The notes below the pieces were generated by a model that searched no databases, was not told the DNA's origin, and saw nothing but the letters and a program-made list of their open reading frames with translations. Shown piece by piece: positions 1 through 64,000 of a stretch of DNA of 64,000 nucleotides (position 1 is its first letter; every line of letters starts with the position of its first letter). Position numbers and translations under genes: made by a program. The stretch comes from Motilibacter peucedani (GTDB lineage Bacteria; Actinomycetota; Actinomycetes; Motilibacterales; Motilibacteraceae). The DNA is taken from contig NZ_RBWV01000009.1 of the NCBI RefSeq assembly GCF_003634695.1, forward strand, positions 620,001 to 684,000. The letters are read 5' to 3'.

Positions 1-588
1 GAGGCGCTCTCGGCGGTGCACCGCAACTCCCACCGGCTCAAGCGGCTCGTCGACAACCTGGTCACGGTCTCGCGACTCGACGCGGGGGAGGCCGCGAGGG
101 TCTCCACCGACGTCGACCTCTCGGCGACGGTCGCCGAGCTCGTCGAGGAGCAGGCCGCCGCGGCGCTCGCGAAGGGCGTGCTGCTCAGCGCGCACGTCGA
201 CCCGCACGTGGGCGTCGAGGGCGACAACGACCTGCTCGACCGGCTCGTCTCCAACCTGGTCGGCAACGGGCTCAAGTTCACACCCGCCGGCGGCTCGGTA
301 CGCGTGTCGCTGCGTCGCGAGGGCGCCTGGGCGCTGCTGCAGGTGCGCGACACCGGCATCGGCATCGCGCTCGAGGAGCAGGAGGCGGTGTTCCAGCGGT
401 TCTACCGCGCCGCCGACGCCGAGGCCCGGGCGATCCAGGGCTCGGGCATCGGGCTGGCGATCGTGCGCGAGGTCGCAGCGGCGCACGAGGGGTCGGTCAC
501 GCTGGTGTCGCAGCCGGGGGCCGGGACGACCGTGACCGTACGGCTGCCGCTGGTCCCGGCGATGGCCGGGACCGCGGCGGAGCAGTAG
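1..588 (+). CDS. Sensor histidine kinase, C-terminal part (cut by window start)
   Basis: C-terminal part of a two-component sensor histidine kinase; the gene begins before the window. The frame is open from base 1. It shows the end of the HisKA dimerisation helix and then a complete HATPase_c domain: N box (NLVGNGLKFTP), G1 box (DTGIGIALEE), F box (FQRFYRA) and G2 box (GSGIGLAIVREV). The phospho-accepting histidine and the sensory domain lie outside the window, so the signal is unknown. It ends eight bases from a convergent single-domain response regulator, which may or may not be its partner. The family call is firm. Confidence 0.9.
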   Translation, partial: EALSAVHRNSHRLKRLVDNLVTVSRLDAGEAARVSTDVDLSATVAELVEEQAAAALAKGVLLSAHVDPHVGVEGDNDLLDRLVSNLVGNGLKFTPAGGSVRVSLRREGAWALLQVRDTGIGIALEEQEAVFQRFYRAADAEARAIQGSGIGLAIVREVAAAHEGSVTLVSQPGAGTTVTVRLPLVPAMAGTAAEQ

Positions 589-600
589 GCGGACGCCTAC
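585..600. terminator. Hairpin containing both stop codons of convergent genes
   Basis: GTAGGC (585-590), a four-base loop GGAC and GCCTAC (595-600) form a perfect 6-bp stem. The TAG stop of the kinase and the TAG stop of the minus-strand regulator both lie inside the stem. There is no U tract, which is common for GC-rich actinobacteria. It is a candidate bidirectional terminator, called from symmetry only. Confidence 0.4.
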
Positions 601-977
601 CAGACGTCGTCGGCGCCGACGGGGGTCGAGCGCTCGACGGCGTTGATCAGCGCGGAGGCGATGAAGGGCTTGGTCAGGTAGGTCGCACCGACCTCGCGGC
701 CGCGGGCCACGTCGTGCTCCTGCACACGGGCGCTGAGGAAGACCACGCGCACGTCGGAGCCGCCGAGCCCGCGCAGGGCCTGGACCAGCTGGAAACCGTC
801 CATGCCCGGCATGCTCACGTCGAGCACCGCCACCTCGGGCAGGCCGCGCTCCTCCACGAGCGCCAGCGCGGCGTTCCCGTCGCCCACCGCGACCACCCGG
901 TGCCCGGCGGCCTTGAGCCGCATCGACACCAGCCCGCGGATGTCCTCGTCGTCGTCGACGACCAGCACGCGTGCCAT
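597..977 (-). CDS. Single-domain response regulator (CheY-like receiver)
   Basis: A stand-alone receiver domain of 126 residues that would be phosphorylated by a histidine kinase and act through protein-protein contact, since it has no output domain. It shows the acidic triad near the N terminus (VVDDDED), the phospho-acceptor Asp53 in VLDVSMPGMDG, the Ser of the FLSAR switch strand and the conserved Lys of TKPF. The ATG at 977 has a clear AGGAGG six bases upstream. The frame stays open far upstream of this start, but that part reads as noncoding. It is convergent with the kinase fragment at the window start. Confidence 0.88.
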   Translation of the reverse strand: MARVLVVDDDEDIRGLVSMRLKAAGHRVVAVGDGNAALALVEERGLPEVAVLDVSMPGMDGFQLVQALRGLGGSDVRVVFLSARVQEHDVARGREVGATYLTKPFIASALINAVERSTPVGADDVW

Positions 978-1218
978 CTCTACCTCCTGAGCTCGGCTGG
1001 AGATGCTCCAGCTGTCGCTGCACCTTCGGAGCGGGCCGCGGACGACCTGAGCACGGAGCCGGGTCTGTGGAGAACGCCTGCGGCATCCACAGCGACCTGG
1101 CAGTGTCGCCACAGGCAGGGCCAGAAGTGGGTACACATCCTCAGGGACGGACGACCCGGTGCCGATGAGAGGTGGACACCGGACTTTCGCCGGACGTTCG
1201 CACAGAGGGAGCAGCCTG

Positions 1219-2310
1219 GTGCTGATGGCAGCAGACGCAGTCGGCCGGTCGGCCACGCCCGGCGTGCGCCCGCGTGCGGCACGCCTGCGCACCCCGCTGG
1301 TCCGCAAGCTCGCCGGCGTCGCCGTCGTCGCCGCCGGGGTGTGCGCCTCGGTCGCCGGGCTGCAGCGCGTCCCGGCCTTCTCCCTGCTCCCCGCCGTGCT
1401 CGGCCTGTCGGCCTTCGTGATCGGCAAGTACGTCTTCTGCCCCCTGCGCTGGCAGGCGCTGTCGGTCTCGGAGCACAGCACGGCGTGGTTCGTCCGCGCC
1501 TTCGCCGAGGCCGAGCTGCTCGGCCTGTGCACGCCCGGCCACGCGGGCGCCGACCTCTGGCGGGTGCGCCGCCTCGAGCGCACCGGTCGCCGTCGCGCCT
1601 GCGCCTTCGGCGAGGTCGCCGCCGACCGGCTGGTCGGCTCGGTCGGCATCGTGGCCTTCGCCCTGCTCTCCGGCACGACGCTGCCGCGTCCCCTGCTCGT
1701 CGGCGCCGTCGGCGGCCTGCTCGCCGCCGTGGCGGCCGTCGCCGTGCTGCTGCGCGCCCGCCCCGGCCTGCGCGAGCGGGTGCCCTCGCTGCCCGGTCCG
1801 CGCCGGCTCGCTGCGGCCGTCGCCTACAGCCTGGGCTACCAGGCCTCCGTGCTCGTGATGCTGGTCGGCGTCGTGGCCGCGGTCGGCGCCTCGGTCGACC
1901 CGCTGCAGCTCGCCGGCGTCTTCGCCGCCAGCCAGCTGGCGGGCGTCGTGCCCGGCCCGCAGGGAGCCAGCCCCAAGGACGGCGCGCTCGCCTTCGGCAT
2001 GGTCGCGCTCGGCGTGCCGCTCGAGGCGGCGCTGGGCGCCGTGTCGCTCAAGGCAGCGCTCGCCTGGGTCCCCGGCCTGGCGCTCGGCAGCACCGCCTTC
2101 CTGGTCAGCCGCGCCTCCGTGCGCCGCGCCCGCACCGCCGTGGCCGCGCTGCCGCACCCGGCCCTGCCGGCGATCCCCGCCCTGCCGCACCCGACCCTGC
2201 CGAGCCTCCCTGCGCTGGCCGCCCTGCCGCACCCCTCGCTCCCCGCCTTCGCGCCGCTCGAGGGCGTCGTCCCCGACGGCGTTCCCGCGCTGGGCGCGGC
2301 CGCCGCGTGA
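1219..2310 (+). CDS. Flippase-like integral membrane protein (YbhN/LPG-synthase TM family)
   Basis: A 363-residue polytopic membrane protein with about eight hydrophobic segments. It resembles the lysylphosphatidylglycerol-synthase transmembrane/UPF0104 flippase-like family, whose members are proposed to move lipid-linked substrates. Supporting stretches are AADRLVGSVGI in the middle and the later glycine/proline-rich VVPGPQGASPKDGAL, where the family usually has a PGG motif. The GTG at 1219 follows GAGGGAG by seven bases; ATG 1225 is an alternative. The last 55 residues are a Leu-Pro-His-Pro repeat tail not expected in the family. The stop overlaps the next gene by GTGA, implying joint translation with a phosphodiesterase that handles lipid head groups. 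The substrate is unknown. Confidence 0.6.
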   Translation: MLMAADAVGRSATPGVRPRAARLRTPLVRKLAGVAVVAAGVCASVAGLQRVPAFSLLPAVLGLSAFVIGKYVFCPLRWQALSVSEHSTAWFVRAFAEAELLGLCTPGHAGADLWRVRRLERTGRRRACAFGEVAADRLVGSVGIVAFALLSGTTLPRPLLVGAVGGLLAAVAAVAVLLRARPGLRERVPSLPGPRRLAAAVAYSLGYQASVLVMLVGVVAAVGASVDPLQLAGVFAASQLAGVVPGPQGASPKDGALAFGMVALGVPLEAALGAVSLKAALAWVPGLALGSTAFLVSRASVRRARTAVAALPHPALPAIPALPHPTLPSLPALAALPHPSLPAFAPLEGVVPDGVPALGAAAA

Positions 2311-3014
2311 CCAGCGGCGCGAGCGGGCGCCGCGTGCTCGCGGCCGCCCACCGCGGCGGCAACTCGGTCCACGCCCTGGAGCAGGCGGCCGACAGCGGAG
2401 CCGACATCGTCGAGCTCGACGTCCAGCCCGGGCCGCGGCTCGAGGTGCGCCACGCCCGCGACCTCGCGCCCCTGCCGCTGCTGCTCGACCGCGGCCGCCT
2501 GCGCCGCGGGTGGGGCCCCAGGCTCCACCTCGACGAGGTGCTCGACGTCGTCGAGGAGCTCCTCCCGCCCACGACCCGGCTGCTCGTGGACCTCAAGGGC
2601 ACGTCGACCTCGATCGGCGCCGAGCTCGCCGCCGTCCTCGAGCGGCGCGGGCCGAGCCCGCGCGCGGTGCTCGTCTGCGGCCGGCACTGGCCCGCTCTCG
2701 ACGCCTTCGCCGGCCTGCCCCAGGTCGGGGTGATGCTCTCGGCCGGCAAGCCCGGCGAGCTCGCCCTCCTGCGCCGCCGGCTCGCCGACGGCACGCTCGT
2801 CTCAGGGCGCCCGCCCGCCGGCGTCTGCCTCTCCCACACGCTCGTCGACGCACCGCTCGTGCGCGAGCTCGAGGCCCAGCTCCCGCTCGTGCTGTCGTGG
2901 ACGGTCAACCGGCGCACCCATCTCGACCGGGTGCTCGAGGCCGGCGTCGGCGGGGTCATCACCGACCGGGCCGACTTCCTCCGCGAGCTCTCGGGCGTGC
3001 CCGCCGGGCGCTGA
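2307..3014 (+). CDS. Glycerophosphodiester phosphodiesterase family protein
   Basis: A 235-residue TIM-barrel enzyme of the GDPD family, which hydrolyses glycerophosphodiesters to glycerol 3-phosphate and an alcohol. The N terminus has AAHRGGNS, matching the catalytic HRG. DIVELDV supplies the metal-binding Glu and Asp. The C-terminal half has LSWTVN and GVITDRAD, both typical of the family. The usual ENT after HRG is replaced by NSVHAL, so the substrate or activity may differ. The start GTG overlaps the stop of the flippase-like gene (GTGA), so the two are translationally coupled. There is no signal peptide, so it should act in the cytoplasm. Confidence 0.8.
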   Translation: MTSGASGRRVLAAAHRGGNSVHALEQAADSGADIVELDVQPGPRLEVRHARDLAPLPLLLDRGRLRRGWGPRLHLDEVLDVVEELLPPTTRLLVDLKGTSTSIGAELAAVLERRGPSPRAVLVCGRHWPALDAFAGLPQVGVMLSAGKPGELALLRRRLADGTLVSGRPPAGVCLSHTLVDAPLVRELEAQLPLVLSWTVNRRTHLDRVLEAGVGGVITDRADFLRELSGVPAGR

Positions 3015-3128
3015 GCCCGAACACCCTCCCGGGTCAGTGTCGCAGTGCGAGCCGCCGGGTAGGACCCAGCGCGACAGCGCGTCGGGAGGTCCCTCCCGCG
3101 CGCCCCTTCGCAGATGGAGGAACTCCCC

Positions 3129-3395
3129 ATGGGCATCGGCATCGGCATCCTGCTCATCGCCGCGGGCCTGATCCTCGCCCTCGCCGTGGACGCGACGGTC
3201 TCCGGGCTCGACATCCAGGTCGTCGGCTGGATCCTCGTGGCCGCCGGCGTGCTCGGGCTCGTGCTGGAGCTCGCGCTCTTCGCGCCGCGGCGCCGCTACC
3301 CCGGGGCCGTGGCCCCCGACGTGCGCGAGCGCACGGTCTACCAGGACCGCCCCGTCGTCGAGGAGCGCCGCGTCTACGACGACCCGCGCTACTAG
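3129..3395 (+). CDS. Small two-helix membrane protein (DUF6458-like)
   Basis: An 88-residue protein with two hydrophobic helices (about residues 2-20 and 28-52) followed by a charged, Arg/Tyr-rich cytoplasmic tail ending in DDPRY. The glycine-rich first helix, opening MGIGIGILLIAAGL, is typical of the actinobacterial DUF6458 family, for which no function is established. The start is ATG 3129, preceded by GGAGG with an eight-base spacer; an in-frame ATG at 3114 lies before the ribosome site and is rejected. It stands alone between the diesterase and a convergent gene. Confidence 0.7.
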   Translation: MGIGIGILLIAAGLILALAVDATVSGLDIQVVGWILVAAGVLGLVLELALFAPRRRYPGAVAPDVRERTVYQDRPVVEERRVYDDPRY

Positions 3396-3404
3396 GGGCC
3401 GGCG

Positions 3405-3421
3405 AGCGGCACGACCGCTCA
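3405..3421. terminator. Candidate bidirectional terminator hairpin
   Basis: GAGCGG (3405-3410), loop CACGA and CCGCTC (3416-3421) form a perfect 6-bp stem between the convergent DUF6458-like gene and the thioredoxin/NHL gene. It includes the latter's stop codon. No U tract. Confidence 0.4.
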
Positions 3422-5251
3422 GGCGGGGGCACCCAGCAGCGGCAGCACGAGCTCGCCGGGTGCGCCCGCGACCAGCCGGACGGGCACGCCCCAGTCCTGC
3501 TGGTGCACGTGGCACGCCGGGTTCTCCCCGGCGTCGTCGCACGCCGCGGCCGTGGCGGCGACGTGCAGCACGCCGTCGCCCGCCGAGGCGTCGAGCTCGA
3601 GGGTCCGCACCAGCTCGCTGCCGCGGCCCTCGCCCGAGCGCAGCAGCCCCGGCGGGGTCGACGAGACCGAGAGCCGCGTCGCGGGGCCCCACCTCTCGTC
3701 GAGGTGCTGGCCCGGAGGCGGGACGAAGACCACCTCGAGACGTACGCTGCCCGCCCTCAGTTCGGTGGGCGGGCGCTGCGTCCGCGACCGGGCGCCCATG
3801 ACCTCCGTGCCTCCGGTGAGCTCCACGGCGCGCACCCGGTGCGCGGCCGACTCGACGACCCGCACCCGGTCGCCGTCGACGAGGACGTCGGAGGGCTCCG
3901 CCAGCCCGGTCGCCACGGTGGCGACCGTCCCGCCAGACCCGTCGGGCGACCAGCGCCGCAGGGCGCCGTTGAACGTGTCGGCGACCAGGACGCTGCCGTC
4001 GGGGCACGCAGCGACGCCGAGCGGGTGCTGCAGCAGCGCCGAGCCCGCCGGGCCGTCGACGTGGCCGAAGTCGAACAACCCGGTGCCGACCACCGTGTCC
4101 ACCTCGTAGCCGCCGGCAGCGGCCCGGCGCAGCCGGCGCAGCGCCGAGGACTCGCTGTCGGCGACCCACAGCAGCTCGGCGTCGGACCCGAGCGCCGAGA
4201 GTCCCGACGGCTGCGAGAACCACGCCTGCCCGGCCGGCCCGTCGACGAGGCCCTCGTTCGTGGTCCCGGCCGCCACCTGCACAGCGCCCGTGCGCGGGTC
4301 GAACGTCCAGAGCTGGTGGATGCCGGCCATGGCCACCCAGAGCCGGTCGTCCCACCAGGCGAGGTCCCACGGCGAGGACAGGTCGCCGGTGCCGGAGCCC
4401 TGCATCCACTGCCGGCCGGACCCCGCGACGGTGACGAGCTCGCCGCTGGGCAGGCGCAGGCCGCGCAGCACGTGGTTGACCGTGTCGGACACCACGACGT
4501 CGTAGCCCGCCGCGGCGGCGACCTCCTCGGGCAGCACGCACAGCCCCTGCGGCTCGGCGAGCTGCGCGTCCGCCGGCCCGCCGTCTCGCAGCCCGCGCGT
4601 GCCGCTCCCGATGCGGCGGACGACCTCGCCGGCGTCGTCGAGCACCACGAGGCCGTGCCGGCCGGAGTCGCTGACCAGCAGCCCGCCGCCGAGCCGCTCG
4701 GGCAGGCGCACCGCCTTGCCGGGGAAGCGCAGCTCCGTGTTCGCCGGGGCTGTCGGTACCCACGGGCCTGCGCCGCGCCGCAGCGTGCCCCGCCGCTCGT
4801 GCTCGGCCACCTGCTCGGTGAGGATCCGGTCGAGCGCATGGGCGTGGCCCTCGCCGGCCAGGTGCGTGACGACGTAGCCCTCGGGGTCGACGAGCACCAG
4901 CGTCGGCCAGGCGCGCACCGCGTAGGCCGACCACGTCGTCATCGCCGCGTCGTCGAGCACCGGGTGGTGCACGTCGTAGCGCTCCACCGCTGCTGCGACC
5001 GCGTCGGCGTCGGCCTCGTGGGTGAACTTGGGCGAGTGGATGCCGAGCACCACGAGCTCGTCGCTCCACCGCTGCTCGAGCTCGCGCAGCTCGTCGATGA
5101 CGTGCAGGCAGTTGATGCAGGCGAAGGTCCAGAAGTCGAGCAGCACGAAGCGCCCGCGCAGCTCGTGCAGGGTCAGGGGCACGCCGCCGGTGCCGATCCA
5201 GGTGCCCCGGGCGAGCTCCGGTGCGCGCACCCGCGCGCGGCCGCCGCTCAC
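3419..5251 (-). CDS. Thioredoxin-like/NHL-propeller protein (NHLRC2-like)
   Basis: A 610-residue protein with an N-terminal thioredoxin-like domain (about 15-150) fused to an NHL-type six-bladed propeller (about 165-460) and a C-terminal beta-rich tail. The redox motif is CINC in FWTFACINCLHVIDEL, followed by the WPTLVLVDP strand with a cis-proline of the thioredoxin fold. Propeller strands repeat as LLVSDSGRHGLVVLD, DVVVSDTVNHVLRGL and VLVADTFNGALRRW. The architecture matches NHLRC2-like proteins of bacteria and animals; the biochemical role is not settled. No signal peptide, so it is cytosolic. The chosen GTG 5251 overlaps the nitrilase stop by GTGA; GTG 5230 is an alternative. It is second in a two-gene operon. 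Confidence 0.82.
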   Translation of the reverse strand: MSGGRARVRAPELARGTWIGTGGVPLTLHELRGRFVLLDFWTFACINCLHVIDELRELEQRWSDELVVLGIHSPKFTHEADADAVAAAVERYDVHHPVLDDAAMTTWSAYAVRAWPTLVLVDPEGYVVTHLAGEGHAHALDRILTEQVAEHERRGTLRRGAGPWVPTAPANTELRFPGKAVRLPERLGGGLLVSDSGRHGLVVLDDAGEVVRRIGSGTRGLRDGGPADAQLAEPQGLCVLPEEVAAAAGYDVVVSDTVNHVLRGLRLPSGELVTVAGSGRQWMQGSGTGDLSSPWDLAWWDDRLWVAMAGIHQLWTFDPRTGAVQVAAGTTNEGLVDGPAGQAWFSQPSGLSALGSDAELLWVADSESSALRRLRRAAAGGYEVDTVVGTGLFDFGHVDGPAGSALLQHPLGVAACPDGSVLVADTFNGALRRWSPDGSGGTVATVATGLAEPSDVLVDGDRVRVVESAAHRVRAVELTGGTEVMGARSRTQRPPTELRAGSVRLEVVFVPPPGQHLDERWGPATRLSVSSTPPGLLRSGEGRGSELVRTLELDASAGDGVLHVAATAAACDDAGENPACHVHQQDWGVPVRLVAGAPGELVLPLLGAPA

Positions 5252-6021
5252 AGCCGTCGGTCGCGCAGGACGGGGAACTCGGCCCGCGTGGTGGCGACGA
5301 ACGAGAGGTCGATGTCGGCGACCAGCACCTGCTCGGTGTCGTCGGCCTCGGCGACCACCTCGCCCCACGGGCTGACGACGACCGACCGGCCGCCGAGCGC
5401 GACGCCGCGCTGGGTGCCGGTCTGGTTGCAGGCGACCAGCCACACCTGGTCCTCGATCGCGCGGGCCCGAGCCAGCGTCGACCAGTGCCCGATGCGCGCC
5501 GCGGGCCAGGACGACGCCATCACGACGAGCTCGGCCCCGAGGTCGACCAGCGCGCGGAAGAGCTCCGGGAAGCGCAGGTCGTAGCAGGTGGCGAGCCCGG
5601 CGACCGTTCCCGCCACGGCTGCGGTGACCGGGCCGGGACCTGCGCCCAGCACAGCCGCCTCGCCGGAGTCGAAGCCGAAGCGGTGCACCTTGCGGTAGGT
5701 CGCGAGGGTCGCGCCGTCGGGCCCGAGTAGGACCGCGGTGTTGTAGAGGGTGCCGTCGTCGGCGCGCTCGACGACGCTGCCGCAGTGGAGGTACGCGTCG
5801 GCCGCCCGCGCCGCGTCGGCGAGCACCGGGACCACCGACCCCGGGAGCGGCTCGGCGCTCGACGCCCACTCGCGCGCGTTCCACGCGCCCTGCGCCCACA
5901 GCTCGGGGAGCACGACCAGGTCGGCGTCGCCCAGACCGGCCACCGTGCCCGCGACCTCCTCCACACGCTGTGCGAGCGGCGCGGACAGGTCGCCGCCGAG
6001 CTGGACCAGGGCCGTGCGCAT
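5248..6021 (-). CDS. Carbon-nitrogen hydrolase (nitrilase superfamily amidase)
   Basis: A 257-residue nitrilase-superfamily enzyme that hydrolyses an amide or related C-N bond. The catalytic triad is visible: Glu in VVLPELWAQGAW, Lys in YRKVHRFGF and the nucleophile Cys in ATCYDLRFPELFR. Length and motifs fit the omega-amidase/Nit branch that acts on small dicarboxylic amides or deaminated glutathione; which of these cannot be told. ATG 6021 starts the conserved MRTALVQLGG; the longer upstream frame is not coding-like. It is first of a pair with the thioredoxin/NHL protein. Confidence 0.85.
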   Translation of the reverse strand: MRTALVQLGGDLSAPLAQRVEEVAGTVAGLGDADLVVLPELWAQGAWNAREWASSAEPLPGSVVPVLADAARAADAYLHCGSVVERADDGTLYNTAVLLGPDGATLATYRKVHRFGFDSGEAAVLGAGPGPVTAAVAGTVAGLATCYDLRFPELFRALVDLGAELVVMASSWPAARIGHWSTLARARAIEDQVWLVACNQTGTQRGVALGGRSVVVSPWGEVVAEADDTEQVLVADIDLSFVATTRAEFPVLRDRRL

Positions 6022-6154
6022 CCTCCGATCCTGCCAGCAGCCGGTCACCACGAGTGACCCGCCTCTGGACGCCGGGGGGCCCGACGGGCCACAGTGGCTG
6101 CACGCACAAGCTCCGGCCACGGAGGCCGGGGCGCAGCCGAGGAGCACACCAGGC

Positions 6155-6736
6155 ATGAACGACTTCGACGAGCGCAGCTCGGCGATCGACGACCTCACCG
6201 GCGACTACGCGTTCGACCCGGCCCACACCCGCATCGGGTTCGTGGCCCGGCACGCGATGGTCACCAAGGTCCGCGGCACCTTCACGCAGTTCGAAGGCTC
6301 GTTCCACCTCGACGCCGCCGACCCCACCCGGTCGTCGGTGCAGCTGGCGATCCAGGCCGACAGCATCGACACCGGCCAGGAGCAGCGCGACGCGCACCTG
6401 CGCACCAACGACTTCCTCGACGTGCCCAACCACCCGCAGCTGGTGTTCCAGAGCAAGGAGATCAAGCCGGTCGACGAGGACGTCTACTCGGTGACCGGCG
6501 ACCTCACCATCAAGGGCGTCACCCGCCCGGTGACGCTCGAGGTCGAGTTCACCGGCAGCGCGAAGGACCCCTTCGGCAACATGCGCGCGGGCTTCGAGGG
6601 CCGCACGACGATCAACCGCACCGAGTGGGGCGTCAACTGGAACGCGGCCCTCGAGACCGGTGGATTCCTCGTCAGCGAGAAGGTCGTGCTCGAGATCGAC
6701 GTCTCCGGCATCAAGCAGGCCGACAGCGCCGGCTGA
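6155..6736 (+). CDS. YceI family lipocalin-like protein
   Basis: A 193-residue YceI-family protein, a beta-barrel that in studied members binds polyisoprenoid or other hydrophobic ligands. Family hallmarks are YAFDPAHTRIGFVARHAMVTKVRGTF at the N terminus (residues about 16-42), the central DFLDVPNHPQLVFQS and the late GDLTIKGVTRPVTL and FGNMRAGFEGRTTINR. No signal peptide is present, so this copy is predicted cytoplasmic, unlike the periplasmic E. coli YceI. ATG 6155 has a GAGGAG about ten bases upstream. It is monocistronic, divergent from the nitrilase operon and convergent with the aminotransferase. Confidence 0.88.
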   Translation: MNDFDERSSAIDDLTGDYAFDPAHTRIGFVARHAMVTKVRGTFTQFEGSFHLDAADPTRSSVQLAIQADSIDTGQEQRDAHLRTNDFLDVPNHPQLVFQSKEIKPVDEDVYSVTGDLTIKGVTRPVTLEVEFTGSAKDPFGNMRAGFEGRTTINRTEWGVNWNAALETGGFLVSEKVVLEIDVSGIKQADSAG

Positions 6737-6776
6737 GTCCACAGCGGGCCACCGGAGCCACTGCGTACCCGTTGGC

Positions 6777-7859
6777 TCAGCGCGAGAGCCACGCCTCCGC
6801 GACCTGGACGAACAGGTCGTTGGCCTCGCGCTCGCCGATGGTGACGCGTACGCCGTCGGCTCCGTAGGGCCGCACCGACACGCCCACCGCGTCGCAGGCG
6901 GCGGCGAACTCCGCGCTCCGGTCGCCGAGCCGCAGCCAGACGAAGTTGGCCGAGCTGTCGGGCAGCGTCCAGCCCTGCCGGCGCAGCGCGGCCGTCACGC
7001 GCTCGCGCTCGGCGACGAGCGCCTCGACCCGCTCGAGCAGCTCGTCGCGCGCCGCGAGCGACGCGATGGCTGCGGCCTGCGCGAGCCCGCTCACGCCGAA
7101 GGGCACGGCGGTCGCGCGCAGGGCGGCCGCGACCGGAGGGGCGGCCAACGCGTACCCGACGCGCAGGCCGGCGAGCCCGTAGGCCTTCGAGAACGTACGC
7201 AGCACCGCGACGTTCGCGTGCTCGCGGAAGGCGGCCACCCCGTCGGCCGCGTCCGCGTCGCGGACGAACTCGGTGTAGGCCTCGTCGACGACGACGAGCA
7301 CGTCGGAGGGCACGGCGGCGAGGAACCTGGCGAGCGCGTTGGTCGCGATCGTCGTGCCCGTCGGGTTGTTGGGCGTGCACAGCAGCACCAGCCGGGTCCG
7401 CGGTGTGACGGCGGCCAGCATCGCGTCGAGGTCGTGGCCCTCGTCGGCGGCGAGCGGCACCGGCACGGCGCTGGCGCCGGAGATCTGCACGACGATGGGG
7501 TAGGCCTCGAACGAGCGCCAGGCGAAGACGACCTCGTCGCCCGGCCCGCAGGTCGCCTGCACCACCTGCTGCAGGACGCCGACGCTGCCGGTGCCGGTGG
7601 CGACGCACTCGACCGGCACGGCGTGGAACGCCGCGATCTCGCGCACCAGCGCGGCCGCCGACATGTCGGGGTAGCGGTTGACCGAGCCGACCGCCTCGCG
7701 GAGGACCTCCTGCACGCTCGCGAGCGGCGGGTAGGGGTTCTCGTTGCTCGACAGCTTGTAGGCCGGGCGCCCGTCCGGGGCGACGGCCGGGCGGCCCGGG
7801 ACGTAGGCGGGCAGCGCGCTGACAGCGTCGCGCAGCTTCGGGGCGGCGGGAGTCGTCAC
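6777..7859 (-). CDS. pat: PLP aminotransferase, Pat/HisC-like
   Basis: A 360-residue fold-type I PLP aminotransferase. The cofactor lysine sits in [16 protein letters not shown]. Other family blocks are [45 protein letters not shown] and [13 protein letters not shown]. The overall pattern ([46 protein letters not shown]) matches the actinobacterial aromatic-amino-acid aminotransferase Pat (Rv3772-like, also called HisC2). It is not in a histidine operon, which supports Pat over HisC, but histidinol-phosphate activity cannot be excluded. The start is GTG 7859. It is last of a three-gene minus-strand operon behind DinB (19-base gap). Confidence 0.78.
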
Positions 7860-7878
7860 GCCGCGAGCCTAACGGGGC

Positions 7879-8409
7879 TCAGTCGCCCGTCGAGCCGTCG
7901 ATGCACTCGCGCAGCAGGTCGGCGTGGCCGTTGTGGCGCGCGTACTCCTCGACCATGTGGCTGACGATCCAGCGCAGCGAGAAGCGGCCGTCGCGGCCCC
8001 GGCTGCGCACGTCGTAGCTGGTCTCGGCCGCGACGAGCCGGCGCGAGTGCTCGCACTCTGCCTCGAAGCGGGCGACCACCTCGGCGGCCGGGGTCGAGGC
8101 GAGGTCGTCGAAGTCGTCGTCGGGCGCCTGCTCCGAGTAGTAGACCGGCTCCACCTGCTCACCGGCGAGGGCCCCGCGGAACCAGCCGCGCTCCACCTCG
8201 GTCAGGTGCCGCAGCAGGCCGAGCAGCGAGAGCGACGACGGGGGCACCGGGCGCCTGGACAGCTGCTCCTCGGTCAGCCCGGCGCACTTCCCCAGCAGCG
8301 TGGCCCGGTGGTAGTCGAGCCACCCCTCGAGCATCGCGCGCTCGTCGAGGTCGGCGTCGGGCGCCGGCTCGGTGCGGGCGGGGGCTGCGGCGAGGGGGAG
8401 CTCGGTCAT
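7879..8409 (-). CDS. DinB/DUF664 family protein
   Basis: A 176-residue four-helix-bundle protein of the DinB/DUF664 superfamily, which in actinobacteria includes metal-dependent mycothiol or bacillithiol S-transferases. The metal-ligand pattern is His in LLRHLTEVERGWF and two His in MVEEYARHNGHADLLRE. The substrate is not predictable from sequence. The start ATG is at 8409. It lies between the GH15 gene (21 bases upstream) and the aminotransferase (19 bases downstream) on the same strand, so the three are probably co-transcribed although no shared pathway is evident. Confidence 0.82.
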   Translation of the reverse strand: MTELPLAAAPARTEPAPDADLDERAMLEGWLDYHRATLLGKCAGLTEEQLSRRPVPPSSLSLLGLLRHLTEVERGWFRGALAGEQVEPVYYSEQAPDDDFDDLASTPAAEVVARFEAECEHSRRLVAAETSYDVRSRGRDGRFSLRWIVSHMVEEYARHNGHADLLRECIDGSTGD

Positions 8410-8430
8410 GGACGTGGAGTCTGGCAGGGC

Positions 8431-10353
8431 CTAGGACTCCTCCGCCCGCACGACGTGCATGACCGCGTTGACCAGCGCGAGGTGGGTGAACGCCTGCGGG
8501 AAGTTGCCCAGGTGCTTGCCGGTGCGGGGGTCGAGCTCCTCGGCGTAGAGCTGCAGGTCGCCCGACAGCGAGAGCAGCTTCTCGCAGAGCCGGCGGGCGC
8601 GGTCGACCTCGCCGATCTCGACGAGGGCGGACACCAGCCAGAACGAGCAGATCGTGAAGGTGCCCTCCTCGCCGTGGAAGCCGTCGTCGGTCTCCTCCGG
8701 GCGGTAGCGCAGGACCAGCCCGTCGACGGTGAGCTCGTCGGCGACCGCCAGCACCGTCGCGCGCAGCCGCGGGTCGTCCTGCGGGAGGAAGCGCAGCAGC
8801 GGCGCGAGCAGCACCGAGGCGTCGAGCGCGTCGCTGCCGTAGCGCTGCACCAGCACGCCGCGCTCGTCCAAGCCGTGGGTGAGCACGTCGTCGCGGATCT
8901 CGTCGGCGAGCGCCGACCACTCCTCGGCGCGCTTGGTCTGCTCCAGCATGCGCGCGATGCGTGCGCCTCGGTCGAGCGCGACCCAGCACATGATCTTGGA
9001 CGAGACGAAGTGCTGCGGCTCGCCGCGCACCTCCCAGATGCCGCGGTCGGGCTCGCGCCAGGCGTCCATGGCCCGCTGGGTGAGCGCCTCCATCAGCGGC
9101 CAGATGCGCTCGTCGATGTGCTCCTGCACCTTGGCGTGGAGGTAGACCGAGTCGAGGATGGCGCCCCACACGTCGTGCTGCACCTGGTCGTAGGCCGCGT
9201 TGCCGATCCGCACCGGTGAGGCTCCCGCGTAGCCCGGCAGGTGGGGCAGCTCGCGCTCCGGGAGCTCGGCCTCGCCGCCGATGCCGTACATGATCTGCAC
9301 CTCGCCGTCGCTGGTCGCGACGTCGAGCAGGAACGAGAAGAAGTCGACCGCCTCCCAGTCGAAGCCGAGGGTGTACATCGCCCACAGCGCGAACGTGGAG
9401 TCGCGGATCCAGGAGTAGCGGTAGTCGTAGTTGCGGCTGCCCTGCGGCGTCTCCGGCAGCGAGGTCGTCGCAGCCGCCATGATCGCGCCGGTGGGTGCGT
9501 AGGTCAGGCCCTTGAGCGTGAGCGCGCTGCGCTGCAGGAAGCTGCGCCACGGGTGGTCGGGGAAGTTGCCGCGCGCCAGCCAGTGCTGCCAGTGGTGGGC
9601 GGTCCACACGAGCTTGTCGTAGGCCTCGGCGAAGGTCCGCGGCGGCACGGCGCCGTGCCACGACATCGCGACGAAGCGCTCCTCGCCCTCCTTGAGCAGC
9701 GTGCGGGCGGTGGCCAGCCCGCCCTCGAAGCCGAGCCGCATGTCGCTGGTGAGCACCAGCTCGAGGTCGGTGCCCTCGGCGCGGGCGACGCCCTGCGAGT
9801 AGTCGTCGCCGGTGTAGGACCAGACCACCGGCACGCGGCCGTAGTCGGCGACCGGCTCGCAGTCCATCACCACCTGCACCTCGCCCGAGGCGCAGCGCAC
9901 CGTGCGCAGCAGGATGTGCTCGGCGTCGTAGTCGGTCGGCGGCCGCTTGTGGGTGCCCGAGCGCTCGTGCTGGTGGTGCCAGGGGCCCATGACGAGCACG
10001 TCGCGCACGATCAGCCAGCCGGTCGAGGTGCCCCAGCTGGTCTCGAGCACCATCGTGCCCGGGAGGTAGCGCCGTGCGTCGGGCACCGTGCGGTCGCTGG
10101 GCCCGAGGCCGAACGCGCCCGCGTGCCGGCCGAGGATCGCGCCGAAGACGCTCGGTGCGTCCATCCGCGGCACGCTCATCCACTCGATCGCGCCGCTGGG
10201 GGCGACCAGGGCGGTGACCTCGCCGTCGGAGATGAAGCCGTAGTCGCCGATCGGGGGGAAGGCGGAGGTCGACGGCCCGCTGGCCGGGGGAGTCGCCTCC
10301 TGCGTCACGTCGTCCGGCTGTGCCGGCTCGCCGTCGGTGTCCGTCGTCGCCAC
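8431..10353 (-). CDS. Glycoside hydrolase family 15 protein (trehalase/glucoamylase-like)
   Basis: A 640-residue cytoplasmic GH15 enzyme, the family of glucoamylases and of the actinobacterial trehalase that splits trehalose to two glucoses. An N-terminal beta domain (PPIGDYGFISDGEVTALV, about 30-250) is followed by the (alpha/alpha)6 barrel. Barrel landmarks are NYDYRYSWIRDSTFALWA, GIWEVRGEPQHFVSSKIMCWVALDRG with the proposed catalytic Glu, and the second acid region GEEGTFTICSFWLVSAL. Length and N-terminal motif fit the mycobacterial-type trehalase group. GTG 10353 was chosen because GGGAGGAG lies six bases upstream; earlier in-frame starts lie in noncoding sequence. It is first gene of a three-gene operon. 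Confidence 0.85.
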   Translation of the reverse strand: MATTDTDGEPAQPDDVTQEATPPASGPSTSAFPPIGDYGFISDGEVTALVAPSGAIEWMSVPRMDAPSVFGAILGRHAGAFGLGPSDRTVPDARRYLPGTMVLETSWGTSTGWLIVRDVLVMGPWHHQHERSGTHKRPPTDYDAEHILLRTVRCASGEVQVVMDCEPVADYGRVPVVWSYTGDDYSQGVARAEGTDLELVLTSDMRLGFEGGLATARTLLKEGEERFVAMSWHGAVPPRTFAEAYDKLVWTAHHWQHWLARGNFPDHPWRSFLQRSALTLKGLTYAPTGAIMAAATTSLPETPQGSRNYDYRYSWIRDSTFALWAMYTLGFDWEAVDFFSFLLDVATSDGEVQIMYGIGGEAELPERELPHLPGYAGASPVRIGNAAYDQVQHDVWGAILDSVYLHAKVQEHIDERIWPLMEALTQRAMDAWREPDRGIWEVRGEPQHFVSSKIMCWVALDRGARIARMLEQTKRAEEWSALADEIRDDVLTHGLDERGVLVQRYGSDALDASVLLAPLLRFLPQDDPRLRATVLAVADELTVDGLVLRYRPEETDDGFHGEEGTFTICSFWLVSALVEIGEVDRARRLCEKLLSLSGDLQLYAEELDPRTGKHLGNFPQAFTHLALVNAVMHVVRAEES

Positions 10354-10375
10354 AGGGCTCCTCCCTCTCGCGGGC

Positions 10376-10381
10376 ACCGTA
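10376..10381 (-). promoter_or_regulatory. -10 box of the GH15 operon
   Basis: On the minus strand TACGGT lies 22 bases before the GTG start, with the ribosome site in between. It fits the actinobacterial TANNNT -10 consensus. No clear -35 is seen. Confidence 0.4.
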
Positions 10382-10459
10382 CCCCCGGAGCGGCGGGAGG
10401 GCGCGCGCGGCGCGGCGTCGAACCGCGAGGGGCCGAACCACCGCGTCGCGCCCACGGGC

Positions 10460-13408
10460 TCAGCCCTTGACCGAGTCGTCGTCCAGGCCGTCGAGGAGGT
10501 CGGCGCCCGGCCCGCCGTGCAGGCTGTCGTGGCCGTCGCCGCCGAAGAGGTGGTCGTCGCCGGCGCCGCCGTGGATGGTGTCGTCACCCGCACCACCGCA
10601 GACCACGTCGTTGCCGTCGCCGCCTTGCACCTTGTCCTTGCCGCCGAGCGCCACGATGACGTCGTCGCCAGCGGTGCCGGTGATCCTGTCGTTGCCCTCG
10701 GTGCCGACGATCGTCGCGACCTGCCCGTCGCAGCGCAGCAGCGTCACCGGGCCGCCCGGATCGGTGACGATGCCGTTGGCGGTGAGGTCGGAGTCGCCAC
10801 GGACGCCGTCGACCAGGTGCAGCGTCACGGTGTCGCCCGAGACGGTCGCGCCGGTGCCGCCCGCGAAGGAGAAGTCGTACCAGGCAGGGGTCGGCGCGCC
10901 CGGTCGCGGGCCGTGCTTCCAGTACGCGTCCGGTGCCGTCCCCGGCGGCAGCAGCAGCTGCACCGTGGCGGTCGGACTCGCGGTGACCGAGAAGCTGAAG
11001 GCGCCGACCGGCAGCCGCACGCCCGCCGGGGCGCCGGGTGCGGGCGCCGTCGTGTGCACGTCCTGGAGCACCGAGCCCGGGCTGGCGACGAAGGTGACGT
11101 AGCCGGCACCGTTCGCCGCCGGCAGCGAGGCCACGCCCGGCTGCAGCCGGTCGGGGATGCCGTCGCTGTTGCCGTCGCCGCCGTGCGGTGCGCCGTCCTC
11201 GGTCGCCGGCGAGACGCCGTCGCCGTCGCTCGGGGGCTGGTACTCGTAGGCGCCGAGGTCGCACCGCGGCGTACCGTCCAGGTCACCGTCGACCGGTCGC
11301 GGCTGCTGGCGCGCGTCGTGCGTGCCGCAGTCGAAGAAGGTCGCGGACGTGCCGGACACGTCCGCGTCGATCGCGGGGCTGCCGGAGAGCAGGGCGTGGG
11401 TACGCGGCAGACCGCCGTTCGCGCCGAGCGGGCCGAGCCGCGGGTCGAGGGGCGCCTCGCCCGTGCCGCTCTGGATCGTGCTGTGGTCGCCGAAGATCGT
11501 GTCGCGGATGACGCAGCTGTCGCTGAGCACCCCGAGCAGGTTGTCGCGGTGCGAAGTCATCCGGAAGGTGGTCGGGCTGTAGCAGTCGGGTCCGTAGCCG
11601 CTCTGGAAGCGGTCGCGGTTGTCGGTGTTGCCGGCGATGACCGAGTTGGCGACGTTGACCTGCGCGACCGGCCCGAGGTTCATGATGCCGCCGCCGAAGC
11701 GGTCCGGCTCGCCCGAGCCGCCCGGCCGGTTGGCCTCGTTGCCGGTGATCGTGCTGAAGCTGATGTCGAGCACCGCGTCGTCGCTCACGTTGCGGATGCC
11801 GCCGCCACCGCCCCAGACGCGGTTGCCCGAGACAGTGACGCCCACGAGGTCGGCGTGCTTGAGGTTCGACAGGCCGCCGCCGCGCGTCGCGACGTTGCCC
11901 GCGAGGGTGGTGTCGGTGAGGGTGAGGCTGCCGTTGTTGAAGATGCCGCCCCCCTGCGAGGTCTGCCCTCCGCCGCCCTCGGGCAGCGAGTTGTCGCGGA
12001 CCTCGCTGCGGCGGACGTCGAGCACGCCCCAGTTGCTGATGCCGCCGCCGAAGACGGACGAGGAGTTGTCGCGCACGACGCTGTCGCTGAGCGTCACGCT
12101 GGCGCCGGCGTTGACGTAGAGCCCCGCGCCCGGCACGCCGACGTCGCTGCGCCCGTTGCGCAGCGTCAGTCCCGTCACGCTCACGATCGGGCCGTGGCCG
12201 GTGCCGACGCGAGGCGCCAGGCAGGCAGGAGTGTCGAGCAGCGGTGACCCGGCTGTCCCCGCCAGGTGGACCCCGCGGTAGGCGCCGGTGGTGCCGGAGT
12301 AGCGGAGCACCTGCCTCGTGCCGAAGCTCAGCACCAGCAGGTCGCCGTCCTCGGAGAAGACCAGGTCGGTGGGCCGGTCGAGGCCGCCGGAGCCGGCCGT
12401 CACGAACGTGCTCTGGTAGGCGCCGGTCGTGGCGTCGTACTTCAGCACGCGGTCGTTGGCCCAGCTCGAGACGTAGAGCGAGCCACCGCGTACCACCATG
12501 CCGCGGGGCGTGTCGAGGCCACCGGAGAAGGGCGCCACGAGCGCACCGAGGTACGCGCCGGTGCCCGCGTCGTAGCGCAGCACCGCGTCGCTGCCGGCGC
12601 TCGTGACCAGCAGCTCGTTCCCGCGGAACAGCAGGCTGTTGGGGTTGGCGAGACCGCCGGACCTGGCGGGGACGACGACGTCGACGAACGCGCCCGTGAA
12701 CCGGTCGTAGCGCAGCACCCGGCTGGCGACGTAGTCGGTGACGTAGAGGTAGTCGCCGTGGAACTCTGCATCGGTCGCACCGCCGAGGCCGCCGGACCCG
12801 TTGGCCACGAAGACGCTCTTGGGAGCGCCGGTGCGGCCGTCGTAGCGCACGACGCCCGTGGAGAAACCGGTGACGTAGACGTCGCCGTCGTTGCCCGGGG
12901 TGACGGCACCGGGGATCGAGAGCCCGCCAGCGCCGGGGCTGACCAGCGTGCCGTTGCGCTGGCCGTTGCGGTCGACGCTCACCACGCTGTTTCGCGCACT
13001 GTCGCAGACCAGGAGCTCCGCGGTGCGCACCTCGAGCACGCTGTCGTGGTGCTGCCCGTCGAGCACCGTCGTCGCGGCACCGCCGGGAGCGTTGAGGAAG
13101 AGCGAGTCCTCCACCCGCAGGGCGCTGTCGAGCAGGTAGGTGCCCGGGGGCACGGTGACGGTGTCCATGCCCGGCAGGGCGTCGGTCTGCTGCACGGCAG
13201 CTCTCAGCGTGCAGGCACCTCCCGCTGCGGCGCAGACGCCGTCGCTCAGGTCGGCGTCCGGGAGGTCGGCGGTGCTGGTGACCGTGACGGTGGTGGCGAG
13301 CGCCGGTGTGGCACCTATGACCACAACGGCGCTCGACACGCCACCTAGTACCAGTGCGGCGCTGACAGTCATGGCGAGGCGGCGACGCCCCCGCGAGTTC
13401 TCCCCCAT
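10460..13408 (-). CDS. Secreted CSLREA-like / propeller / beta-helix protein with RTX-like tail
   Basis: A 982-residue exported protein. Residues 1-36 form a Sec signal peptide (basic MGENSRGRRR, a hydrophobic core, then ATPALA). A CSLREA-like module follows (GVCAAAGGACTLRAAVQQTDA, about 52-73). Next come about six 45-residue repeats of the form RVLRYDxxTGAY...GGL, reading as a beta-propeller. A parallel beta-helix with GGGISN/GGGIFNN turns comes next, then a choice-of-anchor-Q-like DLGAYEYQP segment. The C terminus has glycine/aspartate nonapeptides (GGDGNDVVCGGAGDDTIHGGAGDDHLFGG cut across 10.5-10.7 kb) like RTX calcium-binding repeats. It is probably a surface or extracellular binding protein; function unknown. 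Confidence 0.8.
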   Translation of the reverse strand: MGENSRGRRRLAMTVSAALVLGGVSSAVVVIGATPALATTVTVTSTADLPDADLSDGVCAAAGGACTLRAAVQQTDALPGMDTVTVPPGTYLLDSALRVEDSLFLNAPGGAATTVLDGQHHDSVLEVRTAELLVCDSARNSVVSVDRNGQRNGTLVSPGAGGLSIPGAVTPGNDGDVYVTGFSTGVVRYDGRTGAPKSVFVANGSGGLGGATDAEFHGDYLYVTDYVASRVLRYDRFTGAFVDVVVPARSGGLANPNSLLFRGNELLVTSAGSDAVLRYDAGTGAYLGALVAPFSGGLDTPRGMVVRGGSLYVSSWANDRVLKYDATTGAYQSTFVTAGSGGLDRPTDLVFSEDGDLLVLSFGTRQVLRYSGTTGAYRGVHLAGTAGSPLLDTPACLAPRVGTGHGPIVSVTGLTLRNGRSDVGVPGAGLYVNAGASVTLSDSVVRDNSSSVFGGGISNWGVLDVRRSEVRDNSLPEGGGGQTSQGGGIFNNGSLTLTDTTLAGNVATRGGGLSNLKHADLVGVTVSGNRVWGGGGGIRNVSDDAVLDISFSTITGNEANRPGGSGEPDRFGGGIMNLGPVAQVNVANSVIAGNTDNRDRFQSGYGPDCYSPTTFRMTSHRDNLLGVLSDSCVIRDTIFGDHSTIQSGTGEAPLDPRLGPLGANGGLPRTHALLSGSPAIDADVSGTSATFFDCGTHDARQQPRPVDGDLDGTPRCDLGAYEYQPPSDGDGVSPATEDGAPHGGDGNSDGIPDRLQPGVASLPAANGAGYVTFVASPGSVLQDVHTTAPAPGAPAGVRLPVGAFSFSVTASPTATVQLLLPPGTAPDAYWKHGPRPGAPTPAWYDFSFAGGTGATVSGDTVTLHLVDGVRGDSDLTANGIVTDPGGPVTLLRCDGQVATIVGTEGNDRITGTAGDDVIVALGGKDKVQGGDGNDVVCGGAGDDTIHGGAGDDHLFGGDGHDSLHGGPGADLLDGLDDDSVKG

Positions 13409-13437
13409 GCTGGCACGGTCGTCCTGGCCGGCGTCGA

Positions 13438-13473
13438 AGTCAAGGGTCTGCCGGGCAGGCGTAGGTTCGGCCC
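13438..13473. promoter_or_regulatory. Divergent promoter region of the secreted protein and GH127 genes
   Basis: On the plus strand TAGGTT (13462-13467) ends six bases before the GH127 GTG, a leaderless layout. On the minus strand TTGACT (13443-13438), a 17-base spacer and GACCGT place a -10 about six bases before the ATG of the secreted protein. The two promoters therefore overlap within roughly 65 bases. Called by consensus only. Confidence 0.4.
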
Positions 13474-15440
13474 GTGGCAGCTCCCGAGGACCCGGTCCGG
13501 ACCGTCGCACCGATCGCGCCCGTTGCACCGAGCAGCGACGCCCACGTGCGGCTGCGGCCGCTCGGCCTGCGCGAGGTGGCGCTGACCGGCGGGCCGTGGC
13601 TCGACTGGCAGTGGGCCAACCGCGACGTGACAGCGCCGCACGAGTTCGAGTGGCTCGAGCGCGACGGCACGGTGGACAACCTGCGTCGCCTGGCCCCCGG
13701 CGCCACCGGACCCGAGCGACGCGGCTTGTGGTTCACCGACCCGACCTCTACAAGGCCCTCGAGGGAGTGGCCTGGGAGCTCGGGCGTGCGGACTCGCCGG
13801 CGCTCGCAGCGCTCGTCGACGAGATGGCCGGCGTCATCGGCGCAGCGCAGGGGCCCGACGGCTACGTCAACTCCTTCGTGCAGGCCGGGCTCGACGTGCG
13901 CTGGGACGACCTGGTGAAGAGCCACGAGCTCTACTGCATCGGGCACCTCGTGCAGGCCGGCATCGCGCACCGCCGGGCGACGGGCAGCAGCTCGCTGTTC
14001 GACGTGGCGGTCCGCGCGGCCGACTGCGCGGTGCGCGACTTCGGCGGCGGGCGCCGGCGCGACTCCGACGGCCACGAGGAGGTCGAGATGGCGCTGGTCG
14101 AGCTCTTCCGCGAGACGGGGGAGCGCGCCTACCTCGAGCTGGCCCGCCAGTTCCTCGACGACCGCGGCTACGGCCTGCTCGGCACCGACGGCCACTTCGA
14201 GCCCGCCTACTTCCAGGACGCTGTGCCCGTGCGCGAGCAGACCGAGGTCGTCGGGCACGCGGTGCGCGCGGTCTACCTGATCGCCGGCATGGTCGACGTC
14301 TACGTCGAGACCGGTGACCAGACCCTGCTCGACGCAGCGGTCGCGCAGTGGGAGTCGATGACGGCGCGCAAGGCCTACGTCACCGGGGCTGTCGGCTTGC
14401 GCGTCGAGGGCGAGGCGTTCGGCGACCCCTACGAGCTGCCGCCCGACCTCGGCTACGGCGAGACCTGCGCCAGCATCGGCGTCGTGATGGCGTCGTGGCG
14501 GCTGCTGCTCGCCACCGGCGAGGCGCGCTTCGCCGACGCGGTCGAGCGGGCGCTGCACAACCTGGTCGCCGCGTCGACCTCGGTCGAGCGGACCGGCTTC
14601 TTCTACAGCAACCCCGCCCAGCGCCGGGTGCCCCACGAGCCGGCGCCGACCGACACCCGGCCGACCCGCGCGGCGGCTCCGGGCACCCGCCCGCCGTGGT
14701 TCGAGTGCGCGTGCTGCCCGCCGAACGTCCTGCGCACCATCGCCTCCCTCGGCGCCTATGTCGCCACGTGGTCGCCCGCCGGCGTGCAGGTGCACCAGTA
14801 CGTCCCCGCCACCGTCGCCGCCGACCTGCCCGAGGGGCGCGTCGAGCTCGAGGTCGCCACCGCGTACCCGCTCGACGGGGTCGTCGACGTGCGCGTCGTC
14901 ACCTCGCCCGACGAGCCCTGGGAGTTGCGGCTGCGCGTGCCCGCGTGGGCGGGCGACGGGGCGCGGCTCGAGGTCGACGGCGAGGGGCGCGCCGCCGGAG
15001 GGCCGGGGTACGCAGCGGTGGCCCGCCGCTGGGAGGCGGGCGAGCGCGTACGCCTCGTGCTCCCCGTCGCCCCGCGCCTCACGGTGGCCCACCCCTCGGT
15101 CGACGCCGTGCGCGGCCAGGTCGCCGTCGAGCGCGGCCCGGTCGTGCTCTGCTTCGAGTCGCCCGACCAGCGCGGGCTCGACCTCGAGCGCGTCGAGCTG
15201 CTCGTCGACCGCCCGCTCGAGGAGGAGACCGTCGAGCTGCTCGGCCAGCGGGTCGTGCGGGTCCGGGCGAGGGGCGTCCAGCGCGACGACAGCGGCTGGG
15301 CGGGCTCGGGCTGGGCGACGCTGGGGCAGGAGCCGGCCGGCGCGGCCCGCGAGGTCGAGCTCGTGGCGGTGCCCTACGCGCTGTGGGCCAACCGCGGGCC
15401 GTCCACGATGCGCGTCTTCGTGCCCGCGCGGCGCGGCTGA
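13474..15440 (+). pseudogene. GH127 beta-L-arabinofuranosidase-like gene with a one-base frameshift
   Basis: About 655 codons of a glycoside hydrolase family 127 enzyme, which removes beta-L-arabinofuranosyl residues. The first 89 codons (GTG 13474; LRPLGLREVALTGGPW ... ERRGLWFTD) are in one frame. From base 13743 the homology continues in another frame (DLYKALEGVAWELGR ...). One base is missing near 13738-13743; restoring a C would give FTD-P-DLYKALE. Downstream everything is intact, including GETCASIG and FECACCPPN, which carry the zinc/nucleophile cysteines of the family. So this is either a recently broken gene or a sequencing error. The TAGGTT -10 six bases before GTG suggests leaderless transcription. 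Confidence 0.8.
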
Positions 15441-15453
15441 CCCGACCACCCGT

Positions 15454-15459
15454 TAGGGT
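15454..15459 (+). promoter_or_regulatory. -10 box for dcd (leaderless type)
   Basis: TAGGGT lies seven bases before the GTG start of dcd. There is no Shine-Dalgarno sequence in between, which points to leaderless transcription. The -35 is not recognisable. Confidence 0.4.
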
Positions 15460-15466
15460 CGCTCGC

Positions 15467-16036
15467 GTGATCCTGTCGGACGGCACCATCCGCCGCCTGC
15501 TCGACGAGGGCCGGCTCGTGGTCGACCCGATCGAGCCCAGCCAGGTGCAGCCGGCCAGCGTCGACGTGCGGCTCGGCGCGGAGTTCCTCGTCTTCCGCAA
15601 CCACACCGCCGAGGTCATCGACCCCTACGCGCGGCGCAGCGACCTCATGCAGAAGATCGCGGTGGGCGAGGGCGACGCGTTCGTGCTCCACCCCGGCGAG
15701 TTCGTGCTCGGCACCACCCTCGAGGCGATCGGCCTGCCCGACGACCTGGTCGCCCGGGTCGAGGGCAAGAGCAGCCTCGGCCGGCTGGGCCTGCTCATCC
15801 ACGCGACCGCCGGCTTCGTCGACCCCGGCTGGAAGCGCGGCCAGATCACCCTCGAGCTCTCCAACGTCGCGACGCTGCCGATCAAGCTGTGGCCGGGCAT
15901 GCGGGTCGGGCAGCTCTCCTTCCACACCCTCGACGCGCCGGCCGAGCGGCCCTACGGCCACCCCGACCTGGGCTCGAAGTACGTCGGCCAGCAGGGCCCG
16001 GTCGCCTCGCAGTACGAGCAGAACGCACGCAGCTAG
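15467..16036 (+). CDS. dcd: dCTP deaminase
   Basis: A 189-residue dCTP deaminase, converting dCTP to dUTP (or directly to dUMP in bifunctional forms) for dTTP synthesis. The family pattern is complete: VILSDGTIRRLLDEGRL at the start, PASVDVRLG, the active-site strand KSSLGRLGLLIHATAGFVDPGW with catalytic Glu in VEGKSS, and the C-terminal GSKYVGQQGPVASQY. Length is normal. It starts at GTG 15467 and probably lacks a leader. Its stop overlaps the exonuclease III stop on the other strand through a shared CTAG. Confidence 0.93.
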   Translation: MILSDGTIRRLLDEGRLVVDPIEPSQVQPASVDVRLGAEFLVFRNHTAEVIDPYARRSDLMQKIAVGEGDAFVLHPGEFVLGTTLEAIGLPDDLVARVEGKSSLGRLGLLIHATAGFVDPGWKRGQITLELSNVATLPIKLWPGMRVGQLSFHTLDAPAERPYGHPDLGSKYVGQQGPVASQYEQNARS

Positions 16037-16818
16037 CTCTCGTCGGAGAGCTCCACGACCACCGGCGCGTGGTCGGAGGCGCCCTTGCCCTTGCGCGCCT
16101 CGCGGTCGATCCAGGCGTCCGTGACCCGCGTGCGCACGGGCTCGCTGGCGTAGACCAGGTCGATGCGCATGCCGAGGTTCTTGTGGAACATGCCGGCGCG
16201 GTAGTCCCAGTAGGTGAACGGGATGTCGTACTTCAGCGCGCGCGGCACCACGTCGCCGAGGCCCAGGTCGCGCAGCGCGGCGAGGGCGCCGCGCTCGGGC
16301 GGGGTGACGTGCGTGGAGTGCGTGAAGGCCTTCGGGTCCCAGACGTCGGCGTCGGTGGGCGCGACGTTGAAGTCGCCCATCACCGCCAGCGGTCCGGGCA
16401 GCTCGGCGGCCACCGCGTCGCGCAGCGCGTCGAACCACGCCAGCTTGTAGGCGTAGTGCTCGTGCCCCGGCTCCCGGCCGTTGGGCACGTAGACCGACCA
16501 CACGCGTACGCCGCCGCACGTCGCCGACACCGCGCGCGCCTCGCGCACGTCGGGGGTCGGGAAGCCGGGGTCGCTGGGGAGGCCGCGGCGTACGTCGTCG
16601 ATCCCCACGCGTGAGAGCAGCGCCACGCCGTTCCACCGACCCTCGCCGTGGGCGGCCACCTCGTAGCCCAGCGCCTCGACGCCCGCGCGCGGGAATGCGG
16701 CGTCGTCGCACTTGGTCTCCTGCAGGCACACGACGTCGGGCGCGACCCGCTCGAGCCACTCGAGCATCCGGGGCTCGCGGGCCAGCACGGAGTTGACGTT
16801 CCAGGTGGCGATGCGCAC
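16033..16818 (-). CDS. xth: Exodeoxyribonuclease III
   Basis: A 261-residue Mg-dependent exonuclease III/AP endonuclease of the EEP superfamily, acting in base-excision repair. Signature motifs in order: RIATWNVNS (metal Asn), CLQETKCDD (metal Glu), VYVPNGREPGHEHYAYK (catalytic Tyr), VMGDFNVAPTDADVWD, MRIDLVYAS and the terminal SDHAPVVVEL. GTG 16818 gives the family N terminus; an in-frame ATG at 16830 is possible. Before GTG 16818 there is CATGCT and a seven-base gap, a possible leaderless -10. It is convergent with dcd (4-base overlap) and divergent from the amidotransferase gene. Confidence 0.92.
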   Translation of the reverse strand: MRIATWNVNSVLAREPRMLEWLERVAPDVVCLQETKCDDAAFPRAGVEALGYEVAAHGEGRWNGVALLSRVGIDDVRRGLPSDPGFPTPDVREARAVSATCGGVRVWSVYVPNGREPGHEHYAYKLAWFDALRDAVAAELPGPLAVMGDFNVAPTDADVWDPKAFTHSTHVTPPERGALAALRDLGLGDVVPRALKYDIPFTYWDYRAGMFHKNLGMRIDLVYASEPVRTRVTDAWIDREARKGKGASDHAPVVVELSDES

Positions 16819-16865
16819 GGGGCCAAGCATGGCGCACCAGCGCTGGGCGCACCCGTTCGGCCAGA

Positions 16866-17567
16866 ATGGCGGGCGTGACGGTCCTGGTCGTGCAGCACAA
16901 GCCGGTGGAGGGGCCCTACCGCCTCGGGCAGGCGCTGGTGCGCGCCGGGCGGGCGCTCGACGTGCGCCGCACCTACCTCGGCGACCCCGTGCCGGCCGAC
17001 GCGTCGAGCCTGAGCGGGGTCGTCGTCATGGGCGGGCCGATGGCCGCCTACAGCGACGAGGGCTTCGCGAGCAGGACGGCCGAGCTGGCGCTGCTCGAGG
17101 ACGCGCTCGACCGCTCGGTCCCGGTGCTCGGCATCTGCCTGGGCGCGCAGCTGCTGGCCGTCGCCTCCGGTGGCTCTGCGGTGCCGGGGCACGGGCTCGA
17201 GGTGGGCTGGGGCGACGTCGAGCTCACCGAGGCCGCAGCCTCCGACGAGCTGCTCGGCAGCCTGCCGACCCGGCTGCGCACCCTGCACTGGCACGGCGAC
17301 ACGGTCGTCCTGCCGCCGCAGGCTGCCCACCTGGCGCGCAGCGCGGCCTACGAGAACCAGGCCTTCCGCGTCGGCGCGGCCGCCTGGGGGCTCCAGCCGC
17401 ACCTCGAGCTCGACCGCGCCGGCGTCGACGCGTTCTGCACGGAGTTCGCCGACGAGGCGCCCGGCCCGCTGGGCGAGGAGATCCGCGAGCGGGCGCCGGA
17501 GGCCGTCGCGGCGCTCGCGGGGGTCGCCGAGGTGGTGTTCGGGCGGTTCGCGGCTCTCTGCCGCTGA
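16866..17567 (+). CDS. Class I glutamine amidotransferase-like protein
   Basis: A 233-residue stand-alone class I (triad) glutamine amidotransferase domain. The nucleophile Cys is in VLGICLGAQLLA, with the oxyanion glycines of VVMGGPMAAYSDE before it. His/Glu appear as GLQPHLELD where the family usually has QFHPE, so the His and Glu of the triad are present in altered spacing. No acceptor domain is attached; such proteins include GMP-synthase-like and gamma-Glu-polyamine hydrolase-like members. The start could be ATG 16866 or GTG 16875; CAGAAT seven bases before GTG 16875 would suit leaderless transcription. Confidence 0.78.
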   Translation: MAGVTVLVVQHKPVEGPYRLGQALVRAGRALDVRRTYLGDPVPADASSLSGVVVMGGPMAAYSDEGFASRTAELALLEDALDRSVPVLGICLGAQLLAVASGGSAVPGHGLEVGWGDVELTEAAASDELLGSLPTRLRTLHWHGDTVVLPPQAAHLARSAAYENQAFRVGAAAWGLQPHLELDRAGVDAFCTEFADEAPGPLGEEIRERAPEAVAALAGVAEVVFGRFAALCR

Positions 17568-17574
17568 GGCAGGC

Positions 17575-17596
17575 GAGGGCTCTGCCGCTGGCCCTC
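17575..17596. terminator. Candidate bidirectional terminator hairpin
   Basis: GAGGGC (17575-17580) and GCCCTC (17591-17596) with a ten-base loop lie between the convergent amidotransferase and GGDEF-EAL genes, reaching the latter's stop. No U tract. Confidence 0.35.
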
Positions 17597-20432
17597 AGCC
17601 GTCGAGCAGGCCCGCGGTGACGGTCGGCCAGCTGCCCTCGGGCGGCGCCGGCCGGCGCAGCAGGTAGCCCTGGGCGGCGTCGCACCCCAGCTCGCGCAGC
17701 GTCGCCAGCTGCTCGGGCGACTCGATGCCCTCGGCGGTCGAGCTCACTCCGAGGCTGCGCGCCAGCGAGATGATCGCCTGCACGATGCGCCGGTCGCGCT
17801 CGTCGCGGTGGACGCCGGCGACGAAGGTGCGGTCGATCTTCAGGCTCTGCGGCTCGAGCTCCTTGAGGTAGGCCAGCGAGGAGTAGCCCGTGCCGAAGTC
17901 GTCGATCTCGGCGCTCACGCCGAGGTCGCGCAGCGTGTGCAGGCAGGAGATGGAGGTCTCGGGGTCCTGCATCAGCGTCGTCTCCGTGATCTCCACTCCC
18001 AGCGCTGAGCCCGGCAGGCCGAACTCCTCGAGCAGAGCGCGTACGTCGTCCTCGAGCCCGAGCGCGAGGTGCGCCGGGCTGACGTTGACGAAGACGCGGC
18101 CGGTGGCGCCGGCGCGGCGCCAGCGCGCCGCCTGGGCGCAGGCGGCGCGGAGCACCCACCGGCCGATCGGCAGGGTCAGCCCCATCGACTCGGCGACGTG
18201 GAGGAACTCGCCCGGGCCGACGAGCACGCCGTCGCGGCGCCAGCGCAGCAGCGCCTCCGCGCCGGTCACCTCGCCGGTGCGCAGCGACACGATCGGCTGG
18301 AAGTGCAGCTCGAGCACGTCGCCCGCAAGGGCGGCGTGCAGGGCCTGCATGAGGTCGAGCCGGCGGCCCGAGGTGTCGCCGTGGGACCGGTCGAAGGTGG
18401 CCAGCTGACCGCGCCCCCGCTCCTTGGCGAGGAACAGTGCCGCGTCGGCTTCCGAGAGCAGCGTCGAGGAGTCGGTGCCCGGGCCTGCGACGGCCAGGCC
18501 GAGGCTCGCGCTCTGGCGCAGGGTGCGACCCTCGACGAGCACGGGCTCCTCCAGCGCCCGCAGCAGGCGGCCGGCGATCACGGAGGCCTCGTCGGCGGAG
18601 TGCAGCTCCTCGCAAAGGAGCACGAACTCGTCGCCGCCGAAGCGGGCGAGGGTGTCCTCGGGCCGGATCGCGGCCGAGAGCCGGGCGACGACCTGCACCA
18701 GCAGGGCGTCGCCGAAGCCGTGGCCGTAGGTGTCGTTGGCGAGCTTGAAGTGGTCGAGGTCGATGAACAGCACGGCGAGCACGCCCGGGTGACGGGCGGC
18801 GCGGGCCACCGCGTGCTCGAGCCGGTCGGTGAGCAGCGCCCGGTTGGGCAGTCCGGTGAGCGTGTCGTGGGTGGCCTGGTGGGCTGCTTCGACCTCCGCG
18901 TTCTTGCGGTCGGTGACGTCGTCGTAGGTGATGATCACGCCGCCGCCGGACCGTGGGACGACGATGCTGTGCCACCAGTGCTCGTCGGTGCCTGCCGGGC
19001 GGGCGTGCGTGTCGGCCTCGTAGCGGCCCAGCCTGCCGCGCAGGACGGCCTCGATGCCGTCGGCGAGGTCGACCAGCCCGGCGTTGGCGGTCGCCTCGCC
19101 CACCGAGCGCATCGCGGCGGCGTAGCGGCCCTGGTGGTGGTCGAGCAGCTCGAGGAATCGCGGGGTCGCGGCGCTCGAGTCCATCAGGGCCCGGTTGGTG
19201 AGGTCGACGACCCCGTGCTCGTCGAGCGTGAGCACCAGTACGGGCAGGGCGTCGAGGACCTCGCCTGCTCGCCGGGCGACCTCGGCGCGGGCCTCCTCGG
19301 CCTCGCGCTGCAGCGCGGCGGCCTCCCGGCCAGCCAGCGCCAGCTGGCAGTTGACCACGTGGAGCGAGACGCGCGCCGCCAGGAAGCGAGCGAGCTCGAG
19401 GTCGGCCTCCGTGAAGGCCGCCTGGGCCGCGTTGCGGTGGAACGACAAGGTCCCCCTCACCAGGCCGTCGAACATGATCCGCGCGACGACCATGTGCTGC
19501 CTGGTGGACGCGGAGCCCTCCGCCTCAGCGGCCGCCCTCTCCAGGGGTCCGAGGGGCTCGTCGGTGGAGATCAGGTCACCGGTCTCGAGCGCGCGGGCCA
19601 GCACCGGCGGGACGTGGTCGGCGCTCCACAGCCGGCCGGGTCGCGTCGCGGCTCCCCGGCCCGGCGGGGCGTAGGCCGAGGCGCCCACCGCCCCGGTCGC
19701 GACGTCGCGCAGGAGCACGAAGCTGGCCTGCCCGGTGATGTCCCGGCTCGCCTCGGCGACGGCGCGGGCGACGACCTCCATGTCGGGCGCCTCGCGCTGC
19801 AGCTCCACCAGCCGGTCGGCCAGCCCCGAGAGCACGCGTTCGCGGGCGTAGGCCTCGGCGAGCCGCTGCTCGGCCGCCGCCCGCTCGGCCGCCTCCCGAG
19901 TGGCCGCCTCGAGCAGGCGTGCATTCTCAAGCGGCAGCGTGACGGCCTCGGCGAGGGCGAGCAGAGCCGCCTCGTCGTCGTCGTCGTAGGGCTCGGCGCC
20001 GGCCGGCCGCGCGCACAGCAGCACGCAGCGCGAGCCGTCGCGGCTGGGGACCTGCAGCCCGAGCTGGTGGGCGCGACCCTCGGTCCCCCAGAGGGCGACC
20101 AGCGGTGCGGTCGGGAGGTACGGTGCAGCCACCCGCCGCACGACCGGCTCGTAGCGGAGGGCGGTCAGCGTCCCCACCAGCGTGGCCGAGCCGCCGCGCA
20201 GCCGCTTCGCCGAGGCGTCGAGCGCCTGCCTCGCCGTGGCGTCGGGGTGGCCCAGGCCGACGTGCTCGCACACGGAGGACGTGGGGTCCAGCAGGACTGC
20301 GGCGCTCGCCTCGCCCACGAGCTGAGCGGCCGCGTCGGCGACCACCGCCGCCACCTCGTCGAGGCCCGCCGCGCCCATGACCCGCGTGGCCACCGTGGCC
20401 AGGACCTCGGCGCGGCTCGCCGCTGTGCGCAT
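17595..20432 (-). CDS. GAF-GAF-PAS-GGDEF-EAL cyclic-di-GMP enzyme
   Basis: A 945-residue cytoplasmic signalling protein with two GAF-like domains (about 1-175 and 200-365), a coiled linker, a PAS domain (about 390-510), GGDEF (520-680) and EAL (695-940). The cyclase signature RFGGDEF (GGDEF at 599-603) is intact and preceded by an RPED inhibitory site (590-593), five residues before it. The phosphodiesterase signature GAEALLRW (EAL at 726-728), EITETTLM, DDFGTGYSSLAYL and KIDRTFV are also intact. Both cyclase and phosphodiesterase activity are therefore possible, with GAF/PAS input choosing between them. ATG 20432 has an AAAGGTGG upstream. Confidence 0.92.
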   Translation of the reverse strand: MRTAASRAEVLATVATRVMGAAGLDEVAAVVADAAAQLVGEASAAVLLDPTSSVCEHVGLGHPDATARQALDASAKRLRGGSATLVGTLTALRYEPVVRRVAAPYLPTAPLVALWGTEGRAHQLGLQVPSRDGSRCVLLCARPAGAEPYDDDDEAALLALAEAVTLPLENARLLEAATREAAERAAAEQRLAEAYARERVLSGLADRLVELQREAPDMEVVARAVAEASRDITGQASFVLLRDVATGAVGASAYAPPGRGAATRPGRLWSADHVPPVLARALETGDLISTDEPLGPLERAAAEAEGSASTRQHMVVARIMFDGLVRGTLSFHRNAAQAAFTEADLELARFLAARVSLHVVNCQLALAGREAAALQREAEEARAEVARRAGEVLDALPVLVLTLDEHGVVDLTNRALMDSSAATPRFLELLDHHQGRYAAAMRSVGEATANAGLVDLADGIEAVLRGRLGRYEADTHARPAGTDEHWWHSIVVPRSGGGVIITYDDVTDRKNAEVEAAHQATHDTLTGLPNRALLTDRLEHAVARAARHPGVLAVLFIDLDHFKLANDTYGHGFGDALLVQVVARLSAAIRPEDTLARFGGDEFVLLCEELHSADEASVIAGRLLRALEEPVLVEGRTLRQSASLGLAVAGPGTDSSTLLSEADAALFLAKERGRGQLATFDRSHGDTSGRRLDLMQALHAALAGDVLELHFQPIVSLRTGEVTGAEALLRWRRDGVLVGPGEFLHVAESMGLTLPIGRWVLRAACAQAARWRRAGATGRVFVNVSPAHLALGLEDDVRALLEEFGLPGSALGVEITETTLMQDPETSISCLHTLRDLGVSAEIDDFGTGYSSLAYLKELEPQSLKIDRTFVAGVHRDERDRRIVQAIISLARSLGVSSTAEGIESPEQLATLRELGCDAAQGYLLRRPAPPEGSWPTVTAGLLDG

Positions 20433-20491
20433 GGGCCCCCGCCACCTTTCCCCGGGGTGACCTGGCAGGCCACCACCTCAGAGGTGGCCGT

Positions 20492-20497
20492 AACGTA
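20492..20497 (-). promoter_or_regulatory. -10 box of the GGDEF-EAL gene
   Basis: TACGTT on the minus strand, about 60 bases before the ATG. A short hairpin (CCACCT/AGGTGG, 20473-20487) lies between it and the start and could also end transcription from the DUF4235 gene. Confidence 0.3.
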
Positions 20498-20551
20498 CCC
20501 CGGTCCGTGCGCTTCGCAACGAAGAACCGGGGGACGTGTCCCGCGAGCCGC

Positions 20552-20845
20552 TCAGCTGCTGACGTCGTTGAGGTTGGCGGGCGTCGTGCCGGTGGCCTTC
20601 GAGTACCAGACCGCTGCCTGGCGGCTCGCGGCCAGGCGGGCCAGGCCGATCACCGCGCCCGAGAGCAGCGCCCAGCCGACGGCCTCCACCCACTCGACCT
20701 CGGGGTCCTCGGGGTTGGCCGGCGGCTCGTTGCCCGTCGTGAGCTTCCAGCCGGTGGTGACCAGCTTGCGGGCCGCCCAGGCGGCGCCGACCGCGCCTCC
20801 GGCGGTGAGCACCTTGAGCCCGATGCCCGCGTCCTGCTTGCTCAT
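20552..20845 (-). CDS. DUF4235 membrane-associated protein
   Basis: A 97-residue protein of the actinobacterial DUF4235 family with two hydrophobic segments: a GlyAla-rich stretch at about residues 14-28 and GWALLSGAVIGLARLAAS at about 57-74. Family stretches are VGAAWAARKLVTTGWKLTTG and RQAAVWYSKATGTTP. No function is known. ATG 20845 was chosen because MSKQDAGIGLKVLTAG is the natural N terminus; a much longer upstream open frame crosses the dnaK gene antisense and is not real. It is divergent from dnaK. Confidence 0.8.
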   Translation of the reverse strand: MSKQDAGIGLKVLTAGGAVGAAWAARKLVTTGWKLTTGNEPPANPEDPEVEWVEAVGWALLSGAVIGLARLAASRQAAVWYSKATGTTPANLNDVSS

Positions 20846-20952
20846 GGTCGTCCTCGATCCTCGCTGTCGCGCCTGGTCGCTGTCTGCGCCCCATCCTGCC
20901 CGCCGGCGGGCGCGAGCACGCCCGCGGGGGCAGTGACGCAGGAGACGCAGGA

Positions 20953-20977
20953 GAGTTGAGCCGGGTGGAATCAACTC
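20953..20977. promoter_or_regulatory. Inverted repeat upstream of dnaK promoter (HAIR-like)
   Basis: GAGTTGA (20953-20959) and TCAACTC (20971-20977) form a perfect 7-bp inverted repeat just before a TTGACG -35 box (20981-20986). It resembles the HspR-associated inverted repeat, though the spacer is longer than the classic N7 form. Confidence 0.5.
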
Positions 20978-20980
20978 GGC

Positions 20981-21028
20981 TTGACGTCCGTTGGGACTGT
21001 CGGGAAGCATTGAGCCAGCAGGGCTCAA
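20981..21028 (+). promoter_or_regulatory. dnaK promoter with HAIR operator on the -10 region
   Basis: TTGACG (20981-20986) is followed 18 bases later by AAGCAT (21005-21010), a plausible -35/-10 pair. TTGAGC-N7-GCTCAA (21010-21028) matches the HAIR operator bound by HspR and begins at the end of the -10, so bound repressor would block initiation. The repressor HspR is encoded at the end of this operon, making an autoregulatory loop. Based on consensus, not footprinting. Confidence 0.75.
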
Positions 21029-21064
21029 CTGTGGTCCGACCCAGCAACTACCGGAGGTAACCCC

Positions 21065-22920
<1,856 letters not shown>

Positions 22921-22924
<4 letters not shown>

Positions 22925-23532
22925 GCGAAGAGCTCCGGCCCGACCAGGAGCCGGTGGTCCGCGACAAGCGGCGCATCGACCCGCAGACGGGAGAGGTCCG
23001 GGAGCCGGCGGCGACGCCGGCTCCGGGGGCCGTCCCCGCGGGTGACGCCGCTCCTGCGGAGGGCGCCGGTTCCGACGACCAGGCCGGCTCCGACGCCCAG
23101 GTGCTGCTCGAGATGCAGCTCGCCGAGCGCACGGCCGACCTGCAGCGCCTGTCGGCGGAGTACGCCAACTACCGCCGGCGCGTCGACCGCGACCGCGAGG
23201 CGGTGCGGGAGACCGCGCTCGCCTCGGTGCTCACGGCGTTCCTGCCGGTGCTCGACGACATCGACCGCGCAGCGGCGCACGGCGAGCTGGTCGGCGGCTT
23301 CAAGGCCGTCGCCGACTCGCTGAGCGCGGCGGTCGAGAAGCTCGGGCTGGTGCGCTTCGGCGAGGTGGGCGACCCGTTCGACCCCACCGTGCACGAGGCG
23401 CTCATGCACGAGCTGTCGGCCGAGGTCACGCAGGCCACCGCGGTGCAGATCCTGCAGCCGGGCTTCCGCATCGGCGAGCGGGTCGTCCGCCCGGCGCGGG
23501 TGGCCGTCGCCGAGCCCGACCCCGGCGCCTAG
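22921..23532 (+). CDS. grpE: Nucleotide exchange factor GrpE
   Basis: A 203-residue GrpE, which releases ADP from DnaK. A long acidic/Ala-Pro-rich N-terminal tail (1-60) precedes the coiled-coil dimer helix ([31 protein letters not shown]) and the beta-wing domain with [16 protein letters not shown] and the closing [14 protein letters not shown]. The GTG start overlaps the dnaK stop, so translation is coupled. It is followed by a 120-base spacer with paired hairpins before dnaJ. Confidence 0.95.
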
Positions 23533-23540
23533 CCGCACCA

Positions 23541-23587
23541 CCGCCGCCTCTGCTCCCGCCAGCGGAGGCGGCGGGGCGGTGGGAGCA
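23541..23587 (+). other. Mutually exclusive intercistronic hairpins between grpE and dnaJ
   Basis: CCGCCGCCTC (23541-23550) can pair with GAGGCGGCGG (23565-23574). The segment TGCTCCCGCC (23551-23560), which forms the loop of that hairpin, can instead pair with GGCG...GGGAGCA (23575-23587) with a small bulge. The two structures cannot form together. This could be an attenuator, an RNA-processing site or a ratio-setting element. After it, cytosine-rich direct repeats (ACGACCxGC) run to the dnaJ ribosome site. Confidence 0.4.
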
Positions 23588-23652
23588 GCACTGCAACCAC
23601 GACCAGCACGACCCGCACGACCCGCACGGACCACAGAGGGAGGAGACGCCGG

Positions 23653-24813
23653 GTGAGCACGAAGGACTTCCTGGAGAAGGACTACTACAAGGCGCTCGGC
23701 GTCGCCAAGGACGCTCCGGCCGACGAGGTCAAGAAGGCCTACCGCAAGCTCGCGCGCCAGTTCCACCCCGACGCCAACAAGGGTGACGCCGGTGCCGAGG
23801 AGCGGTTCAAGGAGATCTCCGAGGCCTACGACGTGCTCTCCGACCCGACCCGGCGCAAGGAGTACGACGAGGCGCGCTCGCTGTTCGGCAGCGGGGGAGC
23901 GGGTCGCTTCCGCGCGCCGGGCGGGGCGGGCCCCGGGCCCGGATTCGACCTCGGTGACATCTTCGCCCAGGCCGGCGGCGGCTCCGGCGGGCTCGGCGAC
24001 GTGCTGGGCGGGCTGTTCGGCGGCGGCGGGCGACGGGGCGCCGGCCCGCGCCGCGGCTCCGACGTCGAGTCCGAGGTGCGCATCAGCTTCGTCGAGAGCG
24101 TCGAGGGCCTCACGGTCCCGCTCCGCATGACGAGCGAGAAGCCGTGCCCGGCCTGCCGCGGCACCGGCGGGCGCGACGGCGCCCTGCCCCACACCTGCCC
24201 GACCTGCGGGGGCAGCGGCCAGACCAGCGTGGGCGGCGGCTCCGGCTTCGCCTTCGCCGAGCCCTGCCGCACCTGCAAGGGCCGCGGCCTGGTCGTCGAC
24301 GACCCGTGCCCGGTGTGCTCGGGCTCCGGGCACGCCGCGGCCAGCGAGGTCATCAACGTCCGGCTCCCGGCCGGCGTCAAGGACGGCGCACGCGTGCGGC
24401 TCAAGGGCCGCGGCACTCCCGGCGAGCGGGGCGGCCCGGCCGGCGACCTGCTCGTGCTCGTCCACGTCACGCCGCACCCGGTCTTCGGCCGCGACGGCGA
24501 CAACCTCACGCTGACCCTCCCCGTCACCTTCGCCGAGGCGGCGCTGGGAGCCGACATCCGCGTACCCACGCTCGCCGGCTCGACCGTCACGCTCAAGGTG
24601 CCGGCGGGCACCGCCAACGGACGCACGTTCCGCGTGCGCGGCCGCGGCGCTCCGCGCAAGGACGGCACCAAGGGCGACCTGCTCGTCACCGTCTCGGTGG
24701 CCGTGCCGGCCAAGCTCTCCGACGACGCCCGCGCCGCGCTCGAGGCCTTCGCTGCAGCGACGGCCGGCGACGACCCGCGCGCGGCCCTGCTCTCCGCCGC
24801 CACCCGGAGGTGA
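23653..24813 (+). CDS. dnaJ: Chaperone DnaJ (Hsp40)
   Basis: A 386-residue type I J-protein that delivers substrates to DnaK and stimulates its ATPase. The J domain carries YRKLARQFHPDANKGD with the HPD tripeptide. A Gly/Phe-rich region follows (about 85-130). Then come four zinc repeats: CPACRGTG, CPTCGGSG, CRTCKGRG and CPVCSGSG. Two beta-barrel client-binding domains complete it. GTG 23653 follows GGGAGGAGACGCC. The N-terminal STKDFLEKDYYKALGV is the DnaJ1 type linked to dnaK in actinobacteria. The stop is followed at once by hspR. Confidence 0.97.
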   Translation: MSTKDFLEKDYYKALGVAKDAPADEVKKAYRKLARQFHPDANKGDAGAEERFKEISEAYDVLSDPTRRKEYDEARSLFGSGGAGRFRAPGGAGPGPGFDLGDIFAQAGGGSGGLGDVLGGLFGGGGRRGAGPRRGSDVESEVRISFVESVEGLTVPLRMTSEKPCPACRGTGGRDGALPHTCPTCGGSGQTSVGGGSGFAFAEPCRTCKGRGLVVDDPCPVCSGSGHAAASEVINVRLPAGVKDGARVRLKGRGTPGERGGPAGDLLVLVHVTPHPVFGRDGDNLTLTLPVTFAEAALGADIRVPTLAGSTVTLKVPAGTANGRTFRVRGRGAPRKDGTKGDLLVTVSVAVPAKLSDDARAALEAFAAATAGDDPRAALLSAATRR

Positions 24814-24818
24814 TCGAC

Positions 24819-25238
24819 GTGCAGCTCGAGGACGGTGCGCCCGTCTACGTGATCTCGGTGGCGGCCGAGCTCTCCGGCCTGCACCCGCAGACGCTGCGCC
24901 AGTACGACCGGCTCGGCCTGGTCTCGCCAGGCCGGGCCGCCGGGCGAGGGCGCCGCTACAGCGCCCGCGACATCGCCGCCCTGCGCGAGGTGCAGCGACT
25001 GACCGCCGACGGGGTCAACCTCGCGGGGGTCAAGCGCATCCTCGAGCTCGAGCTGCAGGTCGACGCCCTGCGCTCGCGCGTGCAGGAGCTGCAGCAGGAG
25101 CTCGACGGCGCGCTCAGCTCGGCCGAGGTGCGCGCCCGGCAGGCGGCCTACGAGGCCACCCGCGCCTCGCGGCGCGACCTCGTGCCCTTCGCCCGCGAGA
25201 CCGCCGCCCTGGTCGTCTGGCGCCCCGAGCCCCGCTAG
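24819..25238 (+). CDS. hspR: Heat-shock repressor HspR (MerR family)
   Basis: A 139-residue MerR-type regulator. The winged helix-turn-helix shows VYVISVAAELSGLHPQTLRQYDRLGLVSPGR with the RYSARDIAALREVQRL second part, diagnostic of HspR. A coiled-coil (LELELQVDALRSRVQELQQEL) follows. HspR binds HAIR sequences with DnaK as co-repressor in Streptomyces and mycobacteria. GTG 24819 is preferred because GGAGG (24806-24810) sits eight bases upstream; GTG 24810 overlapping the dnaJ stop is the alternative. Likely targets in this window are the dnaK and clpB promoters. Confidence 0.93.
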   Translation: MQLEDGAPVYVISVAAELSGLHPQTLRQYDRLGLVSPGRAAGRGRRYSARDIAALREVQRLTADGVNLAGVKRILELELQVDALRSRVQELQQELDGALSSAEVRARQAAYEATRASRRDLVPFARETAALVVWRPEPR

Positions 25239-25287
25239 CCCGCGCCGCCCACCAGGGGCGCGCGCTGCTCACCGACGGCGCGGCCGC

Positions 25288-28200
25288 TCAACGGGCGCGC
25301 GCCACGGGCAGCGGCAGCGTCGCCCACACCGCCTTGCCGGTCGGCGTGGGCCGGATCGCCCAGCGCTCGGCGAGCCGCGCGACCAGCTGCACGCCGCGCC
25401 CGTGCTCGTCCTCCGGCGTCGGCCGCATCAGCGTGGGCGCCGAGCTGGTGCCGTCGCTGACCTCGAGCACCAGGGAGCGGGGAGCGCGCCGCACCCGCAG
25501 CACCACCGGGCTGCGCCCGTGCACCAGCCCGTTGGTCACCAGCTCGCTCACCAGCAGCAGCGCGACGTGCTCGGTGTCCTCGTCCACGTCCCACTCGCGC
25601 AGCGAGCGCCGCACCGCCCGTCGGGCCACGCCGACGGCCGCCAGGTCGTCGGGCACGGGCACCGTGATCGCCCGGAGCTCGCTGCTCGGGTCGACCTGCA
25701 CGAGCAGCACCGCGACGTCGTCGTCGGGGCCCTGCGGCAGCAGCCGGCCGACCAGCTCGCGCGGCGTGCCGGCCTGCAGCTCGCGGGCGGTCGCGCCCAG
25801 CGCCTCGGCGAGCGAGTCGATGCCCGCGTCGATGTCGCTGTCGCGCCGCTCGACCAGCCCGTCGGTGTAGAGCGCGAGCACCGCGCCGGGCTCGAGCAGG
25901 ATGCGGTGCTCCGGCGGCGCGCCCGTGGCCGTGCCCAGCGGGGCGCCGGCGGGCGAGTCGAGCCGCGCGACCGTGCCGTCGGCGGCCCGCAGCAGCGGGG
26001 GCAGGTGGCCCGCGTTGGCCCAGGTCAGCGCGTGGTCGTGGGGGTCGTGGACGGCGTAGACGCAGGTGACGATCTGGTCGTCGCCGAGGTCGCGCACGAC
26101 GCCGTCGAGGTGGGCGAGCACGTCGCCCGGCGGCAGGTCGAGACGGGCGTAGGCCCGCACGGCGGAGCGCAGCTGCCCCATCACCGCCGCCGCCCGCACG
26201 CCGCGGCCCATCACGTCGCCGAGCACCAGCGCCGTGCGCCCCGCGCCCAGGTCGATGACGTCGTACCAGTCACCGCCGACCTGCGTGCCCTCGACGCCCG
26301 CCCGGTAGTAGGCCGCGACGGTCAGGGTGTCGGCGCGCACGTCGGCAGCGGGCAGCAGGCTGCGCTGCAGCTCGTCGGCGATGCTGTGCTCGCGAGACGC
26401 GGCCTCGGAGCGCGCAGCCGCGTCGGCGAGGGCGCGCTCGGCGGCCCGCTGCTCGCTGACGTCCTGGTTGCTGCCGCGGATGCGCGTCGGTGCGCCGGTC
26501 TCGTCGTGCTCGACCTCGCCGAGCGTGCGGTAGGTGCGCACCTCGCCGTCCTGGCCGGTGATCCGCACCTCGTAGTCGATGGGCGATCCGTTCGCGGTCG
26601 CCGCCTCGAGCACGGTGCGCACGTGGTCGCTGTCGTCGGGGTGGACGCGCGCCGCGACCAGCTCGGCGCCGCCGGGCCGGGCGAGCTCCTCGCGGGTGAA
26701 CCCCACCTGGCGGGCGAACTCCGGCGAGGCCGTCACCGCGAGGGTGGCCAGCTCGACCTCCCAGCTGCCCACCTGCGCCAGTCGCTGGGCCTGGTCGAGC
26801 AGCTCCTGGCTGCGCTCGAGCGCGCGGCGGGTGCGGCGCACCCGGTCGAGCTCGAGGTTCGCGCGCACCCGGGCGAGCAGCTCGCGCCCCGAGAACGGCT
26901 TGACGAGGTAGTCGTCGGCCCCGGCCTCCAGCCCCTCGACCGTCGCCTCCTCGCCGGCGCGCGCGGACACCATGACCACCGGCACCTGCGCGGTGAGCGG
27001 GTCGGCTCGCAGGGCTGCGAGCAGGCCGAAGCCGTCGAGCGCGGGCATCATCACGTCGGTGAGCACCAGGTCGGGCGCCGCCTGCCGGGCCAGTCCCAGG
27101 GCCGCCGCGCCGTCCTCGGCGACCAGCACCCCGTGGTCGGGGGCGAGCAGCCGCGCCATGTAGTCGCGCATGTCGGCGTTGTCGTCGGCGACGAGCACGC
27201 GCGGCCGGGTGCCGCTCTCCGTGTCAGGGGTACGCGGGCGGTCGCGACCCGGCGTCGCGCCGCCGCCCGCGGAGCTGTCGTCACGGGCGTCGAGCCAGCG
27301 CAGCGCCTCCGCGAGGAAGCCGCGGGCGCTGCGCTCCGCCGCGCCGGTTCCCGCCTCGGTCGCGGTGCCGAGCGTGCCGTCGGAGCCGCCGGCCTCGTCG
27401 CCGCGGCTGGCGGGGATGCGCACGGCGAACGTCGAGCCGCGGCCCGGCTCGCTCTCGAGCGAGACCTCGCCGGAGTGGGCGGCGGCGAGCTCGGCGATGA
27501 GGGCGAGCCCGATGCCCGAGCCCTCGTGGCTGCGCGAGGCGGCGCCGGCGACCCGGTTGAAGCGCTCGAACAGCCCGGCCTGCCGCTCGGGCGGGATGCC
27601 GGTGCCGGTGTCCTCGACCTCCAGCACCACGAAGTCGCCCTCGGCGCGCAGCCGCACGCTGATCCGGCCCTCGAAGGTGAACTTGAGCGCGTTGGAGAGC
27701 AGGTTGAGCACGATCTTGGCCCACATCTCGCGGTCGACCAGGACCGGCGAGCCCAGCGGCGGGCAGTCGACCTCGAGGCTGAGCCCCACCCGCTGCACGG
27801 CGACGGTGAAGGTCGCGGCGAGCTCGGCGGTGTAGGCGGCGAGGTCGACGGGCTCGAACTCGGCGTGCAGGCTGCCGGCCTCCAGGCGGGAGAAGTCGAG
27901 CAGCGTGTTGACCAGCTTGAGCAGGCGCTCGCCGTTGCGCTCGACGATCTCCATCCGCTCGCGCTGCACCGGGTCGAGGGGGTGGCGGGAGTCGGCCAGC
28001 GCGTCCTCCGCCGGCCCGAGCAGCAAGGTCAGCGGGGTCCGGAACTCGTGGCTGACGTTGGTGAAGAAGGCGGTCTTGGCGCGGTCGAGCTCGACCAGGC
28101 GCTCGGTGCGCTCGCGCTCCTGCTGGTAGGCCCGCGCGGTCGCGAGCGCCGACCCGAGCTGGTCGGCGAGCAGCTCGACGAAGCCGCGGGCGTCGGCGTC

Positions 28201-29154
28201 GACGGGCCGGTAGGGGTTGAGCCCCGCGACCAGGAAGCCGTGGGCGCCCGCGGAGCCCTGCTGCCGGAACGGCAGGAGCAGCGCGTGGGACGGCGGGCGG
28301 TCCCATGCGCCGGTGGGCAGGTCGGCGAAGCGGTCGGCGAGGTCGTCGAGCGTGACGACCTCGCCGTCGAGCACCCGCGCGAGCGGCCACGGAGCGTGCG
28401 TGTCGTCGAGGCCGAGCACCGCGGGCGCGGCGGGGTGGCCGGCGGCAAGGCCGGTAGAGGCCGCGAGCACCGCGGAGCCGGAGTCCTCGGCGAGCTGGTA
28501 GACCATCGTGAAGGGAAGCTCGCGCGGGTTGGCGGAGAGCTGCGCGCTCGCGGCCTCGAGCACGTCGGCCTCGCTGCGCAGTGCCGTGACGTGGGCGCCG
28601 AGGTCGCGCACGGTGGCCAGGCGCCGGGCGCCGATCACGCGCTCGGTGTCCTCCGACACGACGCACAGCATGCCGACGATGGCGCCGTCGTCGTCGGTCA
28701 GCGGGCTGTAGGAGAACGTGTGGTAGGTCTCCTCGCGGTAGCCCGAGCGCTCGAGGAACAGCAGCAGCGCCTCGTCCCAGGTGGCCTCGCCCGTGCCGGT
28801 CACCGACTCGATGCGCGGGCCGATCTCCGGCCAGATCTCGGCCCAGACCTCGCTGGCGGGCCGGCCGAGCGCCCACGGGTACTTCGCGCCGAGGGTGTCG
28901 CGGCGGTAGGCCTCGTTGCAGAAGAACGTGAGCTCCGGTCCCCAGGCCATCCACATGGAGAACCGCGACGAGAGCAGCACGCGCACGACGCTGCGCAGGC
29001 TCTGCGGCCAGTCCTCCGGCGGGCCGAGCGGGGTCGACGCCCAGTCGACGCGGGCCAGGTCGCGGCCCACCTCGCCGCCCGCGGAGAAGACGGCGGGGAG
29101 CTCTGGTCCGGAGGCGTCCGTCCCGTCGACGCGGTCGGGCGCCTGGCTGGTCAT
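25288..29154 (-). CDS. Multidomain hybrid: PAS-GAF-histidine kinase-receiver-PAS-PP2C-HATPase
   Basis: A 1288-residue cytoplasmic signalling protein. Order: PAS-like domain (45-175), GAF (185-345), HisKA with His369 in FTNVSHEFRTPL, HATPase_c (475-582; NLLSNALKF, EDTGTGIPP, GSGIGLALI), receiver (651-770, Asp700 in LVLTDVMMP, KPFS lysine), PAS/PAC (790-910), SpoIIE/PP2C phosphatase (930-1150; GGDWYDVIDL, LVLGDVMGRG, CVYAVHDP, GPDDDVAVLLV) and an RsbW-like HATPase (1165-1285; SELVTNGLVHG, EHGRGVQLV). It joins a His-Asp phosphorelay to both enzymes of an anti-sigma partner switch. CATACT seven bases before ATG 29154 suggests a leaderless start. It lies 23 bases after dhaM. Confidence 0.9.
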   Translation of the reverse strand: MTSQAPDRVDGTDASGPELPAVFSAGGEVGRDLARVDWASTPLGPPEDWPQSLRSVVRVLLSSRFSMWMAWGPELTFFCNEAYRRDTLGAKYPWALGRPASEVWAEIWPEIGPRIESVTGTGEATWDEALLLFLERSGYREETYHTFSYSPLTDDDGAIVGMLCVVSEDTERVIGARRLATVRDLGAHVTALRSEADVLEAASAQLSANPRELPFTMVYQLAEDSGSAVLAASTGLAAGHPAAPAVLGLDDTHAPWPLARVLDGEVVTLDDLADRFADLPTGAWDRPPSHALLLPFRQQGSAGAHGFLVAGLNPYRPVDADARGFVELLADQLGSALATARAYQQERERTERLVELDRAKTAFFTNVSHEFRTPLTLLLGPAEDALADSRHPLDPVQRERMEIVERNGERLLKLVNTLLDFSRLEAGSLHAEFEPVDLAAYTAELAATFTVAVQRVGLSLEVDCPPLGSPVLVDREMWAKIVLNLLSNALKFTFEGRISVRLRAEGDFVVLEVEDTGTGIPPERQAGLFERFNRVAGAASRSHEGSGIGLALIAELAAAHSGEVSLESEPGRGSTFAVRIPASRGDEAGGSDGTLGTATEAGTGAAERSARGFLAEALRWLDARDDSSAGGGATPGRDRPRTPDTESGTRPRVLVADDNADMRDYMARLLAPDHGVLVAEDGAAALGLARQAAPDLVLTDVMMPALDGFGLLAALRADPLTAQVPVVMVSARAGEEATVEGLEAGADDYLVKPFSGRELLARVRANLELDRVRRTRRALERSQELLDQAQRLAQVGSWEVELATLAVTASPEFARQVGFTREELARPGGAELVAARVHPDDSDHVRTVLEAATANGSPIDYEVRITGQDGEVRTYRTLGEVEHDETGAPTRIRGSNQDVSEQRAAERALADAAARSEAASREHSIADELQRSLLPAADVRADTLTVAAYYRAGVEGTQVGGDWYDVIDLGAGRTALVLGDVMGRGVRAAAVMGQLRSAVRAYARLDLPPGDVLAHLDGVVRDLGDDQIVTCVYAVHDPHDHALTWANAGHLPPLLRAADGTVARLDSPAGAPLGTATGAPPEHRILLEPGAVLALYTDGLVERRDSDIDAGIDSLAEALGATARELQAGTPRELVGRLLPQGPDDDVAVLLVQVDPSSELRAITVPVPDDLAAVGVARRAVRRSLREWDVDEDTEHVALLLVSELVTNGLVHGRSPVVLRVRRAPRSLVLEVSDGTSSAPTLMRPTPEDEHGRGVQLVARLAERWAIRPTPTGKAVWATLPLPVARAR

Positions 29155-29161
29155 GCCGTCG

Positions 29162-29167
29162 AGTATG
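29162..29167 (-). promoter_or_regulatory. -10 box for the hybrid kinase (leaderless type)
   Basis: CATACT on the minus strand lies seven bases before ATG 29154. There is no ribosome site between, so the hybrid kinase may be transcribed on its own in addition to read-through from dhaM. Confidence 0.35.
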
Positions 29168-29177
29168 GACGAACCGG

Positions 29178-31541
29178 TCACGGGCGCAGCGCGGCCTTCA
29201 CTGCCGCGACGGACACCGGCGCCATCGACAGCTCGTCGACGCCCAGGGCGACCAGGCGGGCGGCTGTCTCCGGGTCACCGGCCAGCTCGCCGCAGACCGC
29301 GACGCGGCACCCGCCGCGGCGCGCCCCCGCCACGACCTGCTCGAGCGTCCGCCAGACCGCTGTCGCGTCGGGCCGGTAGAGCCCGGCGACCTCGGGCAGG
29401 GTGCGCTCGGCGGCCACGAGGTACTGCACCAGGTCGTTGGTGCCGACGCTGACGAAGTCGACGACGGCGGCCAGCTCGTCGACCGCGAGCGCCGCGGCGG
29501 GGACCTCGACCATGACGCCGAGGGCGGACGGCAGCGCGTACGCAGCGCCCTCCGCCTGCAGCTCGGCGCCCGCCCGCTCGACGACGTCGCGGAACGCCTG
29601 CGCCTCGTCGGCGAAGGTGACCATGGGCGCCATCAGCGCCACCTCCGAGGCGGTGCTGGCGGCGGCGCGCAGCACCGCGCGTACCTGCGTGCGCAGCACC
29701 TCTGGGTGGGCGAGCCCGTGCCGCAGGCCGCGCTCGCCGAGGAAGCCGTGGCGCACCGGGTCCAGCCGCAGCGCCGGCAGCTGCTTGTCGCCGCCGACGT
29801 CGAGCGTGCGCACCACGACCGGTGCGCCGTCCAGCGCGGCGAAGACCGCGGCCAGCCCGGCCGCCTGCTCCTCCTCGCCGGGCAGCTCGGCGCGGTCGAG
29901 GAACATCAGCTCGGTACGCAACAGCCCCACCCCGTCGGCACCGGCCTCCCGCGCGGCGCGGGCCTCCGCGACGCTGGCGACGTTGGCGCGGACCTCGACC
30001 CGCCGGCCGTCCGGCAGCACCACCGGGGCAGCGGCGGCGGCCTGCGCCTCGTGGCGCTCGCGCTCCGCCGCAGCCCGGCGCTCGTGCGCCTCGGCGACCG
30101 CCGCCGGGTCGGCCGGTGCCGTGAGCCGTCCCGCCGTCCCGTCGAGCACAGCGGGCACCCCGGCCTCGAGCCCGAGCACCGCGCCACCCAGCCCGACCAC
30201 CATGGGCAGCCCGAGCCCGCGCGCGAGCAGGCTCGCGTGCGCCGTGCGAGCCCCGCCCGCCGTCGCCACCCCGGCGACGCCCGCCTCGGCCAGCTGCGGC
30301 ACCTGCGAGGGCAGCAGGTCCGCTGCCACAACGACCGCGCCGGCCAGGCGCTCGGCCGGCGGGAGGGCCGCGTCGAGCGAGGGGTCGAGCAGCGCCAGCA
30401 CCTGCAGGCCGACGTCGAGCACGTCGGCCGCCCGCCCGGCCACCACCTCGTCGCCGCCCGCCAGCACCGCCCGGGCGTCGCCGACCACGCGCCACCAGGC
30501 GCTGGCAGCTGACGCGCCGCCGGCCACGAGCTGCTGGGCCGTCCCGGCGAGCGCCGGGTCGGCGAGCAGCGCGCGGTGCGCCTGCACGACGTCGTCGCTC
30601 GAGGCGGCGAGCCGGGCGTCGAGCGTGCGCAGCGCCTCCTGCAGCCGTGCCCCCTCGGCCGCGGAGTGGGACCCGATCTCCGCCGCGGTGCGCTCCGGGA
30701 CGTGCGGCTCCTCGCCACCCAGGTGCACCAGCGGCCCGGCCGCCACTCCGGGCGAGGCGGCGGTGCCGGAGAAGTCCGGCCCGGTCGACGCCGCGTCGCT
30801 CGTCCTGCCGGGCGACGGTGCCGGCTCCGGCGGCCCGTCCAGCTCGCCGAACCCCTGCTCCACCAGCTCGGCCACGGTGCGGACGGCGGTCGCGGCGTCG
30901 GGGCCGGAGACGCGTAGGTCCACCTCGTCGCCGCCGCGCAGCGCGAGCCCCACGACGCCGAGCACGCTGCGCGCGTCGACACCCGGCCCGCCGGGCCGGC
31001 CGAGCGTCGTGCGCGCGTCGAGCCCGGCCAGCGCCCGGGCCACGGCGGCGGCCGGCCGCGCGTGCAGGCCGAGCGGGTTGACCAGCACCAGCGTCGTCCG
31101 CTCCTCGGCGTCGTCCCCCGCCTCGGGCGCGGCGCCCTGCGCGAGCCCTGCCGCTGCAGCGACCACCTCCTGCACGCCGGCACGTCCCTGCGCGGCCACG
31201 GCCGCCGCCAGCGTCCCTTCGACGAGGGGCGCGTCGACCACGGTGACGAGCCGGCGCACGTCGTCGTCCAGCAGCTCGAGCGCGGTCTCGGTCGTCAGCA
31301 GGGCCGAGCCGAGGTCGTAGGTCACCACGACCCCGGAGGCGTCGGCCGACGCCTGCTCCAGCGCGGTCAGCACCCGGTCGAAGCTCGTGCCCACGCCGCC
31401 GTCGTCGGTGCCGCCGGCGGGCAGCACGAGGACGTCCGGTGCCATCTGCCGCGCCAGCTCGGCCACGCCGTCGGCGATGCCGGCGACGTGGGAGACGACG
31501 ACGAGGCCGACCCGCGCGACGACGCCGTCCGCCACCGTCAC
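29178..31541 (-). CDS. dhaM: PTS-dependent dihydroxyacetone kinase subunit DhaM fused to HPr and full Enzyme I
   Basis: A 787-residue fusion: DhaM EIIA domain (1-130, His18 in VVVSHVAG), HPr domain (150-235, His160 in NPLGLHARPAA) and complete Enzyme I (255-787). Enzyme I shows the phospho-histidine region GGARTAHASLLARGLGLP (His435), the PEP-site motifs LLRTELMFLDR and VRTLDVGGDKQLPAL, SVGTNDLVQY and the catalytic-cysteine block VCGELAGDP. E. coli DhaM stops after the N-terminal part of Enzyme I; this one should take phosphate directly from PEP and pass it to DhaL-bound ADP. The start GTG overlaps the dhaL stop by GTGA. Cytosolic. Confidence 0.9.
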   Translation of the reverse strand: MTVADGVVARVGLVVVSHVAGIADGVAELARQMAPDVLVLPAGGTDDGGVGTSFDRVLTALEQASADASGVVVTYDLGSALLTTETALELLDDDVRRLVTVVDAPLVEGTLAAAVAAQGRAGVQEVVAAAAGLAQGAAPEAGDDAEERTTLVLVNPLGLHARPAAAVARALAGLDARTTLGRPGGPGVDARSVLGVVGLALRGGDEVDLRVSGPDAATAVRTVAELVEQGFGELDGPPEPAPSPGRTSDAASTGPDFSGTAASPGVAAGPLVHLGGEEPHVPERTAAEIGSHSAAEGARLQEALRTLDARLAASSDDVVQAHRALLADPALAGTAQQLVAGGASAASAWWRVVGDARAVLAGGDEVVAGRAADVLDVGLQVLALLDPSLDAALPPAERLAGAVVVAADLLPSQVPQLAEAGVAGVATAGGARTAHASLLARGLGLPMVVGLGGAVLGLEAGVPAVLDGTAGRLTAPADPAAVAEAHERRAAAERERHEAQAAAAAPVVLPDGRRVEVRANVASVAEARAAREAGADGVGLLRTELMFLDRAELPGEEEQAAGLAAVFAALDGAPVVVRTLDVGGDKQLPALRLDPVRHGFLGERGLRHGLAHPEVLRTQVRAVLRAAASTASEVALMAPMVTFADEAQAFRDVVERAGAELQAEGAAYALPSALGVMVEVPAAALAVDELAAVVDFVSVGTNDLVQYLVAAERTLPEVAGLYRPDATAVWRTLEQVVAGARRGGCRVAVCGELAGDPETAARLVALGVDELSMAPVSVAAVKAALRP

Positions 31542-32184
31542 TGCCCGGCGACGGAGGCGAAGGCGGCGAACAGCATCGCGGTGGAGGTGGCGCCCGGGTC
31601 CTGGTGGCCCGCGCTGCGCTCCCCGAGGTAGCTGGCCCGGCCCTTGCGCGCCACGAGCGGCACGGTCGCGGCTGCCCCGTCCTGCGCCGCGGCCGAAGCC
31701 GCCGCCAGGACCGCGGAGACGTCGCCACCCCCGTCGAGCGCCGCCTGTGCCGCCTCGACGGCCGGCGTCCAGGCGTCGACCATCGTCTTGTCTCCCGGCT
31801 CCGCCTTGCCCCGGCTGACGATGCCGTCGCGGGCCGCGACCAGCAGCGCCACGACGTCCTCGGCGCCGAGCTGGTCCTTGCCGGCCACGGCGGTCGACGC
31901 GCGCAGGAAGGCCGTGCCGTAGAGCGGCCCGGACGCCCCGCCCACCTTGCGGATCAGGGTGGTCGCCACGGCCTTGAGAGCGTCGGCCGGAGATGCGGGC
32001 GGCTCCGCCGCGAGCGCCTCGAGGGCTGCCGCGAGCCCGCGCGCCATGTTCTCGCCGTGGTCGGCGTCGCCGATGGCCGAGTCGAGGTCGATGAGGTACT
32101 GCCGGTTCTCGGTGACGACCGCGCCGAAGCGCGTGACGGCGGCGACCACGTCGGCCGTGGTCAGGGAGTCCGTCACGGGCGTGC

Positions 32185-32188
<4 letters not shown>
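31538..32188 (-). CDS. dhaL: Dihydroxyacetone kinase subunit DhaL
   Basis: A 216-residue ADP-binding subunit of the PTS-type dihydroxyacetone kinase; its bound ADP is rephosphorylated by DhaM. Mg/nucleotide ligands are in [47 protein letters not shown] and the late [20 protein letters not shown] are the other family blocks. The start GTG 32188 overlaps the dhaK stop (GTGA) and the stop overlaps the dhaM start, so the three subunits are tightly coupled in the order dhaK, dhaL, dhaM. Confidence 0.95.
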
Positions 32189-33186
<998 letters not shown>

Positions 33187-33226
33187 GCACGCCTCCACGG
33201 TGAGACAGCGCCCACGGCCGCGGGCT

Positions 33227-33251
33227 GGTGATCACGTCCTACCGGATCACC
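33227..33251 (-). promoter_or_regulatory. Candidate operator upstream of dhaK
   Basis: GGTGATC (33227-33233) and GATCACC (33245-33251) form a perfect 7-bp inverted repeat with an 11-base centre. On the minus strand the centre contains TAGGAC, a possible -10. It is a good candidate for a regulator of the dha operon; no regulator gene is adjacent unless the XRE-cupin protein acts here too. Confidence 0.4.
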
Positions 33252-33271
33252 GGTGCCCTGGCCAGGGTGCA

Positions 33272-33291
33272 GCGTTCGGCAATGCCGACGC
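33272..33291 (-). terminator. Hairpin after the XRE-cupin gene
   Basis: GCGT and CGGC pair with GCCG and ACGC around an AAT loop with one bulged T, giving eight base pairs. It lies 14 bases past the stop of the XRE-cupin gene and before the dha promoter, so it may end the amine operon. Confidence 0.35.
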
Positions 33292-33304
33292 CTGTGCGCA
33301 GCCG

Positions 33305-33910
33305 TCAGTCGAGCGCGTGGTCGCCGTAGGCCGTGACCGACAGGAAGCGCACCGGCAGCTCGACGAGCTCGTCGGGCCCGTGGGCGCCCTCGCCGTCGAA
33401 CTGCAGAGCGTCGCCCGGGTGCAGCGTGTAGCGCGCGTCGCCGTGGCCGTAGACGACCACGCCCTCGAGCATGAACAGCAGCTCGGTGCCGGGGTGCTGG
33501 AACAGCGGGAAGACCTCGCTCGACTCGGTGAGCGTGACGAGCACCGCCTCCATGCGCTTGTGCGGCCCGCGCAGCGCCCCCAGCAGCTCGTAGTGGTGTC
33601 CGACCCGGCTGCCGCGGCGCACGATGCGCGCACCGGAGCCCGCTGGCACGTAGACCGCCTCGCGCTCGCTGTCGACTCCTCGGAACAGCGCCGTGACCGG
33701 CACCTCGAGGCCGGCGGCCAGCCGGCCCAGGGTCGTCAGGCTGCACGAGGTCTGCGCGTTCTCGATCTTCGACAGCATCGCCTTGGAGACGCCCACCCGT
33801 GCGGCCATGTCGGCGACGGAGAGCCCGGCGGCCAGGCGGTAGGTGCGCACCTGCCGGGCGATGGCCGCCTCGAGCTCGCCGGGGGCCGACTCCTGCGTCA
33901 CGAGGCTCAT
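33305..33910 (-). CDS. XRE-family regulator with cupin domain
   Basis: A 201-residue transcription factor with an N-terminal helix-turn-helix (about 20-75; LSVADMAARVGVSKAMLSKIENAQTSCSLTT) and a C-terminal cupin (about 120-195; FPLFQHPGTELLFMLEG, GHGDARYTLHPGDALQFDG). The layout is that of PuuR-like regulators, where the cupin senses an amine or amino acid. ATG 33910 overlaps the stop of the flavoprotein gene (ATGA), so it is the last gene of the glutamine-synthetase-like operon and probably controls it. A candidate operator lies at the operon head (39340-39358). Confidence 0.88.
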   Translation of the reverse strand: MSLVTQESAPGELEAAIARQVRTYRLAAGLSVADMAARVGVSKAMLSKIENAQTSCSLTTLGRLAAGLEVPVTALFRGVDSEREAVYVPAGSGARIVRRGSRVGHHYELLGALRGPHKRMEAVLVTLTESSEVFPLFQHPGTELLFMLEGVVVYGHGDARYTLHPGDALQFDGEGAHGPDELVELPVRFLSVTAYGDHALD

Positions 33911-35022
33911 CGTGCCGCAGCCCCTGCCAGGTGGGCGGCGAGGGTGAAGCGCTCCTCGCGGGGCGGTACGCCGGTGGCGAGGTCCGCCGCCAGCTCCCCG
34001 ACCAGCGGCGCGAACTTGGCACCGTGCCCGGAGCACGGCGAGCACACGACGACCGAGCCCTGCCGGTCGATGACGAAGTCCTCGTTCGCGGTGTTCGTGT
34101 AGAGGCAGGTCGTCTCCGACGACGGCTGCGGGTTGAGGCCGGGGAGCCACCGGCGTACGTAGTCGACCGTCCGCTCGCGGGCGGCGTCGAGCACCACGCC
34201 GTCCCGCGTCGTGGCGCTCGTGGGCACCGACCAGTCGTGCTCGGCGACCTTGCGGGCGTCGCCGGGACCGCCCGACCGGCCGCCGGGCAGGTGGTAGACG
34301 CCGCGCTCGCCCTTGTGGATGACGACGGGGGTGTCGGCGGCCAGCGTCGTGCGCTCGAAGTGGAAGACCTGCTGCTGGTAGACCGTCAGCGGCGGCAGGG
34401 GCACGAGCCCCCGCAGCAGGTCGGGCATCCACGCGCCGGCAGCGGCGACGACCCGCCTCGCAGTCACCGGTCCCAGTGGCGTGGTGAGCTCCGCACCGCC
34501 GGCGTCGGCGTGGATGCGGGTCACCGCAGCACCCGTCACCACCTGCGCGCCGTGCGCCGCCGCACCGGTGAGGAAGGCGGCGACCGCGCCCTCGGCATCG
34601 ACCGTGCCCGCCTGCGCGTGGTGCAGCACCGGGCCGTCGAAGACGAGGCCCGGCCAGCGGGTGGCTGCCTCGTCGGCCGGCAGCAGCTCGCACGGCACGC
34701 CCGCGCCGCGCAGCGTCTGCGCGAGGGTGTCCGGGTCGCGGCCCCCGCCGTGGTCGAGCCCGCCCACGAGGCGCAGCAGCGACGTGCCGGTCGTCTGCTC
34801 CAGCTCGCGCCAGAGCTCGAACGCCTCGCCGGTCAGCCGCACCCAGAACGGGTCGGGGTAGGCGCGGCGCACGATGCGCGCGCTTCCCGACGAGCTGCCG
34901 CCGGCGTGGGCTGGCTGGTGCTGCTCGAAGAGCACGACGTGCAGCCCGCGGCGCGCCGCGGCCCAGGCGGTGGCGGCGCCCATCAGGCCACCACCGACCA
35001 CTGCGACGTCGTAGGCACTCAC
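33907..35022 (-). CDS. FAD-dependent amine oxidase, monomeric sarcosine oxidase-like
   Basis: A 371-residue flavoenzyme of the DAO/monomeric sarcosine oxidase family. The Rossmann motif is VAVVGGGLMGAATAWAAARRG. Cys306 in TTCLYTNTANEDFVID aligns with the cysteine that covalently holds FAD in monomeric sarcosine oxidase, and SGHGAKFAP is the second flavin loop. It should oxidise an N-methyl or secondary amino acid with oxygen or another acceptor. In this operon the logical substrate is N-methylglutamate, taking the place of the four-subunit dehydrogenase; that is inference. GTG 35022 overlaps the stop of the FMN subunit gene. Confidence 0.82.
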   Translation of the reverse strand: MSAYDVAVVGGGLMGAATAWAAARRGLHVVLFEQHQPAHAGGSSSGSARIVRRAYPDPFWVRLTGEAFELWRELEQTTGTSLLRLVGGLDHGGGRDPDTLAQTLRGAGVPCELLPADEAATRWPGLVFDGPVLHHAQAGTVDAEGAVAAFLTGAAAHGAQVVTGAAVTRIHADAGGAELTTPLGPVTARRVVAAAGAWMPDLLRGLVPLPPLTVYQQQVFHFERTTLAADTPVVIHKGERGVYHLPGGRSGGPGDARKVAEHDWSVPTSATTRDGVVLDAARERTVDYVRRWLPGLNPQPSSETTCLYTNTANEDFVIDRQGSVVVCSPCSGHGAKFAPLVGELAADLATGVPPREERFTLAAHLAGAAAR

Positions 35023-36338
35023 AGGCCGGTGCCCGGGACCCACGTGGTGCCGGCGAGGGGCACTCGTGCCATGGCCGCCGCCTCGATGGTGAGGGCCACG
35101 AGGTCCTCCGGCTCGAGCGAGCGCAGGTGCGACTTGCCGCACGCTCGGGCCAGGATCTGCGCCTCCATGGTCATGACGCGTATGAAGTTGGCCAGCCGGT
35201 GCCCGGCGAGCTCGGGATCGAGGCGCGCGGCCAGGTCGTCGTCCTGGGTCGTGATGCCGGCCGGATCGCGACCCGCTTGCCAGTCGTCGTAGTAGCCGGC
35301 GGCCGAGCCGAGGGCGCGGTAGTCCTCGTCGTACTCCGGCGAGTTGTCGCCCATCGCGATGAGCGCCGCCGTGCCGATCGCCACCGCGTCGGCTCCGAGG
35401 GCCATGCACTTGGCGAGGTCTGCGCCGCTGCGGATGCCGCCCGAGACGATGAGCTGGACCTTGCGGTGCACGCCCTGCTCCTGCAGCGCCTGCACCGCCT
35501 GCGGGATCGCGGCCAGGGTCGGGATGCCGACGTGCTCGATGAAGACGTCCTGCGTCGCCGCTGTCCCGCCCTGCATGCCGTCGACGACGACGACGTCCGC
35601 GCCCGACTTCACGGCCAGGTTGACGTCGTAGTAGGTGCGGGTGGCTCCCACCTTGACGTAGATCGGCTTCTCCCAGTCGGTGATCTCGCGCAGCTCGCGG
35701 ATCTTGATCTCGAGGTCGTCGGGCCCGGTCCAGTCGGGGTGCCGGCAGGCGCTGCGCTGGTCGACGCCGACGGGCAGGGTGCGCATCCCGGCCACCCGGT
35801 CGGTGATCTTCTGGCCGAGCAGCATGCCGCCGCCGCCGGGCTTCGCGCCTTGGCCGAGCACGACCTCGATCGCGTCGGCCCGCCGCAGGTCGTCGGGGTT
35901 CATGCCGTAGCGCGACGGGAGGTACTGGTAGACGAGCTGCTTGCTCTGACTGCGCTCCTCGGGCGTCATGCCTCCGTCGCCCGTGGTCGTCGACGTGCCG
36001 ACCTCGCTCGCGCCGCGCCCGATCGCCTCCTTCGCCCGCCCCGACAGGGCGCCGAAGCTCATGCCGGCGATCGTCACCGGGGTCGAGATGTGCAGCGGGT
36101 ACGTCGCGTGCCGGTCGCCGAGCACCACGTCGGTGTCGCAGCGCTCGCGGTAGCCCTCGAGCGGGTAGCGCGACATGCTGGCGCCGAGGAAGAGCAGGTC
36201 GTCGAAGTGCGGGACCGGCCGCTTCGCCCCGCCGCCGCGGATGTCGTAGATCCCGGTGCGCGCGGCGCGCTGGATCTCGGCGATGGTCGCGCGGTCGAAC
36301 GTCGCCGACTCGCGGAGCACGGGCGCTGGCTGGGACAT
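35019..36338 (-). CDS. FMN-binding glutamate synthase-like subunit (GlxD/MgsC-like)
   Basis: A 439-residue protein homologous to the FMN-binding central domain of glutamate synthase. Motifs: PVTIAGMSFGALSGRAKEAIGRG, GTSTTTGDGGMTPEE, EVVLGQGAKPGGGGMLLG, VVVVDGMQGGTAATQDVFIEHVG, VSGGIRSGADLAKCMALGADAVAIGTAALI and ARACGKSHLRSLEPEDLVALT. The stand-alone form is found as GlxD in rhizobia and MgsC of N-methylglutamate synthase in methylotrophs. ATG 36338 shares one base with the stop before it (TGATG). It is expected to work with the two preceding gene products as one enzyme. Confidence 0.85.
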   Translation of the reverse strand: MSQPAPVLRESATFDRATIAEIQRAARTGIYDIRGGGAKRPVPHFDDLLFLGASMSRYPLEGYRERCDTDVVLGDRHATYPLHISTPVTIAGMSFGALSGRAKEAIGRGASEVGTSTTTGDGGMTPEERSQSKQLVYQYLPSRYGMNPDDLRRADAIEVVLGQGAKPGGGGMLLGQKITDRVAGMRTLPVGVDQRSACRHPDWTGPDDLEIKIRELREITDWEKPIYVKVGATRTYYDVNLAVKSGADVVVVDGMQGGTAATQDVFIEHVGIPTLAAIPQAVQALQEQGVHRKVQLIVSGGIRSGADLAKCMALGADAVAIGTAALIAMGDNSPEYDEDYRALGSAAGYYDDWQAGRDPAGITTQDDDLAARLDPELAGHRLANFIRVMTMEAQILARACGKSHLRSLEPEDLVALTIEAAAMARVPLAGTTWVPGTGL

Positions 36339-37036
36339 CAGTAGGCACCTGCGTTCTCGACGTGGAAGTTGTAGAGGGTGCGGGCCGAGCCGTAGCGGCG
36401 GAACGTCGCCGGGTCGGCCTCGATGCCCGCCTGCTCGAGCAGGTCGGCCAGCTCGGCGAGGTGCTCGGCGCGTACCTCCTTCTCGACGCAGTCGGCGCCG
36501 AGCGACCGTACGCGCCCGGCGACGTAGATGCGCGCCTCGTAGAGCGAGTCGCCGAGCGCGTCTCCCGCGTCGCCGCACACGACGAGCCGGCCGGCCTGGC
36601 CCATGAAGGCGCTCATGTGCCCGACGCTGCCGCCGACCACGATGTCGACGCCCTTCATGGAGATGCCGCAGCGGGCGGAGGCGTTGCCGTGGATCGCGAG
36701 CAGGCCGCCGTGGGCGGTGGCTCCCGCCGACTGCGACGCGTCGCCCGTCACGACGACGCGGCCGGACATCATGTTCTCGGCGACGCCGACGCCCACGTTG
36801 CCCTCGACGACCACCTCGGCCTGCTGGTTCATGCCGGCGCAGTAGTAGCCGGCGTGGCCGGCGATCTCGACGCGTACGGGTGCGTCCAGGCCGCACGCCA
36901 CGTTGTGGGCGCCCTCGGGGTTGAGGACGCGCCAGAGCGGCGCAGGGTCGGGTGCGTGCAGAGCGCTGTTGAGCTCGCGGACGCTGGTCTCGGCGAGGTC
37001 GACGAGCGTCGCAGTGGTCTGCTCTGGTGCTGTCAT
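36338..37036 (-). CDS. GXGXG-motif glutamate synthase-like subunit (GlxC/MgsB-like)
   Basis: A 232-residue protein consisting of the beta-helical C-terminal domain of glutamate synthase. Repeated Gly-x-Gly stretches are visible: EVVVEGNVGVGVAENMMSG, VVVTGDASQSAGATAHGG, LLAIHGNASARCGISMKG and DIVVGGSVGHMSAFMGQAG. In large glutamate synthases this domain is structural; here it is a separate subunit, as in GlxC/MgsB. ATG 37036 overlaps the amidotransferase stop (ATGA). A C-terminal segment after about 150 has its own conserved family sequence ending NFHVENAGAY. Confidence 0.85.
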   Translation of the reverse strand: MTAPEQTTATLVDLAETSVRELNSALHAPDPAPLWRVLNPEGAHNVACGLDAPVRVEIAGHAGYYCAGMNQQAEVVVEGNVGVGVAENMMSGRVVVTGDASQSAGATAHGGLLAIHGNASARCGISMKGVDIVVGGSVGHMSAFMGQAGRLVVCGDAGDALGDSLYEARIYVAGRVRSLGADCVEKEVRAEHLAELADLLEQAGIEADPATFRRYGSARTLYNFHVENAGAY

Positions 37037-37899
37037 CGTCGCCACGTGTAGACCTCTTCCGGCTCGGGCTCGAAGATGCGGGCTGCACCGATGCCGGGCA
37101 GCTGGGCCAGCGCGCGGTACTCCGACGCCATCGCGACCCACTGCTCGGTCACGGCGAGGATCGCGGGCTTGCAGGCGATGGCGTCGCGCACGACTGCGAA
37201 CGTGTCGGCCGTGGTGACGACCAGCGTGTAGAAGCCGTCGAAGGTCTCGCACAGCAGGCGCAGCGACTTCTCGAGGTCGTTGCCCTCGGCCATGCGGGCG
37301 GCGAGGAAGCGCGCGCCGACCTCCGAGTCGTTGTCGGAGTCGAACACCGCACCCTCTGCGATCAGCTCGCGCCGGATCGTCGCGTGGTTGGCGAAGGACC
37401 CGTTGTGGACCAGGCACAGGTCGTCGGCCACGGAGAAGGGGTGGCTGTGAGCGGAGGTCACCGCCGACTCGGTCGCCATGCGCGTGTGCGCCAGGCCCTG
37501 CCAGCCCTGGCGGCTGCCCAGCGCGATGTCGACCGCCAGCTGGTCCGGGTGGCCGGTGCCCTTCAGCACCGCGAGCTCGTGTCCCCGGCCGATGACGGTC
37601 GCCTCGGGGAAGGCCTGCCGGGCCAGCAGCTCGAGCTCGGCAGGTTCCCTGCTGCCCCGCACGACCGTCGTCTCACCGGCCACGACGGTGCTGAGGTCCG
37701 CGTCCGCCGCAGGGTCGTCGACGCCCAGCAGCGACACGGCCGACAGACCGGGCGGCGTGAGGTCCGGGTCGCCGTAGAGCGCGACGCCGGCGGAGTCGGG
37801 CCCGCGCTCGCAGACCTGGTGGAGCATGGCCGCCATCAGCGAGCCGAGCTGGGGGTGGAGGGCTGGGTCGAACAGCTGCAGCCCGGCGATGCCGCACAT
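37033..37899 (-). CDS. Class II glutamine amidotransferase subunit (GlxB/MgsA-like)
   Basis: A 288-residue N-terminal-nucleophile amidotransferase. The mature enzyme would start at Cys2 (MCGIAGLQLF). Other conserved residues are in GLAHTRMATESAVTSAHSHPF and CLVHNGSFANHATIRREL (Asn-Gly oxyanion). It corresponds to the glutaminase domain of glutamate synthase as a separate polypeptide. In N-methylglutamate synthase the homologous subunit MgsA releases methylamine from gamma-glutamylmethylamide rather than ammonia from glutamine. It starts at ATG 37899, 33 bases after the synthetase gene. Confidence 0.85.
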   Translation of the reverse strand: MCGIAGLQLFDPALHPQLGSLMAAMLHQVCERGPDSAGVALYGDPDLTPPGLSAVSLLGVDDPAADADLSTVVAGETTVVRGSREPAELELLARQAFPEATVIGRGHELAVLKGTGHPDQLAVDIALGSRQGWQGLAHTRMATESAVTSAHSHPFSVADDLCLVHNGSFANHATIRRELIAEGAVFDSDNDSEVGARFLAARMAEGNDLEKSLRLLCETFDGFYTLVVTTADTFAVVRDAIACKPAILAVTEQWVAMASEYRALAQLPGIGAARIFEPEPEEVYTWRR

Positions 37900-37932
37900 G
37901 GGCGGTGGGGTCCTCTCGGTGGACGGAGCGGG

Positions 37933-39318
37933 TCAGACGGCGGTCAGGTAGCGGTCGATCTCCCACGGGCTGACGGCGCCGTGCCAGTCGTAGAACTCCT
38001 CGCGCTTGAGCTCGGCGTAGTAGTCGCTCACGCCGGCACCGGGGTCGACCGAGTCGAGCACGCCGCGCAGCACCGGGCTGGCCTCGAGCGCGGCGACCGC
38101 GTCCAGCAGCGTGCGCGGGAGGCTGTGCGGCGCCGCAGTGCCCGGGGCACCCGGATCGAGCCCGCGCTGCACGCCGTCGAGCCCGGCGCCCAGGGCGGCG
38201 GCCGCGGCGAGGTAGGAGTTGGCCGACCCGTCCCCGGCGCGCAGCTCGACGCGGTGGGCGTCGGGGACGCGGACCATGTGGGTGCGGTCGTTGCCGCCGT
38301 AGCTCGCCTGCCGCGGCGCCCAGGTGGCGCCCGACGCGGTCGTCGTTGCGCCGGTGCGCTTGTAGGAGTTGACGGTCGGCGCGATGAGCGCGTGCAGCGC
38401 CGGGGCGTGCTCGAGCAGGCCAGCGACGAAGGAGTACGCGGTGGGCGAGAGCCCGAGGCCGTGCGGGTCGTCGCCCGTGCCCGGGAAGAGCGCTTCGCCC
38501 TCGCGCCACAGCGACAGGTGCAGGTGCATCCCGCTGCCCGTGCGGTCGGAGAAGGGCTTGGGCATGAACGTGGCCGTCATGCCGCGCTGCTCCGCGAGCA
38601 CCTGGATGACGTAGCGCAGGGTCACGACACGGTCTGCAGTGGTCAGCACGTCGGCGTGGAGGAAGTTCTTCTTGAACTGGCCGTTGCCGTCCTCGTGGTC
38701 GCTGGCGTAGGGCGACCAGCCGAGCCCGGCCATCACGTCCGACACCGTCGTGAGGTGGTCGAGCATGCGGGTCAGCCCGCGGGCGTCGTAGCACGGTCGT
38801 GCCGCGTCGTCGCGCGCGTCGGCCGGCACGAGCGAGCCGTCGCTGGCGCGGTGGACGAGGAAGTACTCGATCTCGGCGCCGGCGACCAGCTCGAGCCCCT
38901 CGCGCCGGGCGCGGTCGATCATCGAGCGGAGGATCACGCGCGGCGCGTAGGCGTAGGGCCGGCCCTCGACGTGCGGGTCGCAGTGGACGATCGCCAGGCC
39001 GGGGCGCACGCTCGGGATGGGCGTGTAGGAGCGCACGTCCGGGACCGCGACGATGTCGGGATCGCGCGGCTGCTGGCCCATCGCACCGGCGGCGTAGCCG
39101 GCGAAGCCGACCCCGTCGGCCTCGAAGGCGTCGGCAGCGGTGACGGGCACGAGCTTCGCGCACGGCTTGCCCGTCAGCGTCGTGAACGTCGCGAGCAGGA
39201 ACCGTACGCCGTCGGCCGCCGCCCGCTCGGCGAGGCTCGGTCCTGCTGCGGGCGCCGGGCGGTCCGCGCCGTCGAGGGTCGAGCCGTCGATCACGGGTGC
39301 GTCGAGGGAGAGGGTCAC
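37933..39318 (-). CDS. Type III glutamine synthetase / gamma-glutamylmethylamide synthetase homologue
   Basis: A 461-residue ligase of the glutamine synthetase superfamily (GlnT/GmaS branch). Conserved blocks: LTGKPCAKLVP, GVGFAGYAAGAMGQQP, GAEIEYFLV (metal Glu), YASDHEDGNGQFKKNF, ATFMPKPFSDRTGSGMHLHLSLW, TVNSYKR, YGGNDRTHMVRVP and ELRAGDGSANSYLAAAA. The YASDHED.NGQFE/K-NF segment is characteristic of this branch and not of ordinary GlnA. It should join glutamate with ammonia or, as in GmaS, methylamine using ATP. GTG 39318 was chosen because CGGAGG sits six bases upstream; ATG 39339 is possible. It heads the six-gene operon. Confidence 0.85.
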   Translation of the reverse strand: MTLSLDAPVIDGSTLDGADRPAPAAGPSLAERAAADGVRFLLATFTTLTGKPCAKLVPVTAADAFEADGVGFAGYAAGAMGQQPRDPDIVAVPDVRSYTPIPSVRPGLAIVHCDPHVEGRPYAYAPRVILRSMIDRARREGLELVAGAEIEYFLVHRASDGSLVPADARDDAARPCYDARGLTRMLDHLTTVSDVMAGLGWSPYASDHEDGNGQFKKNFLHADVLTTADRVVTLRYVIQVLAEQRGMTATFMPKPFSDRTGSGMHLHLSLWREGEALFPGTGDDPHGLGLSPTAYSFVAGLLEHAPALHALIAPTVNSYKRTGATTTASGATWAPRQASYGGNDRTHMVRVPDAHRVELRAGDGSANSYLAAAAALGAGLDGVQRGLDPGAPGTAAPHSLPRTLLDAVAALEASPVLRGVLDSVDPGAGVSDYYAELKREEFYDWHGAVSPWEIDRYLTAV

Positions 39319-39339
39319 GAGTTGCCTCCGGTCCACCAT

Positions 39340-39358
39340 CAGGAGCCGATGTCTCCTG
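39340..39358 (-). promoter_or_regulatory. Candidate operator at the head of the amine operon
   Basis: CAGGAG-N7-CTCCTG is a perfect 6-bp inverted repeat with a seven-base centre, 22 bases before the chosen synthetase start and overlapping the alternative ATG. Position and size suit a dimeric XRE regulator such as the one at the operon end. A CGGCGT-GTT-ACGCCG hairpin (39382-39396) just upstream may end the ABC operon. Confidence 0.4.
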
Positions 39359-39414
39359 ACAGTGAACCGGTGGCGGATGTCCGGCGTGTTACGCCGACGT
39401 GAGATCCGCCGGCG

Positions 39415-40512
39415 TCAGCTGAAGTCCCGACCCACCCGCCAGAAGCACAGCCCGCACAGCAGTGCCGAGGCGAGGAGGAGCAGCCCGGTCTCGCGCAGCT
39501 GCAGCGCCCAGAAGTGCGAGGCCGGCTGGATCACCACCAGCTGCCGGTAGCCCTCGTTGCGCAGCCGGGTGAAGCAGGCCTGGCGGGCCGCGTCACCACC
39601 CTGCTGCGCGGTCCGGGTGACCGGGCCGCTGGGCGGCGGGCCCTGCGACACGTCGGGCGGCGGGCCGCCGCCGCAGTCGAAGACCCACGCCGGCAGCGAC
39701 TGCACCACCGAGCCGGTGCCGTCGACGGTGTCGCTGGTGAGCTGCCAGTCGCCCGAGCCCGCACCGTCGACCACCAGGCGGGTGATCGACGAGGCAGGGT
39801 CCCGGGGCCCGTCGCCGCGGGCCTGTATCCCGGCGAAGTTCTCGGCCGTCACGACCAGTGTGCGCCGCTCGGGAGCGACCAGGCGCGCCCGCAGCTCCAT
39901 CGGCACCAGCACCTGCACGACGGCGACGAGGGCCAGGGTGAGGCCCATCGCGAGGACGCTGCGCCGCAGCAGCAGGCCGAAGGTCGCCCCCACGGCGAGG
40001 GCGAACAGCGCGTAGCCGACCGGGACGATGCCCCGCGTACCGAACAGGACCGGGTCCATCCGCGGCGCGGAGAACCGGCCGGCCCCGTGCCCGCGGGCGA
40101 CGGCGAGGTCGATCGGGTGCGCCCACCAGCCGACCGCGAAGGTGAGCACCGCCGTCCCGGCCGCCACCAGAGCGGCGGCGACGGCGAGCTTGGTCGCCAG
40201 CCACCGCGTACGCGTCGTGCTCTGGGTCCACGCCAGGCGGAACGTGCCGGACTCCAGCTCGCGGGCGAGCAGCGGCGCTCCCCAGAACGCACCGACGAGC
40301 CCCGGCAGCAGCAGCAGGAGGAGCCCGCCGACGACGTAGAGCAGCCGCTCGGTGCGGTCGAACTGCAGCTGGGACAGGAAACCCGCCCCGGCGCTGCTGC
40401 GCAGGTCGCGGATGCGCGGGCCGGTCGCCCCCACTGCCACGAGGGCGACGAGCGCCGCGGCGGCCAGGACGGCAGCCTGCGTGCGCAGCTGGCGCCAGCT
40501 CAGCCAGGTCAT
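39415..40512 (-). CDS. ABC transporter permease, ABC-2-like
   Basis: A 365-residue membrane protein with about six hydrophobic segments (near residues 15-32, 62-82, 105-128, 155-175, 180-200 and 335-355) and a large extracytoplasmic region at about 205-330 with cysteines (FDCGGGPP, RQACFTRLR). ARELESGTFRLAWTQSTTRTRWLATKL matches the coupling region of actinobacterial ABC-2 permeases. No substrate can be named. ATG 40512 overlaps the ATPase stop (ATGA). It is last gene of a GntR-ATPase-permease operon. Confidence 0.82.
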   Translation of the reverse strand: MTWLSWRQLRTQAAVLAAAALVALVAVGATGPRIRDLRSSAGAGFLSQLQFDRTERLLYVVGGLLLLLLPGLVGAFWGAPLLARELESGTFRLAWTQSTTRTRWLATKLAVAAALVAAGTAVLTFAVGWWAHPIDLAVARGHGAGRFSAPRMDPVLFGTRGIVPVGYALFALAVGATFGLLLRRSVLAMGLTLALVAVVQVLVPMELRARLVAPERRTLVVTAENFAGIQARGDGPRDPASSITRLVVDGAGSGDWQLTSDTVDGTGSVVQSLPAWVFDCGGGPPPDVSQGPPPSGPVTRTAQQGGDAARQACFTRLRNEGYRQLVVIQPASHFWALQLRETGLLLLASALLCGLCFWRVGRDFS

Positions 40513-41408
40513 CGCAGTGCCTCCAGTGCTGGGGTCGGGGCGGCGCCCGGGCGGGCCTCGGGCGCCATGTAGGCGAGCACCAGGTCCTCGAGCGTCAGGG
40601 AGTCGACCGCCCACACGGGGTCGAGGACGGGGCGCTCGGTCCGCACGATGAAGCTGGACTGCCGGTCGGTGTGCCGCGCGGAGACGACGTGCTGGTCGGC
40701 CGGCAGCGACGCGGCGTCGCGGCGGGGGCCGGTGAGGCGCACGTGCGTGGTGAGCAGGGTGTCGATGTCCCCGGCGACCTGCACGCGCGAGTCGACGAGG
40801 ACCACGACGTAGTCGCACGCCCGCTCGACGTCCGAGACGACGTGGGACGAGAGCACGACGCTGAGCTCCTGCTCGGCGACCGCCTCCATGAGGTCCTGGA
40901 GGAACTCCCTGCGCGCCAGTGGGTCCAGGCTCGCGACGGGCTCGTCGAGCACGAGCAGCTCCGGCCGCTTGGCCACCCCGAGGGTGAGCGCCAGCTGAGC
41001 GCGCTGGCCGCCGCTCAGCCGGCCGGCCCGCTGCGCCGGGTCGAGGCCGAGCCGCGAGACCCGGCGCTCGGCGAGCTCCTGGTCCCAGGTGCCGGCGTTG
41101 AGGCGCGCCCCGAGGCGCAGGTGGTCGGCGACGCTGAAGGCGGCGTACGTGGGGGTGTCCTGCGCGACGTAGCCGACCCGCGCGAGCTGGCCGGCGTCTC
41201 CTGCGGGCGTCCCGCCGAGCACGCGGATCGCGCCGGTCGTGGGACGCAGGAGTCCCACGGCGAGGTTGAGCAGCGTGCTCTTGCCGGCGCCGTTGGGCCC
41301 GACCAGCCCCACCACGCGCCCCGCGGGCACCTCGAGCGTGCAGTCGGTCAGCGCCCAACGCCGCCGGTACCTCTTGCCCAGGCCCTCGGCCTGGAGCACG
41401 GCAGTCAT
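40509..41408 (-). CDS. ABC transporter ATP-binding protein
   Basis: A 299-residue ABC ATPase. Walker A GLVGPNGAGKSTLLNL, Q loop VGYVAQDTPTYAAFS, signature LSGGQRAQLAL, Walker B LLVLDEPVASLD and switch His in VVLSSHVVSDVE are all present. The C-terminal extension after about 220 is typical of drug or lipid exporter subunits. ATG 41408 overlaps the GntR stop (ATGA) and its own stop overlaps the permease start. YtrA-type GntR genes commonly precede this kind of exporter in Gram-positive bacteria, often responding to cell-wall stress; the ligand here is unknown. Confidence 0.92.
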   Translation of the reverse strand: MTAVLQAEGLGKRYRRRWALTDCTLEVPAGRVVGLVGPNGAGKSTLLNLAVGLLRPTTGAIRVLGGTPAGDAGQLARVGYVAQDTPTYAAFSVADHLRLGARLNAGTWDQELAERRVSRLGLDPAQRAGRLSGGQRAQLALTLGVAKRPELLVLDEPVASLDPLARREFLQDLMEAVAEQELSVVLSSHVVSDVERACDYVVVLVDSRVQVAGDIDTLLTTHVRLTGPRRDAASLPADQHVVSARHTDRQSSFIVRTERPVLDPVWAVDSLTLEDLVLAYMAPEARPGAAPTPALEALR

Positions 41409-41797
41409 GCGATGTCCTCCTGTGCGGCTGATCGGACGGTGCTGCGGAAGAGCGCCTCGATCGACTCGTCGTCGAGCCCGGCGCGGCGGGCCTTCGCCAG
41501 CCAGCGCGCCAGCTCGTGGCGCAGGGGACCGTGGGCGGCGAGGCTGGTGTCGGTGAGCGTGCGGGTCACGAACGTCCCGAGGCCCGGGCGCGGGCTGACC
41601 AGGCCGTCGCGCTCGAGCTCGCGATAGGCCTTGAGCACGGTGTTGGGGTTGATGGCCAGCACCGCGACGACGTCCTTCACCGTCGGCAGCTGGTCGCCCT
41701 CGCGCAGGATGCCGAGCCGGAGGGCGTGGCGCACCTGCTGCACGATCTGCAGGTAGGGCGAGACGCCCGAGCGGCCGTCGAGGTGGAACTCGATCAT
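41405..41797 (-). CDS. GntR-family regulator, YtrA type
   Basis: A 130-residue short GntR regulator. The winged helix is complete (SPYLQIVQQVRHALRLGILREGDQLPTVKDVVAVLAINPNTVLKAYRELERDGLVSPRPGLGTFV), followed by only about 50 residues of helical tail, the YtrA subfamily layout. Such proteins repress their own operon with an ABC exporter. ATG 41797 has GGAG five bases before it; GTG 41803 overlaps that ribosome site. The AT-rich inverted repeat just upstream (41808-41829) is its likely operator. Confidence 0.9.
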   Translation of the reverse strand: MIEFHLDGRSGVSPYLQIVQQVRHALRLGILREGDQLPTVKDVVAVLAINPNTVLKAYRELERDGLVSPRPGLGTFVTRTLTDTSLAAHGPLRHELARWLAKARRAGLDDESIEALFRSTVRSAAQEDIA

Positions 41798-41807
41798 CGC
41801 CACTCCA

Positions 41808-41829
41808 TTGCACTAGATGAATAGCACAA
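41808..41829 (-). promoter_or_regulatory. Likely YtrA-type operator/promoter
   Basis: TTGCACTA (41808-41815), six bases and TAGCACAA (41822-41829) form an inverted repeat matching at TTG/CAA and CTA/TAG. It stands out as an AT-rich island in a 73% GC background, directly before the GntR gene, as expected for autoregulation. Confidence 0.5.
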
Positions 41830-41936
41830 TAAGACTCCCGTCCCCGGTGCGGCGTCAAGGGCCTCGTGCGCAGCGGGTTCGCTAGCGTTCGCAGCGGGTC
41901 GGCGCGGAGCAGTGCCGCCGTGAGGGAGGAACGCCC

Positions 41937-44264
41937 GTGGACCGCCGCTTCCAGCTCGACACCTCACCGGTCGCGCACCCCGACGCGGTGCTGCAGGGGG
42001 ACACCTGGCGCATCACCGTGCTGGCCGAGGGTCTCGTGCGCCTCGAGTGGGCGGCCGACGGTCGCTTCGAGGACCGCGCGTCGGTGCTCGCCCTGCACCG
42101 CGACCTGCCGGTGCCGGAGTTCACCGTCACCGAGACCCCGCAGGTGCTCGAGGTGACGACCGAGCGGTTCCGGCTCGTCTACGACCGCGGGCCGTTCAGC
42201 CCGTCGGGGCTGAGCCTCCAGGTGCGCGGGAACATCTCGAGCTACCACAGCGTCTGGCGCTTCGGTGAGCCCGCGGGCGACCTCGGCGGCACCGCCCGCA
42301 CGCTCGACATGGCCGACGGCCGACTGCCGCTCGGGCCCGGCGTCGTGTCGAGGTGGGGCGTCGCCGAGCTCGACGACTCGGCCTCGCTGCTGCTCGACGA
42401 CGACGGGTGGGTGGCGCCGCGCGACGGGAGTCGCATCGACGTCTACGTCTTCGCCTACGGCCGCGACCACCAGGCCGCGCTCGATGCGTTCTACTCGCTG
42501 TCGGGCCGGCAGCCCGTGCTGCCGCGGTGGGCGCTGGGCAACTGGTGGAGCCGCTACAAGGCCTACACCGCTGATGAGTACCTCGCGCTGCTCGACCGCT
42601 TCGACGAGGAACGGCTGCCGTTCTCGGTGGCTGTGCTCGACATGGACTGGCATCCCGTGGCATCGGTCGACCCGGTCCACGGCAGCGGCTGGACGGGATA
42701 CAGCTGGAACCGCGAGCTCTTCCCCGACCCGCGCGCCTTCCTGGCCGAGGTGCACCGCCGCGGCTACCGCGTCACCCTCAACGTGCACCCGGCCGACGGC
42801 GTACGCGCCTTCGAGGACGCCTACGCGGACCTGTGCCGCGCGCTCGGGCGCAACCCCGACAGCGGCTCGCCGATCGCCTTCGACGTCACCGACCCCGACT
42901 TCATGACCGCCTACTTCGACGTGCTGCACCGCCGGCTCGAGGACGACGGCGTCGACTTCTGGTGGGTCGACTGGCAGTCGGGCCCGTTCTCGCGGGTGAC
43001 GGGCATCGACCCGCTGTGGGTGCTCAACCACTTCCACTTCCTCGACAGCGCGCGTGACGGGGGGCGGCCGCTGACGTTCTCGCGCTACGCCGGACCGGGC
43101 AGCCACCGCTACCCCGTCGGGTTCTCGGGCGACTCGCTCATCACCTGGGCCTCGCTCGACTTCCAGGCGGAGTTCACGGCCACCGCCAGCAACATCGGCT
43201 ACGGCTGGTGGAGCCACGACATCGGCGGACACCTCTTCGGCGTGCGCGACGACGAGCTGGCGCTGCGGTGGTTCCAGCTCGGCGTCTTCTCGCCGATCCT
43301 GCGGCTGCACTCGTCGAGCAACCCCTTCCTGGTCAAGGAGCCGTGGAACTTCGGTGCCGAGACGGCCGCGGCGATGGGCGACGCGCTGCGGCTGCGCCAC
43401 CGGCTGGTGCCCTACCTGCACTCGATGAACCACCGCGCCGCGACCGAGGGCATCCCGCTCGTGCGACCGATGTACTACCTCGACGGCTGGGCGCCGGAGG
43501 CCTACTCCGTGCCCAACCAGTTCGAGTTCGGCTCCGAGCTCGTGGTCGCGCCGATCACCTCACCGCGCGACCCGGTGACGCTGCGCGGGTCCGTACGCGC
43601 GTGGCTCCCGCCCGGCACGTGGGCCGACCTCCTCACGGGGCTTGTCTACGACGGCGGGCGCGAGCTGGTCCTGCACCGCGACGACCGCTCGGTGCCCGCC
43701 CTGGTGAAGGCCGGCGGCATCGTGCCGCTGGCCGCCGAGGACGACCTGCGCGCCGACCGCAACCCCGAGCGGTTCGAGGTCGTGGTGGTGCCGGGGGCCG
43801 ACGGTGCGTTCGTGCTCGTCGAGGACGACGGCACGGGCAGCAGCACCGAGACGATCCCGACGGTGCGCACGCCGCTCGTGTGGGACCAGTCCGCCGGCAC
43901 GTTGACGATCGGCCCGGCGGAGGGCGCCACTGGCGCGGTCCCGCCGACGCGCACCTGGACCGTCACCCTGCTCGGCGCCGACGACCAGACCGGCCGGCGC
44001 AGCGTGACAGTGGCCGACGCGCCCGTGGACGCGGCGGTGACGGTGGCGTTCGAGCCGGGGCTGCAGCCGCGTACGTCTGCGGTGCGCGAGCGCCTGCTCG
44101 ACCTGGTCGACCGGGCGCAGCACCCCTACGAGGACAAGAGCGCGATGTGGGCGGTCCTCGAGTCGGAACTGCCGCCCGCCGCCCAGCTGGGTGCGCTCCA
44201 GGCGCAGGGCGTCACCGGCGCGCTGCTCTCCGCCGTCACCGAGCTGCTCACCGCCCGGGCCTGA
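41937..44264 (+). CDS. Glycoside hydrolase family 31 protein (alpha-glucosidase/xylosidase-like)
   Basis: A 775-residue GH31 enzyme. After an N-terminal beta-sandwich (1-190) the TIM barrel has GNWWSRYKAYTADEYL, VLDMDWHPV, FWWVDWQSG with the catalytic-nucleophile Asp, and FSGDSLITWASLDFQAEF with the acid/base Asp. NIGYGWWSHDIGG and SPILRLHSSS are further family blocks. The C-terminal beta domains end with an unusual helical tail. Substrate specificity within alpha-glycosides is not clear. No signal peptide, so cytosolic. GTG 41937 follows GGGAGGAA, and TAGCGT (41883-41888) may be its -10. It is monocistronic, followed by the palindrome array. Confidence 0.88.
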   Translation: MDRRFQLDTSPVAHPDAVLQGDTWRITVLAEGLVRLEWAADGRFEDRASVLALHRDLPVPEFTVTETPQVLEVTTERFRLVYDRGPFSPSGLSLQVRGNISSYHSVWRFGEPAGDLGGTARTLDMADGRLPLGPGVVSRWGVAELDDSASLLLDDDGWVAPRDGSRIDVYVFAYGRDHQAALDAFYSLSGRQPVLPRWALGNWWSRYKAYTADEYLALLDRFDEERLPFSVAVLDMDWHPVASVDPVHGSGWTGYSWNRELFPDPRAFLAEVHRRGYRVTLNVHPADGVRAFEDAYADLCRALGRNPDSGSPIAFDVTDPDFMTAYFDVLHRRLEDDGVDFWWVDWQSGPFSRVTGIDPLWVLNHFHFLDSARDGGRPLTFSRYAGPGSHRYPVGFSGDSLITWASLDFQAEFTATASNIGYGWWSHDIGGHLFGVRDDELALRWFQLGVFSPILRLHSSSNPFLVKEPWNFGAETAAAMGDALRLRHRLVPYLHSMNHRAATEGIPLVRPMYYLDGWAPEAYSVPNQFEFGSELVVAPITSPRDPVTLRGSVRAWLPPGTWADLLTGLVYDGGRELVLHRDDRSVPALVKAGGIVPLAAEDDLRADRNPERFEVVVVPGADGAFVLVEDDGTGSSTETIPTVRTPLVWDQSAGTLTIGPAEGATGAVPPTRTWTVTLLGADDQTGRRSVTVADAPVDAAVTVAFEPGLQPRTSAVRERLLDLVDRAQHPYEDKSAMWAVLESELPPAAQLGALQAQGVTGALLSAVTELLTARA

Positions 44265-44282
44265 CCGCCCCGGAGCCGAGCC

Positions 44283-44387
44283 CCACGACGTCGTGGTCCC
44301 TGGTCGCCGCTCCCGGGCCACGGAGCACCACGATGTCGTGGTCCCGGGCGGTCGCCAGAGGGCCATGGGGACCCACGACGTCGTGGG
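44283..44387. repeat. Three palindromes at an exact 45-bp period
   Basis: CCACGAYGTCGTGG occurs at 44283-44296, 44328-44341 and 44373-44386; start-to-start distance is 45 bp both times. The third copy extends to a perfect 16-bp palindrome, CCCACGACGTCGTGGG. Copies 1 and 2 also share TCCC after the core and GGGCCAYGG about 18 bases later, so the unit is a tandem repeat and not only three sites. It fills the gap between the GH31 stop and the clpB operator. Possible roles are protein-binding array, cruciform or terminator. Confidence 0.75.
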
Positions 44388-44388
44388 A

Positions 44389-44411
44389 AGTTGAGTGGAA
44401 TGGGCTCAACT
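44389..44411 (+). promoter_or_regulatory. HAIR operator of clpB
   Basis: TTGAGT-N7-GCTCAA (44391-44409), within a wider AGTTGAG/CTCAACT inverted repeat, matches the HspR-associated inverted repeat. It lies 60 bases before the clpB ATG and is nearly identical in form to the dnaK copy at 21010-21028. ClpB is a known HspR target in Streptomyces and mycobacteria. Confidence 0.8.
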
Positions 44412-44470
44412 CTGGGTACGTTGGACCTGGTGAAGCCCGACCCCCGACCGCATGGAGTGCACCCCAGACC

Positions 44471-47053
<2,583 letters not shown>

Positions 47054-47060
47054 GCCGGGC

Positions 47061-47090
47061 TGTGGGACCGCTGGTCACAGCGGTCCCACA
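47061..47090 (+). terminator. Strong hairpin after clpB
   Basis: TGTGGGACCGCT (47061-47072), a six-base loop and AGCGGTCCCACA (47079-47090) form a perfect 12-bp stem eight bases after the clpB stop. It is the strongest terminator-like hairpin in the window, but has no U tract. Confidence 0.65.
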
Positions 47091-47136
47091 GTGGTGCCAC
47101 ACCGGCACGACAGCAGCGGCCCCGAACGTGGGGGGC

Positions 47137-48411
47137 ATGACCACACCAGCCCTCTCCGACGCCGCCGCCGTCCGGCGCTCGACGGTGCCCAGCCCGCCGG
47201 TGCTCGACGTCGTCGTCCCCGTCTACAACGAGCAGGACGACCTCGAGCCGTGCGTACGCCGCCTGGTCGCCTACCTGCGCTCCTCGCTGCCGTTCACCTT
47301 CCGCGTCACGGTCGCCGACAACGCGAGCACCGACGCCACGCTCGCCGTCGCGGCGCGCCTCGCCGGCGAGTACGCGGAGGTGCGCGCCGTCCACCTCCCC
47401 CAGAAGGGCCGCGGGCGCGCGCTGCGCTCGGTGTGGTCGGGGTCGGACGCCGAGGTCCTCGCCTACATGGACGTCGACCTCTCGACCGACCTCAACGGCG
47501 TCCTGCCGCTGATCGCCCCGCTCGTCTCCGGGCACTCCGACGTCGCGATCGGCACACGGCTGTCTCGCTCGTCGCGCGTGGTCCGCGGCGCCAAGCGCGA
47601 GCTGATCTCGCGCGCCTACAACACGATCCTGCGGCGTACGCTCGCGGCCGGCTTCAGCGACGCGCAGTGCGGCTTCAAGGCGGTGCGGCGCGACGTCGCC
47701 CAGCGGGTGCTGCCGCTGGTCGAGGACCCGGGCTGGTTCTTCGACACGGAGCTGCTCGTCGTGGCGCAGCGCGCCGGCCTCCGCATCCACGAGGTGCCCG
47801 TCGACTGGGTCGACGACCCCGACAGCCGGGTGGACATCGTCTCGACCGCGGTCGCGGACCTCAAGGGCGTCGCCCGGCTCTCCCGCGCCCTGGCCACGGG
47901 CTCGCTGCCGATCGCCCGGCTGCGCGCCGAGCTCGGTCGCGGCCCGCTGCAGGTGCCCTCGGCGGTGCCCGGCGTGCCGCGCGGCATGGCCGCGCAGCTC
48001 GCGCGGTTCGCCGCCATCGGCCTCGCGAGCACGCTCGCCTACGTCGCCGTCTTCGCCCTGCTGCGCGGTTCCATCGGCGGGCAGGCCGCCAACGTCGTCG
48101 CCCTGCTGCTGACGGCCGTGGCCAACACCGCGGCCAACCGCCGGCTCACCTTCGGCGTCACGACGAGCGAGGGCACTCTCGTGCACCAGGCGCAGGGACT
48201 GGTGGTCTTCGCGCTCGGCCTGGGGCTCAGCAGCGGCGCGCTGGCGCTGCTCCACTCTGCCGGCGGAGCGTCCGGCTCTGTCGAGCTCGTCGTCCTGGTG
48301 GCGGCCAACCTGCTGGCGACCGTCCTCCGCTTCGTCCTGCTGCGTGCGTGGGTCTTCCGTCAGGCGCCGACGGCTGTGGCGTCCTCCAGCACGCGCGAGG
48401 AGCCGGTGTAG
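47137..48411 (+). CDS. Glycosyltransferase family 2 fused to a GtrA membrane domain
   Basis: A 424-residue fusion. The N-terminal GT-A domain (about 25-260) has [14 protein letters not shown], a metal-binding YMDVDLSTD and the later [11 protein letters not shown], as in dolichol/polyprenol-phosphate sugar transferases. The C-terminal part (about 285-410) has four membrane helices and the GtrA signature [13 protein letters not shown]. Such fusions charge a polyprenyl phosphate with a hexose and help flip it across the membrane for wall glycan modification. ATG 47137 has GGGGGG before it. The last 52 bases overlap the 3' end of fdhD on the other strand. Confidence 0.88.
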
Positions 48412-49205
48412 ACGTTGAGCCCGTCACCGCGTACGAAGCCGATCAGCGTCATGCCCGCCTCCTCGGCGAGGTCGACCGCGAGCGACGACGGTGCACTGAC
48501 GGCGGCGAGCACGGGGATGCCGGCCATCCAGGCCTTCTGCGTCAGCTCGAACGACGCGCGGCCGCTGACCATGAGCACCGTGCCGCGCAGCGGCAGCAGG
48601 TCGTGCGTGAGCGCCCAGCCGACCACCTTGTCGACGGCGTTGTGGCGGCCGACGTCCTCGCGCATGCAGAGCATCCGGCCCTCGGCGGTGAAGAGCCCAG
48701 CGGCGTGCAGGCCGCCCGTGCGGTCGAAGACCTTCTGCGCCGCGCGCAGCGCGTCGGGCAGGCTGGTCACCAGTCCGGCGGTCACCTGCACCGGGTCGTC
48801 AGCCACTGCGTACGCCGTGCTGGTGCGCACGGCGTCGAGGCTCGCCTTGCCGCACACGCCGCACGACGAGGTCGTGTAGAACGCCCGCTCGACCGACGGG
48901 TCGGGCGCGGCGACGCCGGGCGCGAGGGTCAGGTCGAGCACGTTGTAGGTGTTGAGCCCGTCCTCGCCCGCGCCGTCGCAGAAGCGCATGGAGGACAGGT
49001 GCTCGGGCTTGGTGACCACGCCCTCGCTGACGAGGAAGCCGGCGGCGAGGTCCATGTCGTCGCCCGGCGTGCGCATGGTGACGGCGAGCGCGCGGCCGCC
49101 GACACGGATCTCCAGGGGCTCCTCGACGACCAGGGTGTCCGGGCGCTCGGTGCGGTGCTCGCCCCGCAGTCTCACCACGGGGCGGCGGGCGGTCACGCGG
49201 CTCAT
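48360..49205 (-). CDS. fdhD: Formate dehydrogenase accessory sulfurtransferase FdhD
   Basis: A 281-residue FdhD, which moves sulfur from a cysteine desulfurase to the molybdenum cofactor of formate dehydrogenase and is required for activity. The sulfur-carrying CxxC is in [14 protein letters not shown]. Other blocks: [38 protein letters not shown] (as [12 protein letters not shown]), [18 protein letters not shown] and [13 protein letters not shown]. The start is ATG 49205. It belongs functionally with the formate dehydrogenase genes 3-8 kb away. The 3' end runs 52 bases into the convergent glycosyltransferase gene. Confidence 0.96.
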
Positions 49206-49279
49206 GTCTCCAGCGTCGCACAGGGGCGCCGACCCCGCGGCGTAGCCTGCACGGCGGGATCCACCACGAGGAGGCAGCC

Positions 49280-49738
49280 GTGAGCAGCGGCCTGGAGCAG
49301 CAGCTCCGCACCGACCTGACCGAGGCCATGCGGGCGCGCGACGAGCTCACCACGTCGACCCTGCGCATGGCGCTGACCGCTGTGCAGACCGAGGCGGTGT
49401 CGGGCAAGTCCGCGCGCGAGCTGACCGACGCCGAGGTCCTGCAGGTGCTGACCCGCGAGGGCAAGAAGCGGCGGGAGTCGGCCGAGGCCTACGACGCGGC
49501 GTCGAGGCCAGAGCTGGCCCAGCGCGAGCGGGCCGAGGGCGAGGTGCTCGCGCGCTACCTGCCGACGCCGCTCACCGACGAGGAGGTGGTCTCGATCGTG
49601 TCGGCGGCCATCGCGTCCTCGGGCGCCGAGGGCATGAAGGCGATGGGTGCGGTGATGAAGCTCGTGACGCCGCAGACGACCGGCCGCGCCGACGGTGGGC
49701 GGGTGTCCGCCGAGGTTCGGCGGCAGCTCGGCGCCTGA
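49280..49738 (+). CDS. GatB/YqeY domain protein
   Basis: A 152-residue YqeY-like protein, related to the C-terminal tRNA-contacting domain of the GatB amidotransferase subunit. The pattern is [64 protein letters not shown] and the final [16 protein letters not shown]. The exact role in bacteria is unsettled. GTG 49280 has GAGGAGG upstream, and TAGCCT (49242-49247) could be its -10. It lies just before selD on the same strand with an 18-base gap. Confidence 0.9.
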
Positions 49739-49743
49739 AGACG

Positions 49744-49749
49744 TACGTT
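49744..49749 (+). promoter_or_regulatory. -10 box for selD (leaderless type)
   Basis: TACGTT lies seven bases before ATG 49757, with no ribosome site. The in-frame TTG at 49748 falls inside this box, which argues for the ATG as the real start. Confidence 0.4.
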
Positions 49750-49756
49750 GTCGCTC

Positions 49757-50761
49757 ATGACGCTCGAGGCGACCTACCGGCTGACGCAGTTCGCCCACGG
49801 CGGCGGGTGCGCCTGCAAGATCCCGCCCGGTGAGCTGGAGGACGTCGTCGCGGGGCTGCTGCGCCCGGCGGTCGCCTCTGAGCACGAGCTGGTCGTCGGG
49901 CTCGACGACGGCGACGACGCGGCGGTGGTGCGCGTGCGCGACGGTCTCGGCATCGTCGCCACGGCCGACTTCTTCACCCCGGTCGTCGACGACGCCTACG
50001 ACTGGGGACGCATCGCGGTCGCCAACGCGCTGTCCGACGTCTACGCCATGGGCGGGCGCCCGCTCGTCGGGGTCAACCTGCTGTCGTGGCCGCGCGACGT
50101 GCTGCCCTTCGAGCTGGCGCGCGAGGTCCTGCGCGGCGGGCTCGACGTGGCGAGCGAGGCCGGCTGCCACGTCGGCGGTGGGCACAGCGTGGACGACCCC
50201 GAGCCGAAGTACGGCATGGCGGTCACCGGCCTCGTGGACCCGGGGCGGCTGCTGCGCAACGACGCGGGCGCGGCCGGGCTTCCGCTCACGCTGACCAAGC
50301 CGCTGGGCATCGGCGTGCTGAACAGCCGCCACAAGTCGACCGGCGAGCGCTTCGAGCAGGCCGTCGACGCGATGACCACGCTGAACCGCGCTGCGTCGGA
50401 GGCGGCGCTCGCCGCTGGTGCGGTGGCGGCGACCGACGTCACGGGCTTCGGGCTGCTGGGCCACCTGCACAAGCTGGCCCGCGCCAGCGGGGTCACCGCA
50501 GTGGTCGACTCCGCGGCGGTGCCCTACCTGGACGGCGCCCGCGAGGCGCTCGCGGACGGGTACGTCTCCGGCGGGACCCGCCGCAACCTCGACTGGGTGC
50601 GCCCGCACGCCGACCTCGACGGGGTGCCCGAGGGCGAGGCCCTGCTCCTCGCCGACGCCCAGACCTCCGGTGGGCTGCTGGTCGTCGGCGAGGTGCCGGG
50701 CTACCCGGTGGTGGGTGAGCTCATCGCTCCCCGCGAGGGCGTCACCCTCGTCGTGCGCTGA
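49757..50761 (+). CDS. selD: Selenophosphate synthetase (selenide, water dikinase)
   Basis: A 334-residue SelD, which uses ATP and selenide to make selenophosphate, the selenium donor for selenocysteine. The active-site loop is GGGCACKIPPGEL, with Cys18, Cys20 and Lys21 in the places of Cys17/Cys19/Lys20 of E. coli, so this copy is a Cys and not a Sec form. ADFFTPVVDDAYDWGRIAVANALSDVYAMGG and ATDVTGFGLLGHL are the ATP/metal blocks, and QTSGGLL ends the pattern. The ATG follows a TACGTT -10 by seven bases. The 3' end overlaps the formate-channel gene by 20 bases. Confidence 0.96.
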   Translation: MTLEATYRLTQFAHGGGCACKIPPGELEDVVAGLLRPAVASEHELVVGLDDGDDAAVVRVRDGLGIVATADFFTPVVDDAYDWGRIAVANALSDVYAMGGRPLVGVNLLSWPRDVLPFELAREVLRGGLDVASEAGCHVGGGHSVDDPEPKYGMAVTGLVDPGRLLRNDAGAAGLPLTLTKPLGIGVLNSRHKSTGERFEQAVDAMTTLNRAASEAALAAGAVAATDVTGFGLLGHLHKLARASGVTAVVDSAAVPYLDGAREALADGYVSGGTRRNLDWVRPHADLDGVPEGEALLLADAQTSGGLLVVGEVPGYPVVGELIAPREGVTLVVR

Positions 50762-51650
50762 CCTTGCCACCGCTGCGGCCGTTGCGCGAGGGCGCACCGG
50801 CGGTGCCGCTCGGGTCCGAGCCGGCGCTCGCGGCAGCCCCCTCGGTGTCGCGCAGGTAGAGCCACCAGTAGGCACAGGCGACGAAGATGCCTGCTCCCAC
50901 CAGGTTGCCGAGGAACGCGAAGACCCAGTTGTCGAGGATCGCGCCCCAGCCCATGCCCGGGACGCCGGCCCAACGGGCAGCGGGGAGGAAGAACATGTTG
51001 GCGATGACGTGGTCGAAGCCGAGGGCGACGAACGCCATGATCGGGAAGAAGATGCCGAGGATCTTGCCGCCGATGTCGTCCGCCGCCATGGCGAGCCAGA
51101 CCGCCAGGCACACCAGCCAGTTGCAGCCCACCGCGCGCAGGAAGATCTGCCAGTTCGTCTCGGTCACGGCCTTGCCGGTGGCGATGCCCGCCAGCCGCGT
51201 GTAGGTGGAGGCGCCGGCGCTGCCGGCCTGGCTGTGCACGGTGCCGATGACCCCGGTCTTGACCGCGAGGAAGTAGGCGACGAACAGCGAGCCGAGCAGG
51301 TTGGCGACCAGCACGACGGCGAAGTTGAACGACAGCCGGCCGATGGTGACCCGCTTCTGGAGCACGGCCATCGGGACCAGCGCCATGTTGCCCGTCAGGA
51401 GCTCGGCTCCGGCGAGGACGACGAGGATGAGCCCGAGGCTGAAGACGGCGCCCGTGATGAGGGAGATGATCCCGCCCCACTGGGCCTTGTCGAGCCCGGC
51501 GGTCACCACGATGGCGAGCAGCCCACCGAAGGCGATGTAGGCACCGGCGAGGAATCCGCCGACCAGCATGCGATCAGGCGTCAGCAGTGCCTTCTTCTCG
51601 CCGCTCGCCACTGCGGCGACGGCGATCTGGTCAGGGGTCTTGTAGGGCAT
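50742..51650 (-). CDS. Formate/nitrite transporter family channel (FocA-like)
   Basis: A 302-residue FNT channel with six membrane helices. Diagnostic stretches are YIAFGGLLAIVV near helix 1, AGAELLTGNMALVPMAVLQKRV, CNWLVCLAVWLAMAADDIGGKILGIFFPIMAFVALGFDHVIANMFFLP with the pore histidine, and GNLVGAGIFVACAYWW. The position 46 bases after the NrfD-type subunit gene, on the same strand, makes formate the likely cargo. GGAGG precedes ATG 51650. A hydrophilic Ser/Gly-rich tail ends the protein and its codons overlap selD on the other strand. Confidence 0.92.
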   Translation of the reverse strand: MPYKTPDQIAVAAVASGEKKALLTPDRMLVGGFLAGAYIAFGGLLAIVVTAGLDKAQWGGIISLITGAVFSLGLILVVLAGAELLTGNMALVPMAVLQKRVTIGRLSFNFAVVLVANLLGSLFVAYFLAVKTGVIGTVHSQAGSAGASTYTRLAGIATGKAVTETNWQIFLRAVGCNWLVCLAVWLAMAADDIGGKILGIFFPIMAFVALGFDHVIANMFFLPAARWAGVPGMGWGAILDNWVFAFLGNLVGAGIFVACAYWWLYLRDTEGAAASAGSDPSGTAGAPSRNGRSGGKVSARRG

Positions 51651-51696
51651 CGGCGCCTCCGTGTCGTGGCGGGGCGCCGAGGTGCGTCCCGCGGGG

Positions 51697-52776
51697 CTAG
51701 CGGTCCGAGCGCGCGGGGCGCCCCTGCTGGAGCCGCTCGCGTTGTGGGACCACGACGTACTTCGGGTCCTTCGTCGACGCGACGCCTGCGTAGAACACGC
51801 CGAAGCGCGTCAGGAGGGAACCCGCGAGCAGGGACGTACCCGCCAGGGCGGAGATCACTCGTGATCGCCGCCCGAGCACTGCGCCCGCCGCGCCCGCGAC
51901 GGTGAGCGCGCGGGCGGCACGCAGCTGGCGGCCGGGCCGGTCCTCGCGGTAGGGCTCGCTGAGCAGGCCGTGGGAGTGCTCGACCAGGTGCGTGCCGGCG
52001 AGCTCGGCCGCCGCACCGAGGACGGCTGCCCGCCGGGCGCCGCCGGCCTGCGCGGTAGGCGCGAGCACGAGGCCCATGCCGCCGCCGCTGGCCAGCGCAC
52101 TGCCGGCGAAGACGAAGGGCAGCTCGCGGTAGACCTCGTGCCACGACGGCACGGCGGTGTCGGCGAACAGCACGGCGGTGTAGGTGGCGAGCGCCGGCGC
52201 GACCGCAGCCGCACCGAAGCCCGCAGCGCTGCCCGCGGGAGGCAGCACCGTGCGGAGCAGACCGAGCGGCCCGCGCCGCGGCAGCAGCGGCGCGGCCTCG
52301 GAGACGGCGGCGGCCCCGGCGAGACCGCCGTAAGCGGCGAGGATCCACGTTCCCACCGACATCGGCGACGTCGGCTTGGCGACACGGAGCATGTTGTAGA
52401 AGCGCTCCTTGCGGCCGAGGTCGTTGATGAGGAAGTACGTGCTGGCGAGCAGCGCTCCCATCGACGTCACGCGACCGGCGCGGCGCAGCGCAGGCGCGCC
52501 GGTGACGTCGGCACCGGCTGCCACGAGGGAGGAGCCGGCAGCGAGGCCGCCGGTGAACAGGTAGATGGCGATGTCGTGCGTCCACACGGGCGCCTTGAGG
52601 ATCGGACGCCCGTAGTAGGAGCGGAACTCCGCCTCGGGGACCATGACGCTCTCGTCCTGGCGGCGCCCGCGGCCGCGGCGGCCACGGCCCTTGCCCGAGC
52701 TCCACACCGGAGCGGTGACGGCGGCGTCGGGGCTGCCCGCGTGGACGGGGTCGCCCGCGGCACCCTGCTTGCTCAT
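51697..52776 (-). CDS. NrfD-type membrane subunit of formate dehydrogenase
   Basis: A 359-residue polytopic protein of the NrfD/PsrC family, expected to anchor the dehydrogenase and pass electrons to quinone. After a hydrophilic Arg/Gly-rich N terminus (1-45) come MVPEAEFRSYYGRPILKAPVW, then about eight membrane segments with HDIAIYLFTGGLAAGSSLVAAG, DLGRKERFYNMLRVAKPTSPMSVGTW (family signature) and SWHEVYRELPFVF. There are no heme-ligand histidines of the FdnI type, so this is not a cytochrome b subunit. ATG 52776 overlaps the beta-subunit stop (ATGA). Confidence 0.88.
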   Translation of the reverse strand: MSKQGAAGDPVHAGSPDAAVTAPVWSSGKGRGRRGRGRRQDESVMVPEAEFRSYYGRPILKAPVWTHDIAIYLFTGGLAAGSSLVAAGADVTGAPALRRAGRVTSMGALLASTYFLINDLGRKERFYNMLRVAKPTSPMSVGTWILAAYGGLAGAAAVSEAAPLLPRRGPLGLLRTVLPPAGSAAGFGAAAVAPALATYTAVLFADTAVPSWHEVYRELPFVFAGSALASGGGMGLVLAPTAQAGGARRAAVLGAAAELAGTHLVEHSHGLLSEPYREDRPGRQLRAARALTVAGAAGAVLGRRSRVISALAGTSLLAGSLLTRFGVFYAGVASTKDPKYVVVPQRERLQQGRPARSDR

Positions 52777-53849
52777 CGGGCGGACCGCCTGCCGAGGAAG
52801 GAGAGCACGGCGCCGGCCACCATCATCGCGGCCGCTGCGCCGGCGTGCTTCCACATGTCCGGGAGGTCTCGCGTGGTCACCACCGGGTCCGGCGGCAGGC
52901 CGTAGACCTCGGGCTCGTCGAGCAGGAGGAAGAACGCGCCGTCGCCGCCGACGCCGTCGTTGTCGTCCTCGCCGTAGAGCCGGGCCTCGGTGACGCCGGC
53001 TGCGTGCAGAGCCTCGACCCGCTTCTCGGCCCGGTCGCGCAGCTCGACCAGCTCGCCGAACTGGATCGACTCGGTCGGGCAGGCCTGCGCGCAGGCGGGC
53101 GTCTGGCCGGCGCCGAGCCGGTCGTAGCACAGCGTGCACTTCCACGCGCGGCCGTCGTCCTCGCGCTTGTCGATGACGCCGTAGGGGCAGGCCGAGACGC
53201 AGTAGCCGCAGCCGTTGCAGATGTCCTCCTGCACCACGACGGTGCCGAACTCCGTGCGGAACAGCGACCCCGTCGGGCAGACGTCGAGACAGGCCGCGTG
53301 CGTGCAGTGCTTGCACACGTTGCTCATCATCAGCCAGCGGAAGTCGGAGCGGCCCTCGACGCCGGTCTCGCGGCCGGGTGGCTGGGAGCCCGGCATGCCG
53401 AGGAACGCCTGTCCCACACCGGCCTTGTCGGCCGCCTCGGCCGCGGCCTCCGCGACGGGGATGCCACCGGGGACGGCCGTGCCGAGCTTGTCGGTGTCGA
53501 GCGACCGCACGCCCGCGGCCACCACGTCGAACGCCGGCCCGGCCGCCGACGGGCCGGTCGGGGTGTCGGTGAAGGGTGGGGTCTTGCGGCCCAGCGGCAG
53601 CGGCTGCTCGATGAAGGCGACCGCGCGCCACGAGTCGGCGCCGAGCCCGCCGGTGTTGTCGTAGGAGAAGCCCAGGAGGTTCAGGCCGTCCTCGGGGACG
53701 GCGTTCCACTCCTTGCAGGCCACCTCGCAGGCCTTGCACCCGATGCAGACGCTGGTGTCGGTGAAGAACCCGACCCGCGCCGGCGGGTCTTCGTAGCCGG
53801 CGTCGGCTGCGGGGTCGAGCGGACCGTAGAGGCTGTTGGCCGAGACCAC
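52773..53849 (-). CDS. Formate dehydrogenase iron-sulfur (beta) subunit
   Basis: A 358-residue ferredoxin-type electron-transfer subunit. Four cysteine sets for [4Fe-4S] clusters are visible: CIGCKACEVACKEWN, CKHCTHAACLDVCPTG, CNGCGYCVSACPYG and CTLCYDRLGAGQTPACAQACP. A roughly 110-residue insertion lies between sets one and two, and a single membrane helix (AGAAAAMMVAGAVLSFLG) is at the C terminus, as in FdnH-type subunits. GTG 53849 lies one base past the alpha-subunit stop, with GCGAGG upstream. It is the middle gene of the alpha-beta-NrfD operon. Confidence 0.94.
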   Translation of the reverse strand: MVSANSLYGPLDPAADAGYEDPPARVGFFTDTSVCIGCKACEVACKEWNAVPEDGLNLLGFSYDNTGGLGADSWRAVAFIEQPLPLGRKTPPFTDTPTGPSAAGPAFDVVAAGVRSLDTDKLGTAVPGGIPVAEAAAEAADKAGVGQAFLGMPGSQPPGRETGVEGRSDFRWLMMSNVCKHCTHAACLDVCPTGSLFRTEFGTVVVQEDICNGCGYCVSACPYGVIDKREDDGRAWKCTLCYDRLGAGQTPACAQACPTESIQFGELVELRDRAEKRVEALHAAGVTEARLYGEDDNDGVGGDGAFFLLLDEPEVYGLPPDPVVTTRDLPDMWKHAGAAAAMMVAGAVLSFLGRRSAR

Positions 53850-53850
53850 G

Positions 53851-56800
53851 TCAGACCTCGCCTTCTGTGATGGCTTCGGCGAGGGCTGCCTCGTCGGCGG
53901 CCCGGTCGGCCTGGTCGGCCAGCAGGTGGGTGGTGGCTGCCACGGTGCCCGTCTCCTCGTCGACACGGCCGCGCAGCTTGTAGTCCTCCATCAGCGCGAG
54001 GACCGCGGGTCCGCGCGGACGGCGCCCCGGGCGTACGTCGCACGTCCCGGCCTTGCACTCCTGGATGTGGACGTTCGGGTCGAGCGTCAGGTGCGGCAGG
54101 TCGTTGACCACGTCGCCGGTGGTGAGACCACCTGGTCCCCAGTGGTAGGGCAGCCAGATCTGGTGGATCGTCTGGTTCTGCACCCGCAGCGGGGTGAGCC
54201 GGTCGGTGATGAGCACCCGCGCCTCGATGACGGCGCGCACGGTGATGACGTGCGCCCAGTCGAGGTGCGAGAGCCCGCGCTCGGCCGCCAGCTCCGGCGA
54301 TACCTCCATGAAGAGCTCGGGCTGGAGCTCCGAGAGGTAGGGCAGGAACCGGCTCATGCCGCCCGCGGTGTGGTGCTCGGTCAGGCGGGAGGTCGTCCAG
54401 ACGTAGGGGAAGACGCCGGAGCCGTACTCCGGCGGGCTCGGGTGCATCTCGTTGAAGCTCGCGGTGTAGATCTCGCGGGTCGGGTTCTGCTGCTGGGTGT
54501 AGACCGAGTTGCGGATCGGCGACTCGCCCGGCTCGTAGTGCGCGGGCAGGGGCCCGTCGAGGGCACCCTTCGGCGCGTAGAGCCACGCCTTCCCGTCGGC
54601 CTGCATGACGAACGCGTCGTCGCCGGCCAGCGCGTCAGGACCGCTGGCGCCCTGCTCCGGCTGGAAGTGCGGGTGCTTGGTGGCCTGGAAGTCGGGGACG
54701 TCGTGCCCGGTCCAGGTCTGCTCCTCCTCGTCCCACCAGACCAAGGCCTTGCGCTCGCTCCACGGCTTGCCGTCGGGGTCGGCCGAGGCGCGGTTGTAGA
54801 GGACGCGACGGTTGGCAGGCCAGGCCCAGCCCCACTCGCCGGCGAGCCAGTTCTGCTCCTTGCCCGGCTTGCGGCGCGCGGCCTGGTTGACCCCGTCGGC
54901 GAAGACGCCGGTGTAGATCCAGCAGCCGCCCAGCGTCGAGCCGTCGGCCTTCATCTCGAGGTAGGAGCTCAGCGGCTTCTTCGTCGCGACCTCGTAGCCG
55001 TTGATCTCCATGAGGACGGCCTCGGCGTCGGGGTCCTGCTTCTCGCCGATGAGCGGGTAGTCCCAGGTGACGTCGAGCAGCGGGCGGTCGCGCGGGTCCG
55101 TGGAGGCAGCCAGCTTCTCGCGCATCTTGCGACCCAGGTGGTAGATGAACCACAGGTCGCTGGTGGCCTGGCCCGGCGCCTCGACGGCCTTCTCGCGCCA
55201 CTGCAGCAGCCGCTGGGTCTGGGTGAAGGTGCCCTCCTTCTCGACGTGCGTCGCCGCGGGCATGAAGAACACCTCGGTGCGGCACTCCTCGGGCACGATC
55301 TCGCCGGTCTCGATCTCGGGCGCGTTCTGCCAGAACGTCGCGCTCTCGATCATGACGAGGTCGCGCACGACGAGCCAGTCGAGGTTGGCCAGGCCGAGGC
55401 GCTGGGCGCGCCCGTTGGCGGAGCCGACCGCGGGGTTCTGGCCCAGCAGGAAGTAGCCGAAGATCTTCCCGCCCTCGATCATGTCCATGACCTGGCTGTA
55501 GGTGCCGTGGTCGGCGTTGATGCGGGGCAGGTAGTCGAAGCCGTAGTCGTTCTCGGCGGTCGCCTTGTCGCCGAACCAGGCCTTCAGCAGGTTGATGATG
55601 TAGGCGTCGGCGTTGCCCCAGAAGCCCTTCTGGTTGGCGCCCTTGATCTCGTCGATGTAGTGCTCGAGGTCGCTGTGCTCGTCGACGTGCGGCATCGAGA
55701 GGTAGCCCGGCAGCAGGTTGTAGAGCGTCGGGATGTCGGTCGATCCCTGGATGCTGGCGTGCCCGCGCAGCGCCATGATGCCGCCGCCCGGGCGGCCCAT
55801 GTTGCCCAGCAGCAGCTGGAGGATCGCGCCGGTGCGGATGTACTGCACGCCGGTGCCGCGCTGGGTCCAGCCGACGCTGTAGACGAGCGCAGTCGTACGC
55901 TCGCGGCCGCTGTTGGCCGTCCAGGCCTCGACGACCTCGTCGAAGAGGTCGGGTGAGACGCCGCAGACCTCCTGCACCATCTCGCGGGTGTAGCGGGAGA
56001 AGTGCCGCTTGAGGATCTGGAAGACGCAGTGCGGGTGCTGGAGCGTCTCGTCCTTCTGCACCTCGTGGCTCTCGAGCGCGGGCCCGCCGGAGCCGTGCTG
56101 CTGACCCTTCTCGGAGGAGCTGGCGCGGTCGGTCTCGTGGCCCTGCCCGCCATCGGAGTCCTCCTTGCCGGCGTACTGCCACGACGTCGTGTCGTAGGAG
56201 CGCCTCTCCTCGTCGAAGCCGGAGAACAGCCCGTCGAGGTCCTCGGTGTCCTGGAAGTCCTCGCTGATGATCCACGAGGCGTTGGTGTAGGCGCGGACGT
56301 AGTCCTCGAACCACAGGTCGTTGCTGAGGACGTGGTTGATCACGGCCCCGAGCAGCACGATGTCGGTGCCCGTGCGGATGGGCACGAACGTGTCGGCGAG
56401 CGCGCTGGTGCGCGTGAAGCGGGGGTCGATGTGGATGACCTTCGCGCCGCGCGCCTTCGCCTCCATGACCCACTGGAACCCGACCGGGTGGCACTCGGCC
56501 ATGTTCGAGCCCTCGATGACGATGCAGTCAGCGTTGGCGAGGTCCTGCAGGGAGGTGGTCGCGCCGCCGCGACCGAACGAAGCACCCAGACCGGGCACTG
56601 TGGCGGAGTGTCATATGCGGGCCTGGTTCTCGACCTGGATCGCGCCCATGGCCGTGAACAGCTTCTTGATCAGGTAGTTCTCTTCGTTGTCGAGCGTCGC
56701 GCCGCCGAGGCTCGCGATGCCCATCGTGCGCCGCAGCGTGCGGCCCTGGTCGTCGGTCTCCTGCCAGCCGCGGCGGCGGGCGTCGATGACGCGGTCGACG

Positions 56801-57180
56801 ATCATGTCCATCGCCGTGTCGAGCTCGAGCTCCTCCCACTCCGTGCCGTAGGGCTTGCGGTAGAGGATCTGCGTCTGGCGCAGCGGGCCGTTGACCAGGC
56901 TCTCGCTGGCGGCGCCCTTGGGGCAGAGCCGGCCGCGCGAGATCGGGCTGTCGGGGTCGCCCTCGATCTGGGTGACCCGGCCGTCCTTGACGAACACGCG
57001 CTGGCCGCAGCCGACCGCGCAGTAGGGGCACACCGACTTGGCGACCTTGTCGGCGGTCTCGGTGCGGGCGGTGAGCGTCTTCGACCGGTGCGACTGCGAC
57101 GCGGCGCCGCGACCCAGCGGGTCGTCGCCGGTCAGCTGCCGGTAGACCGGCCAGCCCTCGAGGAAGGTGCGTACGCCCAC
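53851..57180 (-). CDS. Selenocysteine formate dehydrogenase, catalytic alpha subunit (UGA read as Sec)
   Basis: About 1109 residues if the in-frame UGA (56613-56611) is read as selenocysteine. Residues 51-58 (CPYCAVGC) and Cys86 bind the [4Fe-4S] cluster. Sec190 lies in QARI-U-HSATVPGLGASFGRGGAT, the place of Sec/Cys in E. coli FdnG and FdhF. Molybdopterin blocks follow (IEGSNMAECHPVGFQWVMEA, IHIDPRFTRTSALAD, MRFLPYLS-type C terminus, LPYHWGPGGLTTGDVVNDL). It oxidises formate to CO2. No twin-arginine signal is present, so the site is cytoplasmic. GTG 57180 has GGGAGG eight bases upstream. A naive gene call would split it at 56611. Confidence 0.94.
56582..56613 (-). promoter_or_regulatory. Bacterial SECIS element after the Sec UGA
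   Basis: Directly after the UGA (56613-56611) the message can form GUGCCC (56598-56593), loop GGUCU (56592-56588) and GGGUGC (56587-56582). The loop sequence is that of the E. coli fdhF SECIS that binds SelB, and the loop begins 18 nucleotides after the UGA, the same distance as in fdhF. Two G-U pairs occur in the lower stem. Confidence 0.85.
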
Positions 57181-57226
57181 GCCGTCTACCTCCCTGTTCC
57201 GTGCGTGCTCAAACGTCGGAGCTCGC

Positions 57227-57232
57227 ACCATA
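57227..57232 (-). promoter_or_regulatory. -10 box of the formate dehydrogenase operon
   Basis: TATGGT on the minus strand lies 46 bases before GTG 57180, giving a leader of about 40 bases with a strong GGGAGG. No clear -35. The tRNA-Sec gene is transcribed divergently. Confidence 0.35.
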
Positions 57233-57333
57233 ACCCCACCACTCGCCCCGCGCACCGCGTGCCCCGCACGACGGCCCGGCGCGGCGCTAGGACCGTGACG
57301 ATGGCCATCGTGCCGACGGGGGAGGGTGCCGCG

Positions 57334-57339
57334 TACGGT
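57334..57339 (+). promoter_or_regulatory. -10 box of the tRNA-Sec gene
   Basis: TACGGT lies 12 bases before the mature 5' end of tRNA-Sec, a normal spacing for a tRNA promoter. The -35 is weak. Confidence 0.35.
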
Positions 57340-57351
57340 GGCGGCGCGCGG

Positions 57352-57444
57352 GGAGGCGTCTGCGTTCCTGGTGGGCGTCCCGGTCTTCAAAACCGGTGAG
57401 GGCGAGCAGCTCGTCCTGGCGGGTTCGATTCCCGTCCGCCTCCG
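57352..57444 (+). tRNA. selC: Selenocysteine tRNA (anticodon TCA)
   Basis: 93 bases. The anticodon TCA (57387-57389) lies in loop CTTCAAA on stem CCGGT/ACCGG, and reads UGA. Sec-specific features: a six-pair D stem (GCGTTC 57362-57367 with GGGCGT 57373-57378), a long variable arm (GGGCGAG/CTCGTCC, 57400-57416) and an extended acceptor arm. The acceptor pairs GGAGGCG with CGCCTCC; the eighth position is T opposite C. T arm GCGGG-TTCGATT-CCCGT. Discriminator G; CCA is not encoded. It sits between the selenoenzyme gene and selA. Confidence 0.95.
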
Positions 57445-57470
57445 CTCGCGCGCCCGTCGGTGGGCGTTGT

Positions 57471-57476
57471 TAGGTT
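57471..57476 (+). promoter_or_regulatory. -10 box for selA (leaderless type)
   Basis: TAGGTT lies six bases before the GTG of selA and 27 bases after the tRNA-Sec 3' end. There is no ribosome site, so selA-selB may be transcribed separately from the tRNA as a leaderless message. Confidence 0.4.
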
Positions 57477-57482
57477 CGGCGC

Positions 57483-58766
57483 GTGGACGACCCGCGCCGC
57501 CGCGTACCCCGCACCGACGCGCTGCTCGGCGACCCCCGGCTGGCCGAGGCCGCCGACCGCCTGGGGCGCGCGCGGGTGAAGGCCGCGGTGCAGGAGCAGC
57601 AGGGCGCCGTACGCGCCGGTGCCCCCGCGCCCGACGACTGGGCCGCCGCCGTGCTGGCCGCGCTGCCGCGGACCGCGTCGTCGCTGCGACCCGTGCTCAA
57701 CGCGACCGGCGTCGTCCTCCACACCAACCTGGGCCGCGCCCCCCTCGGGCCGGCCGCGGTCGAGGCCGTGGCGGCGGCCGCCGGCTACACCGACGTCGAG
57801 TTCGACCTGACCACGGGTGCGCGCGCCCGCCGTGGCCGCGGCACGCTCGCGGCGCTGCTCCGCGCGGTGCCCGACGCCGAGGACGCGCTCGTCGTCAACA
57901 ACGGCGCCGCCGCGCTGGTGCTCGCGACCACCGCGCTCGCTGCAGGGCGGGAGGTCGTGGTCAGCCGCGGCGAGATGGTCGAGATCGGCGACGGCTTCCG
58001 GCTGCCCGACCTCATCGCCTCGACCGGCGCGCGGCTGCGCGAGGTCGGCACCACCAACCGCACCCACCTGCGCGACTACGACGACGGGGTCGACGAGGAC
58101 ACCGGCTGCGTGCTCAAGGTCCACCCCAGCAACTTCCGGGTCGAGGGCTTCACCAGCTCGGTCGAGGTCGACGCGCTGGCCGGGCTCGGCGTGCCCGTCG
58201 TGGTCGACGTCGGCAGCGGCCTGCTCGCCCCCGACCCGCTGCTGCCCGACGAGCCCGACGTCGCGAGCGCGCTGCGCGCCGGCGCCGACCTGGTGACCTG
58301 CAGCGGCGACAAGCTGCTGGGCGGCCCGCAGGCCGGCCTGGTGCTCGGCCGTCGCGGCACGGTCGAGCGGCTGCGCCGCCACCCGCTCGCCCGCGCGCTG
58401 CGCGTCGACAAGACGACGCTCGCCGCCCTGGAGGCGACGCTCGAAGGCCCGCTGACGCCGGCGTGGCGGGCGCTGCGCACCTCCTCCGACGAGCTGCGCC
58501 GACGCGCCGAGTCCCTCGCCGCGGCGTTGGGCGGCGGCGAGGTCGTGCCGAGCGCCGGGGCCGTCGGTGGCGGCGGCGCGCCGGGGGTCGAGCTGCCGGG
58601 CTGGGCGGTGGCGCTGCCCGAGGTGGTGGCGCCGCGGCTCCGGGCCGGCACCCCGCCCGTCGTCGCCCGCGTCGAGGGTGGCCGCTGCCTGGTCGACCTG
58701 CGCTGCATCGAGCCGGCCGACGACGCGGTGCTCGCCGGCGCGGTGCGCGCCGCGGTGGAGGGCTAG
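57483..58766 (+). CDS. selA: L-seryl-tRNA(Sec) selenium transferase
   Basis: A 427-residue PLP enzyme that converts Ser-tRNA(Sec) to Sec-tRNA(Sec) with selenophosphate. The PLP lysine is Lys277 in CSGDKLLGGPQAG. Other blocks: RPVLNATGVVLHTNLGRAPLG, VVNNGAAALVLATTALA, VVVSRGEMVEIGDGFRLPDL, VGTTNRTHLRDYDD and LKVHPSNFRVEGF. Length is slightly below the E. coli enzyme. It starts at GTG 57483 right after a TAGGTT box, and is followed by selB after four bases, so the two form one operon next to their tRNA. Confidence 0.97.
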   Translation: MDDPRRRVPRTDALLGDPRLAEAADRLGRARVKAAVQEQQGAVRAGAPAPDDWAAAVLAALPRTASSLRPVLNATGVVLHTNLGRAPLGPAAVEAVAAAAGYTDVEFDLTTGARARRGRGTLAALLRAVPDAEDALVVNNGAAALVLATTALAAGREVVVSRGEMVEIGDGFRLPDLIASTGARLREVGTTNRTHLRDYDDGVDEDTGCVLKVHPSNFRVEGFTSSVEVDALAGLGVPVVVDVGSGLLAPDPLLPDEPDVASALRAGADLVTCSGDKLLGGPQAGLVLGRRGTVERLRRHPLARALRVDKTTLAALEATLEGPLTPAWRALRTSSDELRRRAESLAAALGGGEVVPSAGAVGGGGAPGVELPGWAVALPEVVAPRLRAGTPPVVARVEGGRCLVDLRCIEPADDAVLAGAVRAAVEG

Positions 58767-58770
58767 CCGG

Positions 58771-60516
58771 GTGCGCGTCGTCGCCACGGCCGGGCACGTC
58801 GACCACGGCAAGTCGACGCTGGTCCGCGCGCTCACCGGCATGGAGCCAGACCGCTGGGCCGAGGAGCGCCGGCGCGGCATGACGATCGACCTGGGCTACG
58901 CGTGGACGACGCTGCCCGACGGCGAGACCGTCAGCTTCGTCGACGTGCCTGGCCACCAGCGCTTCCTCGGCAACATGCTCGCCGGGCTCGGGCCGGCCCC
59001 CGCGGTGATGTTCGTCGTGGCCGCCGACGAGGGCTGGCGGCGCCAGTCCACCGAGCACCTCTCGGCAGTCGACGCGCTGGGCGTGGAGCACGGCCTGCTC
59101 GCGGTGACCCGCTCCGACCTCGCCGACCCGGGCCCGGCCACGCGCGAGGCGCTCGAGCACCTCGCGGCGTCCAGCCTCGGCAGCGTCGAAGCGGTCGCGG
59201 TCTCGGGGGCCACCGGCGCCGGCCTCGACGAGCTGCGGGCGGCGCTGGCCCGCACGGTCGCCCGTCTGCCGTCGCCCGACACGACCGCACCCGTACGCCT
59301 GTGGCTCGACCGCGCCTTCACCGTCCGCGGCGCCGGCACTGTCGTCACCGGCACCCTGGCCGCCGGGCGCGTCGCCGTGGGCGACGAGCTGGAGCTCGGG
59401 GGCCGCACCTACGCCGTGCGCGGGCTCCAGAGCCTGGGCGAGACCCGGACCTCGGTCGAGGCGGTGGCTCGCGTGGCCCTCAACCTGCGCGGGCTCGAGC
59501 ACGACGACGCGCGGCGCGGCATGGCAGTGCTCACGCCTGGCGCCTGGCGGCTCGCGACCGAGCTGGACGTGCGGCTCACCGTCCCCGCCGCCGAGCTGCC
59601 CGGCGAGCTGATGCTCCACGCCGGCACGGCGGCGGTCCCCGTGCACGTGCGGCCGCTCGGGAACGACGTGGCGCGGCTGCGGCTGGCGCACCCGCTGCCC
59701 CTGCGCGCCGGTGACCGCGCGCTGCTGCGCGACCCGGGTGAGCACCGCGTCGCTGCCGGCGTCTCCGTCCTGGACGCCGAGCCGCCCGTGCTGCGCCGGC
59801 GCGGTGCCGCGGCCTCGCGCGCGACCGCACTGTCGCAGGGGACTCCCCACTTCGTCGCTGAAGTGGCACGCCGTGGTTGGTTGAAGCGGTCCGACGCCGA
59901 GGCGCTCGGGATCGTGCCGGTCGAGGACGCGTCGGTGCTCGAGCTCGGTGAGTGGTACGTCATGGGCTCCGCGCTCGCGGCGTGGCGCGACCAGCTCGTC
60001 GCCCGGGTCCGCGAGCACCAGCGCAGCCGGCCGCTGGAGCCGGGACTGCCCGAGGGGGAGGCCGCTCGCGGCCTGCCCGACCGCGCCCTCCTCCCGGTGG
60101 TCGTGGGAGCGGCCGGACTGGAGCGCGCGGCGGGCCGCGTGCGTACCCCTGGCTACCAGCCGTCGCTGGGGCCCGCCGAGGACGCGGTGCGCCGCCTCGA
60201 GGAGCGTCTGCGCGCCCACCCCTTCGACGCGCCGGAGGTGCCGGAGCTCGCCGCGCTGCGGCTCGGGCAGCGCGAGCTGGCGGCCGCCGAGACCGCGGGC
60301 CGGCTGCTGCGCGTCGGCGGCGACGTCGTCCTGCTGCCGGACGGCCCGGCGCGCGCGATGCGGGTGCTGGCCGGGCTCGAGCAGCCGTTCACGACCAGCA
60401 CGGCGCGCCAGGCGCTCGGGGTGTCTCGGCGGGTGGCGGTGCCGCTGCTCGAGTGGCTCGACGCCCGCGGCTGGACGCGCCGCGGCGAGGGCGGCGTGCG
60501 GCAGGTCGCCCGCTGA
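58771..60516 (+). CDS. selB: Selenocysteine-specific elongation factor SelB
   Basis: A 581-residue translation factor that carries Sec-tRNA to UGA codons marked by a SECIS. GTPase motifs: G1 TAGHVDHGKSTLVRALTG, G2 RRGMTIDLGYAW, G3 SFVDVPGHQRFLGNM and G4 TRSDLADPG (TRSD in place of NKxD). Three EF-Tu-like barrels and C-terminal winged-helix repeats for SECIS binding (from about 370) follow, including RRGWLKRSDAEALG and the final VSRRVAVPLLEWLDARGWTRRGEGGVR. GTG 58771 is four bases after the selA stop; the longer upstream frame is noncoding. SelB here should recognise the GGUCU loop at 56588-56592. Confidence 0.96.
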   Translation: MRVVATAGHVDHGKSTLVRALTGMEPDRWAEERRRGMTIDLGYAWTTLPDGETVSFVDVPGHQRFLGNMLAGLGPAPAVMFVVAADEGWRRQSTEHLSAVDALGVEHGLLAVTRSDLADPGPATREALEHLAASSLGSVEAVAVSGATGAGLDELRAALARTVARLPSPDTTAPVRLWLDRAFTVRGAGTVVTGTLAAGRVAVGDELELGGRTYAVRGLQSLGETRTSVEAVARVALNLRGLEHDDARRGMAVLTPGAWRLATELDVRLTVPAAELPGELMLHAGTAAVPVHVRPLGNDVARLRLAHPLPLRAGDRALLRDPGEHRVAAGVSVLDAEPPVLRRRGAAASRATALSQGTPHFVAEVARRGWLKRSDAEALGIVPVEDASVLELGEWYVMGSALAAWRDQLVARVREHQRSRPLEPGLPEGEAARGLPDRALLPVVVGAAGLERAAGRVRTPGYQPSLGPAEDAVRRLEERLRAHPFDAPEVPELAALRLGQRELAAAETAGRLLRVGGDVVLLPDGPARAMRVLAGLEQPFTTSTARQALGVSRRVAVPLLEWLDARGWTRRGEGGVRQVAR

Positions 60517-60801
60517 GTGACGGGCCCGCTCACCGGGAACGACCAGCGCGTGAGCCTTCCGCAGGAGCAGCGCCTGGACGACACCATCCGTACGCTGCTC
60601 GACGCCCGCGCGCCGGGCGCCACGATCTGCCCGTCTGAGGTCGCCCGTGCGGTCGGCGGCGAGCAGTGGCGCGGGCTGATGGACGCTGCCCGGGCCGCGG
60701 TCGGCCGACTGGTCGCGAGCGGCGAGGTCGACGTCACCCAGCACGGCGAGGTGGTCGACCTGGCGTCGGCCAGGGGTCCGGTCCGCATCCGGCGCCGCTG
60801 A
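60517..60801 (+). CDS. DUF3253 family protein
   Basis: A 94-residue protein of the DUF3253 family, which looks like a small winged-helix domain. Conserved segments are LDDTIRTLLDARAPGATICPSEVARAVGG, LMDAARAAVGRLVASGEVDVTQHGEVVD and the closing RGPVRIRRR. No function is established. GTG 60517 directly abuts the selB stop; an internal GTG at 60550 could also serve. It is probably co-transcribed with selAB by position only; a link to selenium is not implied. Confidence 0.78.
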   Translation: MTGPLTGNDQRVSLPQEQRLDDTIRTLLDARAPGATICPSEVARAVGGEQWRGLMDAARAAVGRLVASGEVDVTQHGEVVDLASARGPVRIRRR

Positions 60802-60821
60802 CCGGGCCCGGGCTGCACGGG

Positions 60822-60827
60822 TAGCGT
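60822..60827 (+). promoter_or_regulatory. Promoter of the MFS transporter gene (leaderless type)
   Basis: TAGCGT ends seven bases before GTG 60835. CTGACC (60798-60803) with an 18-base spacer is a fair -35. No ribosome site is present. Confidence 0.4.
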
Positions 60828-60834
60828 TCGCGCG

Positions 60835-61995
60835 GTGCAGGGCTTCCGCCGCGACCGGCTGACGTGGGTCGCCTACGTGCTGCTCGCCTGGTTCGCCTAC
60901 CTGCAGGCAGCCCCCGGCCTGGTGATCGCCCACCTGCGCGACGAGCTCCACCTCAGCTACTCGACCGGCGGGCTGCACGTCGCGGCGTTCGCCACGGGCA
61001 CCATCCTCGCCGGCGTCGTGGGTGTGCGGCTCGAGACGGCGGTCGGCCGCGGCCGGCTGCTCTGGTCGGCCACCCTGCTGATGTCCGTCGGCGTCGTAGG
61101 ACTGACCGCGGGACGCGTCGCCACGGTGACCGTGGGTTCGGTGCTGGTGATGGGCGTCGGCGGGGGCCTGCTGCTGGTCGCGATCCAGGCCGCGCTGTCC
61201 GACCATCACGGCGAGCTCCGCACCGTGGCGCTCACCGAGGCGAACGTGGCTGCGAGCGTCGCCTACGTCGTGCTGATCGGCGCGCTGTCCCTGACCGCCG
61301 CGCTGCACGCCGGCTGGCGGCTGGCCCTGCTCGTGCCGCTCGCGGTTCCGGCGGTGGCGTGGTGGGGCAACCGGGAGCTCGCGATCGTGGCGCCGCCGCC
61401 GTCGCGGCTGGCGGCGGGCTCGCTGCCGCGGGTGTTCTGGCTGGCGGCGACCATGATGTTCTGCACCACCGCGGTCGAGTGGTGCATCGCGGCTTGGGGC
61501 GCCAGCTTCGTCGAGGACGCGACCGACGTCAGCGCGGACACGTCCGTCGCGCTGATGGCCGGCTACTTCGGTGGCGTCGTCGTCGGTCGCACCCTCGGCA
61601 GCGGCCTGGCGCGGCGCTACGACCCGGCCCGCCTGCTGGCTCTCGCCATGGGCCTGACCGCGCTCGGCTTCGCGGTCCTCTGGCCGGCGGGCTCCCCGGT
61701 GCAGGCGCTGCTCGGGCTCACCCTGCTCGGCGTGGGGCTCGGCAACCTGTTCCCCATGGGGCTCTCGGTGACGGTCGCCCTCGCACCCGACCGGTCGGCG
61801 CTGGCGAGCAGCCGGGCCGTGACCACGACGGCGGCAGCAGTGCTGCTCGCGCCGCTCACCGTGGGCACGCTGGCCGACGCCACCTCGCTCGAGGCGGCGT
61901 TCGGCGTCGTGCCCGTGATGCTGGCGCTGTCGGCGGTGCTGCTCGCCACGCTGGCGAGGGTGCAGGCTCGGCTCAGCTCTGCGCCGGCGCCTTGA
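60835..61995 (+). CDS. MFS transporter
   Basis: A 386-residue major facilitator with about 12 hydrophobic segments arranged as two halves joined near residue 195. The RLETAVGRGRLL loop after helix 2 and the related GLARRYDPARLLALAMG loop in the second half are the usual MFS repeats. The substrate cannot be told; the start AAPGLVIAHLRDELHLSYSTGGLH is typical of actinobacterial putative exporters. GTG 60835 follows TAGCGT by seven bases. The last 23 bases overlap the convergent siderophore-binding lipoprotein gene. Confidence 0.85.
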   Translation: MQGFRRDRLTWVAYVLLAWFAYLQAAPGLVIAHLRDELHLSYSTGGLHVAAFATGTILAGVVGVRLETAVGRGRLLWSATLLMSVGVVGLTAGRVATVTVGSVLVMGVGGGLLLVAIQAALSDHHGELRTVALTEANVAASVAYVVLIGALSLTAALHAGWRLALLVPLAVPAVAWWGNRELAIVAPPPSRLAAGSLPRVFWLAATMMFCTTAVEWCIAAWGASFVEDATDVSADTSVALMAGYFGGVVVGRTLGSGLARRYDPARLLALAMGLTALGFAVLWPAGSPVQALLGLTLLGVGLGNLFPMGLSVTVALAPDRSALASSRAVTTTAAAVLLAPLTVGTLADATSLEAAFGVVPVMLALSAVLLATLARVQARLSSAPAP

Positions 61996-63031
61996 CCGCA
62001 GTGGCGGGGTCGCCGTCGAGTGCGTCGGCGAGCACCGGCACGAAGGTGTCGAGGAAGGCGGGGATGCTGAGGACGCTGGCAAAGCCGGCCTCGGCTCCCA
62101 CGACGAGGTCCGACATGGGTATGTCGCGACCCTCCTTGCTGACGCGGAGCCCCTTGAACACCTTGCTCGATTGCAGCTTCGAGATGGCGGACGCATCGGT
62201 CGAGAGCAGCACGAGTGCGTCGGTGTCGAGGAGGTCGAGCCGCTCGGTGCTCACCTCGGCGTAGAACTTGTCGCCGGCCAGGGTGAGCAGCTGCTGCGGC
62301 ACCGTCGTCCCGAGCGCCTTGAGGATGCGGCCGCGCGAGTCCTGGTCGGTGTAGGCGTAGACCAGCCCGTTGCCGAGCGCGCCGAAGACGGCTGTGGCGC
62401 CGTCGAACTCCGGGTGCGCAGCCTTCGCCGCGGCGAACTGCGCCTCCACGCCGTCCACCAGCGCCTGGGCCTCGTCCTGCTTGAACAGCGCCTTGCCGAT
62501 GATGAGCTGTGCCTCCTGCCAGGGCGTGCCGTAGTCGACGTACTGCTTCGGCTGGGCCAGCGTCGGCGCGATCTTCGACAGGGTCGCGTAGTCCTTCGCC
62601 GTCATGCCGGACGAGAGCCCGACGATGAGGTCGGGCTTGAGAGCCGCGACCGCCTCGGGATCGATCTCGGCCGCCGACAGCACCGTGGGCTTCGCGCCAC
62701 CGAGCTTGTCGTGCGCCCACGGCCAGGTCGCATCGGGCTGGTCGCCGTACCAGTCGCGGATGCCGACCGGCACGACGCCGAGCGCCAGCACCGGGTCCTG
62801 GTCGGTGAAGCCCACGCTGACGACCCGCTTCGGCGGCGCCGGGATGGTGGTGGTGCCGTACTTGTGCTCGATGGTGACCGGTCCCGCGGCGGCCGCCGGA
62901 GTCGCGGCTGCCGGTGCGGCGGAGGGGGAGCTGTCGCCGCACGCGGTCAGCGCGGCCAGCGAGGCGATGACCGCGGCGACGGTCAGCAGGCGCCGTGCGG
63001 TTGCGCGGCGGGATCGGGGTGAACGGGCCAT
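61973..63031 (-). CDS. Iron-siderophore ABC transporter substrate-binding lipoprotein
   Basis: A 352-residue periplasmic-binding-type lipoprotein. The basic N terminus (MARSPRSRRATARR) and hydrophobic core end in lipobox LTAC with the acylated Cys31. A low-complexity Ala/Pro linker follows, then the FecB/TroA-type fold: VTIEHKYGTTTIPAPPKRVVSVGFTDQDPVLALGVVPVG, LKPDLIVGLSSGM, YGTPWQEAQLIIGKAL and TDALVLLSTD. It would present a ferric siderophore to the membrane transporter. It lies downstream of the FhuF-like reductase and the ATPase, separated by a 73-base spacer with a strong hairpin. Confidence 0.92.
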   Translation of the reverse strand: MARSPRSRRATARRLLTVAAVIASLAALTACGDSSPSAAPAAATPAAAAGPVTIEHKYGTTTIPAPPKRVVSVGFTDQDPVLALGVVPVGIRDWYGDQPDATWPWAHDKLGGAKPTVLSAAEIDPEAVAALKPDLIVGLSSGMTAKDYATLSKIAPTLAQPKQYVDYGTPWQEAQLIIGKALFKQDEAQALVDGVEAQFAAAKAAHPEFDGATAVFGALGNGLVYAYTDQDSRGRILKALGTTVPQQLLTLAGDKFYAEVSTERLDLLDTDALVLLSTDASAISKLQSSKVFKGLRVSKEGRDIPMSDLVVGAEAGFASVLSIPAFLDTFVPVLADALDGDPATAVKAPAQS

Positions 63032-63060
63032 GGGAGCGCCTTCCAGGGTGCACGAGGGAG

Positions 63061-63085
63061 GACCACCGGCGGTCCGCCGGTGGTC
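63061..63085 (-). other. Strong hairpin between FhuF-like and binding-protein genes
   Basis: GACCACCGGCG (63061-63071), loop GTC and CGCCGGTGGTC (63075-63085) give a perfect 11-bp stem within an operon, 30 bases before the binding-protein start. It could partly terminate transcription or protect the 5' end of a processed message for the binding protein, which is usually needed in excess. Confidence 0.5.
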
Positions 63086-63104
63086 GAGGGGAATGGGACA
63101 GGGG

Positions 63105-63788
63105 TCAGTCGGAGTCGGGTCGTCTCCGCGGGCAGCCGGAGCAGTCGGCGCCGCCGGGGGTCTTGTAGGCGAAGCAGCACACCGAGCGCGGACGCTCCGC
63201 GTGCGACTCCCCGGCGAGCGCGTCGCCCAGTGCGTCCGCCGCGAAGCAGCTCACGGCCCGTGCGCCTCGACGACCTCGCCGGGCCCAGACCGCAGCGAAC
63301 CACCGGGTGTGCGCGGCCAGCTCGTCGTCGAGCCGCGAGCGCAGTGCTGCGGCGCCGGCGACGACCTCGGCATCAGGGTGACGGGCGTAGGGATCGTCGG
63401 GCAAGCACGCGAAACACCCTGACAGCAGGCACAACCCGGTCGGCCATCCACCAGGTGCCCACTGGACCGCGAGGTCCGCAGGACCGAGACGTGGTACGCG
63501 GTGGATCGTCGCGAACATCGCGCCGGCCGCCATGGCGACGCCGCGGAGGTACCAGCCGAGCACGTACGACGGTGCAACCGTCGCGTCGACAGCTGCACCG
63601 AAGTACGCGTCGAGCCGCTCCTGCGCACCGCGGACGAGCGCGTCCAGCCGCGCGCCGTCGAGCTCGGCGAGCAGCGTCCAGCCGTCTCCGACGGGTTCCC
63701 CACAGTGGAGGAAGGCCTGCTGCGCCTGCGGAAGTCGGAACAGGCAGGAGGCCAGGGGAGGGGCGTCGAGCGCGAGCGAGGCTGTCAC
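63105..63788 (-). CDS. (2Fe-2S) ferric-siderophore reductase, FhuF-like
   Basis: A 227-residue cytoplasmic protein with the FhuF C-terminal cluster motif CC-x10-C-x2-C (CCFAYKTPGGADCSGC), which binds a [2Fe-2S] centre in siderophore reductases that release iron as Fe(II). The middle shows SYVLGWYLRGVAMAAGAMFATIHRVP, a family stretch. An additional CLLSGCFACLPDD segment near residue 120 adds three cysteines whose role is unclear. GTG 63788 overlaps the ATPase stop (GTGA). Confidence 0.85.
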   Translation of the reverse strand: MTASLALDAPPLASCLFRLPQAQQAFLHCGEPVGDGWTLLAELDGARLDALVRGAQERLDAYFGAAVDATVAPSYVLGWYLRGVAMAAGAMFATIHRVPRLGPADLAVQWAPGGWPTGLCLLSGCFACLPDDPYARHPDAEVVAGAAALRSRLDDELAAHTRWFAAVWARRGRRGARAVSCFAADALGDALAGESHAERPRSVCCFAYKTPGGADCSGCPRRRPDSD

Positions 63789-64000
63789 GGCGCCACCACG
63801 CCGGCGGCGGCCCGAGAGGGGAGCGGGACCACGAGTGGCGTTCCTGCCACCGGGTCGGTCATCACGTGCACCGGCAAGCCGAAGACCTCGCGCACCAGGT
63901 CTTCGGTGACCACCTCGGACGGTGCGCCGGCCGCCACGATGCGACCGTCCTTCATCGCCACGAGGTGGTCGGCGTAGCGACAGGCCTGGTTGAGGTCGTG
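63785..64000 (-). CDS. Siderophore ABC transporter ATP-binding protein, C-terminal part (cut by window end)
   Basis: The last 71 codons of a FepC/FhuC-type ATPase, read on the minus strand from the window end. It opens with HDLNQACRYADHLVAMKDGR, which contains the switch histidine after Walker B, and continues VAAGAPSEVVTEDLVREVFGLPVHVMTDPVAGTPLVVPLP, the usual FecCD-associated tail. Walker A, the signature motif and the start lie outside the window. Its stop overlaps the reductase start, so ATPase, reductase and binding lipoprotein form one iron-uptake operon. Confidence 0.9.
   Translation of the reverse strand, partial: HDLNQACRYADHLVAMKDGRIVAAGAPSEVVTEDLVREVFGLPVHVMTDPVAGTPLVVPLPSRAAAGVVAP

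Follow-up and report, generated by a model that had tools for sequence, protein, structure and literature searches.

In the fdhF-type SECIS of Escherichia coli, U17 bulges from the 5′ strand of the upper stem, and G23 and U24 lie in the apical loop (PMC8659212). The published bSECIS model describes an apical loop of 3–9 nt with a G in loop position 1 or 2, an upper stem of 4–16 bp, a distance from UGA to loop of 16–37 nt and an MFE of −7.5 kcal/mol or lower (PMC13188914). Closer to the DNA studied here, selenium-dependent formate removal has been reported for an actinomycete with Sec-type formate dehydrogenases (FDHs), in which the SECIS was called by bSECISearch (PMC7176365); the same gene cluster has been described in Corynebacterium aurimucosum (PMC2830990), and a UAG-Sec code has been reported for the Geodermatophilaceae (PMC5330540). 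NCBIfam has a dedicated model for the actinobacterial FDH family, NF041513.

Here we analyse a window of 64,000 nucleotides from Motilibacter peucedani (contig NZ_RBWV01000009.1, positions 620,001 to 684,000; coordinates below are those of the window). Its fdhA is the same gene, with the same Sec position, as the Sec-type FDHs of the NF041513 family, for example that of Actinomycetospora chiangmaiensis (PMC7176365). The hairpin behind its in-frame UGA agrees in loop position, in stem and in its G23 and U24 with those of the 166 stop-containing genes compared here, with no substantial difference; its A15–U33 and G18–U30 pairs are minor variants. From the sequence comparisons that follow, we put the probability that this hairpin is a bacterial SECIS directing Sec insertion at UGA190 at roughly 97%.

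Results

A single frame interrupted by UGA beside a complete sel gene set

The alpha subunit gene and its internal UGA are placed as follows:

53851..57180, minus strand: fdhA, formate dehydrogenase alpha subunit, predicted selenoprotein of 1109 aa with Sec190 (frame and NCBIfam NF041513)
56611..56613, minus strand: UGA codon, predicted to be read as Sec190 (homologue codons at the same place)

From its GTG start at 57180 to its terminal stop at 53853–53851, fdhA is a single frame of 1109 codons, open except for the UGA at 56613–56611, which is codon 190. Both halves match NF041513 (formate_DH_Act) contiguously, at profile positions 2–185 and 187–1065, and the whole gene reaches 1930.4 bits (cut-off 1400) with one internal TGA; a search of the genome found fdhA to be the only gene scoring with this model. 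Around it lie the genes expected to serve Sec and the remaining FDH functions:

57352..57443, plus strand: selC, tRNA-Sec, anticodon UCA (Rfam RF01852, 73.7 bits, E 3.3e-13)
57483..58766, plus strand: selA, selenocysteine synthase (TIGR00474, 435 bits; PF03841)
58771..60516, plus strand: selB, Sec-specific elongation factor (TIGR00475, 271.8 bits, above cut-off)
49748..50761, plus strand: selD, selenophosphate synthetase, Cys form with a GGGCACK motif (TIGR00476, 380.9 bits; motif from the translation)
48360..49205, minus strand: fdhD, formate dehydrogenase accessory sulfurtransferase (NF001943, 398 bits)
52773..53966, minus strand: fdhB, iron-sulfur beta subunit, ORF limits (TIGR01582, 179.8 bits, below the cut-off of 334.7)
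51697..52545, minus strand: NrfD-type membrane subunit (PF03916, E 8e-11)
50742..51650, minus strand: formate/nitrite-type transporter (PF01226, 247.5 bits)

Thus selA, selB, selD and tRNA-Sec(UCA) form a complete set inside ~11 kb of the window. ARAGORN calls selC as tRNA-SeC (tca) at 57352–57445, and the C-terminus of SelB carries a SelB-wing_3 domain (Pfam, E 2.3e-13). The start of selB is probably the GTG at 58771, directly behind the TAG stop of selA, while the true start of fdhB probably lies further inside its ORF. Two further minus-strand genes, for a periplasmic binding protein (61973–63031, PF01497) and an FhuF-type iron-sulfur protein (63105–63788, PF11575), probably belong to siderophore-iron uptake, unrelated to the SECIS.

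A plain ORF finder splits fdhA into two pieces, as would be seen if the UGA were a real stop, or a sequencing or pseudogene error, in a broken gene. However, exactly this position is a stop in 166 distinct homologues, which span many families and have intact frames on either side, and the full sel gene set adjoins fdhA; on the comparative data we reject a pseudogene or sequencing error and regard a broken gene as extremely improbable. The single frame, the fit of both halves to one model, the sel genes and the comparative data agree with the decoding of this UGA as Sec, which an earlier sequence-only reading of the DNA had proposed. Its expectation that gene callers would give two truncated genes holds for a plain ORF finder but is outdated for RefSeq, where each of two relatives carried on plasmids has a single annotated CDS running across the in-frame TGA.

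A hairpin within the bounds of the bSECIS model

With nt 1 defined as the U of UGA, the element comprises:

56581..56599, minus strand: SECIS apical stem-loop, nt 15–21 paired with nt 27–33 (fold, covariation, invariant CCC and GGU codons)
56588..56592, minus strand: SECIS loop GGUCU, nt 22–26, including G23 and U24 (sequence, fold)

RNAfold pairs nt 15–21 (56599–56593) with nt 27–33 (56587–56581) in a stem of 7 bp, two of whose seven pairs are wobbles in this genome (G18–U30 and U17–G31). The interval first given for the hairpin and its UGA, 56582–56613, therefore needs only the last stem base, 56581, to be added. The element lies inside all five bounds of the bSECIS model (PMC13188914): a loop of 5 nt (3–9), a stem of 7 bp (4–16), G22 and G23 as loop guanines, 18 nt from UGA to loop (16–37), and energies of −9.3 kcal/mol for the upper stem-loop and −11.9 kcal/mol for 42 nt (−7.5 or lower).

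The folding energy is unremarkable against dinucleotide shuffles (z = +0.30; 115 of 200 shuffles equal or better), and we have left it out of the evidence for this reason; 22% of synonymous recodings likewise fold equally well or better. When the peptide is recoded synonymously, 16% of the variants form a stem of 6 bp or more, and 1.5% combine the stem with G23 and U24. A covariance model of the SECIS has one match in the whole genome (E = 2.5e-12; runner-up 0.28), which, as the model was built partly from the window sequence, speaks for uniqueness rather than independent detection. Rfam gave no model matching a bacterial SECIS at the fdhA hairpin.

Selection on the RNA across 188 homologues

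We compared 188 distinct homologues, drawn from named genomes and an even survey of the class. The codon at the Sec site is TGA in 162, TAG in four and TGC or TGT in 22, giving 166 stop-containing (Sec) genes to set against 22 Cys homologues, nine of which have Ser or Val at Sec+6. The hairpin is kept in all 166 stop-containing genes; its loss in relatives that make Sec, named beforehand as the observation that would count against a SECIS, was not seen.

Nucleotides 18 and 30 are third codon positions, of Val and Gly respectively, and either can vary without altering the protein. The pair 18–30 is kept in 164 of the 166 Sec genes (CG 91, UA 48, UG 14, GU 9, GC 2) and broken in two, as against 8 of 22 kept in the Cys genes (Fisher p 7e-14, relatedness ignored; because the Cys homologues are one clade, explained by a single change on the tree, this control amounts to a single evolutionary event, and Fisher p-values make the contrast look more certain than it is). 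The covariation within the Sec genes does not depend on the Cys control. On a tree built without the SECIS region the pair undergoes 26 state changes, 13 of them altering both sides on one branch, and its mutual information of 0.85 bits heads a set of 392 third-position control pairs, with the next at 0.42. Its pairing fraction is 0.99, whereas no other variable pair exceeds 0.69, and over 38 distinct elements the covariation score lies above all 500 shuffles and all slid versions.

Pairs 16–21/27–32 are formed in 98–100% of Sec genes, whereas 15–33 is formed in only 56% and is thus an optional extension; the window has A15–U33 (ACA...GCU) where a congener (G079) has G15–C33 (ACG...GCC), both synonymous. 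At pair 16–32, one A–U replaces G–C by way of two amino-acid changes (L166).

Both G23 and U24 occur in 166 of 166 Sec genes, U24 in 3 of 22 Cys genes. Of the 325 conserved columns in which the amino acid has a choice of four or more codons, only two use a single codon across the Sec genes, Sec+6 CCC and Sec+7 GGU (nt 19–24), although GGU is a minority choice for Gly in these GC-rich genes (1,623 of 14,066). The 23 genes with Ser in place of Gly at Sec+7 all use AGU there, which retains U24; GGU at Sec+7 is found in 3 of 22 Cys homologues.

These data bear on a second explanation, namely that Sec is read but the hairpin is a by-product of the V-P-G-L-G peptide (CCC GGU CUG GGN), the RNA signal being absent or elsewhere. 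The 16% of synonymous recodings that reach a stem of 6 bp or more and the energy z-score of 0.3 speak for such a by-product, yet it would account neither for covariation of pair 18–30 at synonymous positions nor for invariant CCC and GGU codons, and the Cys homologues have lost the RNA features although their peptide is almost identical. On these three counts a pure peptide by-product is rejected, and we attach to this explanation only a marginal chance. The comparison across genes is thus decisive for the SECIS reading of the hairpin, as first suggested from the sequence.

Sec+6 itself is Pro (CCC) in 166 of 166 stop-containing genes and Ala, Ser or Val in the 22 Cys homologues. Judged from this alignment, an amino acid adjoining the active site (Sec+6 Pro, window 56595–56593) appears to be imposed by the RNA stem.

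Co-occurrence with selB and variant relatives

The gene selB is present in 24 of 24 tested Sec-type genomes and in 2 of 20 Cys-only genomes, with 18 of 20 lacking it; the SelB family search also matches EF-Tu, and true SelB was sorted by hand using score, frame length and proximity to fdhA. Here too the Cys forms, being one clade, stand for a single evolutionary event. Two genomes of the class survey (G206 and G315) have a full SelB though their only detected FDH of the NF041513-type family is the Cys form, and may use Sec in another protein. One homologue (L101, in G283) combines Cys at the Sec site with a single in-frame TGA at another point of the match; its genome lacks SelB, and the gene is probably a broken copy or a sequence error.

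The UAG-decoding SECIS described in the Geodermatophilaceae (PMC5330540) has the same stem-loop in the same gene and differs in its Sec codon, UAG rather than the UGA of the window. UAG stands at the Sec site before the same SECIS in three Modestobacter loci (L076, L077, L078) and in L183 (G390), matching that report. No CUA tRNA-Sec was found in the searched flanks of the Modestobacter loci, so that the UAG reading draws on PMC5330540. On two plasmids, Arthrobacter pYA7-1a (L247) and Tsukamurella plasmid 17 (L248), a Sec-type FDH is found together with selD, selA and selB; pYA7-1a has been typed as a conjugative plasmid, and Sec decoding may therefore be transferred as one package.

A loop shared with E. 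coli, a stem that is not

Checked against fdhF of MG1655 (b4079), the element shares the UGA CAC context, the 18 nt to the loop, GGUCU at nt 22–26, and U17, G23 and U24, so that the sequence-only reading was right in its loop and spacing. However, fdhF folds with a 4-nt loop, GGUC, closed by A21–U26, and with one U of the U17-U18 pair unpaired, whereas the window has a 5-nt loop, closure by C21–G27 and no bulge. The fdnG gene of E. coli (b1474) is of a homologous gene type and has AGUCU at nt 22–26; in contrast to the window, its RNAfold loop is closed further in (3 nt) and the 5′ strand of its stem has an unpaired base. Common to E. coli are the loop position and G23-U24, and the stem is not shared. 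The claim that an actinomycete keeps the enterobacterial SECIS geometry fails accordingly: position and letters agree, but the loop has 5 nt instead of 4, U17 lies in the stem and C21–G27 closes the loop. Nor is the 18-nt spacing an enterobacterial trait, given that the general bacterial model allows 16–37 nt (PMC13188914).

Could the SECIS nevertheless be read exactly as in E. coli, with U17 flipped out and G23 and U24 contacted? All three bases stand at their E. coli numbers, and U17–G31 is a weak wobble here that could open. Against this, U17 is set by the Val codon, the loop closes one base later than in fdhF, and nt 31 faces U17 between the supported pairs 16–32 and 18–30, which makes a one-sided bulge impossible. 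Nucleotide 31 is A in 93, G in 69 and U in four of the Sec genes, such that U17 has an A or G partner in 162 of 166, and the bulged U17 of the E. coli element is absent. We therefore consider it unlikely, though less so than the two explanations rejected above, that the E. coli manner of reading applies.

The SelB of the window is 33.6% identical to E. coli SelB overall and 40% identical over residues 1–340. In the last winged helix 18 of 49 positions are identical, and the closest solved chains for this domain are the SelB fragments 1wsu, 2ply and 1lva. Calling this SelB divergent is loosely true of the overall identity, but its last winged helix is still a clear SelB-wing_3.

Discussion

By analogy with what is established for SelB, we suggest that at a ribosome reaching UGA190 the C-terminal winged helix of SelB would hold the loop GGUCU while its body, with GTP and Sec-tRNA-Sec, would place Sec in the A site, at an efficiency of recoding likewise presumed from SelB elsewhere. 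The cluster's own SelA and SelD would make the Sec on the selC tRNA (UCA), and translation would continue to a full-length alpha subunit in which selenium is a ligand to the metal. Because the element falls within the bSECIS bounds, the SECIS and cluster of the family are published and RefSeq annotates its relatives, we regard this SECIS as a correct but ordinary finding, expected from its family.

The 5-nt loop, GGUCU or AGUYU, closed by C21–G27 characterizes the window and its relatives, and the same bulge-free type turns up again elsewhere in the phylum, in more distant genomes with the VPGLG peptide; for the phylum's other FDH-N genes, the predicted loops are mostly of 3 or 4 nt. Whether the SECIS of this family's Sec-type FDHs in the Actinomycetota is a uniform subtype, with an RGUYU loop, C21–G27 and no bulge, that SelB reads without a U17 contact is, in our estimate, evenly balanced. 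If it is, the U17 contact of E. coli would lie outside the general bacterial code.

The fdhA SECIS provides a clean and well-supported case of selection for an RNA signal in a stretch that also encodes protein. Conservation falls on G23-U24 of the loop and on a helix held at a set distance, rather than on an element of the E. coli type with a bulged U. Setting the 166 Sec genes against the Cys clade reveals the bases that the RNA signal fixes, CCC, GGU and pair 18–30, and these can help both annotation and the design of a minimal SECIS for actinobacterial laboratory hosts.
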